Part shown: piece by piece, positions 1 to 64,000 of the stretch
Position numbering within the stretch: position 1 is the stretch's first letter
How the letters are laid out: every line of letters starts with the position of its first letter
NCBI RefSeq assembly: GCF_003003795.1
Contig: NZ_PVWK01000026.1
Span: forward strand, 1-64,000
From: Stenomitos frigidus ULC18
GTDB taxonomy: Bacteria > Cyanobacteriota > Cyanobacteriia > Leptolyngbyales > Leptolyngbyaceae
Reading direction: 5' to 3'
DNA: 64,000 bases
Position numbers and translations under genes: made by a program
The notes under the pieces: generated by a model
Databases searched by the model: none
Seen by the model: only the letters and a program-made list of their open reading frames with translations
What the model was told of the DNA's origin: nothing

Positions 1-292
1 AACGATTTCGGTTTCCCTCGAAATTGGCTCATTCATGAACCGTTACATACCTGAGCTTTGTAACCCTCAGCTACTTAAAAGAGTTTAAGGAATGTAAACA
101 CTTTTCTGAAATGCAACTACGCTAGCAGTCTGTCACACTAGCTGGATGCCCAATTTTCATACTGGCTTATGGTGTGAGTCGAAGCCTTTTCAATTACTCC
201 AAGCTATTTAGCGCTGGAGCGAGCAGGCGCAATCATCTGCTAGCATTGAGGGGGCTCAATAGTCGTCAATTGTTCACGGAGAGGATAGAGAA
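1..292. other. Leader region before clpS, no gene seen
   Basis: I see no convincing gene here. The only notable element is a purine-rich Shine-Dalgarno-like run (ggagagg, about 278-284) that sits some six bases before the GTG used for clpS. An overlapping frame beginning at 174 runs through the clpS start in another phase and has no recognisable content. Confidence 0.5.
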
Positions 293-574
293 GTGTCTGT
301 CGAAACCATTGAACAGCGTTCAACGGTTCGCAAGCTCGCGCCCCGTTATCGCGTACTACTTCATAACGATGACTACAACTCGATGGAGTATGTGGTTCAA
401 ACATTAATTACAACCGTGCCCAGCTTGACTCAGCCTCAAGCGGTTGACATCATGATGGAAGCGCATACCAATGGGCTGGCTTTGGTGATTACATGTGCTC
501 AAGAGCATGCAGAGTTTTACAGCGAGACGCTCAACGGTCACGGTTTGAGCAGCACGATCGAGCCAGATGAGTAG
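293..574 (+). CDS. clpS: ATP-dependent Clp protease adaptor ClpS
   Basis: ClpS binds N-degron substrates and hands them to the N-domain of ClpC/ClpA for degradation. The 93-residue product has the family size and the substrate-pocket signature N26-D27-D28-Y with Met31, and the pocket histidine as H58 in MMEAH. The start is GTG at 293, supported by the ggagagg ribosome-binding sequence upstream; the first ~16 residues form the usual flexible N-terminal tail. A CPBP-type membrane protease follows after 15 bp and is probably co-transcribed. The likely partner, clpC, is in the same window at 9502-11976. Cyanobacteria often have two ClpS paralogues and I cannot tell which one this is. Confidence 0.93.
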   Translation: MSVETIEQRSTVRKLAPRYRVLLHNDDYNSMEYVVQTLITTVPSLTQPQAVDIMMEAHTNGLALVITCAQEHAEFYSETLNGHGLSSTIEPDE

Positions 575-589
575 AGTCTGCAAGCCATT

Positions 590-1459
590 TTGAAGCGGGT
601 GCTCTCTAAGCTGATCAATTATCCGGCTCCAGTCAGAATAGCAGCCTTTCTGTCTGTCTTGGTGCTGGTCTGGATGCCGCTCGCGCTGCCCATTTACTGG
701 CTAATTAGCGATAGCAATTTAGTTGGCATTCTGACACTGGTCGCACTTTACTCGGAGTTTATTCTTCTGGTGGGCTTGTGGGGGCGATGGGTGTACCGTC
801 AGCCCAACTTACTCTGGCGTTATGGGCTAGAGTTTTCTCGTCGTATGGGCTTAGAACTGCTGGCTGGTTTGCTTCTTGGCAGCTTCAGCGTGGCAGCACT
901 GTTTATCACCCAGAGCCTCTTCGGTTGGGTCGTTTGGCAATCGCCGTCGATCGCGATACTGCAAGTTGCCTTAGAAGGACTACTGGTCGCTCTAGGCATT
1001 GGTTTTGTGGAAGAACTCTTCTTTCGGGGGTGGTTACTAGACGAACTTCAACGCGACTATCGTCTACCAGTTGTGTTTGTGGTTGATGCCGCCATCTTTG
1101 CTTTGGTGCATGGGCTTAAACCACAGTTTCCAGCGCTGTTTCTCCTGGCCGTTACGCTGATTTTGGCAAAGCAAGCATGTACTGATTTGGACGATGTACT
1201 GTCCTCTGATAGGAATAATCTGCGCTCTCAAACTCTGAACAGACCCCGTGGACGCTTAGGGGTACCAATGGGGCTCCATGCGGGCTTGGTCTGGGGCTAC
1301 TACATTGTCAACGTTGGGAAACTGATTCAGTACGCACCTCAAGTGCCTGAGTGGCTCACAGGGTTTGATCATAACCCGCTAGCAGGCGTGATTGGCATCC
1401 TCTTTCTTAGTGCTCTAGCTGTGGGACTGTGGGGCTATGCCAACAGGCCACCAATCTAG
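590..1459 (+). CDS. CPBP family intramembrane metalloprotease
   Basis: This is a multi-pass membrane protein of 289 residues with the Abi/CPBP (CAAX protease and bacteriocin-processing) signature. The motifs are E141-E142-x3-R146 (EELFFRG), a second conserved His in ALVHG (H174) and a third in GLHAG (H230), matching the glutamate and histidine ligands expected for the metal site. Hydrophobic spans lie near residues 15-40, 45-68, 88-112, 122-140, 158-175, 180-195, 228-243 and 262-283. The predicted start is TTG at 590, only 15 bp after clpS; a later start would cut the first span. The segment at about 198-222 is charged and unusually long between motifs 2 and 3. Substrate unknown; location next to clpS suggests a proteolysis link, which is inference. 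Confidence 0.85.
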   Translation: MKRVLSKLINYPAPVRIAAFLSVLVLVWMPLALPIYWLISDSNLVGILTLVALYSEFILLVGLWGRWVYRQPNLLWRYGLEFSRRMGLELLAGLLLGSFSVAALFITQSLFGWVVWQSPSIAILQVALEGLLVALGIGFVEELFFRGWLLDELQRDYRLPVVFVVDAAIFALVHGLKPQFPALFLLAVTLILAKQACTDLDDVLSSDRNNLRSQTLNRPRGRLGVPMGLHAGLVWGYYIVNVGKLIQYAPQVPEWLTGFDHNPLAGVIGILFLSALAVGLWGYANRPPI

Positions 1460-1537
1460 AAGTCCTTTGTGAGTGGCGTGATGCCTCTTGGTGATGCGCT
1501 ATTGTGCAATTGCTAATGGTTCTGCAAGCAGCGAGCG

Positions 1538-2476
1538 TTATTTTTTCGATCGAAATAAGCCAAACAGACCGCCATGATGTTTAGCTGCTTTATTGTCTGG
1601 CTGAACTTTTTGAGCTTTCCCGTTTTGTGCTCCATTGGCTGGGGGTGCAACCTCAAGCCCAAGCTTGGGCGCAAATCTACAGGCTAGTGGATCCTTAGGA
1701 TTCAGCTTGAGCGCTTGACGGAGATAGACCTTTGCCATGCTTTGAAGATTTTGCTGTAGGTATGCAACGCCTAAGAGCGCGTGATATTCACTTTTGTTTG
1801 CTTCAATTTTGATTGCATCCCGCAGTTCTTGCTCTGCTTCTTTCCAATTGCCTTTCTTCATATATTCTTGCGCTCGTCGATAATGACGTTGCGCATAGCT
1901 TTCAGAAATCGTTTCAGTATCAGCAGGGGCAAACTGAATGGGCCTAGCCTCGGCTGCGGACACTATTCCTGTAGGCTTTTCGCGCATAAGCACGTCGCCC
2001 ATTTTGAGCTGCAAGTAAACCAGGTTTAATTCACCCAGTTGTTGCGTAAGTGGTTCAAACTGATCTAGCGGTTGATATTGTGTGTCAGACAGTTGAGCGA
2101 TCGCCTGTTCGTAAAAGACATCAACACCGTTAATCGGCTGCTGTGCAAGTTGGCAGGCTAAATCACTTTTAGGGGCAAGGGGTGTGGCGCGATACAGTCG
2201 TCTAACCTGAAGCCGCAGTAAGGAGACATTCTCTTTACGGCCCTTCTCTTGCTTCAGTTTCTGGTAAGCAGGATTAACCAGCCGCGCAAAAAGCTGACTT
2301 GCCAGATCTTTAGTTGTGTCGTCTTCAGGGGTGTAATGATCAGGGTGTAGTAGCTTTGCAACGGTTCGATAGCGTTTAAGCACACGGCGATCATCGGCAG
2401 CAAGAGAAATCCCTAAAACTGCGTAGGGATCAGAAAAGTTCGTTAGCCATTCTGAAGTGAGCGTGCTCTGTGACAT
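1538..2476 (-). CDS. J-domain protein with C-terminal TPRs
   Basis: This is a 312-residue DnaJ-type co-chaperone-like protein. A J domain occupies roughly residues 15-75 with the diagnostic HPD tripeptide (H44-P-D46) that stimulates DnaK ATPase. There is no Gly/Phe or zinc-finger region, so it is a class C J-protein. The middle (75-190) is not recognisable; residues ~198-262 carry two TPR units, and the tail is Lys/Gln-rich and low in complexity. The ATG at 2476 was preferred to the TTG one codon earlier. The gene stands alone, convergent with the CPBP protease gene. It probably recruits DnaK to a TPR-bound client; the client is unknown. Confidence 0.85.
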   Translation of the reverse strand: MSQSTLTSEWLTNFSDPYAVLGISLAADDRRVLKRYRTVAKLLHPDHYTPEDDTTKDLASQLFARLVNPAYQKLKQEKGRKENVSLLRLQVRRLYRATPLAPKSDLACQLAQQPINGVDVFYEQAIAQLSDTQYQPLDQFEPLTQQLGELNLVYLQLKMGDVLMREKPTGIVSAAEARPIQFAPADTETISESYAQRHYRRAQEYMKKGNWKEAEQELRDAIKIEANKSEYHALLGVAYLQQNLQSMAKVYLRQALKLNPKDPLACRFAPKLGLEVAPPANGAQNGKAQKVQPDNKAAKHHGGLFGLFRSKK

Positions 2477-3129
2477 CAACCAAGTAACCTTAGAAGACTC
2501 AATAAATTTTTACAGTCATAGATTAACTGCACCTATTCAATAACTGATTTCAGTTGCTGCTTGACGCACTTGTGACGAACAGCCTGCTTCCAAAACGAGC
2601 TTTTGCACAAAAGTGCACTAGCTAATAGCGCTCTTAAAACCAACAGCGTTCTCAAAACAATCATTAACCACGAACCTAAACCTGAGAGCCTTTACAGCCA
2701 AACTCTCAGTCGCATTAGGCTTTGCTTTTGATGAGACTCTAGCTTTATTGGAGCGGTCAATCAGTAGTGCAGGTGCGGCTTGAGCTCACCAATTCAGTAA
2801 ATATTCGATTGTGATGATCATTAGTCTACTGTACTGTGCACCAACGGTTTGAACCGGACATATCTCAAAACGTTAGCGCTTATTTACGGATTAAATTGCT
2901 TCAATTGAGACATTATGACTCTTGAGCAGACTGGAGCCCCAGTTGAACGATGGCAGAATGACGTAATACGTGAGATTGTGCCATCACTGCTTGAGAGTCA
3001 ATATGATAGAAGTAATTGTGACTGGAATGGGCACCCTTGCCCATCTATGGGTAGATGCATGGCTGCAATCGTCACGATTGCTTCCAACATTATAAAGTCT
3101 GAGTGCGGCGATCGTGGGGTGATATTGAC
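2477..3129. other. 650-bp spacer without a recognised gene
   Basis: This is divergent spacing between the J-domain gene and the TM2-SHOCT gene, so it should hold both promoters. It is AT-rich compared with the flanks. A 73-codon open frame at 2915-3136 overlaps the next gene out of phase and shows no domain or ribosome-binding site, so I do not call it. No strong hairpin or repeat was noticed. Confidence 0.4.
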
Positions 3130-3537
3130 ATGCTAGATAAGCCAAGAAATCGGAAGGTTGCTGCCGCTTTGGCGTTTGCTGGAGCAGCGGCACCGATCGG
3201 CGCCGGTCTGCACAAGTTTTATGTGGGTCAGCCCCTATGGGGAATTTTATACTTACTGCTGTCGATGACACCGATTCCTCGTGTTGCCAGCGCGATCGAA
3301 GGCATCTGGTATTTAACTCAAGACGCCGATGAGTTTGATCTAAAATTCAACGATGGCATCACGTCTACGGTCAAACCTACTGTCAGAGTTGTGTCAAAGG
3401 CAGATGCGGTTGACCCGGGACAAATCAGTGCGGTTGCGGATGCTGTCCGTCAACTTGATCAACTCCGTGCTGATGGGTTGCTTTCGGAATACGAGTTTGA
3501 GCAGAAGCGCCGACAGTTGCTCGATCGTATTGCGTGA
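3130..3537 (+). CDS. TM2 domain protein with C-terminal SHOCT motif
   Basis: This is a small membrane protein of 135 residues. Residues ~8-65 form a TM2-like domain: two hydrophobic spans around a conserved G-HKFYVGQ-WG core (GLHKFYVGQPLWG) and the IPR-x4-IEGIWYL ending typical of the family. After a linker of about 35 residues, the last 30 form a SHOCT motif (LDQLRADGLLSEYEFEQKR), a short helical hairpin thought to mediate oligomerisation or membrane targeting. The start is ATG 3130; an in-frame upstream start at 3103 would add nine residues unlike the family. No function is established for this architecture. A standalone gene with a repeat-rich spacer downstream. Confidence 0.8.
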   Translation: MLDKPRNRKVAAALAFAGAAAPIGAGLHKFYVGQPLWGILYLLLSMTPIPRVASAIEGIWYLTQDADEFDLKFNDGITSTVKPTVRVVSKADAVDPGQISAVADAVRQLDQLRADGLLSEYEFEQKRRQLLDRIA

Positions 3538-3638
3538 AGCAGGAGTTATCAGTCAGGAGCCAGAAGTTAGAAGCAAAAGCGAAATCCTCACTGAACTCAA
3601 AATTCCAACTTTCATCCCCCATCCTTTATCCTTTCCCA

Positions 3639-4175
3639 ATGCCCCTTCCTCACTGGCTTTCAAGTGTTACTCAAGCGCGCCAACCCCTGCAAACAAGGAT
3701 ACTCAGCGATCCGTACTATCGCTTTCAATCAGTGGCAGAACTTGAGCTTGCGGCTAAATTAGGAGTCAAGATTGACGTGAATCAGGCAGGCGTAGACGAT
3801 TGGCTGCGACTGCCTGGTCTATCGATTCATCAAGCGCGATCGCTCGTCGAATTGACTCAAGCTGGAGTTCAGTTGCACTGCCTGGAGGATATCGCTGCAG
3901 CGTTGAGCCTGCCTGTTATGCGTTTAAAGCCCCTGGAGCCAGTCCTGGTTTTTTGCTTTTACGACGATGAGAGCGTTTGTACGATCAAGCCAGTGAACCC
4001 CAACACGGCGACGCTTGAGTTGTTGATCAGAATTCCTGCTGTCGATACCTATCTGGCACGGGCGATCGTGGCAAACCGTTCAATGGGCCCTTACCGTAAT
4101 CTGATCCACCTTCAACGGCGCTTGTCGCTGCCCAGTCAGCTAGTCGAAGAATTGATGCATTATCTTAAGTTTTAA
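3639..4175 (+). CDS. ComEA-like helix-hairpin-helix protein
   Basis: The 178-residue protein contains two helix-hairpin-helix-like units. The first, about residues 42-75, has the IDVNQAGVDDWLRLPGLS pattern; the second, about 120-175, has PVNPNTATLELLIRIPAVD followed by a YRNLIHLQRR hairpin. ComEA-type HhH domains bind double-stranded DNA without sequence specificity. No signal peptide or lipobox is seen, so it may be cytoplasmic, unlike classic ComEA. The start at ATG 3639 was chosen because the 35 codons before it are repeat-like spacer sequence that happens to stay open. Its last 36 bp overlap the 3' end of lepB on the other strand. Role in DNA uptake or repair is inference. Confidence 0.75.
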   Translation: MPLPHWLSSVTQARQPLQTRILSDPYYRFQSVAELELAAKLGVKIDVNQAGVDDWLRLPGLSIHQARSLVELTQAGVQLHCLEDIAAALSLPVMRLKPLEPVLVFCFYDDESVCTIKPVNPNTATLELLIRIPAVDTYLARAIVANRSMGPYRNLIHLQRRLSLPSQLVEELMHYLKF

Positions 4176-4787
4176 GCTGGTCATCGCTACAACCCCTGGT
4201 CGCAGCTTTACAAAGCCTAACCGTTTAAACGGATAGAAGCGGAGCCAGGCACGACCGATGATGTTTTGCTGCGGCAGAAAGCCCCAAACATGAGAGTCAT
4301 TGCTGTTGTTACGGTTGTCTCCCATCACAAAAAACTCGCCCTCCGGTACGGTGACGGATGGCATTGTGTAATTAGGAGGAGCGGCAATATACGGTTCCTG
4401 GAGCGGTTGCCCATTGACATAGACAGTGCCGTGATTGATTTGAATCGTTTGTCCAGACGTACCAATAATGCGCTTAATAAATGCCTGATCTTTGGTATAT
4501 CCCTGAATTTGGAGTTGTCGCGGGGGGTCGAAAACAACGATTTCGCCAAACTCAGGGGAACGAAGGCGATATGAGAGTTTTTCAACGACGAGGCGATCGC
4601 CCACTTCTAGCGTCGGCAGCATCGAATCAGAGGGAATATAGCGAGGTTCTGCCACAAAGACCCGGATCAACAACGCTAGAATCAGCGCGATGATGAGGAT
4701 CTGGAGGTTTTCCCACCAGGCTCGCCAGGGTGGTGGAGCAGCAGAAACGGCTGATGACTGTAATTCAGAGGGTTTTTCGGAAGTCAT
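4140..4787 (-). CDS. lepB: Signal peptidase I
   Basis: Type I signal peptidase cleaves signal peptides from exported preproteins at the outer face of the cytoplasmic or thylakoid membrane. The 215-residue form starts at ATG 4787; an upstream ATG at 4835 would add 16 residues with no family match. One membrane span lies at about residues 29-46. The catalytic pair is visible: Ser55 in IPSDSMLPTL and the general base Lys105 in FIKRIIG. The later GDNRNNSNDSHVWG box is also intact. The gene is monocistronic; its C-terminus overlaps the HhH gene convergently. Cyanobacteria usually carry two LepB paralogues; I cannot assign LepB1 or LepB2. Confidence 0.93.
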   Translation of the reverse strand: MTSEKPSELQSSAVSAAPPPWRAWWENLQILIIALILALLIRVFVAEPRYIPSDSMLPTLEVGDRLVVEKLSYRLRSPEFGEIVVFDPPRQLQIQGYTKDQAFIKRIIGTSGQTIQINHGTVYVNGQPLQEPYIAAPPNYTMPSVTVPEGEFFVMGDNRNNSNDSHVWGFLPQQNIIGRAWLRFYPFKRLGFVKLRPGVVAMTSLKLKIMHQFFD

Positions 4788-4922
4788 AGAGAGGCGGCTC
4801 AGACAACAGGCACTAGACATTGAACCTTTGACCACAAACTGCTGCTCCTGAAACAGGAAGAATCTGTAGTCTAGAGTCCTCAGTCTAAGGCTCAGACACC
4901 CTCATTCTTGCAAGGGCTACCC

Positions 4923-5630
4923 CTAGAACGCAATAAACTTTTCCGATCGCAACTGGTCAAGCTTTGCGCCTAGCGACAAAATGGTTTCCTGAAGCTGATC
5001 TGATCGCTCACCTACCGCACAGATCACGATATCGAATGTGGCTAAATCAAGCCGCAGTCGTGCCAAAACGGTTTCAGGGCATTGAGCGATCGCCTCTCGA
5101 TAATGGAAGTTTCCCCAAGTTTGTTGCAACCGTTGCCAATGCTGCTGGTAGGGCAAGTGCACAGGCGTTTCTGGGTTCGCTTGCACCAACCAGATGGGGT
5201 ATTGATAGCCACACTCGTATAACCAGTCAATTTGGCTTTTTAATGGCGCAATGCCTGATCCTTCAGCAATATACAGGCGGGGGCGCTGTGGCAGTTCACT
5301 GAGAGTCATGAGTCCATAGGGACCGCGTAACGGCAGGGATTGCCCGATCGCTAAATCCTGTAACGTGGCTGAACTCCAGCCAACGCGTGAGACGCAAAGT
5401 TCGATCTCTGGGCACGAAGAGGGGGAAGACGCGATCGAATAAATTTTGCTGAACTTGCGCCCATCCTGTTCAAACTTAGGCCACACCGACTGACCGGGCA
5501 AAAAACGAAAGTCATCTCGATCCAATCGCAGCCGAATCGCTTTGATGGTTGGTGTAAGGGAGACAGAATGAAGTACCGTCGCCACATAATCTGCCGTAGG
5601 CGATCGGCGTAAAACGTCTAAACTTTGCAT
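4923..5630 (-). CDS. FNR-family flavin/NAD(P)H oxidoreductase under cobalamin riboswitch
   Basis: The protein has 235 residues and the two-domain ferredoxin-NADP reductase fold. An FAD/FMN-binding barrel comes first, with LPGQSVWP and KIYSIASSP as the flavin-binding segment, then a pyridine-nucleotide domain beginning at IAEGSGIAPLKS. It has no iron-sulfur cysteine cluster, so it resembles flavin reductase Fre or the reductase module of oxygenases rather than a full electron-transfer chain. A class-I cobalamin riboswitch lies directly upstream on the same strand (5672-5885), which links expression to vitamin B12 level. From that I infer a role in corrinoid or cobalt metabolism, for instance reduction of cob(III)/cob(II)alamin before adenosylation. 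The sequence alone cannot prove the substrate. Confidence 0.8.
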   Translation of the reverse strand: MQSLDVLRRSPTADYVATVLHSVSLTPTIKAIRLRLDRDDFRFLPGQSVWPKFEQDGRKFSKIYSIASSPSSCPEIELCVSRVGWSSATLQDLAIGQSLPLRGPYGLMTLSELPQRPRLYIAEGSGIAPLKSQIDWLYECGYQYPIWLVQANPETPVHLPYQQHWQRLQQTWGNFHYREAIAQCPETVLARLRLDLATFDIVICAVGERSDQLQETILSLGAKLDQLRSEKFIAF

Positions 5631-5671
5631 GATGAATTTTTACCTGTGCATCGCAGGCATGATGATGTACG

Positions 5672-5885
5672 TTACTTCAGGCAGGCATTCTGACTTTAGA
5701 AAGTTTTGAGTTTTGAGTTCTAAGTTTTGAGTTGGATTAGTTAACTCAACACTCAAAATTCATCCTTCCTTTCACAGCTGCGGCACAGTGCCGGATTTCT
5801 TTGCGCTTTAGCAAAATCACCGGGCTTTCCCCAGGTCAAGTTTTTGACCCTATCTGGACTGGTTCCCCAGATAACCTGAACTAGC
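5672..5885 (-). promoter_or_regulatory. Cobalamin (AdoCbl-type) riboswitch
   Basis: Read on the minus strand, the region holds the hallmark elements in order: a P1 arm ttcagg (5880-5875), the ggggaaagcccggtga block (5832-5817), aaatccggcac leading into the B12 box gccgcagctgtga (5784-5772), and the 3' core gtcagaatgcctgcc (5694-5680) that ends in cctgaa (5681-5676), which pairs perfectly with the P1 5' arm. Such elements normally switch expression off when adenosylcobalamin is bound. It ends about 40 nt before the start codon of the FNR-like gene at 5630, so it may act on translation initiation. The arm between the B12 box and the 3' core is filled with heptamer repeats. Confidence 0.9.
5700..5765. 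repeat. Heptamer repeats inside the riboswitch variable arm
   Basis: This stretch contains several copies of the heptamer GAGTTTT, partly degenerate, followed by an inverted copy (aactcaacactcaaaatt), so that the RNA folds into a long A/U-rich hairpin. The same heptamer family occurs at 12610-12630 and 54223-54297. In the riboswitch it occupies the peripheral stem-loop that varies in length among family members, so the ligand core is untouched. Confidence 0.75.
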
Positions 5886-5967
5886 TTAGGCATTGTAGCT
5901 TATGGTGGTCTAAACTTCGTCAAGCAGTTTATTGTTTGATCACGAACGTCATAGTCCACTGAAGGTT

Positions 5968-6483
5968 ATGCCCAAACCAACCAAGTCAGAAAATGTGCCT
6001 GAACCCATGCGGGCAAAATTTGAGGAGTTGATCCACCTCACAGACAACTTCTGCAAAGAGCATTTGGATGATGAATATGCTCAACTTTGCCGCTATCTGA
6101 CGGCTGCCCTTTGTCGCAAACGCCCTTCACCCTTGGCAAGTGGAAAAGCAAATACCTGGGCTTGCGGCATTATTCACGCGATCGGCACCGTCAATTTCTT
6201 GTTTGACTCGTCCCAAACGCCTCACATGAAGGCGACAGACATTTACGAACTGTTTGGCGTGGGTCAGAGCACGGGGCAGGGAAAATCGAAGCAGATTCGC
6301 GATGTGATGAAAATGCATCAGATGGATCCAAACTGGTCGCTGCCTAGCATGATCGATCGCAATCCAATGGCTTGGATGATTTCTGTTAACGGTTTCATCA
6401 TCGATGCGCGGCAGGCACCACGCGCGATTCAGGAAGAAGCTTTCCAAAAAGGGTTCATTCCTTACTTGCCGGAAGAGAGCTAG
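5968..6483 (+). CDS. DUF6398-like protein
   Basis: This is a soluble protein of 171 residues of unknown function. It is helical, with a conserved core around CRYLTAALCRKRPSPL, a WACGIIHAIGTVNFLFD segment and a helix-turn-helix-like ELFGVGQSTGQGKSKQIRD stretch. This pattern agrees with my recollection of the DUF6398 family, in which the last segment looks like a winged or HTH DNA-binding element; the family name is from memory. The start is ATG 5968 after a gaagg ribosome-binding sequence; a TTG 36 bp upstream is possible but weaker. The NTPase-TPR gene starts 68 bp downstream on the same strand, suggesting a two-gene unit. Confidence 0.65.
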   Translation: MPKPTKSENVPEPMRAKFEELIHLTDNFCKEHLDDEYAQLCRYLTAALCRKRPSPLASGKANTWACGIIHAIGTVNFLFDSSQTPHMKATDIYELFGVGQSTGQGKSKQIRDVMKMHQMDPNWSLPSMIDRNPMAWMISVNGFIIDARQAPRAIQEEAFQKGFIPYLPEES

Positions 6484-6551
6484 ATCTGCGGGAGTTGGAA
6501 ACGTGCAGTGTTGAAGCGATCGTCCCCCGATACCTTCAGGAGAAAGACTGA

Positions 6552-8942
6552 GTGGATGCCATTCTTAAGTTCTTGATTGCCAATAAGGATGCTCTAGGGT
6601 TTCTCTTCGGTTCGGGTGTAATTGTGGCAGTGGGCAAGCCTTTCTGGTCTTACCTGAAACAGCGCTTCAGTCCGCGGATTCCACCCCTTGATACCTTTCC
6701 GTTTGAGGTGATTAAGCCCAACAGTGATATTTTGAAAGCCGTGTTTGGCGGAGCAAGGGACAATCCGCTTGCCGATCGCAACATTCGCTATTTGCAACGG
6801 GTGGCAAACCAGGATATTCAGACGGAGCTAGAAGCGCAGCTAGAAGAGTCCCGCTGGGTATTGATCCTGGGTCAGACAGGCTTGGGCAAAACGCGGGAAG
6901 CCGCAGAGTTAGCACAGAAATATAACCGTCGAGGGTGGACGGTTTTGAAGTTGAAGCACTGGGAACTGCTAGATGAACCCACCCACTTTGCCGAAGACAA
7001 GATTGGAACAGACCGTAAATTGCTGTTTTTCCTGGATGATCTAAACAAGCTGATCTATAAGCGGGGAGAACTGCTGAAGGAAGACCCTCGACAGTTTCGA
7101 GATTTGCCACCCCAGGAACGATTGCGCCTGACGTTGGATTACTACGAGCGGAATTGCCGTCCTGAAGAATTCCGGGTCATTGCCACTGCTCGAAATGAAA
7201 CGGTTCCCCAGTACAACGAGCCGATCAGTGAACTCGACAAGCTTGGTTTAGATAAACACCCGAAGCTATGGCGGAAGTTCATTCGTTGCCCTCTACCCAA
7301 ACCAGACGATGATGCCATTGTTCAACTTATTCAGGAAACGGTAAGAGAGGCAGACATTGCTGCAAACCCGAATGATTACGCTCGTTTAGCCAGACGGAAC
7401 GATCGCACCTTCCGAAATATTCAGTTGAATCTGCAAACAGCGAAAGATGAGGGGCGGGCACTCACCCTGGATACCTTTCGTGAGTCGTTGCGGGAAAGCT
7501 GGGAAGCAAAATACCGCAAAGCCAGGAAAAAATATCCCATTGCGTCTGTGATCTACGACGCGGTTGAACTGCTTCGGGCAGTGAATATCCAGCTACAGGA
7601 TTTTACTGTAGTTGCAACTACGCAACTGTTGGCAGGTGGAAATGTACTTCAGCAACTCCTGCGTTGGCGACAGATTCGTCATGCACTTCATTACTTGACC
7701 CATGACGGAAACAGCATTCTAGAACCCCGTGACGGTCAGATTGAGGCAAAAGGCACACAAGTAAATCCAGAGGTTTATATACCAGAACTTACTCGTCTAC
7801 TCCTACGTTGGACTGAAAGCCATCCTCGTGAAACTTCTTTCTCTCTATTGGGTTTTGCCCTCAAAGCTGCTGCCCTAGGACACGATCGAGAAAGCCTTTC
7901 ATGTCTTGAGACATTTTTAGAACCCGCTCCTGAGTCATATGCAGCGCACATTCTCAAAGGAACTGTACTGGATATGCTGAAGCTCCACGAAGATGCTGCT
8001 GCTACTTATGATAAGGCGGTTAAACTTGAGCCACATTTGGTCTCAGCCTGGTTGCAGAAGGGAATGGCTCTGAATAATCTTGGCTATTTTGAGGAGGCTG
8101 TCGTCAGCTTTGACAATGTAGTCCAACTTGAGCCTGGATTGACTCTTGGCTGGTTTCTTCGAGGCATTGCGCTGAATAAATTGGAGCGTTATCAAGAAGC
8201 AATTGCCAGTTTTGACAGAGTAATCGATCTTGAACCAGGCTTCATCGATTCCTGGTATAACCGAGGCGTTGCTCTATCTAATTTAGAAAGGTATGAGGAG
8301 TCAATTAACAGCTATGACAGAGTAATTGAGCTTGAACCACGTTTTTTTGATGTCTGGTATGACCGAGGAGTTGCTCTGGGTAACTTAAAGCGTTACGAAG
8401 AAGCGATCGCTAGCTATGACAACGCTCTACAATTTAAACCTGACTCTTATGAAGCCTGGTATGGTCGGGCTTTTGAACTGGGCTTTTTAGGGCAATCAGT
8501 TGATGCGATCGCGAGTTTTGACCAGGCTTTAGAGATTAGACCTGACTCTTATGAAGCTTGGAATAGCCGGGGAAATATACTAGGTCAACAAGGTAAATAT
8601 CAAGAAGCGATCAATAGCTTTGACAGAGCTATCGCCATCAAACCGGATTACCACGACGCTTGGAACAACAGGGGCATTGCGCTGATGAAGTTAGGAGCTT
8701 ATCAGGAAGCCATCCAAAGCTACGATCATTCGTTGGCATTTCTACCAGATGATGCCAAAGCTTTTTACAATAAGGCTTGCTGTTTTGCCCTTTGGAATAA
8801 GGTTGAAGAGGCAGTTGAAAATCTGCGACGGGCAATCGAACTAGATCCTGATCAGTGTCGGGAGATGGCAAAGACGGATGCTGATTTAGATGGCATTCGA
8901 CATGACGTGAGGTTTCAGGCGTTGTTAATAGCGGCTTCGTAG
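6552..8942 (+). CDS. P-loop NTPase with about ten C-terminal TPRs
   Basis: The 796-residue protein has a hydrophobic segment at about 13-35 that could be a membrane anchor. A P-loop ATPase domain follows, with Walker A GQTGLGKT (107-114), Walker B LLFFLDDL (around 157-164) and a VIATARNE sensor-like strand. From about 430 to 785 there are nine clear and one weak tetratricopeptide repeats, each 34 residues with the W-RG-AL--L-Y-EA pattern. NTPase plus superhelical repeat is the plan of STAND-type signalling switches, but I do not see a fused effector domain. The start is GTG 6552. With the DUF6398-like gene upstream it forms a probable operon. Ligand and output are unknown. Confidence 0.75.
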   Translation: MDAILKFLIANKDALGFLFGSGVIVAVGKPFWSYLKQRFSPRIPPLDTFPFEVIKPNSDILKAVFGGARDNPLADRNIRYLQRVANQDIQTELEAQLEESRWVLILGQTGLGKTREAAELAQKYNRRGWTVLKLKHWELLDEPTHFAEDKIGTDRKLLFFLDDLNKLIYKRGELLKEDPRQFRDLPPQERLRLTLDYYERNCRPEEFRVIATARNETVPQYNEPISELDKLGLDKHPKLWRKFIRCPLPKPDDDAIVQLIQETVREADIAANPNDYARLARRNDRTFRNIQLNLQTAKDEGRALTLDTFRESLRESWEAKYRKARKKYPIASVIYDAVELLRAVNIQLQDFTVVATTQLLAGGNVLQQLLRWRQIRHALHYLTHDGNSILEPRDGQIEAKGTQVNPEVYIPELTRLLLRWTESHPRETSFSLLGFALKAAALGHDRESLSCLETFLEPAPESYAAHILKGTVLDMLKLHEDAAATYDKAVKLEPHLVSAWLQKGMALNNLGYFEEAVVSFDNVVQLEPGLTLGWFLRGIALNKLERYQEAIASFDRVIDLEPGFIDSWYNRGVALSNLERYEESINSYDRVIELEPRFFDVWYDRGVALGNLKRYEEAIASYDNALQFKPDSYEAWYGRAFELGFLGQSVDAIASFDQALEIRPDSYEAWNSRGNILGQQGKYQEAINSFDRAIAIKPDYHDAWNNRGIALMKLGAYQEAIQSYDHSLAFLPDDAKAFYNKACCFALWNKVEEAVENLRRAIELDPDQCREMAKTDADLDGIRHDVRFQALLIAAS

Positions 8943-8979
8943 CGGATGGCAGATGGGCTGTTAGCTCTAGATTGCTTCG

Positions 8980-9417
8980 TTATTCCTTCATCCACCCGTA
9001 AGGCTGTAGCTCAAAGTCCAATACTTTCTTAAAGTCATGGACGATCGCCCGTAGCTCATCGACATGCTTAACAGGCTTACCTTCTTTCCAATTGGCACGA
9101 TCGACCGTGCCGACCACAAAGTAATCATTGCCAACCATGGCTGGCTGACGGGATTGGGTAAACATGGCAGCCAGTAAGGCATCGAGTTGATCCTTGTGGG
9201 CGATGAGCAGGTCACAAGCGGGGCAGTAGCGACAGGTCTTATTGAGGGCGATCGGGACTGCTGGCGAAACAAAAATAAACAGGGGAAGCTTACGCTGCTT
9301 TGTTTGAGCATCGCATTTGGGGCACCTGGTAAACCGTGCGTCTGTATAGGGGTTCAGGAAAAAGCTGTGGCGAGGTGGTTGTTTACCAAACCGCTCTTCT
9401 TTCTTGTTCTTAGGCAT
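8980..9417 (-). CDS. Zinc-ribbon protein of unknown function
   Basis: The 145-residue soluble protein has two CxxC knuckles, C32-x2-C35 (RCPKCDAQ) and C65-x2-C68 (CPACD), an expected four-cysteine zinc site, plus an extra Cys62. The C-terminal half (about 85-145) contains VGNDYFVVGTVDRANWKEG and a helical HVDELRAIVHDFKKVLDF stretch. The N-terminus is basic. I do not recognise a defined family. It is convergent with the NTPase-TPR gene and lies downstream of the clpC terminator, so it is probably transcribed alone from a promoter between the terminator and 9417. A nucleic-acid-related role is only a guess from the zinc ribbon. Confidence 0.7.
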   Translation of the reverse strand: MPKNKKEERFGKQPPRHSFFLNPYTDARFTRCPKCDAQTKQRKLPLFIFVSPAVPIALNKTCRYCPACDLLIAHKDQLDALLAAMFTQSRQPAMVGNDYFVVGTVDRANWKEGKPVKHVDELRAIVHDFKKVLDFELQPYGWMKE

Positions 9418-9446
9418 GGTCGTTTTTTACAAATGCTCCATAAACA

Positions 9447-9480
9447 AAAGCGGTAGAGAGTGTTGCCTCTCTACCGCTTT
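9447..9480 (-). terminator. Rho-independent terminator of clpC
   Basis: A near-perfect hairpin with arms aaagcggtagagag and ctctctaccgcttt around a six-base loop lies 22 bp after the clpC stop codon. Read on the minus strand it is followed by ttttgttt, a usable U tract. Confidence 0.85.
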
Positions 9481-9501
9481 GCTGGCTAAGCATTTTCGGG
9501 A

Positions 9502-11976
<2,475 letters not shown>

Positions 11977-12165
11977 GGCGTATTTCTGTCACCTGCTGCT
12001 TGCCGGTAGAGTTGATTCTATCATAGACGATTTGACCGGAGGCTTGAAATCTGCCACCAGTAGATCCGTGATCACCGTACCTGCAACCAGTGATTTGCCA
12101 TTACGTGAAGCTGCTACGAAGGGTGATTGTCAGCGAAAAGTGGCTGGCAAGTCAAGCAGGATTTC

Positions 12166-12855
12166 TTAATCTCTTAAGCATTGAGAATTCAGCTTGAAAC
12201 GATCACCACTGACCGCTAACTGCCAGCCAGGCGTACATAGACGATCACAAACCTGCTGTTGCCAGACCTTGAGTCGCTCAGCAAACTCAGGTCTTTGTAG
12301 ACCGCCACGCCACAACACCAGAGCATCTTCGCCATTGTCTGGGTAGTAACGCCGTCGTCGTCCTGCTTCACAAAAATCAAATTTTTGATACAAGGAGAGT
12401 GCCGACTGGTTAGAAATCCTCACTTCTAAAGTGGCTCGTTCTAGTCCGCGTGCATGGGCAGACGCCATCAGGGCATAGAGTAAGGCTTGCCCCAGCCCTT
12501 GCCGTTGATGAGTGGGATCGATCGCCAACATGGTGATGTGCGCTTCTTCGAGCACGGCCCAGTAGCAGCCAAGACCGAGGAGGGGTGAGGCGTGAGGGGT
12601 GGGGTTTTTTAAGTTTTGAGTTTTGAGTTCGGGGCGAACCTCTGTCTCCTCATCTTCTCCCACCGCTTCTGCTTCCCCTGCCTCCTGCCTTCTGCCCTCT
12701 GTCTCCCTTATCAAAACGAGTAACTCGCTATTAGGGCTCTCTAACTCCCGGCGATAGCCATCTAGCGTCCAAAGCCCACCAAAGCAACGTTGGTCAAGTA
12801 CCAGAGCAGCGGGTAACAGAGCGGCGGATAGTGGTTGAAGTGCGAGAAAAGTCAC
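12166..12855 (-). CDS. rimI: Ribosomal protein alanine N-acetyltransferase with repeat-derived insert
   Basis: This GNAT-family enzyme acetylates the N-terminal alanine of a ribosomal protein in enterobacteria; cyanobacterial orthologues probably acetylate several N-termini. The 229 residues include acetyl-CoA motif A HQRQGLGQALL (117-127) and the usual EEAHITMLAIDP strand before it; motif B is RISNQSALSLYQKFDF. Residues ~51-93 are a low-complexity, charged insertion (rich in Glu, then NPTPHASP) between the LLVLIR strand and the LLGLGCYWA strand. The insert is encoded by spacer-type repeats including GAGTTTT heptamers, in frame. The fold core is otherwise complete, so the enzyme may still work. 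Start ATG 12855. Confidence 0.88.
   Translation of the reverse strand: MTFLALQPLSAALLPAALVLDQRCFGGLWTLDGYRRELESPNSELLVLIRETEGRRQEAGEAEAVGEDEETEVRPELKTQNLKNPTPHASPLLGLGCYWAVLEEAHITMLAIDPTHQRQGLGQALLYALMASAHARGLERATLEVRISNQSALSLYQKFDFCEAGRRRRYYPDNGEDALVLWRGGLQRPEFAERLKVWQQQVCDRLCTPGWQLAVSGDRFKLNSQCLRD
12577..12705. repeat. Heptamer and polypyrimidine repeat inside rimI
   Basis: The stretch combines aagttttgagttttgagttc, a run of gaggggtgaggcgtgagg type units and a Cct/tct-rich segment. It has the composition of the repeat-filled intergenic spacers of this genome, yet it is in frame within rimI and free of stops. Confidence 0.65.
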
Positions 12856-12920
12856 AAAAGGTACGTTATTTGCTCAGCATCTACAAGGCTCGATTGTAAA
12901 CTAGAGAGCATAATGCACGT

Positions 12921-14423
12921 ATGCAATCCAACCAAAGGCAGGATGACGCAATGGGATCGACTCACGCTACAGCGGTTCAAATGACTGGTCGTCGCTATTT
13001 AAGCGAGGCAACAGGGACTTTAGCGGAGCGATCGCCCAACCAGCAGTTGCTACCGCTAACCGCAACGGTCAATCAGAGAGACCACTTGGAGATTGGCGGT
13101 TGCGACGTGGTTGATCTGGTGCAGAAATTTGGTTCGCCCCTCTATGTATTGGATGAGACAACCCTGCGCACAACCTGCCGTCACTATCGTGATGCCTTTG
13201 TTCGTTATTACCCAGGTGCATCGCAGGTGCTGTACGCCTCTAAAGCCTGGAATTGTTTGGCTGTGTGTGCGATCGTTGCTAGCGAAGGTTTGGGTATCGA
13301 TATCGTGTCTGGTGGCGAGCTTTTTACAGCCATACAAGCAGGTGTTAGTCCGACTAAGCTCTACTTACATGGCAATAATAAGTCTCGTGCCGAGCTTGAG
13401 ATGGCAGTGGCGTCTGGCTGCACGATCGTGCTCGATAATTGGCACGAACTGAAAACACTGGTGGCGATCGCGGCGGAATCTGGAAGCAATGAATCTGAAG
13501 CCGTTGCAGAAACGTTGCCATCCCTACTGCCGACTTCTCACTCTCCACTTCCCATTCGCATCATGCTCCGCCTCACTCCCGGCATCGAGTGTCACACTCA
13601 TGATTACATTCGCACAGGGAGTATTGACAGCAAGTTTGGGTTTGGGCTGGATCAGCTGGATGACGTCTTTAAATTTATTGTTCAGCAGCCCAGTCTGGAA
13701 TTGATCGGTCTCCATGCTCACATCGGGTCCCAAATTTTTGAGCTAGAGCCTCATCACGATTTAGGTGCAGTGATGGTGCAATGGCTGAGCAAAGCAGCTC
13801 ACTACGGGCTGTCGATTCAAGAACTCGATATTGGTGGTGGCTTAGGTATTCGTTATACCGAGTCAGATGATCCACCCAGCATTGAGGCGTGGGTTAAGGT
13901 AGTGAGTGAATCGATCGCGGCTGCCTGCAACGCGCAGAATGTGCCACTACCGAAACTCTTGAGTGAACCGGGGCGATCGCTCATTGGGTCTGCTTGCGTC
14001 ACGGCTTATACTGTGGGCGGGCAAAAAACAGTTCCTGGCATTCGTACGTATCTCACTGTGGATGGCGGTATGTCTGACAACCCTCGACCGATTACTTACC
14101 AATCAATCTATCGAGCACTGGTGGCAAACCGGATGTCAGCACCCATAGCAGAGACGGTGACGATCGCCGGCAAGCATTGTGAATCTGGCGACATTGTGAT
14201 TCAAGAGGCAGACTTGCCAGAGACCCAACCAGGCGATTTGCTCGTGGTGATGGCAACGGGAGCCTACAATTACAGCATGGCTTCCAACTACAACCGGATT
14301 GCTCGACCAGCCGCTGTACTAGTCAATGATGGAGAAGCTAACATCATCCTACAGCGAGAAACGTATCAGGACTTGATTCGCCAGGATTGTCTACCGGAGC
14401 GATTAAAGACTCCGCACGCGTGA
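12921..14423 (+). CDS. lysA: Diaminopimelate decarboxylase
   Basis: LysA decarboxylates meso-diaminopimelate to L-lysine, the last step of lysine synthesis. It is a PLP fold-type III enzyme with the Schiff-base lysine K108 in LYASKAWN, the HIGSQ strand, the phosphate-binding GGGLGI loop, the EPGRSLIG motif and the GKHCESGD active-site cysteine segment. It has 500 residues, longer than the common 420-470, because of a ~60-residue N-terminal extension and an insert at ~188-211 (around ETLPSLLPTSHSPLP) encoded by spacer-like repeat DNA. The start at 12921 is ATG; an internal ATG at 12951 is equally plausible. The run lysA-cdaA-uppS is read in one direction with gaps of about 80 bp, consistent with an operon tied to cell-wall precursors. 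Confidence 0.95.
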   Translation: MQSNQRQDDAMGSTHATAVQMTGRRYLSEATGTLAERSPNQQLLPLTATVNQRDHLEIGGCDVVDLVQKFGSPLYVLDETTLRTTCRHYRDAFVRYYPGASQVLYASKAWNCLAVCAIVASEGLGIDIVSGGELFTAIQAGVSPTKLYLHGNNKSRAELEMAVASGCTIVLDNWHELKTLVAIAAESGSNESEAVAETLPSLLPTSHSPLPIRIMLRLTPGIECHTHDYIRTGSIDSKFGFGLDQLDDVFKFIVQQPSLELIGLHAHIGSQIFELEPHHDLGAVMVQWLSKAAHYGLSIQELDIGGGLGIRYTESDDPPSIEAWVKVVSESIAAACNAQNVPLPKLLSEPGRSLIGSACVTAYTVGGQKTVPGIRTYLTVDGGMSDNPRPITYQSIYRALVANRMSAPIAETVTIAGKHCESGDIVIQEADLPETQPGDLLVVMATGAYNYSMASNYNRIARPAAVLVNDGEANIILQRETYQDLIRQDCLPERLKTPHA

Positions 14424-14501
14424 GATGCGATCGCAGTCATTGAAATCAATCTCAGGTTATTGAGTTTAGGACGTGTAGAAGCGCAGGGTTAATCCAGATC
14501 A

Positions 14502-15437
14502 ATGGGATATCTATGGAGGCAATGGCTGCTGACGACCCCTAACTGGATGCAGTCCCTACCGCTTCTTATCGTTCAGAACCTACGCTTTTTCCTAGATGTT
14601 GGGCTCGTGTTAGCCCTCACATACATGATGCTGGTCATTATTGGGGAACGGCGCACCTTGTGGATGGTGCGTGGGTTCATCGTGCTCATGTTGGCAGCAG
14701 CCCTTAGCCGGCGCTTGGAGTTAACGCTATTGAGTTTCGTCCTGGGTAATCTAGTGATCGGCTCTGCGGTCGCGATGGCATTTATTCTACAGTCGGAGTT
14801 TAGGCGTTTTTTGGAACAGCTTGGTCGCGGTGAACTCCTACAGTTGTTCCAATCTTCACGGAGAAGCACACTTAAATCTGGTAGTGTCACTGATGAAATT
14901 GTTGATGCGGTCAAAGAATTATCGCAAAACCGCATTGGCGCTTTGTTGATTCTAGAGACAGGTATTCCCATTGATGAGCGCGATTTTTCTGTGCCGGGAG
15001 TGAGGATCAATGCTGAAGTCTCGAAGGAACTAATTCAAACTATTTTTCAGACAACAACCTTGTTGCATGATGGAGCTGTTCTAATTCGCGATAATCGCCT
15101 TGTCGCAGCAGGGGTAATTTTGCCCTTGTCAGAACGTACGGCTTCCCGCCAGCTAGGTACACGTCACCGAGCTGCAATGGGCATTACCGAACGCGTAGAA
15201 AACTGTGTATGTGTTGTTGTTTCTGAAGAGACAGGCTCGATTTCGCTGGCAGAACGGGGTATCCTAAATCGTCCGCTGACCAGCAGTAAACTGAAGGAAT
15301 TGCTAGAATCACGCTTCTCCCAAACAGCTGATCGTGACACCGTTGCACCCAACCTCCGTAGTTTGGCGCAGCAAGTTATGACTCAAGGACTATCTCTAGT
15401 CTCCCGGTTTTTCGGTCGTCGCAAAGGTAAAAGTTAG
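14502..15437 (+). CDS. cdaA: Diadenylate cyclase CdaA
   Basis: CdaA makes the second messenger cyclic di-AMP from two ATP. The 311-residue protein has three membrane spans near the N-terminus (about 28-48, 54-70, 74-95) and a DAC (DisA_N) domain at about 110-260. The catalytic motifs are present as D190-G-A (LLHDGAVLI) and R221-H-R (GTRHRAAMG). The C-terminal tail is basic. It is the membrane-bound cyclase type usual for cyanobacteria, where c-di-AMP affects osmotic and light-dark balance. The neighbourhood, between lysA and uppS, replaces the Gram-positive cdaR-glmM setting, but keeps the theme of cell-wall precursors. Confidence 0.95.
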   Translation: MGYLWRQWLLTTPNWMQSLPLLIVQNLRFFLDVGLVLALTYMMLVIIGERRTLWMVRGFIVLMLAAALSRRLELTLLSFVLGNLVIGSAVAMAFILQSEFRRFLEQLGRGELLQLFQSSRRSTLKSGSVTDEIVDAVKELSQNRIGALLILETGIPIDERDFSVPGVRINAEVSKELIQTIFQTTTLLHDGAVLIRDNRLVAAGVILPLSERTASRQLGTRHRAAMGITERVENCVCVVVSEETGSISLAERGILNRPLTSSKLKELLESRFSQTADRDTVAPNLRSLAQQVMTQGLSLVSRFFGRRKGKS

Positions 15438-15518
15438 GGGTGGAGAGCTGCAAACGTACTTCTTTTTGATCGTTCACGTCCATTATTCACATGCAATTGT
15501 CTGCTGCTGGGAGAGACC

Positions 15519-16268
15519 ATGACCGTAAAGCCAACTGTTTTGCAAGAGTTGCCTGCTGACCTTGAGTGTGAACGACTGCCTAGACATGTTGCTGTAATTA
15601 TGGACGGCAATGGACGTTGGGCAAAGCAGCGTGGCATGCCCCGGATCATGGGGCATCGCCGTGGTGTTGATGTGCTGAAAGATCTCCTACGCTGCTGCCG
15701 CGATTGGGGCATCCAAGCACTGACTGCCTATGCCTTCTCAACGGAGAACTGGGGGCGTCCTTCCGAGGAAGTTGAGTTCTTGATGACTTTGTTTGAGCGG
15801 GTCTTGCGTCAGGAATTGCGGGAAATGGTGCAGGAAAATGTGCAAATTCGCTTTGTGGGCAATCTGCAGGCATTGCCGCAGTCGCTCCAAGAAGAAATTG
15901 CCCGATCGGTTGAGTTGACCCAGCACAACCAGAGCATTCGGTTTACCGTTGCCACTAACTATGGTGGGCGACAAGAAATTCTTCAAGCCTGTCGGGCGAT
16001 CGCGACCCAGGTACAGCAAGGCCTTTTGCAACCAGAACAAATTGACGAAGCTGTGTTTGAGCGCCATCTCTACACAGCGGGGATTTGTGATCCTGACTTA
16101 TTAATTCGTACAAGCGGCGAGATGCGGTTGAGTAATTTCTTACTCTGGCAGATGGCGTACGCAGAGCTGTACGTGACGGATACGCTGTGGCCCGATTTCG
16201 ATCGCAAGGCCTTTTATCAGGCGCTGTCTGCTTATCAACAACGCGATCGACGCTTCGGGAAACTATAA
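15519..16268 (+). CDS. uppS: Isoprenyl transferase (undecaprenyl diphosphate synthase type)
   Basis: This cis-prenyltransferase extends farnesyl diphosphate with isopentenyl diphosphate to make the lipid carrier for peptidoglycan and polysaccharide. The 249 residues include the Mg-binding [13 protein letters not shown] box (D29), the R/H-rich [11 protein letters not shown] substrate site, and the C-terminal [15 protein letters not shown] motif followed by the [15 protein letters not shown] segment. A gggagag ribosome-binding sequence precedes the ATG at 15519. It follows cdaA by 81 bp and is probably the last gene of the lysA-cdaA-uppS unit. Confidence 0.96.
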
Positions 16269-16353
16269 TTCTTGGGTCGATCGGACTAACGCACGGTTTG
16301 AAAGAATCTGGTCTCTGGCTGTAGACTGGAGCCTCAAACGACCTATTCTTGTG

Positions 16354-16370
16354 GAGAAACCCAGTTTCTG
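16354..16370. repeat. GAGAAACC(C/T)xGTTTCT palindromic repeat, copy 1
   Basis: The short imperfect palindrome gagaaacccagtttctg lies between uppS and the amidase gene. Related copies occur at 34492-34507, 34546-34562 and, as half-sites, at 59245-59287. It is a dispersed intergenic element of this genome. Confidence 0.55.
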
Positions 16371-16498
16371 CGCAAGCTCTGAGTCAGTACTTTGCAGCTA
16401 TGTGGCATTGACTTAACCACCAGTACTTGACCATTCCAGCCTCCATTGAGCAAACTGGTTCAGCAGGGAATGCGCTGTCGTTTTGAGGATTTCTCCGT

Positions 16499-17881
16499 AT
16501 GCTTCAGATTACTCAATCGCCCCAAGCTCCGGTGCTGGTGCAACAGCGGTTTTCGATCTTAGGCGTTGCATCGCCCTCTTATGCTGGCAGCAACCTCTTG
16601 CTAACGATCGATGGACAGTTTCGCGCTACAGGGCCAGTCGTCGATGTGGATGGCACCTGGAAGCTCGATTTTCTGTTTCAGCAGGCAGGCAATCGGCGCT
16701 TGAAACTTGAGATTGGCACCGACAGCGCTGAACTCACTATTCCGGTCGTTACCACGGTACCTGAGGCAAAGAAGCTCCAATTTACTCAGGTACCCACCCG
16801 CTTACCTGTGCTGCAAACCGCCACAGTAGAAGGGACGGCCGCAAATTTCCCCGATGGTAGCGCTCTCATTTTGCGAGCGGATCAACAGTTTGACCTGGCA
16901 AAGCCCTTTGTGCGGGCTGGGAAATGGCAAACGACCATCGGGTTTAACCAACCAGGCAAGCGAGTGTTGGAAATTATTAGCTCAGATGGTCGCGATCGTG
17001 CCCAGGCTCAAGTAGATGTGGTCGCTGCCCAACCGCGTCCGCCACGCGTGAACTTCACCAATCCACCTAAGCAGGTAAAAGTGGAAGCCACCATCACTCT
17101 GTCCGGTGAGGCAACCAACTACACTAATGGCGACCAGCTCATTCTGCGAGCAGACCAACGCTTAGAACTGGCTCGCCCAAGAGTGCAAGATGGGAAGTGG
17201 CAAGCTCAAACGGTACTGCGCCAAATTGGGAACCGCCTCATCGAAATTATTGGGTCTGAGCAAGACAAAGCCCAAACCGTGATTGAGGTCATTGGAGTCG
17301 AAGCTGGCACCTTTCAAGCGCTGCCACGTAACACCTGGACTAGCACGCCAACACCATCCGATCTGCCTGACCTCAAGCCCAAAGGTATCACATTGCACCA
17401 TACCTTTCTCAGCAACCCGCCTTCAACCAGTGCTGCGGTGGCAGATGAAGCTGCTCGTATGCGAGTGATCTACAACGGTCACGTCAATGGTAATGGCTGG
17501 GCAGATCTTGGCTATCACTTCATCATCATGCCCAGTGGTCGAGTGTATTCAGCCCGGAATGAGACCAAGCGGGGGGCTCATGATGTCGTGAATGATGGGC
17601 TGGGAGTTGCCTTTGATGGCGTTTACACCAGTGCTACGATTAGTCAGGCGATGTATAACTCGGCAGTGGCTCTCTGTACGCTTCTCTGTAAGCGGTATGG
17701 TATTACCAACACGATTACTCCCATTCCGACGCCGACCGCTGATTTTGGCACCCGCAGCCTACCTCGTATTATGGGACACCGCGATCGTGTGGCTACAGAA
17801 TGCCCCGGTACCGAAGGTGGTAAGACTGTTCGTTTACCAGATATTCGTCAAGCGGTCAATGGAAATTTGGGTGTGTCCTAG
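16499..17881 (+). CDS. Peptidoglycan amidase (Amidase_2/PGRP) with three Ig-like repeats
   Basis: The 460-residue protein has three homologous beta-rich repeats of about 85 residues (1-88, 92-178, 183-267), each containing a LILRADQ-F or LLLTIDGQF strand and a GKWQ/GTWK turn. The C-terminal domain (about 293-455) is an N-acetylmuramoyl-L-alanine amidase of the Amidase_2/PGRP type. Visible zinc-site residues are H300-H301 in ITLHH, then a His in IMGHRDR and the Cys of ATECPG. A GAGGA sequence lies nine bases before the ATG. I see no signal peptide, which is odd for a wall hydrolase; it could be released by another route or act on recycled muropeptides. Confidence 0.8.
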   Translation: MLQITQSPQAPVLVQQRFSILGVASPSYAGSNLLLTIDGQFRATGPVVDVDGTWKLDFLFQQAGNRRLKLEIGTDSAELTIPVVTTVPEAKKLQFTQVPTRLPVLQTATVEGTAANFPDGSALILRADQQFDLAKPFVRAGKWQTTIGFNQPGKRVLEIISSDGRDRAQAQVDVVAAQPRPPRVNFTNPPKQVKVEATITLSGEATNYTNGDQLILRADQRLELARPRVQDGKWQAQTVLRQIGNRLIEIIGSEQDKAQTVIEVIGVEAGTFQALPRNTWTSTPTPSDLPDLKPKGITLHHTFLSNPPSTSAAVADEAARMRVIYNGHVNGNGWADLGYHFIIMPSGRVYSARNETKRGAHDVVNDGLGVAFDGVYTSATISQAMYNSAVALCTLLCKRYGITNTITPIPTPTADFGTRSLPRIMGHRDRVATECPGTEGGKTVRLPDIRQAVNGNLGVS

Positions 17882-18290
17882 AACAGGACCTCTATGACCG
17901 CAATCTTTATCTAAAATTCATCAACTACATGGGGAGAATTGATAAGTCAGGTATGGATTAGGGGCATCTGAGCCTTAAGATAAACATTAAAGAAATGTGC
18001 GCTGACTCAGCTTCTTTCCATTCAAACGATTGGATACAGGTGGCAGCGATCGAATTCATAGGAGAGATCTCAAAACCCCTTTGAAAAAGGGGTTTTGTCA
18101 GCGCATCCTTTTTTAAGGGACGCTAAGGGGATCAAGATTTTAAGTTTTAGCTACTTCATTGTTTAATCCATGAAGGTCAAAAGATGACCTTCGAGAACTT
18201 GATCATAGAAAGATACATTTAATAAGCGACTGACTCCGGCTGTAGTAGACGTGAACCCACTGAATGCTTAGAGCGCCCTAAAGAGCCAGT
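17882..18290. other. Spacer before the histidine kinase gene
   Basis: This 409-bp spacer contains the hairpin at 18072-18096 and an AT-rich stretch at 18130-18225 that probably holds the kinase promoter. I find no gene in it. Confidence 0.4.
18072..18096 (+). terminator. Strong hairpin downstream of the amidase gene
   Basis: The arms aaaacccctt and aaggggtttt form a perfect stem with a short loop; the 3' arm ends in tttt. It lies 190 bp after the amidase stop and works in either direction on paper. The distance from the stop codon leaves some doubt about its use. Confidence 0.6.
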
Positions 18291-21245
18291 ATGCTTTCTG
18301 AATCGTCGTCCCAAGAGTTGATAGACTTGCGACAGCGTGTCGCTGAACAAGCAGCTATGCTGTCGCAAATTGAGCAGCAGTTGCTGCACTTTAAACAGAC
18401 TGAATACACCCTGAAAGCAGCGCCTCATAAACTCTCAGTTGTACTGCAGCACTTGCCGATCGCCATCATTGAATGGAGTACAGCGTTTCAAGTCGTGGAC
18501 TGGAACCCAGCGGCTGAGAGTCTTTTTGGCTATACCAGGCAAGAAGCGATCGGTTGTCACATAACAACACTATTAACACCAGAGCATAGCCACCAAGCCA
18601 TGAGCATATGGCTTCACCAGCGCAACAGCGATCGCACCCTGAATCGTACGTTCACCAGGGATAGTAGAGTCATTACCTGTGAATGGCACAATACACCGTT
18701 GTTTGATGCCCAGCGGCAGGTGACTGGTGTGTTGTCAATCGTGCAAGCGTACACTGAACCATCACGACAATCAAAGTCTTTAACCGCTGTCTCGTTGAGT
18801 GAGTCTGCTGCACAACCGCATCCTGATCAGGAAACCGATGCGATCGCGCACATTTCACCAGCTTTTTTGAACGACGTTGTTAACGCCACAGCCGATCCCC
18901 TCTTTGTGAAAGATGAGCAGCATCGGTACATTGTGTTGAACGATCCTTTCTGCCAATTCATGGGCTGGAACCGAGCCGATGTGATTGGGCTGAATGATCA
19001 CGATATCTTTCCTGATGCAGCACAAGCTGGGTTCTTCCGCGATACTGACCAGGTGGTACTGACCAGCGGTTGCGATCGTGAAGATGAGGAAACCTTGACT
19101 AATTTGCATGGCATCACTCACATCTTCTCAACCAAAAAAGCGTGTTTGCACGATGCGTCGGGCAAACGGTTTTTAGTGGGTACCATGCGCGATATTACTG
19201 CCCTCAAGCATGCAGAAGCCGCGTTGAAGCAGGCGAAGCAAGAGTTAGAGTATCGTGTTGAAGAGCGTACGACTGAACTGCAGCAAACAGTCGCCCAGCT
19301 TCAACAAGAGGTACATGAGCGTCAGGCAGCACTGCATGAACGCAATCAAGCCGAAGCGAAGCTGCAACACACCCGCAAATTTTTAGAATCTGTGCTGAAA
19401 ACGCTGCCTGTTGCTGTCATTGCGAAAGAGGCCAAAGAGCTTCGCTATGTGCTGTGGAACCCAGCTGCTGAAGAAGTGCTTGGAGCCAATGCTAAAGACA
19501 TGATGGGCAAGAACGCTTACGATTGCTTGCCGTTAGATCGAGCTGAAGCCTTGATGGAGCACGATCGGCAGGTCTTGAAGAGCAGGCGCATCATTGATAT
19601 TCCAGAAACGTTGCTACAGACTAATGGTGAAACGCGCATTTTGCACACCAAGAAAACGGCTGTCTTTGATGAAGAGGGCAAGCCACAGTATCTGTTAGCC
19701 ATTACCGAAGACATTACCGAACGTAAGCAGGCTGAAGCGGCCTTGCGGCAGAGTGAAGCACAGTTGCGGGAGCTGGCTCAACGCGAAGAATTGCTCAATC
19801 GCGTTGCCAATCAAATTCGCAGTTCCCTGGATCTGGATACCATTCTTCAAACGACGGTGCATGAAGTCCGTAACCTGTTGAAGATCGATCGCTGTAGCTT
19901 TTGCTGGTATCACACCCAGTCTGAGCAGCGATCCAGCCTTGAATTTACCCACGAGTCACGTGATGCTGCGTTTCCTAGCTTTCTTGGTACCTATCCACAA
20001 GACCTCAGTCAGCCAGCCGATCGCCGTAACCCCATTGTTGAGAGCCTACTGAGCCAAACACCTTATTGCGTCCATGATGTTGCGACCGATCCACATCTGA
20101 AGCCAGAAGCGCGTGAAATCCTGCACTTTTATGGCTATCATTCTGAGCTTCTACTGCCTGTCCCCATACTCTCTGGTCAGCTGGGTGGCATTCATTGTGG
20201 TCATCACACCGCTGTCCGTCCGTGGAGCGACTCGGAAATAGAACTGCTGCAAGCGGTTGCCAGCCAGCTTGCGATCGCCATTAATCAGGCAGAACTTTAC
20301 AACCAGAGCGTCACTGCTGCAAACACTGCTCAACAACAGGCACAGCAATTAGAGCAAGCCCTACAAGAGCTCCAGCAGGCGCAGGCGCAAATGGTACAAA
20401 GCGAGAAGATGTCGAGTTTGGGGCAACTGGTGGCCGGCGTGGCTCATGAAATTAACAATCCTGTCAACTTTATCTACGGCAATCTCACTTACGCCAACGA
20501 ATATACCCAAGATCTGCTCAATCTCCTCGGCTTATATCAGCAGCATTACCCAACCCCGGCATCACAAATCAAGTCCGTTGCCGATGCGATCGACATCCAG
20601 TTTGTCATTACTGATCTACCGAGACTGCTGACATCCATGAAAGTAGGTGCTGACCGCATTCAGCAGATCGTCGCGTCTTTGCGAACTTTTTCTCGCATGG
20701 ACGAAGCTGAGTTCAAAGCGGTCAATATTCACGAAGGTATTGATAGCACTCTGATGATTTTGCAGAGTCGCCTCAAGGTGCAACAGCTTCGTAGTAAGGG
20801 GCGAGAGTATACCCGCCCGCCGATCGAAATTATTAAAGACTATGGTGACTTGCCCCTGGTCGAGTGCTACGCGGGGCAGCTTAATCAGGTGTTCATGAAT
20901 ATTCTTAGCAATGCGATCGATGCGTTAGATGAGGGGGACAGTCAACGTGACGCTGGTGCCGTAGAGCAAAATCCCAACACGATTTGCATTCGCACCCAAC
21001 TCGTCACAGACGATCGCGTCATGATTGCGATCGCTGATAATGGCCCTGGCATCGCCGAAACAGCTCGGCAGCGCTTGTTTGACCCCTTCTTTACCACGAA
21101 GCCGGTCGGCAAGGGGACAGGCATGGGCTTATCCATTAGCTATCAAATCGTCACAGAGCGGCATGGTGGCTCGTTGCGCTGCCTTTCGTCTCCTGGAGAA
21201 GGTACAGAATTCATCATTGAAATTCCTTTACAGCAATCGGTGTAG
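18291..21245 (+). CDS. Multi-PAS, GAF sensor histidine kinase
   Basis: The 984-residue soluble kinase starts with a short coiled coil (5-40), then three PAS domains at roughly 45-160, 185-310 and 360-485. Helical linkers rich in E/Q separate PAS2 from PAS3. A GAF domain lies at ~505-655. The transmitter has an H-box with the phospho-acceptor H719 in GVAHEINNPVNF, the N-box, the IADNGPGI G1 box and the GTGMGLSIS G2 box. No membrane span is seen, so it senses a cytosolic cue such as redox or a small ligand. The HEINNPV H-box puts it with the many hybrid-type cyanobacterial kinases, yet it lacks a receiver domain. The response-regulator fusion at 22067-23731 is the nearest possible partner, on the opposite strand. 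Confidence 0.9.
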   Translation: MLSESSSQELIDLRQRVAEQAAMLSQIEQQLLHFKQTEYTLKAAPHKLSVVLQHLPIAIIEWSTAFQVVDWNPAAESLFGYTRQEAIGCHITTLLTPEHSHQAMSIWLHQRNSDRTLNRTFTRDSRVITCEWHNTPLFDAQRQVTGVLSIVQAYTEPSRQSKSLTAVSLSESAAQPHPDQETDAIAHISPAFLNDVVNATADPLFVKDEQHRYIVLNDPFCQFMGWNRADVIGLNDHDIFPDAAQAGFFRDTDQVVLTSGCDREDEETLTNLHGITHIFSTKKACLHDASGKRFLVGTMRDITALKHAEAALKQAKQELEYRVEERTTELQQTVAQLQQEVHERQAALHERNQAEAKLQHTRKFLESVLKTLPVAVIAKEAKELRYVLWNPAAEEVLGANAKDMMGKNAYDCLPLDRAEALMEHDRQVLKSRRIIDIPETLLQTNGETRILHTKKTAVFDEEGKPQYLLAITEDITERKQAEAALRQSEAQLRELAQREELLNRVANQIRSSLDLDTILQTTVHEVRNLLKIDRCSFCWYHTQSEQRSSLEFTHESRDAAFPSFLGTYPQDLSQPADRRNPIVESLLSQTPYCVHDVATDPHLKPEAREILHFYGYHSELLLPVPILSGQLGGIHCGHHTAVRPWSDSEIELLQAVASQLAIAINQAELYNQSVTAANTAQQQAQQLEQALQELQQAQAQMVQSEKMSSLGQLVAGVAHEINNPVNFIYGNLTYANEYTQDLLNLLGLYQQHYPTPASQIKSVADAIDIQFVITDLPRLLTSMKVGADRIQQIVASLRTFSRMDEAEFKAVNIHEGIDSTLMILQSRLKVQQLRSKGREYTRPPIEIIKDYGDLPLVECYAGQLNQVFMNILSNAIDALDEGDSQRDAGAVEQNPNTICIRTQLVTDDRVMIAIADNGPGIAETARQRLFDPFFTTKPVGKGTGMGLSISYQIVTERHGGSLRCLSSPGEGTEFIIEIPLQQSV

Positions 21246-21407
21246 TCAATGACTGTCTCATTGACTGTCTCATTGAAGCCCCACCCCAGCTTGTTAGAGG
21301 CTATCGGCTTGAGCCTGACTATAAACTGCTTCCGTGTGGTCGCCATCCAAAAAGTCTGTCCTACACTTGAAGAGCAAACTGGTCATTCAATCTACAGACT
21401 GCATTCT

Positions 21408-21989
21408 ATGACGTACACGCCTAAAATTCTGGCCTTTGCTGGCAGTACCCGGACTGATTCGTTTAATAAGAAGCTTGTTAAGATCGCTGCTCAAGGTGCA
21501 AGAGCAGCAGGAGCAGAGGCAACATTCATCGATTTGCGGGATTTTTCGATGCCTTTGTTCGATGAAGATCTGGAAGCACGTGAAGAACTTCCGGCAGGTG
21601 CGCGACAGTTCAAAGATCTCCTACTAGCCCATGACGGCTTATTGATTGCTTCGCCTGAATACAACAGTTCACTGACGGCCGTGTTGAAAAATGCGATCGA
21701 CTGGGCGTCTCGCCCTGCTCCGGGGGAAGCGCCATTGGGCTGCTTTGCCGGTAAGGTTGCCTCACTGATGAGTACGTCTCCTGGTGCTTTGGGTGGTTTA
21801 CGCGGCCTAGTACACCTGCGCTCAATTTTGGGCAACATCAAAGTCATTGTGCTGCCAGACCAAATTGCCGTTGGGCACGCCTACGAAGCCTTTCAGATTG
21901 ATGGCAGTCTGAAAGACCCCAAGCAGCAGGCCGAGATCGCTAGTCTCGGTGAAAATGTGGCAGCGATCGTGGCAAAGCTAAAAACGTAA
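21408..21989 (+). CDS. NADPH-dependent FMN reductase
   Basis: The 193-residue flavodoxin-fold protein has the FMN phosphate loop FAGSTRTDSFNKKL near the N-terminus and the SPEYNSSLTAVLKNAIDW segment that stacks on the isoalloxazine ring. These fit the FMN_red family (azoreductase, chromate and quinone reductases). The start is ATG 21408; the frame is open 53 codons upstream but those residues have no family match. It lies 160 bp after the kinase gene on the same strand. Physiological substrate unknown; quinone or flavin reduction is likely. Confidence 0.9.
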   Translation: MTYTPKILAFAGSTRTDSFNKKLVKIAAQGARAAGAEATFIDLRDFSMPLFDEDLEAREELPAGARQFKDLLLAHDGLLIASPEYNSSLTAVLKNAIDWASRPAPGEAPLGCFAGKVASLMSTSPGALGGLRGLVHLRSILGNIKVIVLPDQIAVGHAYEAFQIDGSLKDPKQQAEIASLGENVAAIVAKLKT

Positions 21990-22066
21990 CAGTCTGAGCG
22001 CCCAGCCAGCCTTACTTGAAAGCCACTAGGTGCAAGGCTCCGTCTTGTCTTTTCTCTGGATGAGTC

Positions 22067-23731
22067 TTACAGCACCTTGCTGAGATATTGATGAATGAAC
22101 TGTACCGCGATCGACCCTTCGCCTACGCCAGAGGCGACCCGCTTAACTGAACCTTGGCGCACGTCACCTGCCGCAAAAATGCCGGGAACATTGGTCTCCA
22201 GCAAAAACGGGTTACGCTCCAACGTCCATCCTTTGGGCCGTGGCTGATCTCGCGTCAGATCTGGCCCGGTTGAAATAAAGCCTTGTTTATCTCGTTCCAC
22301 GACGCCGTCTAACCAATCGGTGCGAGGGCTGGCACCGATGAAGACAAATAACGAGGTTGCGGGTACCGTGTTGTTTTCGCCCGTTTCCGCGTTAGCAATG
22401 ACGATCGCTTCCAGGTGTGTTTCTCCTTTGACCTCAATCACACTGCAGCCTGTACAAACGCTAATGTTTTCTGTGGCTTCAATTTGCTCGATCAAATACT
22501 GCGACATGCTTTTTGTCAGCGATTCACCCCGCACCAATATCACGACACGACGAGCATATTTAGAGAAATGCATCGCTGCCTGTCCAGCTGAGTTGGCGCC
22601 ACCGATGATATAAACGTCTTCACCACCACAGGCGATCGCCTCAGTCATTGCTGCACCATAGTAGACGCCCGCGCTGTTCAGTTGATCGATCCCCGGCACA
22701 TCCAGCTTGCGGTAAGAGACACCCGTTGCAATCATCAACGCATGGCAGCTCAGCTCACTCCCATCCGCCAGTTTGACAATGCGATACGGATCTTCGACCC
22801 GCACACCGATCGCCTCTTGCGCCAAAATTTCTACCCCAAAGCGGCGCGCTTGCGTCACCGCGCGCCGAGCTAAATCAGCACCGCTTAGCCCTACAGGAAA
22901 GCCCAAGTAGTTTTCGATCCGAGAACTGGAGCCAGCCTGTCCACCGGGCGCGTCGCGTTCAAGCATCACAGTACTCAGCCCTTCCGAAGCGCCATACACT
23001 CCCGCCGCCAAACCAGCGGGTCCACCGCCGACAATCACCAGATCGTAGAACGGACGCTCTGCATGGGTTCTCAGACCAATTTTTTCTGCCAGTTGAGCGT
23101 TGGATGGCTGCACCAACTGTGAGCCATCGGGAAAGAGCACCAGCGGTAGCTGTTGTCGATCGTCCGACTCAGCGTATGTAACCAAGCGCCTTGCCTCTGT
23201 CTCTAACTCAAGGTCTAGCCACTGGTAGGGTACTTGATTGCTAGCCAAAAAGCGTTTGACTTGATGCGATTGCGGCGACCAGCGAGAACCTACGACACGG
23301 ATGCCCTCAAAAGGCGGATGAAAGTTTGCCTTCCAGTCATCTAGCAGATCATCTAGCACTGGATAGAGGCGCTCTTCCGGTGGGTCCCACGGCTTTAACA
23401 GATAGTAATCAATTTGGGTCGAGTTAATGGCACGAATGGCGGCATCTGTATCTGCGTAAGCAGTCAGCAAGGCACGTTTGGTCGTCGGAAAGAGCTTTAG
23501 TGCGTGTTCTAGGAACTCAACGCCGTTCATTTGGGGCATGCGCTGATCGACTAAAAATAAGGCGATCGGTTCATCCCGTAACTTGAGCTTTTCAACCGTC
23601 GACAGGGCAACAGCACCAGACTCGGCGCGGACAATGCGAAAGCGACCGCCATACTGCTGACGCAAATCCCTTGCTACTGCTTGTAACACTTCGGGGTCAT
23701 CATCAACGGTCAGAATGACAGGTTTAGCCAT
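22067..23731 (-). CDS. Response regulator fused to a cysteine-less thioredoxin-reductase-like flavoprotein
   Basis: The 554-residue protein has a CheY-like receiver at ~1-125 with phospho-acceptor D62 in LFLVDQRMP and the acidic pocket VDDD. A glutaredoxin-like segment follows (~130-210), in which the expected CxxC is SPQS. From ~220 to the end is a thioredoxin-reductase fold with FAD site VGGGPAGLAAG, NAD(P) site IGGANSAGQAA and C-terminal GIFAAGDVR. The CxxC that normally sits in the pyridine-nucleotide domain is replaced in GVYYGAAMTEAIACGG. So neither disulfide centre is present, and it is unlikely to reduce thioredoxin. It may couple NAD(P)H or flavin state to receiver phosphorylation. 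Start ATG 23731 chosen over an upstream GTG-region start. Confidence 0.85.
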   Translation of the reverse strand: MAKPVILTVDDDPEVLQAVARDLRQQYGGRFRIVRAESGAVALSTVEKLKLRDEPIALFLVDQRMPQMNGVEFLEHALKLFPTTKRALLTAYADTDAAIRAINSTQIDYYLLKPWDPPEERLYPVLDDLLDDWKANFHPPFEGIRVVGSRWSPQSHQVKRFLASNQVPYQWLDLELETEARRLVTYAESDDRQQLPLVLFPDGSQLVQPSNAQLAEKIGLRTHAERPFYDLVIVGGGPAGLAAGVYGASEGLSTVMLERDAPGGQAGSSSRIENYLGFPVGLSGADLARRAVTQARRFGVEILAQEAIGVRVEDPYRIVKLADGSELSCHALMIATGVSYRKLDVPGIDQLNSAGVYYGAAMTEAIACGGEDVYIIGGANSAGQAAMHFSKYARRVVILVRGESLTKSMSQYLIEQIEATENISVCTGCSVIEVKGETHLEAIVIANAETGENNTVPATSLFVFIGASPRTDWLDGVVERDKQGFISTGPDLTRDQPRPKGWTLERNPFLLETNVPGIFAAGDVRQGSVKRVASGVGEGSIAVQFIHQYLSKVL

Positions 23732-23784
23732 GCACACTACCAACTTCTTCTTCGCTACTTATAACCCTGTACCTAGCCAATCAT

Positions 23785-23815
23785 GTTTTGAAAGGCTTTA
23801 ATAAGCTTTCAAAAC
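23785..23815 (-). terminator. Hairpin after the pentapeptide gene
   Basis: The arms gttttgaaag and ctttcaaaac, extended by ctt/aag after a one-base bulge, form a long stem immediately after the stop codon of the pentapeptide-repeat gene. A U tract is lacking on either strand, so termination efficiency is uncertain. Confidence 0.45.
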
Positions 23816-23816
23816 A

Positions 23817-24362
23817 TCATCCCGAACGCTGCATCTTTAGAGCGATCGGATCAAAACCGGGATCAAACTGAGTCTTGTCATCAAAATACGCGTCTTTGAG
23901 ATGAACCTGAAACAAATCTGCTCCCCTCAAATCAGCGCCACCTAAATTCGCTCTATAAAAACTAGCGTGCAGTAGATCAGCGCCAGACAGAGTAGCCCCC
24001 TTCAAATCAGCGTCTCTTAGATCTGCATTTGAGAGGTTAACCTCCCTCAAATCAGCACCACATAGCCTGGTGCCGTGCAGCTTAGCCTCCCGCATATCTG
24101 CTTTATGTAATGTAGCGCTCTCCAAGTTAGCTTGAGTCAAGTCAGCTTTTTGCAAACTAGCATGACTCAAATTGGCGCTGCTTAAATCAGCCTCCATTAA
24201 ATCAGCGTTCAGCAGATTGGCATCGCCAAGATCAGCGTCCTGAAGATTAATACCTCGTAAGTTCGCCTGTTTCAAAACGATCGCTCTGAGGTTGGCCCTA
24301 CTAAAATCTCTCACCCCAGTCGCATAGCGCTCCAATAGTTCAGTCGCACCGCTGCTAAACAT
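23817..24362 (-). CDS. Pentapeptide-repeat protein
   Basis: The 181-residue protein is almost entirely A(D/N)LXX repeats (about residues 20-165), which fold into a right-handed quadrilateral beta-helix (Rfr fold). The N-terminal ELLERYATGVRDFSRANL cap is shared with the pentapeptide protein at 61481-62332, showing a paralogous pair. The C-terminus ends in a short non-repeat tail. ATG 24362 is preceded by aggagag on the minus strand, a good ribosome-binding sequence; the frame stays open upstream but lacks a comparable site. Function of most cyanobacterial members is unknown. Confidence 0.88.
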   Translation of the reverse strand: MFSSGATELLERYATGVRDFSRANLRAIVLKQANLRGINLQDADLGDANLLNADLMEADLSSANLSHASLQKADLTQANLESATLHKADMREAKLHGTRLCGADLREVNLSNADLRDADLKGATLSGADLLHASFYRANLGGADLRGADLFQVHLKDAYFDDKTQFDPGFDPIALKMQRSG

Positions 24363-24622
24363 AATGTCTCTCCTGATTAATGGAAGCCGCTTGCCCCCAT
24401 TAATGATCAGTGAAAGTCTAGCGCGTTCGTGGCGATCAAGCATCCTCCTCCAAGGCTGACGCGAACTCTTCTCAACAGTCTTGGTAGGGTGAATTGGCAC
24501 AACAGTGATAGGCGTCTAGCGTCTGGTTGTCTGCCAATTTAAGATGGATAGACAAAAGCTGGATCTGTTGCGAAGCCTACTGTCCTGCATGCTCCCAGAC
24601 TAATTGTGTGAGCATGCAGACG
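24363..24622. other. Spacer between pentapeptide and polysaccharide genes
   Basis: No gene is recognised in this 260-bp segment. Near 24560-24615 the sequence gcatgctc / gagcatgc forms an inverted repeat (tgcatgctccc ... gtgagcatgca), close to the 3' end of the acetyltransferase gene, and may act as its terminator. Confidence 0.35.
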
Positions 24623-25165
24623 TTACTTGATGGTCTCAGACCCGATGATTTTAGCAGGGATACCAACGGCTGTTGCTTTCGGTGGAACATCAGACAAAAC
24701 GACCGCATTCGCTCCAATGTTTGCATCATCGCCAACTGTAACATTGCCAAGGATCACCGCACCAGCGCCAACATTGACCCGCTTGCCTAATTTCGGAGCA
24801 TCGAAGTGGCGGTCAAGATAACGCAGCCCTAGCGTTACCCCTTGTCGAATGATACTGTCATCGCCAATATGGCAGTAACCATGAATAACAATTCCCCCTT
24901 GATGCTCGATAACTACTCGACGACCAAGTTCTACTGTATAAGGCAATTCAATGCCGTAACCATTGCGGATTTTTCGATATAGCGCTTGATAAAGCAGACT
25001 AAAAGGGGCCCGCACTAGCTTTGGCTCAAGCGTCATACGCCATACGCCAAAGCGATGTACTGCTACGGCTCGAAACCCTGGTTTGGTCCAGTCACGTCCG
25101 TGAACCTCCCAGTCTTCCTGAATTTGCTGCCAAAGCCCTAACGGCTCAGTCTCGCCAGTGCTCAA
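24623..25165 (-). CDS. Serine acetyltransferase-like LbH enzyme of a polysaccharide cluster
   Basis: The 180-residue protein has a left-handed beta-helix at ~85-170 made of hexapeptide repeats (VVIEHQGGIVIHG..., GDDSIIRQGVTLG, VNVGAGAVILGNVTVGDDANIGANAVVL), ending in the AVGIPAKII CoA-site motif. The His of IEHQGGIVIHG corresponds to serine O-acetyltransferase catalysis. It lacks the N-terminal helical domain of true CysE and resembles the colanic-acid/EPS-associated members. Its start codon overlaps the stop of the GT2 gene by 4 bp, showing translational coupling. I infer acetylation of a glycan building block, not cysteine synthesis. Confidence 0.8.
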   Translation of the reverse strand: MSTGETEPLGLWQQIQEDWEVHGRDWTKPGFRAVAVHRFGVWRMTLEPKLVRAPFSLLYQALYRKIRNGYGIELPYTVELGRRVVIEHQGGIVIHGYCHIGDDSIIRQGVTLGLRYLDRHFDAPKLGKRVNVGAGAVILGNVTVGDDANIGANAVVLSDVPPKATAVGIPAKIIGSETIK

Positions 25166-26154
25166 ATCTGTCCTCCCCTCACAAACACACTGTTTACTAG
25201 AAAATCACTCCAGATTTTTGGGGGATCGGTATCAGGTTTGCGTTGAATGGCTCGCCGCCAGCGCCATAGAGTGAAACCTGAAAGCCAGGCTGCATCAGCT
25301 AGTGCTGCATATAACCAGCCATGATTTTTCAAAAAGTAGCGTCGCCGAGAGTCAAACCAATAGGTGGGCATACGTTTGGGTGGGCGTTTAGAATCGGTCA
25401 CCCCAGAGCTTTGACCCACAAAATGGACAACGTGACTTTGCGGTACGTACCAGCAAGCCCATCCAGCCCGATGTGCTCTCAAGCAAAAGTCAACTTCCTC
25501 AAAATACATGAAGTAGTCTTCATCTAGTAAGCCGATCGATTCAAACACTTCCCGACGAATCATCATGCTTGCACCCGCCACCCAATCCGTCTGGTGGGGG
25601 GAATCAGCAACTTTTGGTGCAACTGCCCATTGCGAAAGTAGCTTAGACATGACACCCAATCGTAAACCGAACTCTAGTTCTCCCAAAATATTCGGAAACC
25701 GAAAGGCTGATTGCTGCGACGTTGTGTCTAAATCCTCTAACCGGCTGCCTGCAATCCCAACATCCGGCCGATTTTCCATAAACTCCAACAACGCTTTGAT
25801 AGCGCCTGGACGAATAACGGTATCCGGATTAAGCAGCAGTACATAAGGGCATGAAGCTGTTGGCGCTAAAACGGGACGGATGGCTGCATTGTTGCCAAAG
25901 GCAAAACCACCATTTCGGTCTAGCGGCATCAGCGTAGCCCAGTCATGCCATTGGTTCGTGCTCATTGCAGACGCAATCTTCTCAACTGAACCATCACCAG
26001 AAGCATTATCGGTGACTACAACGTGACTACCAGGGATTGCCCGAATCTCCTCTGATAGAGAGTGCAAGCAGTCGATCGTTAACGCTGGTGTCTTGTAGTT
26101 AAGAACAACAACCAGTAGCGTTGTTGTTTGATCTAATTGAACCGTATTGGACAT
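25162..26154 (-). CDS. Glycosyltransferase family 2 (rhamnosyltransferase-like)
   Basis: The 330-residue GT-A enzyme starts with the VVVLNYKTPALT nucleotide-sugar site and continues with VVTDNASGDGS and LLLNPDTVIRPGA, whose NPD is the metal-binding DXD equivalent. A catalytic-region segment DEDYFMYFEEVDFCLRAHRAGW is typical of the dTDP-rhamnosyltransferase/GT2 branch. The C-terminus has a hydrophobic stretch but no clear membrane span. It is coupled to the downstream acetyltransferase and shares direction with the polymerase and oxygenase genes, so it probably adds a sugar to a surface polysaccharide repeat unit. Confidence 0.88.
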   Translation of the reverse strand: MSNTVQLDQTTTLLVVVLNYKTPALTIDCLHSLSEEIRAIPGSHVVVTDNASGDGSVEKIASAMSTNQWHDWATLMPLDRNGGFAFGNNAAIRPVLAPTASCPYVLLLNPDTVIRPGAIKALLEFMENRPDVGIAGSRLEDLDTTSQQSAFRFPNILGELEFGLRLGVMSKLLSQWAVAPKVADSPHQTDWVAGASMMIRREVFESIGLLDEDYFMYFEEVDFCLRAHRAGWACWYVPQSHVVHFVGQSSGVTDSKRPPKRMPTYWFDSRRRYFLKNHGWLYAALADAAWLSGFTLWRWRRAIQRKPDTDPPKIWSDFLVNSVFVRGGQI

Positions 26155-26306
26155 TAGAACAAACCTTAATTTAGAGAGAAACTATAAGTCTTCATTCAAA
26201 AATATCCGTTATCGCGTATCAGAGATCTCCGTAAAGGCTATCACAATGATCAGACTCAAACTGAACAGGCAATGCATCTCGATATGGCACCGAACCTTTT
26301 ATTGCT

Positions 26307-27644
26307 TCACCTAACTTGCCTGACAAGTGGCTGTCGAGCCGGAAAACCTTGTGATTCTCGGGTCAGAAGCACTCCGGTAAGGCCACCACCCGCCAATGTG
26401 TAAATTGGATTGGGAAAAGCATTCAAAACGCAATCCAGGGCATACATAGCCAGCCCTGCTGCGATCGCAGCTGCAATCACAATGTTAGGGTGTGACCAAG
26501 AAGCAGGCGGGTAGAAATACCAGAAGCCTAAAACAGGCAAGAGTAACGCTGTAAAAACGCTCACTAACCCAACTAACCCATTGATACCAAAGGCAATAAT
26601 CCACAGGCTATCAGTGATTGTTATGACATAACCACCCTCTTTATAAAGCATATTTCTGCCAAAGCCGCCCCAGCCAAATAAGATTCTTTGGCGTGCTTTA
26701 GCTGAAAGGACTTCTTCATTCATAAATCTGAATCCAAGAGATTGCAGACGCTCTGGATCAAAGAAATTTGTTAAAAAGTCAATGATTTCTTGTCCAGGAA
26801 AATCGCCAATCACTCCTAGGTATAGGTAAATAAACATTCCACCTATGATGAACCATAGTAAAAAACCGGTTCGGTACCACTGCGCTGTAATGACAATAAT
26901 CAGCCCTGCAGCCAGCAAGGAATAAGCGCCAGTTGCCCTGACTAAAATAAACGTTACTAATAAAAAGCCAACAATCCAGCTGATCGGAATGTTTCGAATC
27001 TGCTTGATTGTTTTAGTTCTCCATAGCACAACTCCCATTAAGGTAGCGAACATCATCCACGTACCTAGTACCAAGCCATTCTGCAGAAAAACGGACGGTC
27101 TGTATGCTCCATAGCGAATGTCTGCAGCTCCAGCCGTGAAGCGGTAGATAAGCCCATGCAGGTTAACATGAGTGGCAGTCTCAAAAAGACATAAAGGAGC
27201 GTAAAGTAGTCCGCCATAAAAAATGCCAATTGCTAACTGACGCAATCCGGAAAAGTTATTGAGATAGATGCGACCCAGAAAGTAGGGGACACCCCAGCCC
27301 ATCGTTTGCCCAATAGTACTGGAAAACCCATCATAGGCACCAAGGCCATTGGTCATTGATGAAGCGAAGGGACAGAGGCAGTAAACGACGATCGGTATGT
27401 CAAACCAGTGGAATCTAAATACCTTAAAACGGTCAACGTTATAAAGACACGTTGCAAGTAAAACAGCCAAGTACGTTGCTGACATTTTGTTGTATTCCAC
27501 TGGAAGACCAGGCAATTTAAATTCGGCTAATGGTAAGAACAGCCAGGCTGTCACAAAACTAATAACCAATGCTCGCTGCGGCGGAAAGCGAATAAACAAA
27601 TAAACAACGATCGGGAACCAGGCATACAAAACGAGAGTATTCAT
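26307..27644 (-). CDS. O-antigen polymerase/ligase-like membrane protein
   Basis: The 445-residue protein has around eleven hydrophobic spans spread over its length and one larger loop at about 275-325 (between the IYLYLGVIGDF and GWGGFGRNML segments). That plan, with a GWGGFG-R loop element, fits the Wzy/WaaL O-antigen polymerase-ligase superfamily, whose primary sequence is poorly conserved. It is in line with the GT2 and LbH genes and about 150 bp from each neighbour. The likely role is polymerisation or transfer of exopolysaccharide repeat units at the periplasmic face; ligase and polymerase cannot be told apart here. Confidence 0.75.
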   Translation of the reverse strand: MNTLVLYAWFPIVVYLFIRFPPQRALVISFVTAWLFLPLAEFKLPGLPVEYNKMSATYLAVLLATCLYNVDRFKVFRFHWFDIPIVVYCLCPFASSMTNGLGAYDGFSSTIGQTMGWGVPYFLGRIYLNNFSGLRQLAIGIFYGGLLYAPLCLFETATHVNLHGLIYRFTAGAADIRYGAYRPSVFLQNGLVLGTWMMFATLMGVVLWRTKTIKQIRNIPISWIVGFLLVTFILVRATGAYSLLAAGLIIVITAQWYRTGFLLWFIIGGMFIYLYLGVIGDFPGQEIIDFLTNFFDPERLQSLGFRFMNEEVLSAKARQRILFGWGGFGRNMLYKEGGYVITITDSLWIIAFGINGLVGLVSVFTALLLPVLGFWYFYPPASWSHPNIVIAAAIAAGLAMYALDCVLNAFPNPIYTLAGGGLTGVLLTRESQGFPARQPLVRQVR

Positions 27645-27792
27645 AGTTCACCTTCATCAAACCAAAACAGTAGAATGGCAACTGGCAAGGAGCAAAAACG
27701 GTACCAGAATGTAAGACGCACATTTCTCGCTCTTTGCCAGTTGAGAAAGGTCTGACTTCGAGCAGGTGCTGCAGGGAGAAATCGTTGGCTAA

Positions 27793-28626
27793 TTACTTGT
27801 TTTTCAAAGCATCGCGAGCATCGACCAAAATCGGTGGAATGAACTTCTTCAAAACATCTCTAATAGGTGTGCGTGAAGGTTCTGCCAATTGAAAATTGTC
27901 TTGCGGACGAGTTTGAAAAATAGTTGTGTGTGGTGTCCCTAAAGTTTCTTCCGTAGGACGCCCATTGGTGTAGTAGTAGAGCGCTAGTGACTTTCTTGTT
28001 CTGTCCTCAGGACAGGTCAAGGGCTCAGGATGACCGTGATAAGAAAAATCAGTGGTGCTGAAAATAACACACCGATTGAAAACCGGAAGCACTCTCTTTT
28101 CGCATCGAGTGATATTTTGATCCCATAGCTCAAGATGACCGCCGTATTCTTCCTTCCAATCTTTATTTAGGTAGAGCAGGAAATTTAGGCGGCGATCAAG
28201 ACGCAATTTTTTATGATGATTGAAGTCTACGTGCATCTTCAAAAAGCCACCTCGTTCAATTTGGTGAAGTCCTCCGCCTTCGAAATGAGGATCTGGAAGG
28301 ATGCCATCAATGCTCGTCAGTGTTTCCAGGAAGGTGATGAATGTAGAGGAATTGAGACTGTAGAGTAGGAGTCGTGTTGCGTCTCCCATTTGATGTTCAT
28401 GTTTTGAAGCAAGTTTCTTTTCGGCAGGTGTTTGAAATGATTGCCAGTCAATTTGTCCCGGCTTCGGGAACTCCGTTAGAATTTCTTCCAAAAGCGATTC
28501 AGGTAAGAAGTTGTCGATCACGATATGAGGAAATGGTTTCGCTGAAGCATAGTCCTCACGGTGTTGAACCGCTATTTTTTTCAGATAGTCTACATCAAGA
28601 CGAAACATTGGAGGGGTTGCGTTCAT
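27793..28626 (-). CDS. 2OG-Fe(II) oxygenase (prolyl 4-hydroxylase-like)
   Basis: The 277-residue enzyme has the double-stranded beta-helix signature of Fe(II)/2-oxoglutarate oxygenases: H132-x-D134 (KMHVDFNHH), the distal His in DFSYHGHPE (H197 or H199) and the 2OG-anchoring basic residue in RTRKSLALYYYT. The N-terminal PFPHIVIDNFLP phrase is common in bacterial family members. Bacterial members hydroxylate peptides, small molecules or glycan parts; the substrate is not visible. The gene heads the minus-strand polysaccharide run, so modification of a glycan or a surface protein is an inference from context. Confidence 0.85.
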   Translation of the reverse strand: MNATPPMFRLDVDYLKKIAVQHREDYASAKPFPHIVIDNFLPESLLEEILTEFPKPGQIDWQSFQTPAEKKLASKHEHQMGDATRLLLYSLNSSTFITFLETLTSIDGILPDPHFEGGGLHQIERGGFLKMHVDFNHHKKLRLDRRLNFLLYLNKDWKEEYGGHLELWDQNITRCEKRVLPVFNRCVIFSTTDFSYHGHPEPLTCPEDRTRKSLALYYYTNGRPTEETLGTPHTTIFQTRPQDNFQLAEPSRTPIRDVLKKFIPPILVDARDALKNK

Positions 28627-28922
28627 AACATTCTCTAGCGAAATTTCTCGAATACAAAAAATAATCTTGGTCTACTTAGTCCGTACAAAGTGTCAAAAGT
28701 CTAATAGTCCAATCAGGCTAAAGTCTTTCCTGGTTAACAACATCACAGAAACTTTGTAGTCATTTCCTCTATCTCTCTATTCTTAGATAAAACGTTTCTC
28801 CGAATAGCTTTTGAATTGAGGAAGCACTGCCGTGAGCTAACGTGACATGGCTTAACAACAAAACTCATCTTTAACAACCCTCCAGCCATTGTTAACGGCC
28901 TTTTTGCTGAGGTGATTTGTCG

Positions 28923-29096
28923 ATGATTGACTTACGAGTCTTGAAGATCGACATTATCAAAAGACGAAGTGCAAGGTGCAGCATTGGAGTAGCAATTGTT
29001 TTTCTAGTGTGCTCTTGGATACATCTCTCTTTCTGTCGAGATTATTCATCGTCAAATAAAAAAGAGTGTGGCTATTTATCATATGCCCAAGAATAG
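28923..29096 (+). CDS. Possible small membrane protein (57 aa)
   Basis: The ATG at 28923 follows a gaggtg sequence nine bases upstream and opens a frame of 57 codons. The product has a basic N-terminus, one hydrophobic span at ~20-37 (SIGVAIVFLVCSWIHLSFC) and a polar tail. No homologue is recognised. Composition is AT-rich, so chance opening cannot be excluded. Confidence 0.3.
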   Translation: MIDLRVLKIDIIKRRSARCSIGVAIVFLVCSWIHLSFCRDYSSSNKKECGYLSYAQE

Positions 29097-29303
29097 TTCC
29101 CAACCGCTTCTCTGCGCCTTCTTGTTTCTGACATCCATAGCGCCCAACCTAGTTTGTCGCTCACAAAAATTGATTAAGCTTGACAGCCTTTGCAAAAACT
29201 AACACCTCCCCAAATTTAGCTACTACTAATGGTGTGTGCAGCTCAGAAGGCTACGCTTTCCACTTACAGTCTTGCCGATGAAGTGGCTACGCTTGGATCT
29301 GCT

Positions 29304-29398
29304 GGATCTATGAGTCAAATACGTTGACTGAGATCCCTTCGGACAGGGCTTGGCACCTCACCGTTAGAAGCCTATCCTAACTGCTGAGATAGGCGGTG
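29304..29398. other. Candidate structured RNA: two consecutive hairpins
   Basis: Hairpin 1 has arms ggatct (29304-29309) and agatcc (29331-29336), with an inner stem agtcaa/ttgact. Hairpin 2 has arms cacc (29359-29362)/ggtg (29395-29398) outside gcctatc (29370-29376)/gataggc (29388-29394). No coding frame covers them. Both strands would fold equally, so the direction is unknown. Confidence 0.4.
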
Positions 29399-29741
29399 GC
29401 AATCCTCGACTCTTTTACTCAAAATTTACTGTTAGCCTAGCAAAGGGTAATCCCAAAAACGTCAGGTGGAAGGTACGTTAGCAGAGCAGAGCCTCGTGTG
29501 AGATGGAGTGATATTCGAATTTCTCACCTCCCTCATCTGATTGATAGGGATTATTGCAGGCTTACAGATTTAGTTCAGGCTTTATCTATGTTCGTAAAGA
29601 GGAGATAAAGGACTCTTAAACCGTAAAAAGGTTTGCTACCTTCAGGTGCAACGGGCATAACTACGACAAACTTTTAGTGTAGGCTTCCCAACCAGAAGCC
29701 TTTCCTGTAATGTAATTTGTCTGCCAACCAAGCAACTATGT

Positions 29742-30866
29742 ATGCCTGAAAAGCGTGTGTCCCAAAAAATGATCGTGCGTAAACAAACTTCCATTGTTGT
29801 GAGTCTGGTGCTGCTGCTAGGGCTGATCATGCCACAAATCGTAGAAGCACAGCCATCCCGTAAGTCGGCAGGCGACGATAAGGTGACAGAATTGCTTAAG
29901 GAGGGGCGTAAGCTCGTCGATGCGGGGAATGTGTCGGATGCGATCGCAATTTATCAACAAGCAGCGGAGCTAGATACTAAGAATCCGCGCATCTTTTCGG
30001 GCATTGGCTTTTTGCAAGCCAACCAGGGAAAGTTCCGTGAAGCGATCGAAGCCTATCAGCAGGCGCTTACCCTTGACCCCAAAAATGCTGACTTTTACTA
30101 CGCAGTGGGCTTTAGCGAGGCTAACCTGGGAAACAACGATGCCGCGATCGCTGCTTATCGTCAAGCAACCTTGTTCAACCCTCGCCACATGAATGCTCAA
30201 ATTGCTCTAGGCGTCGTGTTGACTCGCGAGAAAAACTATGTTGAGGCGCTGCGTGTGAGCCAACGAGCGATCGCGCTTGAGCCGCGCAATTATCGACCCT
30301 ACGAGCTGATGGGCAACCTGTTTCTTCAGCAAGAGCGTCCTCAAGATGCTATTAAGCCTCTATTGCAAGCAGCTCGTCTTGCTCCCAAGCAAGGCAGTGT
30401 GCAGGTCAGCCTCGGTACAGCTTTGCTCGATCAAGGGAATTTAGAGCGAGGCGTAGCGGCGTTTCAACGGGCCAGTCAGCTCGAACCACGTAATGGAGCA
30501 CTTCAGCTGCGCATTGGCAAGCTTTTAGCAGCGAAGGGTCAATATACTAGCGCACTTAAGTATTACCAGCGGGCTCTGTTCTTAAAAGCAGATCTGGCTG
30601 AGGCTCAGGGTGCGATCGGCGATATCTACATGGAAAAGCAAGACTACCTCTCTGCTGTCATTGCGTATCGTCAGTACGTCGCTGCGTTTCCGCAGAACCC
30701 CGATGCTTACTACAAGCTCGGCAAGGCTCTCAAAGGACGCGATCGCAGAGACGAAGCAATCACTGCACTAGAACAAGCAAAGCGTTTATATCAAGACCAG
30801 GGCAAGAAGGATGCCGCTAAGGATACCGATCACCTGCTGGACGATCTGAAGCGAGAGAAGCAGTAA
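29742..30866 (+). CDS. Exported TPR protein
   Basis: The 374-residue protein starts with a signal peptide (hydrophobic core IVVSLVLLLGLIMP, cleavage after a VEAQ-like site near residue 36). Eight to nine TPR units follow from ~48 to 365, each with the AI--YQ-A--L-P pattern. TPR superhelices bind peptides or other proteins; this one would act in the periplasm or thylakoid lumen. The start at ATG 29742 gives a basic N-region; ATG 29769 is equally possible and gives a cleaner signal peptide. It stands alone, convergent with ispD, with no partner gene nearby. Confidence 0.82.
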   Translation: MPEKRVSQKMIVRKQTSIVVSLVLLLGLIMPQIVEAQPSRKSAGDDKVTELLKEGRKLVDAGNVSDAIAIYQQAAELDTKNPRIFSGIGFLQANQGKFREAIEAYQQALTLDPKNADFYYAVGFSEANLGNNDAAIAAYRQATLFNPRHMNAQIALGVVLTREKNYVEALRVSQRAIALEPRNYRPYELMGNLFLQQERPQDAIKPLLQAARLAPKQGSVQVSLGTALLDQGNLERGVAAFQRASQLEPRNGALQLRIGKLLAAKGQYTSALKYYQRALFLKADLAEAQGAIGDIYMEKQDYLSAVIAYRQYVAAFPQNPDAYYKLGKALKGRDRRDEAITALEQAKRLYQDQGKKDAAKDTDHLLDDLKREKQ

Positions 30867-30931
30867 TTTTGTGTCCGCAGCTATTAATTTGCACCACTGA
30901 GGCCGACTTCACTAAGCAATAAGCTCAGGCA

Positions 30932-31618
30932 CTAGAGATCGCGTTGGCGGAGGATAAACTCTGCGATCGCCAGATCCATTGGCGTTGTCACTTTCAAATT
31001 ACTTTCCTCACCCGCCACAATTTTGACGGGCAAGCCGCATTGCTCCAAGAGCGCTGCATCATCGGTGACTTCCCAGCCTTGGCGCACGCCTTCATTATGG
31101 CAGTGAGTCAGTTGCTCGACTGCAAAGCCCTGGGGTGTTTGGGCAGCCCACAGTTGGCGGCGATCGGGCGTACTCGTAATCAGTTGCGTGGTGGGCTCTA
31201 CTACCTTGATCGTGTCTTTCACTGGAATGGCAGCAATGAGTCCTGGGCAGCGGAGAATTTCGGCAGCACAGCGATCGATCAAGGCAGGTGTTATCAGACA
31301 GCGCGCACCATCGTGAATGAGCACTCGTGCTGCCACGGCTGGTAATGCTTGTAAGCCTTTGTAGACAGATTCCTGTCGTGTCGCGCCACCGGGGATGAAA
31401 TGAACGCATTTTGTCATTCCTAGACTGATCACAATCTCCTTAAAATCAGGAAAATCGTCTGGCTGGCCGATGATCCCAACCCAGCGTACCGATCGTGACG
31501 CCTTGACCGCAGCAAGCGTCCAGGCAAGCAGGGGTTTGTCCAGTAAAGGCAGCAGCAGCTTGTTGCGACTACTTCCCATACGGCGACCCGATCCGGCAGC
31601 AGGAATCAAAAGATACAC
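30932..31618 (-). CDS. ispD: 2-C-methyl-D-erythritol 4-phosphate cytidylyltransferase
   Basis: IspD transfers CMP from CTP to MEP, the third step of the MEP pathway for isoprenoids (carotenoids, phytol, quinones and the UppS substrate). The 228 residues carry the nucleotide-binding loop PAAGSGRRMGSSRNKLLLPL, the HDGARCLI segment and the conserved VTDDAALLEQ region. Full length for the family. The gene is divergent from the GT9 gene, with a 344-bp shared upstream region. Confidence 0.95.
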   Translation of the reverse strand: MYLLIPAAGSGRRMGSSRNKLLLPLLDKPLLAWTLAAVKASRSVRWVGIIGQPDDFPDFKEIVISLGMTKCVHFIPGGATRQESVYKGLQALPAVAARVLIHDGARCLITPALIDRCAAEILRCPGLIAAIPVKDTIKVVEPTTQLITSTPDRRQLWAAQTPQGFAVEQLTHCHNEGVRQGWEVTDDAALLEQCGLPVKIVAGEESNLKVTTPMDLAIAEFILRQRDL

Positions 31619-31962
31619 GGTAGTCCTCTAAGTGTTTATGGTGCACCAGCAGTGACTTTAGAGCATTTCAGGGTACAAGCTTTCAGGAACACGGACGAAC
31701 GATGGTAACCTTACAGGGATGCATGGAGTCATATACCGGTTGGCGACCTTGCTCAACGCCGCTTGACAACAAGAGTGTCAAGGATCAAACCCAGGCGGTT
31801 TTTATATCCAATGGCTAGACGTTGGTTGCTCAAAGCAACGTTGACGTTTTTGGGCTTGCACTCATCCGCGTTTCAAATTATGGGCGTATGGTGACGTACA
31901 AGACGCAAAACTTTCCTGTATCTTCACTTAAAATTAAAGGCGAATTAGCGTAAAGAATTATT
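31619..31962. other. Divergent spacer between ispD and the GT9 gene
   Basis: No gene is seen. The sequence cttgaca-acaagag-tgtcaag (31762-31782) forms a 7-bp stem and gttgct-caa-agcaac a smaller one near 31825. Either could be a regulatory hairpin, but evidence is thin. The promoters of both flanking genes must lie here. Confidence 0.35.
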
Positions 31963-32925
31963 ATGCGAATCGTAGCCCTTGTCCCTGGCGGAATTGGCGA
32001 TCAAATCTTATTCTTCCCCACCCTGGATGATCTGAAGCGAACCTACCCAAAAGCCCAAATCGATGTGGTGGTTGAACCCAGGGCAAAAGATGCCTACCGG
32101 GTTTCTAAATCGGTGCACAGTACGATTTTGTTTGACTTCAAAGGGCGCAATAGCCTGGCAGATTTAGGCAACCTGTTGGGAGCCATTCGTGAGCGGGAGT
32201 ACGATATTGTTCTCTCGCTAGGACAGCGTTGGACGGTTGGCTTGCTGCTGTGGTTGACGGGCATCCCCAATCGAGTGGGTTATGCCGGCAGCGCTGGCGA
32301 GCTTTTTCTGACCAATGCGGTGCCATTGAAAAAAAATCAGTACGCTGCTCAGATGTACCACGACCTGCTACAAGGTCTGGATATCAACACACCCTGCCCT
32401 GAACTAGCGCTGAGCGTTCCTCAGAAGGATCTTGCTTGGGCAGAGGGCGAACGTCAGCGTCTGGGCATTCAAAGTAGCGGCTACGTGCTGATTCATGGTG
32501 GGTCTAGCCAGCTTGCTAAAACGAAGGGGATCGACAAGATCTATCCCGTCACAAGCTGGAAGGGTATTATTCAGGACTTCGAGCGGCGACAGCCTGATCT
32601 GCCGATCGTTGTAGTCAAAGGGCCTGAAGACACAGAATTTGTCGAAGCGCTCTTAGAGGCTAGCCCCAAACTTAAAGTGACGGCTCCGGCGGATATAGGC
32701 AAACTGGCGGCAATGATTGCAGCTGCGAACCTGATGCTGTGTACTGACAGTGCCCCGATGCATCTCGCTGTTGCAGTGAAGACGTACACTCTGGCGCTTT
32801 TTGGCCCCACCGATCCCAAAAAACTGCTGCCTGAAGGGAACCGTTTTATTGGCATCAAATCGCTGACAGGCAGCATGGTGGACATTTCGCCTCAAGCAGT
32901 GTTGGAGAAAATTTGGAGCAGTTAG
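31963..32925 (+). CDS. Glycosyltransferase family 9 (heptosyltransferase-like)
   Basis: This 320-residue GT-B enzyme begins with the family start MRIVALVPGGIGDQILFFPTL, and has the YVLIHGGSSQ donor-site loop and the CTDSAPMHLAVAVKT-ALFGPTDP motif of ADP-heptose:LPS heptosyltransferases. It is followed after 3 bp by a GmhB-type phosphatase, supporting a link to ADP-heptose synthesis or transfer for a heptose-containing glycan. Cyanobacterial LPS is often said to lack heptose, so the acceptor is uncertain. Confidence 0.9.
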   Translation: MRIVALVPGGIGDQILFFPTLDDLKRTYPKAQIDVVVEPRAKDAYRVSKSVHSTILFDFKGRNSLADLGNLLGAIREREYDIVLSLGQRWTVGLLLWLTGIPNRVGYAGSAGELFLTNAVPLKKNQYAAQMYHDLLQGLDINTPCPELALSVPQKDLAWAEGERQRLGIQSSGYVLIHGGSSQLAKTKGIDKIYPVTSWKGIIQDFERRQPDLPIVVVKGPEDTEFVEALLEASPKLKVTAPADIGKLAAMIAAANLMLCTDSAPMHLAVAVKTYTLALFGPTDPKKLLPEGNRFIGIKSLTGSMVDISPQAVLEKIWSS

Positions 32926-32928
32926 CGT

Positions 32929-33519
32929 GTGACCAGACGGGCCGTTTTTCTTGATCGCGATGGTGTTCTGAACCAGGAAGTGGGCTACATCCATGAGGTT
33001 ACAGACCTGAATCTGATCGCTGGTGTTGCCCAAGCGGTGAAACAACTGAATCAGGCCGGTCTGTTTTGCTGCTTAGTCTCTAATCAGTCTGGCCCCGCGA
33101 GGGGATACTATCCCGCCAGCCATGTGAACGCTTTGCACGATCGCCTCTGCCAGCTACTAGCAGCCGAAACTGGAGCGCACCTGGATGCACTTTACTACTG
33201 CCCCTACTTAAGCGCACCCGAAGGTGGCACTGAGCCAGCTTACACCCGCTGGAGTACCTGGCGTAAGCCCAATACTGGTATGCTCGTTGCGGCTGCCTGG
33301 GCTCATGATTTAGACCTCAACAGAAGCTTTATGGTTGGCGACAAAGCAACTGATGTTGATATGGCGCACAACGCAGGCTGCTCGGGCATTCTGGTGCAGA
33401 CAGGGTTTGGCGATCGTATACTGAGTGGTCGCTATCAGCACCAAACCAAACCGGACTTTATCGCACGTGACTTACTCAACGCAGCCGACTGGATTTTGCA
33501 GCAGATTGACGTCATCTAA
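32929..33519 (+). CDS. gmhB: D-glycero-manno-heptose 1,7-bisphosphate 7-phosphatase
   Basis: GmhB removes the C7 phosphate from heptose bisphosphate on the way to ADP- or GDP-heptose. The 196-residue HAD-IIIA protein has the nucleophile motif FLDRDGVLNQEVGY, the Thr/Ser motif CCLVSNQSG, a Lys in the KPNTGMLV segment and the acidic GDKATDVDMA motif IV. The Cys/His zinc site of typical GmhB is only partly visible (YYCPY). It starts with GTG at 32929, 3 bp after the GT9 stop, so the pair is coupled. Confidence 0.88.
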   Translation: MTRRAVFLDRDGVLNQEVGYIHEVTDLNLIAGVAQAVKQLNQAGLFCCLVSNQSGPARGYYPASHVNALHDRLCQLLAAETGAHLDALYYCPYLSAPEGGTEPAYTRWSTWRKPNTGMLVAAAWAHDLDLNRSFMVGDKATDVDMAHNAGCSGILVQTGFGDRILSGRYQHQTKPDFIARDLLNAADWILQQIDVI

Positions 33520-33653
33520 TGCGGAACCCAGGGGAGCCTAGCTGTAGTACTACAATAGTAGTAGACATGTTCTACGGCGTCTTCAAGTCGTCTCCAGGGC
33601 AAGTTTGAGGCGATCGCCCTAGGATATACCCCTACTGGGGAATGCTCTTTATT

Positions 33654-33683
33654 TTGATCCATAGCATATTGATTAAGTATGCT
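33654..33683 (+). promoter_or_regulatory. Candidate promoter for the 25-residue gene
   Basis: A TTGATC box (33654-33659) and a TATGCT box (33678-33683) lie 18 bp apart and 37 bp before the ATG at 33721. Spacing and matches are consistent with a sigma-70 (SigA) type promoter, but weak enough to arise by chance. Confidence 0.35.
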
Positions 33684-33720
33684 TATGAGATTGTTGTTGC
33701 ATCGTTAGGAGGACCATCCT

Positions 33721-33798
33721 ATGACTGTGATAGTTGAAATTGCTTTTTTTGCAGGGTATGCCGCGATCTGTGCATTCTTTGTCGCACGCGTTCATTAG
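33721..33798 (+). CDS. 25-residue single-span membrane peptide
   Basis: The ATG is preceded by a perfect aggagga Shine-Dalgarno with a spacing of seven bases, the best in the window. The product is 25 residues, M-T-V-I-V then a hydrophobic run through FFAGYAAICAFFVA, ending R-V-H. This is the size of tiny photosystem or cytochrome b6f subunits, but I cannot match it to PetL, PetN, PsbM, PsaM, PsbY or Psb30. It is next to CRR6 (NDH-1 assembly), which is suggestive only. Confidence 0.6.
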   Translation: MTVIVEIAFFAGYAAICAFFVARVH

Positions 33799-33901
33799 TT
33801 CGAGGTTTTGATCGTCAGGAGTTTTGACGTAGTGAGCGTTCAGAGAGGCGTCTCAAGGTTGCTTAGGGCGATGGCTGGGACAGCCTCTACGATAGCAATT
33901 T

Positions 33902-34372
33902 TCATAACAATTCAAAAAAAGCGTCATCAATTTCGTAGCCAAACATTTGAGTCATCGCCTTGAGTCGAGATTGTCCTTCGATGCCTTGTTGCTGCATCCA
34001 ATCTGCGAGTAAGAATATTTTGTGCATCACGAAAATTTCTAGCGCTTCTGGATTGTATTGAATACCCTCTTTAGGGTGGAATTGGTGGGGCACCAGCATG
34101 GCTGTATAGCGGGTGAGTTCGCCTGCTTTCCAGTCCAGCAGAAATGGCAGCCAGGGGTAAAGAGCATCCAGTCGGATGAACCAAAGCCGCACTTCAGGAA
34201 TTTCTGGCAGTTCTCTGGGATCGTCTGACGCTTGAGGGTAATCGATCCTGAACTGAAGCTGCTGTTCGTAAGCGATTAGTTTTCTCTGCTGTAACAGCGG
34301 ATCAACGACTGTTTGCGCTGGCGCTAAATCGAGTGTGTTGATGAGGTCTGCATTGAGGGCGATCGTTGTCAT
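33902..34372 (-). CDS. CRR6-like NDH-1 assembly factor
   Basis: The 156-residue soluble protein starts MTTIALNADLINTLDL, which with the YPWLPFLLDWKAGELTRYTAMLVPHQFH stretch identifies the chlororespiratory reduction 6 (DUF1817) family. In plants CRR6 helps mature the NdhI subunit of the chloroplast NDH complex; cyanobacterial homologues act in NDH-1 hydrophilic-arm assembly. The start is ATG 34372; an upstream start adds six residues without support. The gene is isolated and divergent from the lytic transglycosylase. Confidence 0.85.
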   Translation of the reverse strand: MTTIALNADLINTLDLAPAQTVVDPLLQQRKLIAYEQQLQFRIDYPQASDDPRELPEIPEVRLWFIRLDALYPWLPFLLDWKAGELTRYTAMLVPHQFHPKEGIQYNPEALEIFVMHKIFLLADWMQQQGIEGQSRLKAMTQMFGYEIDDAFFELL

Positions 34373-34491
34373 GGCTATGAAGTCCAGCAAGCAAGACAGG
34401 TTTCTTCCTATCTTCCTTTGAATTGACAGTTCTTTGACGGACGATCGCGGAGTTCACTGAATCTACTCGCGAAGCCTGCATAAACAGTGAG

Positions 34492-34562
34492 GAGAAACTG
34501 GTTTTCTGAATGCTATCAGGATGCTCAAGCCGCTTGTACTGGTGAAGAAACTGGGTTTCTCT
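34492..34562. repeat. Two GAGAAAC-GTTTCT palindromic repeat copies
   Basis: gagaaactggttttct (34492-34507) and agaaactgggtttctct (34546-34562) are related copies 40 bp apart in the spacer upstream of the transglycosylase gene. They belong to the element described at 16354. Confidence 0.55.
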
Positions 34563-34656
34563 GTAAGCACTGCTTAATTTCTCGTAAATCAAACGGTCAC
34601 TTTCCTTTAAAAGTGCTAAATTCACAGGGAGATTTCACCCAATTTTGGGAGGCTTC

Positions 34657-36840
34657 ATGCTGAAGCAACGGAAGACCCAGGTATGGTTGGGACTGGCGGC
34701 ACTGGGAGCATTGGCTGTAGGAGCCGTAATTCCACTGATGAAATGGAGTGGACATTGGCACCAGCGATCACCGATCGCGGCTCTTACCGCAGCCGATGGT
34801 AGCACCAAGAGACCAGTGAGTGCATTTAAAGCCCTGCCACCCGCGCAGCGCACAAAAGCGCTTGAGGCGATCGTGAGAGGCAAGGAATCGCCAGAGCGTA
34901 GCCGTGCCCGCTATCTGCTGGCAGCTGAATTGCTTGAGCAAGGGCAGGGCAAAAAGGCATTAGAACCCTTGCGAGAGCTAGAAAACAGCTACCCTGTGCT
35001 GGCAGCAAACGTGCTGAAGCACCGAGCGAAGGCCTATGAACAGATGGGCGATCGGGCTAACGTACAAGGAACCTGGCAACAATTAATCAAAGACTATCCC
35101 AAGAATCCAGTAGCGGCAGAAGCTCTGGTTGCTCTAGAACGCGACAATCCACGCTATGGAGATCAAGCGATCGCGCAGTTTCCAGCGCACCCCAGTACGA
35201 TCGCGTTAGTTCAACAGCGGTTGAAGCAAAATCCTAAACAGCCTCAACTGCTCATGCTGATCGCGAAGCATGCGCTCTACGCCCAAAACTACCTTGATGT
35301 GCTGGACGCTTTGACCAGTCACTACGCAGCGCAACTACAGCCCAAAGACTGGGAAGCGATCGCGTTCGGCTATTGGGAAAAGCAACTCTATGGGAAAGCT
35401 GGAGCCGCTTATGCTCGCGCTCCTTATACGCCGCTGAATGCCTACCGCATCGGCCGAGGGCTGCAACTCGGCGAAAAAGGCGGGGCGACCCAGGCCTATC
35501 AGCGTGTTGTTCAAGCGTTCCCAAATGCTAGCGAGACGGCTTTAGCCTTGCTACGTCTAGCCAAATTAGTCGAACCAGGACAAGCTGTAAGCTATCTGGA
35601 TCTGGTCGCTCAGCGCTTTCCAGCCAAAGCAGGAGAGGCACTTTTAGAGAAAGCCAAACTGTTGGAGCAGCAGAATAGTCTCAAGTTTGCAGCAGCGGTA
35701 CGCCAAGTTTTACTCACTCGCTACAGTCAATCGGATGCAGCGGCTGAACTGCGATGGAGCCTTGCCCAAGAGCGCGGCGCAGCGAATGATGCCGAATCGG
35801 CTCGCGTGTGGGCAGAGTCCTTGACGATCCATAACCCAAACAGCGAACAGGCTCCTGAAGCGACTTATTGGAGTGGCAAATGGGCGGAACAACTGGGCAA
35901 GCAGAAAGAAGCAAAGACTGCCTATGAGCAAGTGCTAGCAAAGTATCCACAGTCCTATTACGCGTGGCGATCGGCCTCGCGTCTTGGTTGGGAAGTAGGA
36001 GACTTTAACAGCGTGCGCCAACTCAAACCAGCCGTGACTCGTCCTACATCGCGCCCTGATCTTCCCGTTGGCTCTACCGCACTGAAGGAGCTCTTTCAAC
36101 TCGGGCAAGACCGTGACGCCTGGAAACTCTGGCAGGTGGAATTTCAAGACCCGATGCAGCCTTCAGTAGCACAGCAATTCACCGATGGGGTGATGCGGTT
36201 AAGCGTTGGCGACTATTTGGATGGCATTTTCATGGTGTCCTTCTTACAAGAACGAGACAAGCCAGAAGAACAGGAGCAATATCGATCGCTCAAACGGAAA
36301 GCATCCTACTGGCAAGCGCTGTACCCATTCCCGTTTTTAGAGCCGATCGAAACCTGGTCGCAAGAGCGGCAGCTGAACCCGCTCCTGGTCACCGCACTGA
36401 TTCGGCAAGAATCACGCTTTATGCCGGGTATCCGCTCTAGTGTTGGTGCGACTGGCTTAATGCAGGTCATGCCTGATACAGGAGCCTGGATTGCCAAGCA
36501 AATTAAGCTGAAGGAATACCAGCTGAACGATCCCGATGACAATATCAAGCTAGGCACCTGGTATCTGGACTATACCCATCAGGAATACAGCGGTAATTCG
36601 ATGTTGGCGATCGCCAGCTATAACGCTGGTCCTGGAGCCGTTGGTGGTTGGGTGGCAAAGGCTGGGCAGCAAGACCCCGATGTGTTTGTCGAGAACATCC
36701 CCTACAAGGAAACCAAAGGCTATGTCAAATCAGTCTTTGAAAACTACTGGAACTATCTGCGGCTCTACAACCCAGAAATTTCTCAGAAATTGACGCAGGT
36801 TTCTCAAGAACATCCGGCAGAAACAGTGCCCAATTCGTGA
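34657..36840 (+). CDS. Soluble-type lytic murein transglycosylase (Slt70-like)
   Basis: The 727-residue protein cleaves the MurNAc-GlcNAc bond of peptidoglycan with 1,6-anhydro ends. The N-terminal basic and hydrophobic segment (VWLGLAALGALAVGAVIPLM) is a signal anchor. Residues ~40-520 are a long alpha-superhelix of TPR-like pairs (the U-shaped domain of Slt70). The catalytic lysozyme-like domain (~560-715) has the glutamate in RQESRFMPGIRSSVGATGLMQVMP and the later AIASYNAGPGAV motif. A gggagg sequence lies 4 bp before ATG 34657, which I prefer to the TTG at 34645. It serves wall turnover together with the amidase at 16.5 kb. Confidence 0.92.
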   Translation: MLKQRKTQVWLGLAALGALAVGAVIPLMKWSGHWHQRSPIAALTAADGSTKRPVSAFKALPPAQRTKALEAIVRGKESPERSRARYLLAAELLEQGQGKKALEPLRELENSYPVLAANVLKHRAKAYEQMGDRANVQGTWQQLIKDYPKNPVAAEALVALERDNPRYGDQAIAQFPAHPSTIALVQQRLKQNPKQPQLLMLIAKHALYAQNYLDVLDALTSHYAAQLQPKDWEAIAFGYWEKQLYGKAGAAYARAPYTPLNAYRIGRGLQLGEKGGATQAYQRVVQAFPNASETALALLRLAKLVEPGQAVSYLDLVAQRFPAKAGEALLEKAKLLEQQNSLKFAAAVRQVLLTRYSQSDAAAELRWSLAQERGAANDAESARVWAESLTIHNPNSEQAPEATYWSGKWAEQLGKQKEAKTAYEQVLAKYPQSYYAWRSASRLGWEVGDFNSVRQLKPAVTRPTSRPDLPVGSTALKELFQLGQDRDAWKLWQVEFQDPMQPSVAQQFTDGVMRLSVGDYLDGIFMVSFLQERDKPEEQEQYRSLKRKASYWQALYPFPFLEPIETWSQERQLNPLLVTALIRQESRFMPGIRSSVGATGLMQVMPDTGAWIAKQIKLKEYQLNDPDDNIKLGTWYLDYTHQEYSGNSMLAIASYNAGPGAVGGWVAKAGQQDPDVFVENIPYKETKGYVKSVFENYWNYLRLYNPEISQKLTQVSQEHPAETVPNS

Positions 36841-37335
36841 GGTCAGCTCTAGTAGCAGGATTACCCTAGTGGTAGCAGGATCACCCTAACGGGTACTGGG
36901 AAACGTGTCTAGAAATTGCCAAGATGATTGGTAGGGCGCGTCTAACCAAGGGCGGTTAACACTTGCGGGTTCCTATCCTGCTGCTTGTGGTTAACCGAAG
37001 CGGCGTTGCCTGCTGGAGTTCCTGCTTTGCGGTCGATCGTGATACCCATTCAAAGCACGATCGTTGCAGATTCATCGTTGGTTGGGGGCACGGCATTGCC
37101 GTGCCTCTACAAGATGCGTCGCATTCTCGATGCAAATTGGTGATGAGATTTTTACGTCTAACGTTTCCACGTTTTATTGTGCCAAACTGGCTGACGACAT
37201 TGGCTGTAACATTGCGCCAAGCAGGTCGTCTGCTGAAGGTTAGCGTGTACAGGCGAATGTTCTGCTCATCTAGAACTGGTCATCTAGGAGACGATCGCGG
37301 CGACAGTTCGGTCTAGCTTTTCACGGTACATACCA
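36841..37335. other. Spacer with a short tandem repeat and a GC-rich palindrome
   Basis: Just after the slt stop, gtagcaggattaccctag and gtagcaggatcaccctaa form an imperfect tandem repeat (~36850-36890). A 19-bp palindrome ggcacggc-att-gccgtgcc lies at 37087-37105. An open frame at 36963-37316 crosses both but has no recognisable content; I do not call it. Confidence 0.5.
37087..37105. repeat. GC-rich palindrome, REP-like
   Basis: The perfect inverted repeat ggcacggc/gccgtgcc is set in ggggg...ctctac flanks that resemble the palindrome at 56600-56625 (gtaggggcgcacgg/ccgtgcgcccctat). Both fit the GTAGGGGC-type intergenic palindrome common in filamentous cyanobacteria. Confidence 0.55.
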
Positions 37336-38718
37336 ATGGCTATAGACTTCCAGAAACTTTTTGCGGCTTGCCAGCCTGATCGATCCTTAAATCTGGCGAA
37401 TCCCGACGATCGCCCATACTACATTGACTTTTCAGCGGTACGTGGTGACAAGATCATTCGTCGATTACGGCGTACGATTGGTGGCTCAAGCCAGTCTACC
37501 TGCCAGCTTTTTAGCGGACATGTAGGTTGCGGTAAAACGACAGAGTTATTTCGGCTGAAGAGTGAGTTAGAAGAGGACGGCTACTATGTCGTTTACTTCG
37601 AGTGCACAGAAGATCTCGATCTCGATAATGTTGATGTGACAGATGTGCTGCTGGCGATCGCGCGTCAAGCCAGTGAGAAGCTTGAGCAAGACCAAATTTT
37701 TTTGGAACCACAAGGCTTCAAGAAATTTTTGCAGGATGCCGTTACGTTCTTACAAACTGAGATCGACATTACCGGAGCACAGGTGAACGTGCCAGGTGGC
37801 ACCAAACTCAGTGCCAAAAGTGATGGTAAGTTTGAGTTCTCACTGCCGCTGGGTATTGCCAGTATTACCGCCGAAGCGAAGAAAGATAAGAACCTCCACG
37901 ATCGCTTGAGGCAGTATCTTGCACCACGGACAACCAGTCTCTTAGCCATCATTAACGATGAACTGCTGAACCCAGCTACGATCGCGCTCCGCCAGCGAAA
38001 CAAAAAAGGGTTGGTGGTGGTGGTCGATAACCTCGATCGGGTCGGGGCGCAAATCAACAACGCCAAGCGCCCACAGAATGAGTACCTCTTCATTGAGCAG
38101 GGCTCTGACCTCCGCCGACTGTCTTGTCACTTGATCTACACCATTCCGCTGGTGTTATTGTTCACCAATGAACGGGATCTGCTGGTCAATCGTCTGGGCG
38201 GTGGCACGGAACCCACTGTACTGCCCATGGTACCCGTGCAATCCCGCGATGGGCAGGTGTACGAAGAGGGGATGCGCCTGCTGCGGCAGATGGTTTTAGC
38301 CCGTGCCTTTCCTGAACTCACGTCTGAACAGGAGCGCTTAGAGCGTGTCCATGAGGTCTTTCAAAGCCCTGCCCTACTCGATCGCCTCTGCTTTATCAGT
38401 GGTGGGCACGTCCGCAAACTCATGACACTGCTGTTTTCTTGCCTGCAAGTAGATGACCTGCCGTTATCCAGTGATGGCATTGAAAGCGTCATTCGCGATT
38501 ATCGAGATGCTTTGCTAGTCACAGTGGATGACGACGAATGGAAGCTCATCATGCAGGTTGTCCGTCAGCGGGTGATTCAAGGCGATGAGCAATTCAAAAT
38601 CTTGCTGCCCAGTACTTTCTTCTTTGAGTATCGAGACAGCGAGGGGCGTTGGTTTGGCCTCAACCCTGTGCTAGCAGAAACGCGAGAATATAAGCATTGG
38701 TTAGAGCAGGCAAGTTAG
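37336..38718 (+). CDS. KAP/AAA-like P-loop ATPase
   Basis: The 460-residue ATPase has Walker A GHVGCGKT (61-68), a Walker B strand GLVVVVDNLDRV (D231, D234) of the KAP-NTPase kind, and a sensor-like strand VLLFTNERDLL. A ~75-residue insert between them (residues 118-195) contains LQTEIDITGAQVNVPGG and is partly charged. The C-terminal quarter is helical and has no known domain. No membrane span is seen. The STAND-WD40 gene starts 170 bp downstream in the same direction, with a repeat-filled gap. I infer a functional pair; the biochemical role (for example assembly or gating) is not visible. Confidence 0.75.
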   Translation: MAIDFQKLFAACQPDRSLNLANPDDRPYYIDFSAVRGDKIIRRLRRTIGGSSQSTCQLFSGHVGCGKTTELFRLKSELEEDGYYVVYFECTEDLDLDNVDVTDVLLAIARQASEKLEQDQIFLEPQGFKKFLQDAVTFLQTEIDITGAQVNVPGGTKLSAKSDGKFEFSLPLGIASITAEAKKDKNLHDRLRQYLAPRTTSLLAIINDELLNPATIALRQRNKKGLVVVVDNLDRVGAQINNAKRPQNEYLFIEQGSDLRRLSCHLIYTIPLVLLFTNERDLLVNRLGGGTEPTVLPMVPVQSRDGQVYEEGMRLLRQMVLARAFPELTSEQERLERVHEVFQSPALLDRLCFISGGHVRKLMTLLFSCLQVDDLPLSSDGIESVIRDYRDALLVTVDDDEWKLIMQVVRQRVIQGDEQFKILLPSTFFFEYRDSEGRWFGLNPVLAETREYKHWLEQAS

Positions 38719-38786
38719 AGAAGAGAGCAGGGGGAGCAAGGGAAGCAAGGGAGGCAGAGGAGAAGCGGGGGAAGCATAATACCAAG

Positions 38787-38823
38787 GCTGAGGCTGAAAG
38801 CTGAAAGCTGAAAGCTAAAGGCT
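38787..38823. repeat. GCTGAAA heptamer array
   Basis: Three exact copies of GCTGAAA (38793-38813), flanked by degenerate copies gctgagg and gctaaag, lie in the gap before the STAND gene. The preceding 38719-38780 is a purine-rich gggagcaagg-type run. This is a second heptamer family distinct from GAGTTTT. Confidence 0.75.
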
Positions 38824-38888
38824 AAACTTATCTCCAACTAACTCATGACTTCCAACCACTCCTGTCCGCGATCGCGTTAGCTGAGGCT

Positions 38889-41800
38889 ATGACAGACTCT
38901 CAACACTCGGAAGATTATGCCAGCGTCAATGAGCGATCGCTGAAACGGTTGGTGCGGGCCATTACGCTATCACAGGGGCGGTTTTCCCTGAATTTTGTGC
39001 GGTGTAATTATGTCGAGCTGCAGGCAGAGATGCAACAGCGTCTGCAGGCCGCATGCGGGTTTGAAGTACGTTACTTAACGCTGCCTCCGTCATCACGAAC
39101 GTTGTTTACTGCGATTAAAGCCACGCTGGGCGACGAGCAACCACTGGCGTTGATGGTCTCTGGCTTTGAGTCTGTTGCTGCTCTCGATAACCTGCTGGTG
39201 GCAACGAATCAGGTACGGGATAATTTCCGCAAAAGCTTTGCCTTTGCGCTGGTGCTCTGGATCGATGATGAGGTATTGAAAAAGCTGATGCGATCAGCAC
39301 CCGATTTCAGCAGTTGGGCTGGCGTACCGATTCAGTTTGCAATCACCACTGAGGCTTTAATTGCGCTGCTGACTAAAGAAACGGATGCCCTGTTTGAAAA
39401 TGCTATGGAGGTGGGTGCAGGGCGCTTTCCCCGCAGTTCAGCCCTGTATCCCGAAATTGGAGCGCATTCTCGTGGGCAGCTCAAACTGGCGCTGAAGGAA
39501 CTGCACGATCGTGGACAGGTACCGCCACCAAACCTGGCAGCCAGCCTGCAGTTTGTGCTGGGGCAGGCCGCCTATGCCGATGGTCAAATGCTAGAGGCTC
39601 GCGATCTCTATGAGCAGAGTTTGGCCTTTTGGGAACAAGAGACAACGACTCTCGATGCCAATCAGCGCCTTGAACGCCTGGGCTGCTTGCTGTTTTACCT
39701 TGGTTTGTGGTGGCGGCGCTGGGCAGTCTTACATCGAGCCGAGCAGCTTGCGGCATGGCACAAAGCCCGCGACTATTTCCAACAGTGCGTGCAGGTCTTG
39801 CAAGCGGGCGATCGTCCAGACCTGGCGGCAAAGTTTATCAACGCGCTGGGGGAAGTGCTCCGTCGTCTGGTCAAGCTCGATCACATTTGGGAGGAGCTTG
39901 AGTCTGTCGCTCAGACCAGCGTTGCCTTACACAAAACGTATGGTGATCCGCTGCGACTGGCTTACAGTTATGGACTTCTGGCAGAGGTGGCGCTGTCGAA
40001 AGCGGATTGGTCTAAAGCGAAACAGTATGCTGACCTGGCACTGGAGACCAATAACCGTTTACCAGAGCCAACGTTAGAAGCACAGCAGCAGTATGCGGAA
40101 CGGAGCTGGATGAGACAGCACTACCGCAGTTTGTATTTGTTGTTACTCGCGCAGGCCCAACGGCATACGGATTCTATGCAGCACGCTGTTGAAACTTTAG
40201 AAAGGGCTAAAGCGGATTGCAACCATGCCTATGATCCCCTGCTCTATATCCGCATTTTGGAGACACTACGCAACATTTATTACCAGCAGTTGCGGTATGT
40301 CGAAGCGTTCCAAACCAAGCGCGATCAGCAATCGATCGAACAACAGTACAGCTTACGTGCCTTTATTGGAGCCGTACGCTTGCAACCAGAGCGGCAAGTC
40401 ATTAACCCAGCGCTCGTTCCCATTGCCTTACCAGAGTCGAAAGCAGGCAGCAATCATCCTGACGAACCACCACCGCAAGCCGTCGCCGTGGCGCAAGAGA
40501 TTCTTGCCTCTGGTCGGTACCGAGATGTTGAAAAACTGATCAAACGCTTGAGCGAACCCCGTTATAACCTGACCATCATTCATGGGCCATCGGGTGTAGG
40601 CAAAAGCTCCATCATCGGTGCGGGCTTGATTCCTGCTCTTAAACAGAATCCGATCGGCGATCGCAGCGCTCTGCCGGTGGTGCTGAGGGTTTACAAGGAT
40701 TGGATCAAGGAATTAGGGAAAAGCTTAACGGCAAGCTTACGCGAAAAAGGCATTCGAGATACCGCCCCAAGCCTGGAGAACACCAGCGACATTCAAGTGT
40801 TGCTGGCTCAGCTGCGAGACAATGCCGATCGCCGCAGTTTGCTCACCGTCTTAGTGTTTGACCAGTTTGAAGAGTTCTTCTTCGCGAACCTCAAGCTGAG
40901 CGATCGGCGTCCGTTCTTAGAATTTCTTCACCAGTGTCTCAACCATCTTCCCTTCGTCAAAATCGTCCTTTCTTTGCGCGAAGATCACCTGCACTATTTA
41001 CTCGAAGGGAGCCGTCTCTACGCGGATGACATCACAGACAACATCCTCAGCCGCGACAAACGCTACCCATTAGGCAATTTTTCGTTGAAGGATGCTAAGG
41101 AGATCATTGAGCAGCTAACGCTCCGCTCCGAGTTCCATTTGGAGCCAGACCTCATCAACCAGTTAGTGAATGATCTGTCAGCCGACCAGCAAGAAGTCCG
41201 CCCCATTGAGTTACAGGTTGTGGGTGCACAACTGCAAGAAAGCGATATCACCACCCTACAGTCTTATCAAGCGCTGGGCTTGTTTCCCAAAGAAAAGCTG
41301 GTTGAGCGCTTTCTTGAGCAGGTGGTCAAAGACTGTGGCCCCGAAAACAAACAAACTGCCACTCTGGTTTTATATGTCTTGACGGATGACAAAGGCACAC
41401 GTCCGCTGAAAACTCAGCCTGAACTCATTGCCAATCTGCAAGCCTGGGAGTTGTCTGCGAGTGCGGATCAGATTGATCTGGTGTTAGCCATCCTCGTCAT
41501 GTCGGGGCTGGTGCTCGAGATTCCCGAAGTGCCCGTCAAGCGCTATCAGCTTGTACATGACTATTTGGCCACGCTTGTCCGGCAGAAGCTGAACCAGGAA
41601 GTTGAAGACTACAAGTTTAAGCAGCAGCTTGACAAAGCGAGAGAAAGCGATAAGGCCAGAGAACGCCTAGAAGCTGATGCGCGCAGTCGTCAGCTACGGC
41701 GACAGGTCATGATTTCTGCTGGTTTTGTAGCGGTGCCACTGCTCGGCCTGGTTTTATTCTTAGTCACTGACTTTATTCTCCAGAGAAACAAAGCCGCGAT

Positions 41801-44030
41801 CGCTGAAATTGATGCCACTAACGCGCTTTCATCTAGCCAACTCAGCAGCAATAATCAGCTCGAAGCATTAACCAACGGCATTCGAGCCGTCACTCAACTG
41901 CAAAAACAGCAAGCGCAGCCAGGTGCAGTTTTGCTTGATCTTAACCAAGTGCGAAACAGAACGATCGGAAACGTGTTCGCAGCCGTCTACAGCATTCAAG
42001 AGCATGACTATCTTATTGGTCACCGTTTATGGGTTGCCAGCGTCAGCTTTAGCCCCAACACAAAACTCTTTGCGTCCGCCAGCGCCGACAACACCATCCG
42101 GCTCTGGACTCAGAATGGTAAGCCACTGAAAACGCTTGAAGGCCACGAGAGTGGAGTGAATAGCGTCAGCTTTAGCCCGGATGGGCAACGCCTGGCTTCT
42201 GCCAGCGATGATAAAACCATCAAGCTCTGGGATGTGCAAGGCAACCTGCTCACAACCCTATCAGGGCACGCTTTTCCTGTCACTAGTGTGAGCTTCAGCC
42301 CCGATGCTCAACGGTTGGTGTCTACCAGCGATGATTTTACAGCCAAGCTGTGGGATATTCGGACGAACCGCGCAATCAAAACCCTCAAAGGTCATACAGA
42401 CCGGGTAAAAGCCGTTAGCATCAGTGCGGATGGAACGATCGCCACCGCCAGTTGGGACGGTACAGTCAGACTTTGGTCACGGGATGGCATTGAACTTAAA
42501 CGCTTTAGTAATGATCTCGTCAGGTTATGTGACGCCAGCAAAGCTAGAGTCAGACTCGGCGATGAACTCAATCAGATCGGCGTCAACCTTGAGCACCTCT
42601 GTCGTGAAGGCAACACTAAATTCACGAGTGTTAGTTTCAGCCCCGATGGTAAAACGATCGCGGCGGGTAACTGGGATACCACCGTCAAAGTTTGGAATCG
42701 AGCCGGGACGTTATTGCAAACGCTGACTGGGCACAGCGATCGCGTCACTAGCGTTGCGTTTAGCCCCAGTGGCGCGGTGATTGTGTCTGCCAGTAATGAT
42801 GGCACCATGAAACTCTGGGATAGCACTACCGGGATCATGCGCAGGACACTCAAAGTGCCTGGTGTGATTAGTGCCAGTTTTATGGATGACAATACGCTAG
42901 TTTCTGCTGGTGCTGATGGCGCAGTAAAACTCTGGAAACTGGATGGCATCGCTCCCGCCACGCTGGCGTATGAAACAGCCGTGACCAGCATAAGCTTTAG
43001 CCCTGATGGTCAATGGCTGGCTAGTGCGAGCAAACGGTTTGAGCAAGATCCCAGCGTCCTGACGACGATCAAGAATCTGAAGCTGAATGCGGCTGGTGCC
43101 AGAGCTTTGGTGGATGGGCAAATTAAACTCTGGAGTCTTGATGGCAAGCGAACTGTTTTCTCTTTCCCGTCTACAGGCAACTTTGCTAGCGTTAAGTTCA
43201 ACCCCGATCCTCAGCGTCACATGCTGGCAAGCGCTGAAAATTCACTCGATCGCAACGGACGCTTGCTCAAGGCCCAAGTGAAGCTTTGGAGCCTTGATGG
43301 CAAACAGTTGAAGCAAATTGGGGCAGAGGGCGAGATTAGTGATTTGAGCTTCAGTCCCAATGGTCAGCAGCTCGCGATCGCCGAAAATACGTTGTCAGGT
43401 TCTGCGTCGAAGCAGGGTAAAGTCAAGCTCTGGAATCTTGATCGTCATACGTCTAAAGTCCTGGTTGTTAACAATAACAAAGTGAATAGCGTCAGCATCA
43501 GTATTGAAGGGATCATTACGACTGCCAGTGATGACTCAACCATCAAACTGTGGCAGCAGGATGGGCAGTTGCTGAACACGTTAAAAGGGCATACCGACAT
43601 CGTCAATCATGTTAGCTTTAGCCCCGATGGTAAAACGCTTGCCTCTGCCAGCACAGATACAACCATCAGGCTCTGGAACCTGAACGGACAACTGTTGCAA
43701 ACACTCACAGGCAATAGTGGCTCTGTCCTCAGCGCTAACTTCAGTGCCGATGGCAAGCTTCTCGTGTCGGGGAGTGATGACGGCAAAATCAAGCTTTGGA
43801 GCGTCACGGATGGCTCACTTTTGGCAATGCTTCAAAAGAGCGATCGACCGATTTATAGCGTTAACTTCAGTCCACAGAACTATCGACTCATTGCGTCTGC
43901 AGGCAGTGATAACAAAGTGAGCCTATGGCAATTTGAGCTCAATTCACTGATCACCAGTGGCTGTAGCTGGCTAAAGCCCTATCTCAAAACAGTGCAGACT
44001 GCCCAAAATGAGCACTTATGTCCTTCGTAA
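38889..44030 (+). CDS. STAND NTPase with N-terminal degenerate NTPase-like domain and 14 WD40 repeats
   Basis: The 1713-residue protein starts with a ~185-residue domain with strand pattern FSLNFVRCNY and FALVLWIDDEVLKKL, like a P-loop fold without a Walker A. Helical TPR-like segments follow (~195-510). The nSTAND1-type NTPase has Walker A GPSGVGKS (566-573) and Walker B LLTVLVFDQFEEFFF, ending with a winged-helix region. A membrane span lies at about 939-965 (SAGFVAVPLLGLVLFLVTDF). Residues ~1045-1700 hold 14 WD40 repeats, enough for two seven-bladed propellers; repeats 4, 8, 9 and 10 carry long inserts. STAND proteins switch by nucleotide-driven oligomerisation after ligand binding to the repeats. 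No separate catalytic effector is seen. Confidence 0.85.
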   Translation: MTDSQHSEDYASVNERSLKRLVRAITLSQGRFSLNFVRCNYVELQAEMQQRLQAACGFEVRYLTLPPSSRTLFTAIKATLGDEQPLALMVSGFESVAALDNLLVATNQVRDNFRKSFAFALVLWIDDEVLKKLMRSAPDFSSWAGVPIQFAITTEALIALLTKETDALFENAMEVGAGRFPRSSALYPEIGAHSRGQLKLALKELHDRGQVPPPNLAASLQFVLGQAAYADGQMLEARDLYEQSLAFWEQETTTLDANQRLERLGCLLFYLGLWWRRWAVLHRAEQLAAWHKARDYFQQCVQVLQAGDRPDLAAKFINALGEVLRRLVKLDHIWEELESVAQTSVALHKTYGDPLRLAYSYGLLAEVALSKADWSKAKQYADLALETNNRLPEPTLEAQQQYAERSWMRQHYRSLYLLLLAQAQRHTDSMQHAVETLERAKADCNHAYDPLLYIRILETLRNIYYQQLRYVEAFQTKRDQQSIEQQYSLRAFIGAVRLQPERQVINPALVPIALPESKAGSNHPDEPPPQAVAVAQEILASGRYRDVEKLIKRLSEPRYNLTIIHGPSGVGKSSIIGAGLIPALKQNPIGDRSALPVVLRVYKDWIKELGKSLTASLREKGIRDTAPSLENTSDIQVLLAQLRDNADRRSLLTVLVFDQFEEFFFANLKLSDRRPFLEFLHQCLNHLPFVKIVLSLREDHLHYLLEGSRLYADDITDNILSRDKRYPLGNFSLKDAKEIIEQLTLRSEFHLEPDLINQLVNDLSADQQEVRPIELQVVGAQLQESDITTLQSYQALGLFPKEKLVERFLEQVVKDCGPENKQTATLVLYVLTDDKGTRPLKTQPELIANLQAWELSASADQIDLVLAILVMSGLVLEIPEVPVKRYQLVHDYLATLVRQKLNQEVEDYKFKQQLDKARESDKARERLEADARSRQLRRQVMISAGFVAVPLLGLVLFLVTDFILQRNKAAIAEIDATNALSSSQLSSNNQLEALTNGIRAVTQLQKQQAQPGAVLLDLNQVRNRTIGNVFAAVYSIQEHDYLIGHRLWVASVSFSPNTKLFASASADNTIRLWTQNGKPLKTLEGHESGVNSVSFSPDGQRLASASDDKTIKLWDVQGNLLTTLSGHAFPVTSVSFSPDAQRLVSTSDDFTAKLWDIRTNRAIKTLKGHTDRVKAVSISADGTIATASWDGTVRLWSRDGIELKRFSNDLVRLCDASKARVRLGDELNQIGVNLEHLCREGNTKFTSVSFSPDGKTIAAGNWDTTVKVWNRAGTLLQTLTGHSDRVTSVAFSPSGAVIVSASNDGTMKLWDSTTGIMRRTLKVPGVISASFMDDNTLVSAGADGAVKLWKLDGIAPATLAYETAVTSISFSPDGQWLASASKRFEQDPSVLTTIKNLKLNAAGARALVDGQIKLWSLDGKRTVFSFPSTGNFASVKFNPDPQRHMLASAENSLDRNGRLLKAQVKLWSLDGKQLKQIGAEGEISDLSFSPNGQQLAIAENTLSGSASKQGKVKLWNLDRHTSKVLVVNNNKVNSVSISIEGIITTASDDSTIKLWQQDGQLLNTLKGHTDIVNHVSFSPDGKTLASASTDTTIRLWNLNGQLLQTLTGNSGSVLSANFSADGKLLVSGSDDGKIKLWSVTDGSLLAMLQKSDRPIYSVNFSPQNYRLIASAGSDNKVSLWQFELNSLITSGCSWLKPYLKTVQTAQNEHLCPS

Positions 44031-44153
44031 AGCTTGGCAGCGTGCTGTTACAGCTTGTGAGAAGGTAGCCCTAACTGCTGGCGAAAACCCTCATCTTAAA
44101 GGGCATCTTGCCAACCCGCATGAAAAACGCGTTGGAAAGAGTGCTCGCTGCGG

Positions 44154-44420
44154 TTAGCGCCTTACACCATACAGATTCGCACCTGTTAAATCAGCACCGC
44201 TCAGATCAGCACCACGCAAATCTGCACCACTCAAATCTGCATTCCTCAAGTTAGCATTACGCAGGTTCCAACCTCTTAGATCGGCTCCGCTCAAATCACA
44301 GTCAGGGCAGGCATTGGTGTTTTGTAATTGTCTAACATGACTAGGATTGGCAGCAGCAACACTACCTGCTAGTGCAACGGTTGTCAGCATGATAGCTGTA
44401 CTTAAAAGCTTCAGTTTCAT
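44154..44420 (-). CDS. Small exported pentapeptide-repeat protein
   Basis: The 88-residue product has a signal peptide ([24 protein letters not shown], cut near residue 24-26), a short linker with a CPDC motif, and then about eight A(D/N)L repeats ending YGVRR. The CxxC just before the first DLSGADL repeat could form a disulfide in the periplasm or lumen. ATG 44420 was chosen over a GTG three codons earlier because of the spacing from a ggaag sequence. Its function is unknown; similar small exported pentapeptide proteins are frequent in cyanobacteria. Confidence 0.85.
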
Positions 44421-44952
44421 TGTTCTCACTTCCCTGAGCAGACTTAACGCCCTCGGTTTCTCATTCTGTTCTCATGGCGATCGAGCATGTACATGATTGA
44501 TACTCGCTCCTTTCCCAGCCTACCGGATTACTACGTTAGACTGCCTGTAAGCTTTAAGACCAAGTTGGGCTGGCTTTAGTTCCTCTTTAATCGAAGCAAC
44601 TAATCGAAGCCAATTAACCGAAGTAAATGATGACTGAGAAACCTGACCCAAGCGCGTAGGCACCACAGGCAACGTCTCATCAAAGCTATTTTGGTCTCTA
44701 GAGCAACTGTTCACTCTTCTCTGAGAGCCCAACGACTCAAGCTTCTGCGCTGATATCCTACTGGCTCATACCAGCATTTATACCCTACTGGCGCACATCA
44801 CCATTGAATTAGCAGGCAAAAATCAGTAGTATGTGAGCCGGAGCAAGGTTAAACACCTGGTCTCGTAGAGCTAGTTCTACAGATAGATGGCGGTTGCTAG
44901 AGGCATTCTGTAAACTCACTGTTAAGTTAATGAGCAGTTTTAAAAGCCAGTT
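44421..44952. other. 530-bp spacer, no gene called
   Basis: The 70-codon open frame on the minus strand at 44520-44732 has a skewed composition and no recognisable content. A repeated cgaagc-aattaa-cgaagt pattern near 44590-44625 suggests repeat material. No terminator-like hairpin stood out. Confidence 0.35.
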
Positions 44953-45105
44953 ATGGATGACTTCAAGCTATCAATTGTGATGTTCTTAATCAAGAGTGGT
45001 TTTGCTCTCGGTCAAGACTTCTCGATGGATGCCAATGGCGACCTGATTATTGGCAGCCCAGAGACGTTTTCTGCACTTTCGGAGTTTATGGATTCTACCT
45101 GTTAG
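44953..45105 (+). CDS. Small hypothetical protein (50 aa)
   Basis: The 50-residue frame MDDFKLSIVMFLIKSGFALG...MDSTC has a short amphipathic helix followed by an acidic FSMDANGDLIIGSPETF turn region. Composition looks protein-like, but I recognise no family and the upstream Shine-Dalgarno is weak. The neighbouring gene at 45129 is convergent with it. Confidence 0.45.
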   Translation: MDDFKLSIVMFLIKSGFALGQDFSMDANGDLIIGSPETFSALSEFMDSTC

Positions 45106-45128
45106 GGATCAATTCTTCCAGCGCGGGC

Positions 45129-45737
45129 TTAGGCTGACCGCAGCGTTTGACTTTGCCACTGGTTGTCTTGCCAATGGCGTTGCTGTAGCTGGTGCATGTG
45201 GTTGAATAGCTGCCAGCAGTACTGCTCTGGTAGACCACACGTCACGGCGCCACGTAGCACAACGTTGAAATACCAGTCGTTAGGAGCGAGTTCTTCGTCG
45301 AGCTTATCGACCACTACGTAAGTACGTACGTTGGAGAAGCGCTTTTGCTGACATTCAATTTCTACTGTTTCACGACGGTAGCCCCCGGTAGGAACCTCTT
45401 CTCGCTCGTCCAGACGCTCGCTTAAGCGCCAGGGCAAGGTATACAAAACGCCTTCTACAACCGCTTCTGGATCACTGACAACATCTAGTACGCCGCAGTC
45501 CCGACGTGCTGAGCGGCGGTAAAAGCCTAGTCTATAGCCTTTGAGTGTTGCCGGTCCAATCACAAATGGATGCGTCGCTTCACCTAGTGTGCGCTTCAGA
45601 TCAACTGGGCACATACAGGAGCCATAGGCAAAGTAATAAAACGCAGACTCATCTGATTGGACAGACTGGTAGTAAGAAGGCTCTTGAGATATCAACTTAA
45701 CGTGCGGCTCAGTGCCACTGTTGAAGGGGGGTGCCAT
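45129..45737 (-). CDS. Gamma-glutamylcyclotransferase-like protein
   Basis: The 202-residue protein has the GGCT/AIG2 fold signature: the substrate loop YFAYGSCM near residue 34 and a conserved acidic residue in the RLDEREEVPTGGYRRETVEI region. Family members release 5-oxoproline from gamma-glutamyl peptides or act on related amides. The N-terminal ~30 residues are variable and without a signal. It stands alone on the minus strand. Confidence 0.85.
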   Translation of the reverse strand: MAPPFNSGTEPHVKLISQEPSYYQSVQSDESAFYYFAYGSCMCPVDLKRTLGEATHPFVIGPATLKGYRLGFYRRSARRDCGVLDVVSDPEAVVEGVLYTLPWRLSERLDEREEVPTGGYRRETVEIECQQKRFSNVRTYVVVDKLDEELAPNDWYFNVVLRGAVTCGLPEQYCWQLFNHMHQLQQRHWQDNQWQSQTLRSA

Positions 45738-45839
45738 ACCGTTAGGGGAGTGAAATTTGAACTTTCAGATCACCTGGATGCATTTAAAGTAGCGTATTCC
45801 GATAGAAAAACGCATGTTTTATCGAACTGTCTAATTGAC

Positions 45840-45980
45840 ATGGTCAAGGGGTGTCTCTTACTTCTCTTGCCACTTGTTCAGAGTTTAATGCAGCCGACTG
45901 CTGAAGACCGATTGGTTAAAGCCTCTTTACGAATACTTCAGGAATTACGTGGTGATCATGAGCCGTTTGATGAAGACTAG
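45840..45980 (+). CDS. Uncertain small frame (46 aa)
   Basis: The frame MVKGCLLLLLPLVQSLMQP...EPFDED could be an exported or membrane peptide with an acidic tail. There is no clear ribosome-binding site, and the reading frame stays open upstream to 45657, into the antisense of the neighbouring gene. I list it only because the C-terminal part (RLVKASLRILQELRGD) looks like a plausible helix. Confidence 0.25.
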   Translation: MVKGCLLLLLPLVQSLMQPTAEDRLVKASLRILQELRGDHEPFDED

Positions 45981-46183
45981 CCTTGACGAAATGTGTGATT
46001 TTACTGGCATACTCGCAGTAACATTCTGATTGGTGGCTGACGCGATCGCTGATTGAGCTCATCTGTACTGATTGAGCTCTTCTGCATTGTTTGAGCGATC
46101 GCTTGTGCCGTCATCGCTCAGGTTTCTACGGGGCTCATACTGCCATCAGCGTTTCAACGACGGCCATACGGCAGCCTCTTTGG

Positions 46184-46696
46184 TTAAGGTTCTAAGCGGT
46201 AAAGGCGTCCTTGTTGATCGGTTCGATAGATCCAGCGTTGGCTACTATTCGAGAAGACAACGCGCCAGCCTTTGACGATGGCTTGAGTACAGATTTCATC
46301 CGATCGGGCGAGGTCTAAGCAGCCGTTAGTCCAGGTTTTTGGGGTTGCTTCTACGATTTTTAGCTTTGCAGCCGGGATGTTGGTTTGCTTGCTCAGAGCC
46401 TGCCGTAGCTGGGTCGCAAGGTTGGAAGGCAGTTGGGCCGTCGTGTTCTTCATGGGTTTGCTTGCTAATACCATTAGCGCACCGACTCCAACTCCCCTGG
46501 CAGATTCAGCTTGAGCGTTAGCGGCGGGTAGCATTAACCAGCCTGGAGTGAGAAGCATTGCCAGAACGATCGTCAAAACACGGTAAAACCGCTTCTGGAC
46601 TTGTCCAAGCGCTGATTCTGCTGAACGAGTGAACGGTTGCTGTCCCACAAAACGTGGTCTCATAAACGTTGACGCTCCATAAACGTTGACGCTCAA
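46184..46696 (-). CDS. Exported protein of unknown function
   Basis: The 170-residue protein has a basic N-terminal stretch, a hydrophobic segment (VLTIVLAMLLTPGWLMLP) and an AANAQAES region that looks like a signal cleavage site near residue 61. The C-terminal ~70 residues, with EATPKTWTNGCLDL-ARSDEICTQ-GWRVVFSN-RWIYRTDQQG, form a small cyanobacterial family of exported domains with two conserved cysteines that likely pair. The signal is preceded by about 38 residues, so ATG 46663 may be the true start. No function known. Confidence 0.7.
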   Translation of the reverse strand: MSVNVYGASTFMRPRFVGQQPFTRSAESALGQVQKRFYRVLTIVLAMLLTPGWLMLPAANAQAESARGVGVGALMVLASKPMKNTTAQLPSNLATQLRQALSKQTNIPAAKLKIVEATPKTWTNGCLDLARSDEICTQAIVKGWRVVFSNSSQRWIYRTDQQGRLYRLEP

Positions 46697-46734
46697 GGTT
46701 TGGTATCGAACAAACAGCCTTGAAGCAGTATTCC

Positions 46735-47490
46735 TTAAAGGCTCTGACTAAGAAAGGGGAGTTGCTGCCACAGCTTGTTAAAACTGGCGGGATGGAGCAC
46801 GCGCCATATGGCTAAGATGGCGATCGCAACAATCACTAATGTCAACAAATTATAAAAAACCTGAGCTGGCCGAAACACCCGCTTTGCCGATCGATGTCCA
46901 TAGCTTTGAGTCGGCTGACTTGGCTTCGGTCGTGCTGGAGCCGGCGCTGTTTTGTTCGCCGCTGGGGTCGTCGCGGCTCCCACCATTAAGCGCATTGCAT
47001 GTAGTTGATTTGTGACCACAGGTGGTTTGCGTGCCGTCCGGCTCCATTGCACTAAAACGGTCAGCGGCATGCCACACAGGTTCGGTGTATTGAGCATTCG
47101 CAAGCGTTGAATCAAGCCCTGATCATTAGCGGCTACGACGACCAGTCCTTCTGGTCGGTTGTGCGCTAACCCATAAGCCGCTTGAGCCGTTGCTAAAGAG
47201 AGCCTGGTTTTCTTGCTCAAGGTATGCCCTTCAGTGGGTTTGAGTGCAGCATGCTGCGCGATCGACATGGTGGCCTTCCACCCACTCTCAGGAAAGAAGC
47301 GGATAAACTCTTTGGCTGTGCGTTCTTGATTGGGTTCGATCGCATGGCTGCACAACTGCTGTACTTCTTCGAGCACTGCCTTGGGAAGAAAGCATTCTCC
47401 AAGTCGGGAAAATTCTTGCCAGTGCCTGACGCTACTAGACATAACAGCGCTAAGGTCGAGCACAATGAGAAAGGGGGGTAAAGCAGCCAT
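46735..47490 (-). CDS. PIN-domain protein with C-terminal membrane anchor
   Basis: The 251-residue protein starts with a PIN-like nuclease fold: first acidic residue D12 (FLIVLDLSAV), second in the VLEEVQQL helix (E41/E42), and third D123 in AANDQGLIQRL. After a Pro/Ala-rich linker (~172-205), one membrane span lies at 211-232 (VFYNLLTLVIVAIAILAIWRVL). PIN enzymes cut RNA, and most bacterial ones are soluble toxins; I find no antitoxin gene adjacent. The membrane anchor suggests localisation to the inner face of a membrane, perhaps for RNA processing there. Start ATG 47490. Confidence 0.75.
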   Translation of the reverse strand: MAALPPFLIVLDLSAVMSSSVRHWQEFSRLGECFLPKAVLEEVQQLCSHAIEPNQERTAKEFIRFFPESGWKATMSIAQHAALKPTEGHTLSKKTRLSLATAQAAYGLAHNRPEGLVVVAANDQGLIQRLRMLNTPNLCGMPLTVLVQWSRTARKPPVVTNQLHAMRLMVGAATTPAANKTAPAPARPKPSQPTQSYGHRSAKRVFRPAQVFYNLLTLVIVAIAILAIWRVLHPASFNKLWQQLPFLSQSL

Positions 47491-47658
47491 AGCAGCATTC
47501 AGGGGGGGCTAAACGGGCTTTTAAGGAGGTATTACGCAAGGATACGTGATTTAAATATGAAGCTGCGTAACGTTCGTTTCTGAAAGATTGAGAAATGATC
47601 CAGACGCTGTGCAGACGTCTTACCGTGTAGTTCTAGATTGCTTTGCAAGAGGTAGGCT

Positions 47659-47976
47659 ATGAGCAACATTTCAAGATATCGTTTAGTCTGCACCCTCTCT
47701 TTCGGTGATATTTACGGTCAGATTATTGTCTGGCTAATTGTGATTTTTATTAGCTTGGCAGCAGCATTGGCGTTGATGGGAGCTAGTAAGCCAATCTATG
47801 CGCTCTCTGTGGTTGGCTTAATTTTAGTACTAACTTTGCCGTTCTTACTCTTTGCTTTTGTGACAACGTTGCTGAATCACATCGAAATAACATCCGTTGA
47901 TCCAGCGGCTAGCCGTAACCTAACACCGACATCAACTAACGCCCCTAGTCAGCGGCCAGCACAAGCAGCGGGATGA
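47659..47976 (+). CDS. Small two-span membrane protein
   Basis: The 105-residue product has two hydrophobic spans at about 18-41 and 46-70 and a Pro/Thr/Ser-rich tail. An agaggtagg sequence precedes the ATG. I recognise no family. It is monocistronic and convergent with the alpha/beta hydrolase gene, which ends at 48069. Confidence 0.75.
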   Translation: MSNISRYRLVCTLSFGDIYGQIIVWLIVIFISLAAALALMGASKPIYALSVVGLILVLTLPFLLFAFVTTLLNHIEITSVDPAASRNLTPTSTNAPSQRPAQAAG

Positions 47977-48068
47977 GGTGATGAGACGCTGAAGGGGAGG
48001 GAGTTTGTGTGGATGGCTGTGTGCCTTTGACCCCATGCCAAACTCCCAACGTTCTAGGGTCTTATGGG

Positions 48069-48965
48069 CTAAGGTCTCATGGGTTTTTGCGGCTTGCGAT
48101 CGATCTGCTGGCTAAATTGCTTGAGCGTTTGAAGATACTCGGCACCGCCAAATTCAGCAACGTCGTTATGTGTGGCTCCAGCAACCAGAAGCAATTGTTT
48201 GGGCTGGGGTGAAGCGGCAAACAGGGCTTCGCTCATGCTGGAGGGAACCTTTGCGTCAGCCGTACCGTGGATGTAGAGCAAAGGCATTCTAAGCGATCGC
48301 ACTTTTGTCAATGAGTCGAAGCGTTGCGTTAGCAGCCAGTCAATGGGCAACATCCAGAACCGTGCTGGATTGACCATTGACTGCATAGATGTAAACGAGC
48401 TTTGCACAATCAGTCCACCAGCTTCAGGATGGTCTATTGCCAGGTCTATGGCGATCGCGCCGCCCAATGAATGACCAAAGAGCACAAGCCGCTCTGAAGC
48501 GATGACACGTTGCTGTACGAGGTAATCCCAGGCTGCTTTGGCATCCTCATACACGCTGGCTTCCGTTGGAAAGGCACCCTGACTGCGACCGTACCCGCGA
48601 TAATCGACCATCAAAACGGCAAAGCCAGCCTGGTGAAAGCGCAGCGCCTGAGAGAGATTACCGCTGATATTAGAGCCATTGCCGTGCAGGTGTAAGACAA
48701 CGTTCTGCTGCGTTCCATTTGCGGGTATCCACCAGCCATGCAGTTGTTCTGGTGTACCGTTCTGGCCCGACGACGGAACTGGAAGCCAAACCTCCTCGTA
48801 CGGCAAATTGAGGTCGCTGGGTGTAGCTGCGATCGTCTTGGAGGGAAAGAAAATGAAATGGTTTTGGCGTAGAAAGAGGAATGTGCAAGCCGAACCATAG
48901 GCAACTACCACTGCCAACAGACTGCCAATGATCGCCTTGATGCTAAGACTGCCCACCCTGTTCAA
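48069..48965 (-). CDS. Membrane-anchored alpha/beta hydrolase
   Basis: The 298-residue protein has a membrane span at 9-31, followed by a FIFFPSKT segment, then an alpha/beta hydrolase fold. The oxyanion-side motif is LHGNG, the nucleophile S166 lies in GHSLGG, and the acid and His are expected in GTADAKVP and GATHND. It resembles BEM46/FrsA-like serine hydrolases, whose natural substrates are mostly unknown. Its start is 15 bp downstream of the CobA-HemD gene on the same strand, suggesting co-transcription with no obvious functional link. Confidence 0.85.
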   Translation of the reverse strand: MNRVGSLSIKAIIGSLLAVVVAYGSACTFLFLRQNHFIFFPSKTIAATPSDLNLPYEEVWLPVPSSGQNGTPEQLHGWWIPANGTQQNVVLHLHGNGSNISGNLSQALRFHQAGFAVLMVDYRGYGRSQGAFPTEASVYEDAKAAWDYLVQQRVIASERLVLFGHSLGGAIAIDLAIDHPEAGGLIVQSSFTSMQSMVNPARFWMLPIDWLLTQRFDSLTKVRSLRMPLLYIHGTADAKVPSSMSEALFAASPQPKQLLLVAGATHNDVAEFGGAEYLQTLKQFSQQIDRKPQKPMRP

Positions 48966-48980
48966 CGCTGAAGTCTGACA

Positions 48981-50558
48981 TCATGCTCCCTTGATCGCAA
49001 ACCACTGTGCGATCGCCTGCACCAGGCCATCCAGCGTATATTCTTGCGCTTCGGCATCGACTCTACCCAGCAAACTGGTGCACGCTTTTGTGGTCTGCGG
49101 GCCGATCGACGCAATGCAGACTCCTTCGAGCCACTCTTGCCAGGCGTTGTCTATTTGGGATTGCTCTAGAAGCTGACAAAAGTGTTTGACCGTCTTAGCA
49201 CTGGCAAAGGTAATCACATCCACTGTACGAGTTTGCAAGGCGGTTAATGCGTCAGGTGCGATCGTCTCTGGGCAAAGTGATTGGTATGCAGCAACTTCAG
49301 TCACATCTGCGCCTCGGCTGATAAAGTCCTTGACTAACAGATCTCGACCACCACTCTCGACTCTGGGAAAGAGTATACGAGCCCCGCGTACAGACACTGG
49401 AAAATGGTCAGCCAGCGAATCAGCAATAAACTCCGGTGGCACGAAATCGGGTTTCAAACCGCGTTGCTCTAGCTTCTGCGCGGTCTTATCACCGACGACC
49501 GCAATCTTAAGCGCTGCCAGCGCACGAACATCGCGAATCTGGGTTGCCAGTCGCTCAAAGAAATAATCAACGCTATTGGCAGAGGTTAGCATCAACCAGT
49601 CAAAGTCTGCCAGGTGAGTCAGCGCGTCATCCAGGGCTTGCCAACTAGAAGGGGGCACAATTTCGAGCGCGGGCATTTCGACAACCGTGGCACCGTCGCG
49701 CTGGAGCCGTGCTGTAAATTGACCAGATTGATTGGCCGATCGCGTGACCAACACTGTTTTACCAGCAAAGGGAAGGGTGGTATCGGAGGCTGAATCTGAA
49801 GTAGTAAGCACAGTCGAAGAAAATAAGGAGGAACGTGGTTGAAGGTAAGACCGTAGCCTTACGACTTCGCCAATGACGATCACGCAGGGGGAGAGCGCTT
49901 CTGTTGCGGTCTGCTGCAGGATGGTAGACAGCGCTCCTTCCCAAACATGCTGTTGGGGACGGCTCGCCCAGCGGATGATCGCGATCGGCGTTTGAGGCGA
50001 TCGACCATGCGCTTGAAGTTGACGTACAATCTCAGGCAGGTGTTGCCCACCCATCAAGATGACTAGGGTATCGATTTGCGACAGCGTCTGCCAATCGAGC
50101 CCTTCAGGATCATGACTGCTGAGAACTGTAAAACATCGACTCAGTACTGGATCGGTTAATGGAATTCCCGCTAATAACGGCGCTGTTAGCGCCGAAGAGA
50201 GGCCAGGCACGACCTCAAACAGACAGTTTGATGCCGTCAATGCCTCTATTTCAGCATGACAACGACCAAAGATAAAGGGATCACCGCTCTTCAACCGGAC
50301 AACCTGCTGCTGTTGCAGACAGTGATACACCAGCAACGCGTTGATATCTGCTTGTAGCATACTGGGTTTGCCGCCCCGTTTGCCAACATTGAGCAGCAAG
50401 CACGTCTCTGGTACTAACTGCAGCAGTGCGCTATCTACCAGCGCGTCATACACCAACACCTCTGCCTCAAACAGCAGCTGTTGGGCTCGCACAGTGAGAT
50501 ATGCGGCATCCCCCGGTCCTGACCCGACGAGATAAACCATCCCTGTTTGTTTAGTCAT
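48981..50558 (-). CDS. cobA-hemD: Uroporphyrinogen-III C-methyltransferase / uroporphyrinogen-III synthase fusion
   Basis: The N-terminal half (about 1-255) is an S-adenosylmethionine uroporphyrinogen-III methyltransferase with VYLVGSGPGDAAYLTVRA and the EVVPGLSSALTAPLLAGIPLT motif; it makes precorrin-2 for siroheme and B12. The C-terminal half (~270-515) is uroporphyrinogen-III synthase (HemD), which closes the tetrapyrrole ring before that step. A ~15-residue Ser/Thr-rich linker joins them. The fusion, 525 residues, channels the common tetrapyrrole to corrinoid or siroheme branches. Start ATG 50558 agrees with family start MTKQ-; an earlier one adds seven residues. Confidence 0.93.
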   Translation of the reverse strand: MTKQTGMVYLVGSGPGDAAYLTVRAQQLLFEAEVLVYDALVDSALLQLVPETCLLLNVGKRGGKPSMLQADINALLVYHCLQQQQVVRLKSGDPFIFGRCHAEIEALTASNCLFEVVPGLSSALTAPLLAGIPLTDPVLSRCFTVLSSHDPEGLDWQTLSQIDTLVILMGGQHLPEIVRQLQAHGRSPQTPIAIIRWASRPQQHVWEGALSTILQQTATEALSPCVIVIGEVVRLRSYLQPRSSLFSSTVLTTSDSASDTTLPFAGKTVLVTRSANQSGQFTARLQRDGATVVEMPALEIVPPSSWQALDDALTHLADFDWLMLTSANSVDYFFERLATQIRDVRALAALKIAVVGDKTAQKLEQRGLKPDFVPPEFIADSLADHFPVSVRGARILFPRVESGGRDLLVKDFISRGADVTEVAAYQSLCPETIAPDALTALQTRTVDVITFASAKTVKHFCQLLEQSQIDNAWQEWLEGVCIASIGPQTTKACTSLLGRVDAEAQEYTLDGLVQAIAQWFAIKGA

Positions 50559-50823
50559 GATCGATGACCATAGCACCAACTAATACCCGCAGCAGTAAAG
50601 GTTTGGGTATACATGGCTTTGCCCTACTTACCTACAGTACTGAATCCTGACTCCTGGATTCTAAATTCTCTTTTAAGTCGGTAATGTAGAGAGAAATAAA
50701 CTTTTTCCTTGAAAAAAGCGGAAAATTACTTAAGCGCTTTGGTGGATGATTGGTTAGTCTGGATTGCATCCTGAAGGACAATCAGGCACATCTTGAGTAT
50801 TCATGGATCTATATACATATAAG

Positions 50824-51522
50824 ATGGCTACAGTTCATAAGCCTGTTTTGCATCTTGGTCTTGGCGCAGCAATTTTTGTTACTGCTGCCAGTATGAGCGC
50901 TGCAACGTTGCACTTTAAGCCATCGCTAGTCAAGGGCTTGCAGGCATTACGCACAGTAAAAACACCGTCTACGATCTGTAACACGATCGCGACAGACCCC
51001 TCACCGCCTCTGAATGTCCGCTCCAGTCCAGTGGTTGCGCCTGATAATGTTGTGGGCACGGTGAGAAATGGTACGCGGTTGTCGGTGATCGATCGCAATG
51101 AAGGCTGGCTGAGGATCAATCAACCGCTAGAGGGGTGGGTTTATCAAGATTTGACCGTTACAAGTTGTATTCCAGCAACGGCACCGGCAAATGCCAGTAC
51201 GCCTGCTAACGATAATGGGATGAGCCTGCTGGCGCAGGCAACAGAACGCTATCAGTCTGGTGACCTCAATGCTGCGATCGCTCTGGCGCAGGCGATCCCC
51301 ACCACTAGCGCTGCGTATCAGCCCTCTAAAGGTGCGGTTAACCAATGGCAGCGTGACTGGAAAACGGCAGAAACGACCTTTGCTGAAATGCAGCAAGCGA
51401 TCGCCCAAAGCCGATGGCAAGATGTGCTCAGCAAAGTCCAAACCTTCCCAGACAATCGGTTCTGGCGAGCAAAGTTGACCCCGATCGTCACCCTTGCCAT
51501 TCAGCAACAAAGTGCTAAATAG
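50824..51522 (+). CDS. Exported SH3b-domain protein
   Basis: The 232-residue protein has a hydrophobic N-terminal segment (LHLGLGAAIFVTAASMSAATL) that serves as signal or anchor. A bacterial SH3 domain lies at ~65-125 (LNVRSSPVVAPDNVVGTV-NGT-LSVIDRNEGWLRI-GWVY). The remaining part is helical and low in complexity, repeating AIALAQAIP-like and WQDVLSKVQ-like motifs. SH3b domains bind peptide or wall ligands. Its 3' end overlaps the acetyltransferase gene by 8 bp, tail to tail. Start ATG 50824 chosen over 50803. Confidence 0.8.
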   Translation: MATVHKPVLHLGLGAAIFVTAASMSAATLHFKPSLVKGLQALRTVKTPSTICNTIATDPSPPLNVRSSPVVAPDNVVGTVRNGTRLSVIDRNEGWLRINQPLEGWVYQDLTVTSCIPATAPANASTPANDNGMSLLAQATERYQSGDLNAAIALAQAIPTTSAAYQPSKGAVNQWQRDWKTAETTFAEMQQAIAQSRWQDVLSKVQTFPDNRFWRAKLTPIVTLAIQQQSAK

Positions 51523-52120
51523 AAGCATCACTGTCCTGATCGACTGCTGGAGCCTCTACAGCCCGCAGCACTCGACATGGATTGCCTACTGCCACCACAT
51601 TTGCAGGAATATCTTTGACGACGACGCTGCCAGCGCCAATAGTTGTGTTGTCGCCGATCGTGACGCCGGGACAAATGATGACACCACCGCCAATCCAGAC
51701 GTTATTGCCAATGCGGATTGGGGCTGCCAGTTCCCGTCCCGTTAGCCGTACGGTGGGATCGGTGGGGTGGTAAGCGGTGTAGATCTGTACGTAGGGAGCG
51801 CAGAGTACGTCGTTGCCAATATGAACGGTGTTGCAGTCGAGAATCACTCCGCCATAATTCATATAGAAGCGATCGCCCACCGTGATATTACTGCCATAGT
51901 CACAGTGAAACGGTGGTACGATTTGGGGCTTCTCGCCAATCGCACCAAAGAGCGCCTGCAAGGTTTGGAACCGTCTGTGTTGCTCTGTTTCAGTCGTCTG
52001 GTTATAAAGTCTCAAAAGACGACAGGCTCGCTTGTTCTCTGCCCTTAGTTCTGGATCATTGGCAAGATACAGTTCGCCTGCCAGCATCTTTTGCTTTTCG
52101 GTTTTGAGTCTGTCGCTCAT
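51515..52120 (-). CDS. Maltose/galactoside O-acetyltransferase-like enzyme
   Basis: The 201-residue protein belongs to the NodL-LacA-Maa group: N-terminal maltose-transacetylase helical region (MLAGELYLANDPELRAENKRACRLL), then left-handed beta-helix hexapeptide repeats with the catalytic His in YTAYHPTDP and the CoA-site GNNVWIGGGVIICPGVTIG. It ends VVAVGNPCRVL. It transfers acetyl from acetyl-CoA to a sugar hydroxyl; the acceptor is unknown. ATG 52120 is used; upstream frame extension has no family support. Confidence 0.88.
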   Translation of the reverse strand: MSDRLKTEKQKMLAGELYLANDPELRAENKRACRLLRLYNQTTETEQHRRFQTLQALFGAIGEKPQIVPPFHCDYGSNITVGDRFYMNYGGVILDCNTVHIGNDVLCAPYVQIYTAYHPTDPTVRLTGRELAAPIRIGNNVWIGGGVIICPGVTIGDNTTIGAGSVVVKDIPANVVAVGNPCRVLRAVEAPAVDQDSDASI

Positions 52121-52155
52121 GATGAAAGGTTTTGTAGAGACGCCACGGAACGTCA

Positions 52156-52440
52156 CTACTCTTGAATGAGGACGTAAGGCTGCACAATCAGCGCATGGAA
52201 GCGTTTAGACTGATTCAGGTTCCAGTCTGAGAGTTGAGCCGGAGAGGGTTTATGGATCAGGCTTTCTTCGATCCAATGCTGCACTCGTGATACATCATCG
52301 TTGGCGATCGCCACACCCACATCAGCAATGTCTAGCCCTGGCTCAACGATGATCAGAGAATCGCGACGCGCATGCGGGGCTAACCAGTCCCACTCTGCTT
52401 CAGACACGGCTTCCGCTAATTCTGTCTTTAAATCTTGCAT
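52156..52440 (-). CDS. DUF2288 family protein
   Basis: The 94-residue protein matches what I recall of DUF2288: a short helix, LDIADVGVAIANDDVSRVQHWIEESL, followed by SDWN and a hydrophobic HALIVQPYVLIQE ending. Function unknown. It is 35 bp upstream of the acetyltransferase on the same strand and may be co-transcribed. Confidence 0.75.
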   Translation of the reverse strand: MQDLKTELAEAVSEAEWDWLAPHARRDSLIIVEPGLDIADVGVAIANDDVSRVQHWIEESLIHKPSPAQLSDWNLNQSKRFHALIVQPYVLIQE

Positions 52441-52480
52441 ACAGCAATCCTGTTTGATCTGTAAACATTAACCCTGTTTT

Positions 52481-52504
52481 AGCCGTCAGCCGTCAGCAGT
52501 TAGC
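52481..52504. repeat. AGCCGTC heptamer repeats
   Basis: agccgtcagccgtcagcagtt is a short heptamer array in the spacer between plsC and the DUF2288 gene. The same heptamer type is read into the last codons of plsX (55382-55410), as SAVSGQQDG. Confidence 0.65.
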
Positions 52505-52547
52505 TCTAAATCCCTCTGACCACTGAGTGTTGATTACTTCGCGGCCG

Positions 52548-53192
52548 TTAGCGCCCCAAAGCATGTAGGGCATTGATAGCATCAGCACATTGACGGGTAA
52601 CCGCTTCTAGCGTTTCACGATCGCCCGATTGTGGCGGCGGGATAACGTCACCAATTCTAATGGTGAGAGGGACTGGACGGGGCAGCGCCGAGCCTTTGCG
52701 AAAGATGGCATGGGTTCCCCATAGGCTCACAGGCAGTAACGGAGCCTGGGTTTTGGCAGCGAGCCATGCCGCACCCAATTTGGGATCAACGACTTTGCCA
52801 TCGGGTGTGCGTGTACCAGAGAGAAAAACGCCTGCAGCCCAGTTTTGCTCTAAAAATTCCGTTGCAGCCCGTAAAGCACTACGATCGGGCGATCCCCGCT
52901 TCACAGGATAGGCACCGTAGAGCGCGATCGCCTGCTTCAATACAGGTACCTGAAACAACTCTTCCTTTGCCATATACGCCACTGGGCGACCCACACAGCT
53001 AGACAGCAGCAGTGGATCAAAATCGCTGGCATGATTGCTCACTACAACCAAAGGCCCGTCGCGTGGCACATGCTCTGCGCCATAAACACGTCCCCGAAAA
53101 TAAAGGTTTAGCCCCGGACTCACTACCGACCACTTAAACAGGTGGTAAAGCAAGAGGCTAGCAAATGGTTCACGAGTTCTCGGCATAGTCAT
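52548..53192 (-). CDS. plsC: 1-acyl-sn-glycerol-3-phosphate acyltransferase
   Basis: PlsC acylates lysophosphatidic acid to phosphatidic acid, the second acylation of glycerolipid synthesis. The 214-residue protein has the HX4D catalytic motif in SNHASDFDPLLLS and the glycerol-phosphate region. Motif III, commonly FPEGTRS, here reads FLSGTRTPDG, so the expected Glu is Ser. The ending ALRAATEFLEQNWAAG and VPLTIRIGDVI segments follow. It is the last gene of plsX-fabH-fabD-plsC on the minus strand, with a 62-bp gap after fabD. Confidence 0.88.
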   Translation of the reverse strand: MTMPRTREPFASLLLYHLFKWSVVSPGLNLYFRGRVYGAEHVPRDGPLVVVSNHASDFDPLLLSSCVGRPVAYMAKEELFQVPVLKQAIALYGAYPVKRGSPDRSALRAATEFLEQNWAAGVFLSGTRTPDGKVVDPKLGAAWLAAKTQAPLLPVSLWGTHAIFRKGSALPRPVPLTIRIGDVIPPPQSGDRETLEAVTRQCADAINALHALGR

Positions 53193-53254
53193 TAGTTGTG
53201 AACTGCTAGCAGTTAATGGCTCGTTTCTAACGGCTGACCAACCGCTAACAACTT

Positions 53255-54139
53255 TTAGAGCTGCGGTAATTCTGCCACACTGCCGATGTTCTCCAACACC
53301 AGATTAGGGCAGGTGCGTTTAATCACACCTGTTAGAACTTTACCAGGGCCAATCTCAACGACACGGCTGACGCCCTCGTCGGGTAGGCGTAACGAAATTT
53401 CTCGCCAGCGTACCTTGCCTGTCATCTGTTGAGCGAGGCGAGACTTGAGTATCGCTGCATCACTGCTGGGCGCGGGGTCAACATTAGACAACACAAGCAT
53501 TCGAGCGTCATGGAAGACCACACTATCTAACATCGTTTGAAAAGCAGCAGCAGCGGGTGCCATCAGGGGTGAGTGAAACGCACCGCTCACATTCAACTTC
53601 AATGCCCGTTTTGCTTTGACCTGGCTCAACACCGTTTCAACTCCAGCAGGTGTGCCCGAAATCACCACTTGTCCTGCATTATTGTCGTTTGCCAGCACGA
53701 CATCTGGAGTTTGTTGCAACTGCTGCTCAAGCTGCTCCTGGTTAAAGCCAAGCAGCGCTGCCATCATGCCATCAGAGGCTTGATCCATCAGTTCGGCTCG
53801 TTGCTTAATCAGTCGAAGCCCAGCCTCGAATGTAAAGACTCCAGCCACATAGAGCGCCACGTACTCTCCCAGGCTGTGACCAGCAACAAAATCAGGGTTC
53901 TGTCCATGTGCTCTAGCGAGGTCTGCCAGAATGCTCTCAATCACGTATAAACACGGCTGCGTGTAAAGGGTGCGGGACACCTTATCCTCTGGATGCTGGC
54001 AGATGCCGGGGATCGACCAGCCTAAGATTTGCTCCGCTTGCTCAAACATTGCTTTCGCTTCGGGCAGCTCAAACAGATCGGTTCCCATCCCTATCGCTTG
54101 TGAGCCTTGGCCCGGAAACACCCATGCAGTCTTAGTCAT
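53255..54139 (-). CDS. fabD: Malonyl-CoA:ACP transacylase
   Basis: FabD loads malonyl from CoA to acyl carrier protein for fatty acid synthesis. The 294-residue protein has the nucleophile S89 in GHSLGEY, the second catalytic His in SGAFHSPLM, and the QGSQ loop at residues 11-14. Full length for the family. It follows fabH and precedes plsC. Confidence 0.96.
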   Translation of the reverse strand: MTKTAWVFPGQGSQAIGMGTDLFELPEAKAMFEQAEQILGWSIPGICQHPEDKVSRTLYTQPCLYVIESILADLARAHGQNPDFVAGHSLGEYVALYVAGVFTFEAGLRLIKQRAELMDQASDGMMAALLGFNQEQLEQQLQQTPDVVLANDNNAGQVVISGTPAGVETVLSQVKAKRALKLNVSGAFHSPLMAPAAAAFQTMLDSVVFHDARMLVLSNVDPAPSSDAAILKSRLAQQMTGKVRWREISLRLPDEGVSRVVEIGPGKVLTGVIKRTCPNLVLENIGSVAELPQL

Positions 54140-54144
54140 TGAAG

Positions 54145-54301
54145 TTGTTGGTTGTTAGTTGGTGGTTGTTAGAAAGAAGAGAGGTGTGAGGTGTGAGAAG
54201 TAAGGTGCGAGGAGTCAGAATCGACTCAAAACTCAGGAGGGAGTGGCGTGGTACATCACTCAAAACTCCCAACTCAAAACTTTTAACTCAAAACTCTTCA
54301 C
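54145..54301. repeat. Heptamer repeat spacer between fabH and fabD
   Basis: The spacer holds gttggtt/gttagtt-type units at 54145-54172, gaggtgtgag units at 54181-54200, and four copies of actcaaaa-type heptamers (inverse of GAGTTTT) at 54223-54297. It has no coding content and sits inside an otherwise compact operon. Confidence 0.75.
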
Positions 54302-54305
54302 TTCC

Positions 54306-55310
54306 TTACCGTCCCCACTGAAACACGACTGCGCCCCAAGTGAGTCCGGCTCCAAAGCCGGAGGCAACGATCGTGTCACCCGGTTGAATTTTGCCCTGAC
54401 GGACTTCCTCGTCCAGTGCTAGCGGGATGGAGGCAGCAGACGTATTGCCGTACTTAGCCAGATTGCTGATGATTTTGTCGTAGGGAATGTTGAGACGATC
54501 GCCCACAGCATCAAGAATGCGCTGGTTGGCCTGGTGCAGCAGCAGCCAGTCTACGTCTTCCACGCTACGGTTGGCGCGGAAGAGGGCTTTTTCAATGACT
54601 TCTGGCACACGACGTACGGCAAAGCGATAGACCTCTTGCCCATTCATCGTGATGGGCTGGAAATTTCCCTGCCCGATCGTGACTCCATCAACCAACTCCT
54701 GAGGCTGAGGCTGATAGGCCAAATTCAGGCATTGATTCTGAGTGCCATCGCTGCGGAGCTCAAAACCGAGCAGCCGATCGTGCTCATTTGCCTGAAGTAT
54801 GACGGCTCCAGCACCATCACCAAAGAGAATACACGTCCGGCGATCGGTCCAGTCCACCCACCGTGACAACACATCTGCCCCGATCAGCAGGATATTTTGA
54901 TAAGCGCCTGTACGGATAAACTGAGCTGCTGTTACCAGGCCAAACACAAAACCAGAACATGCTGCTGTCAGGTCAAACGCGACTGCTTTTTGTGCCCCCA
55001 GCGCGTTTTGAATTTGGCTAGCGCTGCCAAACAGATCATCGGCAGTGGAGGTAGCCAGAATGATCAGGTCTAAATCCATGGGCGAGAGGTTTGCCATGGC
55101 GATCGCGCTCTGAGCGGCTTGAGTTGCGATCGTGGTCACAGATTCGTTGGGTGAGGCCAGTCGGCGCTGACGAATCCCGGTGCGGGAGGCAATCCAATCA
55201 TCAGAGGTTTCAACAAGCTGGCTCAGCCCCTCGTTGTCAAGGGTTGCCAGGGGTGTTGCCGAGCCGCTCCCGGTAATTGCAATGCCCAGACCTGGTTGCT
55301 TTACGTTCAT
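54306..55310 (-). CDS. fabH: 3-oxoacyl-ACP synthase III
   Basis: FabH condenses acetyl-CoA with malonyl-ACP, the first committed elongation. The 334-residue protein has the catalytic Cys118 in DLTAACSGFVFG, the His in LLLHQANQRI and the Asn in KYGNTSAAS. The GFGAGLTWG motif near the C-terminus is also present. Full length. It lies between plsX and fabD, matching the conserved bacterial fatty acid initiation cluster. Confidence 0.97.
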   Translation of the reverse strand: MNVKQPGLGIAITGSGSATPLATLDNEGLSQLVETSDDWIASRTGIRQRRLASPNESVTTIATQAAQSAIAMANLSPMDLDLIILATSTADDLFGSASQIQNALGAQKAVAFDLTAACSGFVFGLVTAAQFIRTGAYQNILLIGADVLSRWVDWTDRRTCILFGDGAGAVILQANEHDRLLGFELRSDGTQNQCLNLAYQPQPQELVDGVTIGQGNFQPITMNGQEVYRFAVRRVPEVIEKALFRANRSVEDVDWLLLHQANQRILDAVGDRLNIPYDKIISNLAKYGNTSAASIPLALDEEVRQGKIQPGDTIVASGFGAGLTWGAVVFQWGR

Positions 55311-55379
55311 GCTCTATCCATCGCTTGCTGGGTGAATCAGTCTGCCAACTAGCGGGCAACTGACCAGTACGCTCATCAA

Positions 55380-56426
55380 TTAACCGTCTTGCTGACCGCT
55401 GACCGCTGACGTCTGGCTGTCCTCTTTGTAACGCGACTGGATCCGATCCAGCACTCGGTTGTCGATCGCTTCCCTTGCAAGTCGCACTGCATTGAAAATC
55501 GTGGGTGCTTGAGAACTGCCGTGGCTAATAATGCAAACACCATCAACGCCCAGCAGCAAGCCACCACCATGTTCAGCGTGATCCATACGCTGCTTAATGC
55601 GTCGTAGATTCGGTTTCAGCACTGAGGTGCCAATCTTGCCACGCACACCTTGAGGCAGTTCCTCTCGCAGAATTTGCAGCGCAACCTCACCGACGGCCTC
55701 CGCAAACTTGAGCAGCACATTGCCCACAAAGCCATCACACACAATCACATCAAAGTTGCCTGAAAGCACATCTCGTCCTTCAGCATTGCCCACAAAGGGA
55801 ATCTGAGGATTTTTCTGGAGCAGTTGATGGGTGCGTAGCGCTAACTCATTGCCTTTGCTCGATTCTTCACCAATATTGAGCAACCCAACCTTAGGAGTTT
55901 CAATGCCCAAAACATATTGAGAATAGACAGTGCCCATAAAAGCAAACTGTTCTAAAAATTTTGGGCGGCAGTCAACGTTTGCACCAACATCCAGAATAAT
56001 GACTGGCTTACCGGCAATCAGCGTCGGCAAAACAGCCCCGATCGCGGGCCGATCAATCCCCTTCAACCGACCCAACCGCAACAATGCTGCTGCCATTACC
56101 GCACCAGAATGCCCTGCAGAAACAACGGCATCTGCCTCTTTCCGCTTGACTAAATCCATTGCTACGTTAATGGATGCTTTGGGCTTACGTCTCAGGGCAC
56201 TCAGGGGCTCTTCGCCCATTTCGATCGTACCCTCAGCCGGAATAATTTCGAGTGGCGAAGCGCTGGTATGCTTCCGGACGGCTGCACCAACCTCTTCCGG
56301 GTCACCCACTAGCAGAATCTTGACACCTAATTCTTCCTGTGCTCGAAGCGCTCCAGCAACAATCTCAGCCGGAGCATGATCCCCACCCATTGCATCAATC
56401 GCAATCCGCGCCTGCGTCGATCCCAT
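55380..56426 (-). CDS. plsX: Phosphate acyltransferase PlsX
   Basis: PlsX converts acyl-ACP to acyl phosphate, linking fatty acid synthesis with phospholipid synthesis. The 348-residue protein begins IAIDAMGGDHAP and has the VSAGHSGAVMAAA and GANVDCRPKFLEQFA motifs. The C-terminus ends in SAVSGQQDG, which is encoded by heptamer repeat DNA (agcggtc units) and is probably a recent extension. The gene is the first of the operon with fabH-fabD-plsC. Confidence 0.96.
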   Translation of the reverse strand: MGSTQARIAIDAMGGDHAPAEIVAGALRAQEELGVKILLVGDPEEVGAAVRKHTSASPLEIIPAEGTIEMGEEPLSALRRKPKASINVAMDLVKRKEADAVVSAGHSGAVMAAALLRLGRLKGIDRPAIGAVLPTLIAGKPVIILDVGANVDCRPKFLEQFAFMGTVYSQYVLGIETPKVGLLNIGEESSKGNELALRTHQLLQKNPQIPFVGNAEGRDVLSGNFDVIVCDGFVGNVLLKFAEAVGEVALQILREELPQGVRGKIGTSVLKPNLRRIKQRMDHAEHGGGLLLGVDGVCIISHGSSQAPTIFNAVRLAREAIDNRVLDRIQSRYKEDSQTSAVSGQQDG

Positions 56427-56599
56427 TGGTCAAACTTAATATAAACCTTCGCAATTCTACCAGATGGTCATGCCTCTACAAAAAACGAAATCAACGGGAT
56501 AGCCTCTGCTCCAACCGAGCGCTCATTAAATCAAAACGTTCGTTCTCTGTTGTAGAAATCTCCTTAGGAACAAGAATTTAATAACTCCGGCATTTCCCG

Positions 56600-56625
56600 T
56601 AGGGGCGCACGGCCGTGCGCCCCTA
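56600..56625. repeat. Perfect GC-rich palindrome
   Basis: taggggcgcacgg/ccgtgcgccccta is a 26-bp perfect palindrome, REP-like. A related one lies at 37087-37105. Such elements occur in many copies in cyanobacterial genomes and can act as terminators or transposon recognition sites. Confidence 0.7.
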
Positions 56626-56664
56626 TCTGCAAATAATTTGTCGATTTTATTTAATCCACGATCC

Positions 56665-56814
56665 TTAGCGGCTACTAGAAAGCGACACTGTGTCAACTAA
56701 AAGACTAAAGCTATTGGACGCAGCCGGAGTCTGAGCCAATGCCAGCAAGATCAACGTCAGAGCAAAAGCGCCAGCTTCAAGAGTCTTAATGAGTTCCGAG
56801 CGTCCTACTTGCAT
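56665..56814 (-). CDS. Possible small exported peptide (49 aa)
   Basis: The minus-strand frame begins ATG at 56814 with MQVGRSELIKTLEAG, followed by a hydrophobic run (AFALTLILLALAQTPAAS) and a short Ser-rich tail. It resembles a signal peptide with little mature sequence, or a small membrane peptide. No Shine-Dalgarno is evident, and no family is recognised. Confidence 0.4.
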   Translation of the reverse strand: MQVGRSELIKTLEAGAFALTLILLALAQTPAASNSFSLLVDTVSLSSSR

Positions 56815-57099
56815 AATGTGAGATTGATTGCTAAGTGTATGGAGCGAAACTATGATAAGTCAAATTTAGAGACTTTAAGCGCTGATCCAATCAGCCATCA
56901 GTCAGAATTTGAGCCGTGTGGAAGCTATGCCCTCAAGGTGAGGCAGAGCAGTCTAAAAGTAAGCGTCGCTCAAGACGATGCTGTACCAGAGCGATCGCCA
57001 TAGCCTTTTTTGCTGCATACGTGTAATTGACGAAACCAAAACTCGGGCGTAGCTCATAACAAGGAGAATTGCTGTCATAGCACGCCGTGCTTGAGACAG

Positions 57100-57152
57100 A
57101 CACCTAATTTCTTTAGCAAGTAACGAACATCCTTGCTAAAGAAATTAGGTGT
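57100..57152. repeat. 21-bp perfect inverted repeat
   Basis: The arms acacctaatttctttagcaag (57100-57120) and cttgctaaagaaattaggtgt (57132-57152) are perfect inverses around an 11-bp loop. The stem is AT-rich and has no T tract. It ends 37 bp before the ATG of the PLD gene. Confidence 0.8.
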
Positions 57153-57189
57153 GAGGGGCTTGAAGACGATTGTAGCTCTCAGTTCATTA

Positions 57190-58971
57190 ATGGGCACTCT
57201 CACCAGAGAGACCTGCCCTTATCAGCAGGCTTACTTCACCACTCTTCCTCGCTTAGCCGTGCCTCTCTTCCATCATCAATTTCACTCCTCACTGGGTATC
57301 CTACTGGCGCTTGGCTTATCTGCCTGTCAACAAGGATACTCTCAGCCCGTTCGTCCGACGCCTCTACCGCAGGAGGATTTGATTCAGGTCTACACCAATC
57401 ATGAACCTGCCTCGCGCTATACGGAACCCTATCGCAAACAGACGCGAGACGGAGACGATTTAGAGCAAAAAATTGTTGATGCGATCGCGGCAGCTCATGC
57501 AACGGTAGATGTTGCGGTTCAGGAACTCCGTCTGCCCAAAATTGCGGCGGCTCTAGTGGCGAGACAGGCAGCAGGCGTGAAAGTGAGAGTCATCTTGGAA
57601 AACACGTACTCACGCCCGTTCAGTACCTTTACAGCTGCAGAGATTGCACAACAGCCAGACCGCGATCGCGGTCGCTACGAAGAGTTTCGTCAACTTGCCG
57701 ATCGCAATAGTGATGGGCAACTGAGCCAGGAGGAAATCGATCAAGGGGATGCGTTGGTCATGCTCGATCGTGCCAAAATCCCCCGCCTTGATGACACCGC
57801 GGATGGTTCCGCTGGTAGTGCCCTCATGCATGACAAATTTGTTGTTGTTGATGGTCGCACAATCATCGTCACGTCGGCAAACTTCACCACGAGCGATGTA
57901 CATGGCGACTTTAAATCGCCTGCCAGCCGCGGCAATGCGAACAACATGCTGAAAATTACTAGCACAGAGCTAGCAGCTCTGTTCACGCAGCAGTTTAACC
58001 TGATGTGGGGCGATGGTCCCGGTGGCAAATTAGACAGCAAATTTGGCATCAAAAAGCCCTTTCATCCAGCGCAATTGGTCACGATCGGCTCAACCACTGT
58101 TGAAGTCCAATTTTCACCGACTCGTCCATCGATACCCTGGGAGCGTAGCAGCAATGGCTTGATTGGCAAAACACTCAGTGCTGCTAAGAAATCGGTTGAT
58201 ATGGCACTGTTTGTCTTCTCTGAACAAAAATTGGTCAATCTACTAGAAACGGTGCACCAAAACGGTGCCGAAGTGAGAGCTCTCATTGAACCAGGCTTCG
58301 CCTACCGTTCCTATAGTGAAGCGCTCGATATGTTGGGTCTTGCCCTTGCCGATGACTGCAAGCAGGAAGCCGCCAATCGTCCCTGGCAGAACCCAATTAC
58401 GACTGTTGGTGTACCTCGTCTCCCGCCTGGTGACCTGCTGCACAACAAATTTGGCATCGTCGATCAGGAAACCGTCATTACTGGGTCTCACAACTGGACA
58501 GATGCTGCCAATACAGGCAATGACGAGACTGTATTGGTGGTGCATAGCGCGATCGTGGCTGCTCATTACCAGCGAGAATTTGAACGACTCTATACAAATG
58601 CTATTTTGGGCATCCCGCCTGCTGTCCAAAAAAAGGTTAATGCTCAGCGACAGCAGTGTCCATCGCGTCAGGCGAACGCACCAGCACCAATCAGTCATCA
58701 GGCTAGTGGCAATCGCCCCAAGACCCGACATGCGGCTACTACCCCGATCGCCCATCCAAACCCAAGCGAGTCGCCATCTATACCGCGAGTAAACCTCAAC
58801 ACAGCTACTCACGCAGAGATCGATGCCTTACCAGGTGTCAGCAAAGCACTCGCAACGCGCATTATTGCCGCCCGTCAACAGCATCCCATCACGTCTCTAG
58901 AGGATTTAGATCGAATTCCTGGTGTCGGGCCCAAACTCCTGAAGCGATTAGAACCTCAGGTAACCTGGTGA
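57190..58971 (+). CDS. PLD-family lipoprotein with EF-hand loop and HhH DNA-binding domain
   Basis: The 593-residue protein has a hydrophobic lipoprotein signal with lipobox LSAC (GILLALGLSACQQG), so it should be lipid-anchored outside the cytoplasm. Two phospholipase D HxKx4D motifs are complete, at 57829 (MHDKFVVVDG) and 58441 (LHNKFGIVDQ), both followed by N/GSxN-type segments; two motifs make a full active site. Between them and near the first is an EF-hand calcium loop DRNSDGQLSQEE (57700-57735). The C-terminus (from ~58790) is a ComEA-like helix-hairpin-helix domain (VNLNTATHAEIDALPGVSK). The likely activity is a calcium-influenced nuclease or phosphodiesterase on extracellular DNA. Start uncertain: ATG 57190 used, GTG 57259 gives a classic 22-residue lipoprotein signal. 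Confidence 0.85.
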   Translation: MGTLTRETCPYQQAYFTTLPRLAVPLFHHQFHSSLGILLALGLSACQQGYSQPVRPTPLPQEDLIQVYTNHEPASRYTEPYRKQTRDGDDLEQKIVDAIAAAHATVDVAVQELRLPKIAAALVARQAAGVKVRVILENTYSRPFSTFTAAEIAQQPDRDRGRYEEFRQLADRNSDGQLSQEEIDQGDALVMLDRAKIPRLDDTADGSAGSALMHDKFVVVDGRTIIVTSANFTTSDVHGDFKSPASRGNANNMLKITSTELAALFTQQFNLMWGDGPGGKLDSKFGIKKPFHPAQLVTIGSTTVEVQFSPTRPSIPWERSSNGLIGKTLSAAKKSVDMALFVFSEQKLVNLLETVHQNGAEVRALIEPGFAYRSYSEALDMLGLALADDCKQEAANRPWQNPITTVGVPRLPPGDLLHNKFGIVDQETVITGSHNWTDAANTGNDETVLVVHSAIVAAHYQREFERLYTNAILGIPPAVQKKVNAQRQQCPSRQANAPAPISHQASGNRPKTRHAATTPIAHPNPSESPSIPRVNLNTATHAEIDALPGVSKALATRIIAARQQHPITSLEDLDRIPGVGPKLLKRLEPQVTW

Positions 58972-59015
58972 AGGCTTTAGAGACAAGCTTGTCGGAACAA
59001 TAGCTGCCCAGTACC

Positions 59016-59048
59016 AGCCAAGTGCTTCACGAACGCTTGGCTGCTTTT
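59016..59048 (+). terminator. Terminator after the PLD gene
   Basis: A hairpin with arms agccaag and cttggct (59016-59042), with further tg/cg closure, is followed by gctttt. It lies 45 bp after the PLD stop codon. Confidence 0.7.
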
Positions 59049-59244
59049 GCAGCCGCCAACAGACGCTTTAGCCGCCTGAATGCTTACACGGTGGGGAACA
59101 CAAAGTTTTGACAGCATAAGCAGTCGGCCTGACGCTGATCGACAGCAGGCGACGGTGATCTTACAAAGCCTCCAGGCTGATTGCCCAGTAATGGTTTGTC
59201 AGAGTCCAGAACCCTGGACGCAACCCGAACGCTCAAACGGCATC

Positions 59245-59287
59245 TTCTCGTGAAGAAACCCGATTTTTTCGTGAAGAAACCCGATTT
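59245..59287. repeat. Tandem TCGTGAAGAAACCCGATTT repeat
   Basis: Two direct copies of a 21-bp unit carrying gaagaaacccgattt lie end to end. They match the half-site of the GAGAAACC-GTTTCT palindrome family seen at 16354 and 34492. Confidence 0.6.
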
Positions 59288-59301
59288 CTGAGTCAGCGCT
59301 C

Positions 59302-59532
59302 TTAGCCGTAGAGTGCTCGGAGCTTTAGAGCGATCGGTAAGCGGGTTCTAGACGCAAAGGCCATAGCGCTCAATTTGCCTTGCATAGAGTGGTGCTGTTT
59401 GATCCGCGGTGTCGTCCAGCGCGTACCTCCGCCCACCCGACGACCTGGAACACCCTCTCTATCTGCCATGGCAGGAGCCGCCAGCGATAGTAACAGAGTG
59501 AATAGAGAAAAAACGATTGCGAGTTGACGCAT
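59302..59532 (-). CDS. Short exported protein with a DUF928-like motif
   Basis: The 76-residue product has a clean signal peptide (MRQLAIVFSLFTLLLSLAAPAMA). The mature part starts with EGVPGRRVGGGTRW, which is the hallmark opening of cyanobacterial DUF928 proteins (GRR-GGGTR). The rest of the DUF928 domain is missing; after the motif comes a basic region ending LKLRALYG. It may be a truncated or a genuinely short family member. ATG 59532 was chosen over the TTG four codons earlier. Function unknown. Confidence 0.65.
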   Translation of the reverse strand: MRQLAIVFSLFTLLLSLAAPAMADREGVPGRRVGGGTRWTTPRIKQHHSMQGKLSAMAFASRTRLPIALKLRALYG

Positions 59533-59794
59533 AGATGTGCTCAAGATAGATGCCTAACATAATCTACAATCGCAAAGCAGGCTTTATCCCACCAGCGTTG
59601 AACCACTGAAGTCATCATTATTAAAAAATAAAGGAGGTACTTCACAATTGAGTGTGATCGAGTGGTTCTACGGTTTCGCAGTAGCTAATGCATGCTTCAC
59701 TCTCGTTGAGCGTTGCTCATGCTAAGCGCTAAAAGGATGCAGTTGTTATCCTGAAAGAGAACTGCCAGTAGCTACCTTTGTGCCATCAGAAGCC

Positions 59795-60997
59795 ATGACT
59801 CAACAACCTGCCCGTATTTGCATTCTTGGTGGAGGCTTTGGTGGTCTCTACACGGCTTTGCGCCTGAGTCAACTGCCCTGGACAAAGCACGAGAAGCCAG
59901 AAGTGACGCTGGTCGATCGCAGCGATCGCTTTCTCTTCTCGCCGTTGCTCTACGAATTGATGACAGGCGAGCTGCAAACCTGGGAGATTGCACCACCGTT
60001 TGAAGAACTGTTGGCGGGTACAGGTGTGCGCTTTCACCAAGGCACGGTTACAGATGTTGATTTGGTCACAAAGCATGTGCAGCTTCAGGATGGACATCGC
60101 TTGTCCTTCGATCGTCTTGTGCTGAGTTTGGGCGGCGAAACGCCCCTTGACCGTGTGCCAGGAACAGCCGAATACGCGTTACCGTTTCGCTCTATTACAG
60201 ATGCCTATCGGCTAGAAGAACGCCTGCGAACCCTAGAAGAGTCTGATGCGGAAAAGATTCGGGTGGCGATCGTGGGTGCTGGCTATGCGGGCGTCGAGCT
60301 CGCTTGCAAATTAGCTGATCGCCTTGGCGAACGGGGACGCGTTCGTCTGGTTGAGCAAGCGGATCAGATTCTTAGAACCTCTCCTGATTTCAACCGTGCA
60401 GCCGCAACAAAAGCGTTAGAAGCGAGAGGTGTGTGGCTTGATTTGGAAACAGGGGTAGAGGCGATCGCGGCTGAGACGATCGCCCTTGCTTATAAAGGCA
60501 ATGTTGACACCATCCCCGTCGATCTGGTGCTGTGGACGGTGGGCACTCGTGTTGCTGAAGTAATTAACAACCTGCCGCTCAAGAAGAATGCACGCGGACA
60601 GATTGTCGTGACTCCGACCCTACAAACGGTTGACAACCCAGATGTCTTCTCGCTGGGCGACCTTGTAGATTCCAAAGACGCCGATGGGCAGCAGGTACCC
60701 GCCACGGCACAGGCTGCCTTCCAACAGTCTGAATATGTCGGCTGGAATCTTTGGGCATCGCTCACCGATCGACCCCTTTTGCCCTTCCGCTATCAGCACC
60801 TCGGTGAAATGATGGCTCTGGGCACTGATAATGCCACGTTAACTGGCTTGGGGTTCAAGCTTGATGGGCCCTTTGCCTATGTCGCACGACGACTCGCTTA
60901 CTTGTATCGGATGCCGACCCTGGAGCATCAGGTGCGCGTTGGTTTAAACTGGATTGCCCAACCACTGCGCGATGCGATTGGGTCGATCGATTCGTAA
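59795..60997 (+). CDS. Type II NADH dehydrogenase
   Basis: NDH-2 oxidises NAD(P)H and reduces quinone without proton pumping. The 400-residue protein has the FAD-binding ICILGGGFGGLYTALRLS site at residue 8, the pyridine-nucleotide site VAIVGAGYAGVELACKLAD near 160, and the DVFSLGDL second FAD segment. A C-terminal amphipathic region (ARRLAYLYRMPTLEHQVRVGLNW) probably binds the membrane. Cyanobacteria have several Ndb paralogues; I cannot assign NdbA, B or C. ATG 59795 was preferred over GTG 59780. Confidence 0.93.
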   Translation: MTQQPARICILGGGFGGLYTALRLSQLPWTKHEKPEVTLVDRSDRFLFSPLLYELMTGELQTWEIAPPFEELLAGTGVRFHQGTVTDVDLVTKHVQLQDGHRLSFDRLVLSLGGETPLDRVPGTAEYALPFRSITDAYRLEERLRTLEESDAEKIRVAIVGAGYAGVELACKLADRLGERGRVRLVEQADQILRTSPDFNRAAATKALEARGVWLDLETGVEAIAAETIALAYKGNVDTIPVDLVLWTVGTRVAEVINNLPLKKNARGQIVVTPTLQTVDNPDVFSLGDLVDSKDADGQQVPATAQAAFQQSEYVGWNLWASLTDRPLLPFRYQHLGEMMALGTDNATLTGLGFKLDGPFAYVARRLAYLYRMPTLEHQVRVGLNWIAQPLRDAIGSIDS

Positions 60998-61480
60998 TGG
61001 CATCAGCACTCCAGAATTCAGGCTGGTCTAGAGAGTTGCTTCTGGATTGCGGGCATACTGACTGAAGAAAGCCTTCTCTTCCCAAACAATCAGGTAAGGC
61101 AAGGCTGCGATCGTCCTTGAATGTCGTCACCATCCAGCGGTGAGGAGCAAAACCTGTGACGTATAACGTCACTTTTGTGGGCGCTCAAAGCGGTGTTCTT
61201 TAGCTCATGTCTTCAGGCTTCTAAGGAGATTTCCAAAAAATAAATAAATACTCATCTGTCCATGTCACTTAAAAGTGTAAGATCTTGCGCTCCTGTAGGG
61301 GCAATACTTTTCTCGGAAATCGCCTCACAGAAACATGACGACCAGTCTGATTGTGATGCTAGCTACCAGGGCAGCGCTAGTGGAGTGGTGGAGCAAGGTG
61401 AAAACTAGACAAATTTTGAGACGCTCACGTGTGAATTCCACAGAGTCAGGGGCAAATACCAGAGTATTGAGGGTAGCTAG
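60998..61480. other. 483-bp spacer, nothing recognised
   Basis: The spacer contains AT-rich segments near 61200-61260 and a g-rich ctcctgtaggggcaat at ~61291. No gene, repeat array or strong hairpin was found. It must contain the promoter of the pentapeptide gene. Confidence 0.35.
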
Positions 61481-62332
61481 ATGCGTGCGAGTGAACTCCT
61501 GAAGCGCTATGCCGCAGGAGAAAGAGATTTCAGTCGGATTAGCTTGTGGGGGGTCAATCTCAGCAAAGCTAGCTTGAAAGGCATTGACCTAAGCCATGCT
61601 GATCTGAGAGGGGCAAATTTGTGCGGCATTGTGCTTCGAGAAGCATGCATGGATGGAACAAACTTGGCTGAGGCCGATTTGACCGGAGCTGATCTTTGGG
61701 GCGTCGATTTACGGGGTGCTGATTTGCAATGTGCCAATTTGACAGAAGCCAACTTGACTGGGGCCGATCTCCGACAAGCATGTTTAGTGCAGGCAATCCT
61801 GAATAAGGCAACCCTAAATTCGGTTAATCTCAGTCAGGCGAACTTGAACAGTGCCCACCTTTGGGGCTCAAACCTCTGCGCTGCCAAACTCCTTGAAATT
61901 GACCTGCGGGCTGCCAATTTGCGTGGTGCTTATCTATGCCAGGCCATTTTGAGCGGCGATTTGCGTGAGGCGAACCTGAGTGGTGCCAATTTAAGCTGGA
62001 CCATTTTGGCTGGGGCAAATTTGCAAGATGCCATTCTGACAGAAGCTGAATTGAGTAGTGCTAATCTCAATGGCGCGAACCTGACTAACGCTAAACTACG
62101 TGGTGCCGATTTGCGCGGTGCTGATCTAAGCGATGCCAATTTGAGCGGTGTTAACCTGACTGAAGCAAACCTCTCAATGGCAAAACTAACGGGTACGATC
62201 CTCAACGGTGCCACGCTCAGTGGTGCGGATCTACGCGGCACCAACCTGACCTCAACCGACCTTACGGAAGCCAATCTCCTCGGAGCCAACTTGCGCGGCG
62301 TGGTCATGCCAGATAATGTAGCCACTGGTTAG
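61481..62332 (+). CDS. Pentapeptide-repeat protein
   Basis: The 283-residue protein consists of about fifty A(D/N)LXX pentapeptides from residue ~17 to ~275, giving a long right-handed beta-helix. Its N-terminal cap ELLKRYAAGERDFSRISL is nearly identical in pattern to that of the protein at 23817-24362. No signal or transmembrane span is seen. The function is unknown; DNA-mimicking and scaffold roles are known for some family members. Confidence 0.92.
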   Translation: MRASELLKRYAAGERDFSRISLWGVNLSKASLKGIDLSHADLRGANLCGIVLREACMDGTNLAEADLTGADLWGVDLRGADLQCANLTEANLTGADLRQACLVQAILNKATLNSVNLSQANLNSAHLWGSNLCAAKLLEIDLRAANLRGAYLCQAILSGDLREANLSGANLSWTILAGANLQDAILTEAELSSANLNGANLTNAKLRGADLRGADLSDANLSGVNLTEANLSMAKLTGTILNGATLSGADLRGTNLTSTDLTEANLLGANLRGVVMPDNVATG

Positions 62333-62385
62333 AAGGCAGCAGCAAAGCTGAAAATCGCCTATGGGGTGGGAAGATAAACAAACTT

Positions 62386-63042
62386 GTGAGCGACCCAGCA
62401 AGGTTCCCAAAAATCATTTTTCTTGACGCGGTAGGCACGCTGTTTGGTGTGACAGGCAGTGTAGGCGGTGTTTATGCTGATATTGCGCGTCAATTTGGGG
62501 TGGAAGTTTCGGCAACGGCTTTAAACCGAGCCTTTTTTCAGAGTTTTCGAGCAGCAGGAAGACCAGCGTTTGGGACAATCGATCGCGCCGAGATTCCAGC
62601 GAGAGAGTTCGCCTGGTGGTTTGCGATCGCCACCAACACCTTCAAGCAAGCAGGTGTTTTGGAACAATTTCCCGATTTCACCGAGTTTTTTGCTGCACTG
62701 TATGCGCACTTTGCGACGGCAGCGCCGTGGGTTGTGTATCCCGATGTGCGATCGGCATTAGAGCGCTGGCAACGCATGGGCATACCCCTGGGTGTTCTGT
62801 CTAACTTTGATTCGCGGCTTTATGCTGTGCTACAGGCTCTCGATTTAGCCACTTTTTTCGCATCTGTCACCCTTTCGACGGAGGTTGGTGCTGCAAAGCC
62901 TGACGCTCAAATTTTTGCGATCGCTCTTCAGAAACACGACTGTTTACCTAACGCTGCATGGCACATTGGTGACAGTTTTGAGGAAGACTACCAGGCCGCA
63001 AAAGCGGTCGGCATGCGCGGGATTTGGCTACGACGAACGTAG
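62386..63042 (+). CDS. HAD-family hydrolase
   Basis: The 218-residue protein is a HAD subfamily IA phosphatase. The nucleophile motif IIFLDAVGTLFG has Asp as expected, followed by a cap domain (helical, ~20-110), motif II VLSNFDSR, motif III with Lys in GAAKPDAQIF, and motif IV HIGDSFEEDYQAAK. GTG 62386 is the start. It follows the pentapeptide gene by 53 bp. Substrate cannot be read from the sequence. Confidence 0.9.
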   Translation: MSDPARFPKIIFLDAVGTLFGVTGSVGGVYADIARQFGVEVSATALNRAFFQSFRAAGRPAFGTIDRAEIPAREFAWWFAIATNTFKQAGVLEQFPDFTEFFAALYAHFATAAPWVVYPDVRSALERWQRMGIPLGVLSNFDSRLYAVLQALDLATFFASVTLSTEVGAAKPDAQIFAIALQKHDCLPNAAWHIGDSFEEDYQAAKAVGMRGIWLRRT

Positions 63043-63115
63043 AGTTTGGGTGTAGGGTAGTAGAGACGTTTTTTGGAACGTCTGTACTGATCATCATGCT
63101 GTCTTACTGCTGGTT

Positions 63116-64000
63116 ATGACGCTAAAACCATCTCAAATCCTCAACCTGCTTAAAGAGAAGCGGGCTGATTTTGCTACGTTTGATCAAACGACGTTACAGG
63201 CGTTAGAGAAATATCGAAAAGCCTTGGCTGTGGCCTCACAGTCAACGGAAGCGGTTCTGTTGGAACAGCTGTCGGAGTTTGTCGCGAACGATCGCGGTGC
63301 GGAGCCCCTTGAACCACTGGGCGATCATCCAAATTGGCTGATGCCGTCTGGGCTGGCGTGGCAAAGTCGAGAGGAGAGTCATCAGTGGGTGCGCGATTGT
63401 CTCACGGGCGTTGCCACGTTTGCGGTCGATGGTTCCCAGATTTATCCCAGCAAAGACTTTTCGATTCCTGTGGCGCTGGTGCAGATTGGTTGGTTTGAGA
63501 ATTTGCACCAGCCCGGTGGACAGTACGACAAGGATATTGCCGTCGATGTGATGACGCCAGCCGATCTCAAAGCAAATACCAGCGGCGATCCGGTCGATCG
63601 ACGGGTGAATATGCGCCGCTTTGAGATGGAGACAGAACGACTGGTGCAATATATGGAAGACCGGGCAGGCTGCGGCGATTGTCTAGCGTTTCTGGATGGT
63701 TCGCTGGTAGTGACGTTTGCTGAAGCGTTTGATGAAAAGACGAAGCAGCACTATATTGATTGCGTTGTGCGCCTTCTGCAGGCAAGCGAAAAGTACCGAG
63801 TGCCGCTGGTTGGCTACATCGACACTTCCTACGCGCGTGATTTGACCTTGATGCTGCAACGGTTGTCACCGGGCTTACCCGATGCACCCGCTATTCACGA
63901 CGCGTCGTTAGTGCGGAGTATGCAGTGGGGCGATCGTACGCCTTTATTTCGCTGTCGCCGACCGGGGATTTTGAGGCAGTATCCAGGCGCGATCGCGAGC
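63116..64000 (+). CDS. nurA: NurA family nuclease, partial (3' end outside window)
   Basis: The frame from ATG 63116 is open to the window edge, 295 codons. The NurA fold appears as FAVDGSQIYPSKDF (metal-binding Asp) and SGDCLAFLDGSLVV-like strand (CLAFLDGSLVVTFAE), with further acidic residues. NurA is a 5'-3' nuclease that partners the HerA helicase in archaeal and some bacterial end resection; cyanobacteria carry both. The C-terminus and any herA neighbour are outside this window. Preceded by the HAD gene with a 73-bp gap. Confidence 0.85.
   Translation, partial: MTLKPSQILNLLKEKRADFATFDQTTLQALEKYRKALAVASQSTEAVLLEQLSEFVANDRGAEPLEPLGDHPNWLMPSGLAWQSREESHQWVRDCLTGVATFAVDGSQIYPSKDFSIPVALVQIGWFENLHQPGGQYDKDIAVDVMTPADLKANTSGDPVDRRVNMRRFEMETERLVQYMEDRAGCGDCLAFLDGSLVVTFAEAFDEKTKQHYIDCVVRLLQASEKYRVPLVGYIDTSYARDLTLMLQRLSPGLPDAPAIHDASLVRSMQWGDRTPLFRCRRPGILRQYPGAIAS

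Follow-up and report, generated by a model that had tools for sequence, protein, structure and literature searches.

Within the window, i.e., the whole 64,000-nucleotide stretch of Stenomitos frigidus ULC18 DNA that was analysed, a cobalamin riboswitch stands in front of a gene for a flavin reductase-like protein. The gene (4923-5630, minus strand), recognised from its open reading frame and Pfam domains, starts with ATG and encodes a two-domain, FNR-like NAD(P)H:FAD reductase of 235 aa. The next gene downstream, 87 nt away on the same strand, is lepB, encoding signal peptidase I (4140-4835, minus strand), and it is possible that the two are co-transcribed. The divergent neighbours (5932-8942) encode a DUF6398 protein and then a 796-aa protein, which by eye resembles a P-loop NTPase with TPR-like repeats.

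The riboswitch aptamer (5663-5894, minus strand) was assigned from its match to RF00174 and from covariation in orthologous leaders; it carries no P8-P12 domain, and 33 nt separate its 3' edge from the ATG of the reductase gene. It is the sole Rfam match in the 64-kb window, at 41.5 bits (E 4.6e-7) against a gathering cut-off of 31.5 bits. The initial annotation, which had placed a cobalamin riboswitch directly upstream of a two-domain, Fe-S-free FNR-fold gene and had proposed a covariance-model scan for RF00174 as a check, is borne out in this respect. A family-specific covariance model also has the window leader as its only match in the 64 kb, with a score of 211 bits for what is a member of its own training set. 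Furthermore, the fold stability of the leader exceeds that of shuffled sequences (z -2.95).

Within the aptamer, loop L5 (GTGCCGCAGCTGT; 5774-5786, minus strand), the partner of L13, is nearly invariant in 15 leaders, and the core of the B12 box reads GTCAGAATGCC (5684-5694, minus strand). The class-I form of this box, GGAGACC, is absent from the window leader, as are the class-I motifs GCCACTG and CGGGAAG. At the place that P8-P12 takes in class I there are AACTCAA heptamer repeats with a partial inverted partner (5702-5760, minus strand), and this arm folds as a single long repeat hairpin. As the P8-P12 extension is the criterion for class I cobalamin riboswitches (PMC11260477), the earlier label of a complete class-I riboswitch is not supported: in its architecture the riboswitch is class II-like. 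Other species of the family carry a different, often repeat-like, arm in place of P8-P12 (L008, L011 and L013), and so repeat insertion seems to be tolerated by this part of the riboswitch. Further copies of AACTCAA occur in the window at 12612 and 54264. At the 5' edge of the riboswitch, TACAAT (5892-5897, minus strand) is a candidate -10 element read by eye; a simple promoter scan found none, and hexamers of the similar form TA(C/A/G)AAT are present in most orthologous leaders.

Just upstream of the start codon lies the putative expression platform, a P13/L13 hairpin (GCCTG-CGATGCA-CAGGT; 5642-5658, minus strand). Across 15 aligned leaders this hairpin is paired in 95% of cells and covaries in three of its six pairs. 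In the same alignment the named helices keep 91.6% of their pairs, compared with at most 43% when slid, and doubly changed cells number 69 against 21.8 in shuffles; when the core helices are taken with P13, both sides have changed in 20 of 31 pairs (shuffles, 11.1). The kissing pairs between L5 and L13 are 90-100% kept in the 15 leaders, and one of them has undergone a compensatory change, from C-G to A-U, in L011. A terminator scan of the leader returned just two weak matches, which lie inside the aptamer and are no more than shuffles give. With P13/L13 covarying, the kissing pairs kept and no terminator above chance, translational repression is the likely mode of action. Since the kissing-loop hairpin abuts the start codon, bound cobamide likely represses translation; we infer this OFF direction from known kissing-loop riboswitches, by analogy with which P13/L13 would presumably mask the ribosome site once L13 pairs with L5. 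In Anabaena, a B12 riboswitch has been shown to repress under cobalt sufficiency (PMC10878165).

The protein itself matches the FAD-binding domain PF00970 at 31.7 bits (cut-off 21.1) and the NAD-binding domain PF00175 at 21.2 bits, slightly under the cut-off of 22. Pfam found no ferredoxin or Fe-S domain in the 235 residues, and the only cysteines, at positions 73, 79, 140, 184 and 204, form no Fe-S motif. An AlphaFold2 model, which is confident (mean pLDDT 91.7), predicts two domains, and comparison of this model with the PDB places an FNR fold over residues 12-233 with Z above 24, the matches being oxygenase reductases, NqrF, reductase domains of flavohaemoglobins, plant-type FNR and E. coli Fre. 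In a 26-row alignment the motifs K62-I-Y-S, G124-S-G-I-A-P, C204 and E230-x-F232 are invariant or near-invariant. None of the NCBIfam equivalog models reached its cut-off: the best was BenC (48 bits vs 430), and the models for Fre (30.6 bits vs 230) and for the photosynthetic FNR, PetH (25.1 bits vs 600), scored lower. At the nucleotide level a single named relative was found, an Oscillatoriales MAG, and the plasmid matches are distant oxygenase-type reductases.

Among 390 sampled cyanobacterial genomes we found 30 orthologues of the reductase (~8%), a number that leaves out a paralogue in G266 (32% identity) and a gene fragment in G026; further family-wide sampling yielded no extra ones. Twenty-nine of the 30 have a readable upstream region, and an intact riboswitch precedes 18 of these, in nine genera of 15 (the window, L008-L013, L036-L042, L044, L045, L047 and L050). 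This is the opposite of what the initial annotation had named as speaking against its proposal, namely a riboswitch missing from most orthologues. Leaders outside the training set of the family-specific model score between 109.6 and 193.5 bits; within this held-out group L041 is a near-copy of the training row L040, and L042, L012 and L050 are not. Some leaders caught by this model, such as L012, are missed by Rfam, and thus Rfam alone would under-count them. The orthologue in G036 has a decayed riboswitch copy upstream (19 bits), and no riboswitch was found before ten others, comprising two f24 orthologues of one genus, one from f18, one from f20 and six from group f14, which we take to be Gloeobacter-type. 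On the protein tree four riboswitch changes are needed, and the tree allows the riboswitch to be readily read as ancestral in a 22-row clade and lost later. In G026 (L082:6064-6433) a deletion has fused the front half of the aptamer to the latter half of the reductase gene, a fossil of a pairing that once existed in a further genus. We consider the riboswitch, and its pairing with the reductase gene, to be close to certain.

The surroundings of the orthologues are also conserved in part. In 15 loci, drawn from two families, the reductase is followed by lepB in the same orientation, ispG and ctpA lie upstream in several f24 loci, and comEA-like genes, and in some loci a tRNA, are found nearby. 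None of the loci examined has a recognised B12 gene beside the reductase or an operon with B12 genes. The recurrence of lepB, and the lack of a riboswitch before the Gloeobacter-type orthologues, would suit a general, housekeeping flavin reductase whose B12 control is incidental, or a riboswitch whose real target is lepB. We give this only a slight chance, as the covarying platform hairpin borders on the start codon of the reductase itself, and riboswitch and reductase also occur together where lepB is not adjacent (L064 and L070). A B12-sparing role, in which the reductase would be the electron-transfer part of a pathway replacing a B12-dependent enzyme, as MetE does for MetH, draws on the nearest relatives being oxygenase reductases (BenC, T4moF and MmoC) and on the occurrence of B12-independent isozymes among known riboswitch targets (PMC3766115). 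However, no oxygenase or isozyme gene was recognised beside the reductase, its neighbours being the lepB, comEA-like, ispG and ctpA genes, and MetE was found in only two of 61 genomes, which makes such a role distinctly improbable.

Other B12 riboswitches in the genomes that hold the reductase precede cbiX (11 loci), hupE (7 loci) and cbiMNQO (7 loci, the window's genome included), as well as TonB receptors (btuB-like) and a metal-protein-like gene. Those with a readable target in the window's own genome drive cbiMNQO and a cobG cluster. Because riboswitches of the same genomes drive cbiX, cbiMNQO, hupE, cobG and btuB-like genes, the reductase very likely belongs to a B12-supply regulon. Most of these targets encode cobalt transporters or the cobalt chelatase CbiX, and reduction of metal chelates via flavin is common among Fre-like folds. 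The protein could accordingly be a flavin reductase for cobalt acquisition, acting on Co(III) or on metal complexes under the same control as cbiMNQO and hupE. We hold this to be fairly improbable, given that cobalt enters as Co2+ with no reductase known to be needed, that the protein has no obvious membrane or export segment, and that no operon was seen to combine its gene with a cobalt transporter.

The window's genome has another cobalamin riboswitch (L078:167-367), which sits at the end of a contig, its target gene thus being out of reach. In several genomes a small membrane protein comes after B12 riboswitches or directly after a riboswitch-driven TonB receptor (L106:379-981, L101:235-843 and L124:2512-3012). 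The L106 copy has no Pfam match and the L124 copy was likened to it by eye only; the protein is a candidate part of cobalt or B12 transport.

The distribution of B12 enzymes narrows down the step at which the reductase could act. The CobA-type adenosyltransferase family is present in all 61 genomes tested, and PduO-type adenosyltransferases are absent from these, save for a small PduO-like fragment in G284 that is interrupted by a stop. With the reductase gene in only ~8% of genomes, compared with a CobA-type enzyme in 61 of 61, the reductase cannot be the general enzyme and adenosylation proceeds without need of it; the gene is not required for de novo B12 synthesis in general. A link between the reductase and the type of adenosyltransferase was rejected, the G284 fragment apart, as only the CobA type occurs. 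Replacement of flavodoxin was likewise rejected, with 10 of 24 holders and 20 of 37 non-holders showing no association (p 0.43). Beside canonical CobA, nearly all 61 genomes have, among the matches listed, a second PF02572 match resembling a tandem CobA/BtuR-like protein, e.g., the ~390-aa protein with two such domains at G000:C83:16189-17265.

The riboswitch that drives the cobG cluster in the window's genome raises the idea that the reductase is a partner of CobG or a substitute for the precorrin-6A reductase CbiJ. The distribution of both enzymes largely refutes this and leaves it almost no probability: the f24 holders of the reductase are without a true CobG and the f24 genomes with CobG are without the reductase, so that CobG is not associated, and 58 of 61 genomes have CbiJ, nearly all holders among them.

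The main rival is reactivation of MetH, in which the reductase, directly or with ferredoxin, would re-reduce cob(II)alamin on this enzyme and, being raised under cobamide scarcity, would allow better use of each cofactor molecule. All 11 genomes tested for MetH have it. Among them are G086 and G119, two Gloeobacter-type genomes which have kept the reductase and are missing canonical CobA and CbiJ, with only the tandem-domain CobA paralogue left. Both have a riboswitch before a TonB receptor. This pattern points weakly to corrinoid use or recycling and not to ring synthesis, weakly because their own reductase copies are without a riboswitch, and it agrees as well with corrinoid salvage as with MetH reactivation. 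Similarly, the sole genome of the same family with a riboswitch-driven metE (G026, L121) is the one with the broken reductase, a single case that would agree with a role at MetH. However, an anticorrelation between MetE and the reductase was discarded as a line of evidence, as MetE, with two of 61 genomes, is too rare for a test and any tendency to avoid the reductase falls short of significance. MetH is, moreover, very likely near-universal in cyanobacteria, compared with ~8% for the reductase, and metH is physically linked in no locus. On balance we regard MetH reactivation as unlikely.

Given its regulation and company, the reductase very probably helps to make or recycle B12. As to how, corrinoid reduction is the best reading of its function from sequence and predicted structure, with a chance that we put at about even; it is supported by the match of the fold to E. 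coli Fre, a flavin reductase that reduces corrinoids. Counting against it are the lack of a recognised B12 gene beside the reductase in any locus examined, the ten orthologues without a riboswitch, and the nearest sequence and fold relatives, which are reductases of oxygenases, hydrogenase and NqrF and do not include known corrinoid reductases. The best explanation of the locus as a whole, which we hold with evenly balanced confidence, is a B12 OFF riboswitch over an auxiliary NAD(P)H-dependent FAD reductase that probably reduces corrinoid cobalt. It is a more tentative proposal, and one that we rate somewhat short of even, that this lineage-restricted FNR-fold family is a dedicated, B12-repressed corrinoid reductase serving CobA or MetH when cobamide is scarce. 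CobA-type transferases are reduced slowly by free flavin, which has been proposed as a reason for dedicated reductases (PMC4083273).

Under the explanation of a B12-repressed corrinoid reductase, plentiful cobamide would bind the aptamer, the kissing contact between L5 and L13 would form, the P13 hairpin next to the start codon would be stabilised and translation would stop. When cobamide is scarce, the reductase would be made. We infer its electron donor, acceptor and substrate as follows: electrons would pass from NAD(P)H to FAD and on to corrinoid cobalt, either directly, from Co(III) to Co(II) or to Co(II) bound by the CobA-type adenosyltransferase, or indirectly through free reduced flavin or a carrier. 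Scarce corrinoid, whether newly made or salvaged, would in this way be turned into active cofactor.

Cyanobacteria are major producers of pseudocobalamin, and the enzyme that reduces corrinoid cobalt before adenosylation is, as the initial annotation had stated and the literature agrees, poorly defined in them, with the isiB flavodoxin and Tery_4461 as competing candidates (PMC5816740). The probably B12-repressed reductase is a concrete, testable candidate for that step, at least in the lineages that hold the gene, which are a minority of cyanobacteria. B12 riboswitches have so far been described before genes for synthesis, transport and isozymes (PMC3766115), and in the open-access literature we found no paper linking such a riboswitch to an FNR-like gene; an uncharacterised FNR subfamily would be added to the target set.

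Of the known systems, E. coli Fre (NAD(P)H:flavin oxidoreductase; 1qfj; NF005963) is similar to the reductase in having a two-domain FNR fold without Fe-S and a similar length (Z 24.6), but differs in sequence, with 20% identity and the low score on the NCBIfam Fre model given above. Free flavin is the substrate of Fre, which is known to reduce corrinoids indirectly; to our knowledge it is not controlled by a riboswitch. BenC, T4moF, MmoC and GcoB are the best sequence and structure matches and have the FAD and NAD(P)H motifs in common with the reductase, but they carry an N-terminal [2Fe-2S] domain and serve a named oxygenase, neither of which applies to the window reductase. Anabaena btuB2/alr4027 and the cob regulon share the RNA family, repression by cobalt/B12 sufficiency and targets in B12 supply, and the account of that regulon (PMC10878165) names no FNR-like target. 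For CobR of Brucella, a flavoprotein driven by NAD(P)H, reduction of corrinoids ahead of adenosylation has likewise been proposed, but at 18.7 kDa it is a PheA2/TftC/HpaC-like flavin reductase of another fold (PMC4083273); it gave no sequence match to the reductase, and CobR-type folds are absent among the structure matches of the latter. PduS of the Pdu microcompartment, at 48.6 kDa, has two [4Fe-4S] clusters, whereas the window reductase is without CxxCxxCxxxC motifs; its likeness lies in the proposed function, the reduction of Co(III) via Co(II) to Co(I) (PMC2982820).

What the first reader, a model, noticed from the sequence alone, without database searches (positions are those of the whole stretch)
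57190..58971. Lipoprotein with two PLD motifs, an EF-hand and an HhH DNA-binding tail
The sequence shows lipobox, two complete HxKx4D motifs, a canonical EF-hand calcium loop and a ComEA-like helix-hairpin-helix. The fusion suggests a surface nuclease that binds and cuts double-stranded DNA, perhaps in a calcium-dependent way, in DNA uptake or scavenging. A second HhH protein exists at 3639-4175.
Basis: partly seen in the sequence, partly recalled or inferred. Interest (0 to 1): 0.6.

Follow-up and report, generated by a model that had tools for sequence, protein, structure and literature searches.

The report
Cyanobacterial envelope nuclease with calcium loop
This gene encodes a membrane-tethered enzyme of the phospholipase D superfamily, found in nearly all cyanobacteria and probably a DNA-cutting enzyme, that carries a built-in calcium-type loop and, in many species, a DNA-gripping tail; it is a candidate for the unidentified enzyme that processes DNA taken up by these bacteria.

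Summary
The parts are real. It is not a one-off fusion: 264 of 291 sampled genomes of the class carry a strong homologue. EF-loop positions 1 and 12 and both HKD motifs are invariant in 139 of 139 members. The HhH tail is optional (115 of 159 members; at least 15 changes on the tree). Some lineages replace the lipid anchor by a membrane helix, which suggests periplasm rather than surface. Two results bear on function. Loss of the gene tracks loss of the DNA-uptake channel ComEC (251/13/9/18 in 291 genomes), partly through genome reduction. And ComEC of this class lacks the metal-binding nuclease motif (0 of 31), which sister classes keep (8 of 9 genomes). My reading: an envelope nuclease, perhaps Ca-controlled, that may do the strand-degrading step cyanobacterial ComEC cannot. 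Nuclease activity is likely; the uptake role is a testable guess. The S. elongatus orthologue appears in print as "the only identified PLD".

The parts
57259..58971 (+).
57316..57327 (+). Lipobox L-S-A-C; lipidation Cys is residue 46 of P0001
   Evidence: strict lipobox pattern in 107 of 139 members, relaxed pattern in 132 of 159
57700..57735 (+). EF-hand-like 12-residue loop D171..E182, an insert in PLD lobe 1 between its second strand and HKD1
   Evidence: positions 1 and 12 invariant in 139 of 139; helix-loop-helix in the model
57829..57852 (+). First HxKx4D catalytic motif (H214, K216, D221)
   Evidence: invariant in 139 of 139; PLDc 2 stretches
58168..58590 (+). Second PLD lobe, best PLDc_2 stretch, residues 327-467
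58441..58464 (+). Second HxKx4D catalytic motif (H418, K420, D425)
   Evidence: invariant in 139 of 139
58699..58776 (+). Disordered linker before the tail (residues 504-529)
   Evidence: pLDDT under 50
58786..58965 (+). ComEA-like helix-hairpin-helix tail (residues 533-592)
   Evidence: HHH_3 56.1 bits; tail found in 115 of 159 members

Best explanation
The protein is a membrane-tethered periplasmic nuclease of the PLD superfamily. Shown: one chain holds both HKD half-sites as a two-lobed enzyme; a conserved EF-hand-like insert sits in lobe 1; a flexible linker carries an optional ComEA-type HhH tail; the N-terminus is a lipoprotein signal or, in some lineages, a membrane helix. Inferred: the two histidines cut a phosphodiester through a phospho-histidine intermediate, which needs no metal (superfamily mechanism, from general knowledge); the HhH tail holds DNA near the membrane; periplasmic Ca2+ in the loop shapes or gates the active-site entrance rather than doing catalysis. 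Most likely role (a guess): it cuts DNA arriving in the periplasm and supplies the strand-degrading step that the nuclease-less ComEC of this class cannot do itself, with nucleotide scavenging as a by-product. My probabilities: nucleic-acid nuclease 0.7; periplasmic, membrane-tethered 0.8; Ca binding 0.75; role in processing DNA for uptake 0.35.
For: Fold and motifs. Sequence neighbours are mostly nuclease-type PLDs: NucT models, DrmC, MitoPLD, Nuc. GG/S motifs are TS/GS in lobe 1 and GS in lobe 2 (first residue T 125, G 28, S 5, A 1 of 159; second lobe GS in 159 of 159); PMC8004604 (passages) gives GS-GS for nucleases and GG first for true phospholipases. A DNA-binding HhH tail in 115 of 159 members, with at least 15 gains or losses. 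Near-universal in the class: 264 of 291. Association with ComEC in 291 class genomes: both 251, this gene only 13, ComEC only 9, neither 18 (odds ratio 38.6, Fisher p 3e-14 ignoring phylogeny). Outside family f2, five complete-looking genomes in three families (f15, f36, f27) lack both genes yet keep the control gene KaiA. ComEC of the class lacks the MBL HxDxDH motif in 31 of 31 loci, against 1 of 10 loci (9 genomes) in sister classes; Pfam Lactamase_B in 0 of 13 class ComECs and 4 of 4 outgroup ComECs scanned. PMC8579336 (passages) calls the fate of the nontransforming strand in CTD-less organisms an open question.
Against: No biochemistry. Top fold matches include a phospholipase (7e0m, Z 33.6) as well as the PLD3/PLD4 exonucleases (Z about 31) and phosphatidylserine synthases, so the fold does not fix the substrate. 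The ComEC association leans on streamlined and symbiotic genomes; KaiA gives odds ratio 75 on the 64 chosen genomes, so this set does not separate function from genome reduction by counts alone. 13 genomes keep this gene without a ComEC match and 9 the reverse, some of them nearly complete (G043, G151, G517, G524; G103, G309, G522). G428 has a broken copy with ComEC intact. The S. elongatus competence screen (PMC7125226, passages) names no such gene in its main text. No com or pil gene lies beside it in 100 loci; the commonest neighbour is a divergent aminotransferase class-V gene, 58 loci.
Confidence: 0.45

Rival explanations
1. Nutritional or housekeeping periplasmic nuclease: it degrades DNA and RNA reaching the periplasm for phosphate and nucleosides, with no part in transformation; the HhH tail just raises affinity.
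For: Near-universal presence in free-living genomes and loss in obligate or streamlined ones fits scavenging as well as uptake. NucT itself is linked to purine salvage and only mildly to transformation (PMC5714352 passages). No competence-gene neighbours.
Against: Synpcc7942_0302, the probable orthologue, showed no significant expression change under phosphate starvation (PMC7401256 passage). The gene is lost together with ComEC in three non-f2 families that keep KaiA, which plain scavenging does not predict.
Confidence: 0.3
2. Lipid enzyme: a phospholipase D, or a transphosphatidylase, acting on phosphatidylglycerol; this is how the S. elongatus gene is named in print.
For: Closest solved fold is a bacterial PLD, 7e0m Z 33.6, with lipid synthases further down. 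Membrane tether. PMC7401256 (passage) treats Synpcc7942_0302 as the only identified PLD.
Against: GG/S motifs are of the nuclease kind. Scores are far below the cardiolipin synthase cut-off (20.8 against 290). The DNA-binding HhH tail has no obvious use on lipid. A whole-class phospholipid enzyme should be kept by symbionts and Prochlorococcus-like genomes, which lost it.
Confidence: 0.15
3. Barrier or defence nuclease: it destroys incoming phage or transforming DNA in the periplasm, so that its loss would raise, not lower, transformation.
For: Weak similarity to the DISARM protein DrmC (NCBIfam 64 bits, cut-off 133; PADLOC 55.7 bits).
Against: Core-like, single-copy distribution without defence neighbours seen is unlike defence genes; the DrmC match is at the level of the shared PLD domain.
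Confidence: 0.1

Closest known systems
NucT (Helicobacter pylori), PLD-family nuclease
   Same: Periplasmic, membrane-associated, HKD nuclease linked to natural transformation and purine salvage (PMC5714352 passages)
   Different: NucT has one HKD per chain and works as a dimer; no EF insert and no HhH tail; P0001 scores 53 bits against a cut-off of 297
PLD3/PLD4 5'-exonucleases
   Same: Two HKD motifs in one chain; VIA Z about 31 over about 325 residues; membrane-anchored ssDNA exonucleases (anchor recalled)
   Different: Animal lysosomal proteins; 17-20% identity; no EF loop or HhH tail noted
Serratia plymuthica PLD (7e0m)
   Same: Best fold match, Z 33.6, rmsd 3.0 over 330 residues; nuclease-like GS motif
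   Different: Described as a phospholipase; no EF insert or HhH tail mentioned in the passages read
ComEA DNA receptor
   Same: HhH tail of the HHH_3 kind; membrane-tethered on the periplasmic side
   Different: ComEA has no nuclease lobe; P0001 41.9 bits against a cut-off of 152
EndA and the ComEC C-terminal nuclease
   Same: Proposed to fill the same step: degrading one strand at the membrane during DNA import (PMC8579336 passages)
   Different: Unrelated folds, metal-dependent (fold statement recalled)
DISARM DrmC
   Same: PLD-like domain
   Different: 64 bits against a cut-off of 133; no DISARM neighbours seen

Membership tests
PLD superfamily | Two HxKx4D motifs forming one active site | tested here: met
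PLD superfamily | Two-lobed PLD fold | tested here: met
   pLDDT 88.8; Z 33.6 to 7e0m
PLD-type nuclease | GS-type motif after each HKD (phospholipases GG first) | tested here: met
   criterion from PMC8004604 passages; lobe 1 is TS in most members, so met in its second residue
PLD-type nuclease | Cuts nucleic acid | not testable with these tools
   needs enzyme assay
NucT (NCBIfam equivalog) | Score over curated cut-off | tested here: not met
   53 against 297 bits
ComEA (TIGR01259) | Score over curated cut-off | tested here: not met
   41.9 against 152.35 bits; HHH_3 domain itself is met
EF-hand | Pfam EF-hand score over cut-off | tested here: not met
   11.9 against 25.9 bits
EF-hand | Ca-coordinating loop residues 1, 3, 5, 12 between two helices | tested here: met
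   Ca binding itself not tested
Bacterial lipoprotein | Hydrophobic signal ending in a lipobox Cys | tested here: met
   for this protein; 132 of 159 members by a relaxed pattern
DISARM DrmC | Score over curated cut-off | tested here: not met
   64 against 133 bits
Cardiolipin synthase (TIGR04265) | Score over curated cut-off | tested here: not met
   20.8 against 290 bits
Natural-transformation machinery | Co-inheritance with ComEC | tested here: inconclusive
   251/13/9/18 in 291 genomes, confounded by genome reduction
Natural-transformation machinery | Required for transformation | not testable with these tools
   not named in the main-text passages of PMC7125226; its supplementary table was not open to me

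The most novel reading that the evidence does not exclude
The last common ancestor of oxygenic cyanobacteria lost the nuclease site of ComEC and took on a separate, Ca2+-controlled, membrane-tethered PLD nuclease, later fitted with a ComEA-like DNA-binding tail in many lineages, as its strand-degrading DNA-entry nuclease: a third kind of entry nuclease beside EndA and the ComEC C-terminal domain.
Probability: 0.25. Interest if true: 0.8.

Novelty: new variant of a known kind. Interest (0 to 1): 0.55.

Why it matters
Cyanobacteria are transformed daily in laboratories, yet how one strand of incoming DNA is removed in them is not established in the sources I read: the review PMC7690421 puts a question mark after nuclease activity for ComA, and PMC8579336 calls the step open for ComEC proteins without the nuclease domain. 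A near-universal, membrane-tethered, single-copy PLD enzyme with a DNA-binding tail gives one gene to delete and one protein to assay. The EF-hand insert in a PLD lobe would also be an uncommon way to put an otherwise metal-independent nuclease under Ca2+ control.

Tried and rejected
Viral contigs: no relatives. Conserved neighbourhood: no com or pil genes; a divergent aminotransferase class-V gene (cysteine-desulfurase-like start, recalled) in 58 of 100 loci, no operon. Sister classes of the phylum: generic PLD proteins with E from about 1e-4 to 1e-23, two HKD motifs in most, none with an EF loop in lobe 1 by pattern, so not counted as orthologues. DISARM, cardiolipin synthase, ComEA and NucT membership: tested, cut-offs not met. 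KaiA as control: on the 64 chosen genomes it also associates strongly (odds ratio 75), which is why I do not rest the uptake role on co-occurrence; what KaiA adds is only that it is kept in five non-f2 genomes that lack both genes. DprA is kept in G048, G160 and G172, so not the whole competence set is gone there. First EF pattern missed L036, L049 and L161; I recounted them by eye as EF-positive (149 of 159 positive, 10 negative). The crude ComEC motif search was superseded. L234 is cut by the locus edge. The genome contigs list is the 80 best of 522 and so favours HhH-bearing relatives; the 115 of 159 figure is therefore not a census. Literature: ten searches; none listed a paper on this architecture; this covers open-licence PMC papers only.

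Full report
WHAT IS THERE. Pfam supports the PLD lobes (PLDc_2 146.4 bits, 2 stretches) and the tail (HHH_3 56.1 bits) over their cut-offs, but gives the EF-hand only 11.9 bits against 25.9. The likely start is GTG 57259 rather than ATG 57190, because ORFs of five genus relatives open too late for the longer form.

CONSERVATION. A search of 58 relatives found homologues in 56. In a class-wide sample 264 of 291 genomes have a match at E <= 1e-30, and most have one copy. In 139 non-redundant full-length members (153 of 156 loci were full length; L023, L098 and L118 were dropped) both HKD motifs are invariant, and the EF loop has D at position 1 and E at position 12 in 139 of 139, N/D at position 3 in 138 and D/N at position 5 in 139. 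With 20 more distant members added (159 in all), the EF insert is present in 149 and cleanly missing in 10: five f2 members, four f31 members and L177 (three of the 149 were recounted by eye). A tree of 114 of the 159 rows, built without the EF and tail columns, needs 3 changes for the EF insert and 15 for the HhH tail, of which 4 are forced by well-supported branches. So the EF insert is old in the class with few losses, and the tail is evolutionarily labile (115 of 159 have it). The sample is biased toward close relatives of this protein (one search keeps the best 80 of 522).

ANCHOR. An N-terminal hydrophobic segment is present in 158 of 159 members (the other has no N-terminus in its ORF). 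A relaxed lipobox is seen in 132, and 13 have a hydrophobic helix without a nearby Cys. Swapping a lipid anchor for an uncleaved helix points to the periplasmic face of the inner membrane in those lineages, not to the cell surface. This is inference; no localisation was measured.

STRUCTURE. AlphaFold2 with a 55-row alignment (55 of the 76 loci then held) gives mean pLDDT 88.8. The EF region is helix 157-170, loop, helix 180-186. Fold matches: 7e0m Z 33.6 over 330 residues, PLD3 and PLD4 Z about 31, vaccinia F13 about 30, phosphatidylserine synthases 27-29. The fold does not settle the substrate. By sequence the nearest models are mostly nucleases or nuclease-like (DrmC, NucT, MitoPLD, Nuc). 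The GG/S motifs are TS or GS in lobe 1 and GS in lobe 2; by the criterion in PMC8004604 (passages) this is nuclease-like.

LINK TO DNA UPTAKE. In 291 class genomes, 251 have both this gene and ComEC, 13 this gene only, 9 ComEC only and 18 neither (compared by hand; Fisher p 3e-14 ignoring phylogeny). Many of the 18 belong to family f2 genomes of 1.6-1.9 Mb. On 64 chosen genomes all 41 holders have ComEC; of 23 non-holders 20 lack it and 3 have it (G103, G206 with a fragment, G428 with a broken copy). The control gene KaiA is kept by 8 of the 23 non-holders, among them all five non-f2 genomes that lack both genes, but KaiA too associates strongly overall (odds ratio 75). DprA over its cut-off is kept by 6 of the 23. 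The link is therefore suggestive and confounded by genome reduction.

COMEC HAS LOST ITS NUCLEASE SITE HERE. The ComEC proteins of the class (31 loci) have no HxDxDH motif after residue 400; nine of ten loci from nine genomes of sister classes in the same phylum have it. Pfam finds Lactamase_B in 0 of 13 class ComECs (7, 6) and in 4 of 4 sister-class ComECs. That the Cyanobacteria profile is mainly without Lactamase_B is already in print (PMC6299819 passage); the contrast with sister classes is from these calls. PMC8579336 (passages) calls the degradation or displacement of the nontransforming strand in such organisms an open question. A membrane-tethered nuclease with a DNA-binding tail that is near-universal in exactly this class is a natural candidate.

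WHAT IS IN PRINT. In locus L216 (contig of 2,696,255 bases, which I recall as the S. elongatus PCC 6301 chromosome) the gene lies beside an SSB gene and then mreB. mreB is Synpcc7942_0300 (PMC7381316 passages), and Synpcc7942_0302 is called the only identified PLD of S. elongatus, without a significant expression change in phosphate starvation (PMC7401256 passage). I infer that 0302 is the orthologue. The competence screen PMC7125226 does not mention it in the passages found; the screen scored 1885 loci and I could not open its tables. If 0302 scored neutral there, the uptake role is weakened at least for S. elongatus, whose protein has no HhH tail.

VERDICT. I hold nuclease activity likely (0.7), Ca binding likely (0.75) and the uptake role possible (0.35).

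Noticed in passing
window 57100-57152: Perfect 21-nt inverted repeat with an 11-nt loop just upstream of the gene; the stretch folds with z -4.7; no other perfect copy in the genome; none found in the matching flank of six genus relatives.
   Followed up: partly
window 3639-4175: 178-residue protein with two HHH_3 stretches, homologues in 34 of 39 genomes, no defence-library hit: a conserved cyanobacterial HhH protein of unknown role.
   Followed up: partly
L207-L215, L218, L220, L231-L250: Cyanobacterial ComEC C-terminal part has no recognisable metallo-beta-lactamase motif; in L210-L214 (f13 and f2 members) ComEC is cut short to about 430-530 residues.
   Followed up: partly
L221-L230; G060:C75, G073:C28, G096:C201, G081:C135: In sister classes an HhH (ComEA-like) ORF lies within about 1 kb of ComEC, unlike in this genome, where the two HhH genes of the window are on another contig than ComEC.
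   Followed up: no
L178 (G428:C1:4922105-4922857): Broken copy of the gene with several stops in a 5.5 Mb genome whose ComEC is intact and whose DprA match is below cut-off.
   Followed up: partly
L077-L156 and others: A class-V aminotransferase gene (cysteine-desulfurase-like) lies divergently just upstream of the PLD gene in 58 of 100 loci, but not in this window.
   Followed up: no
window 59239-59293: Short direct repeat 'cgtgaagaaacccgattt' in tandem downstream of the gene (seen).
   Followed up: no
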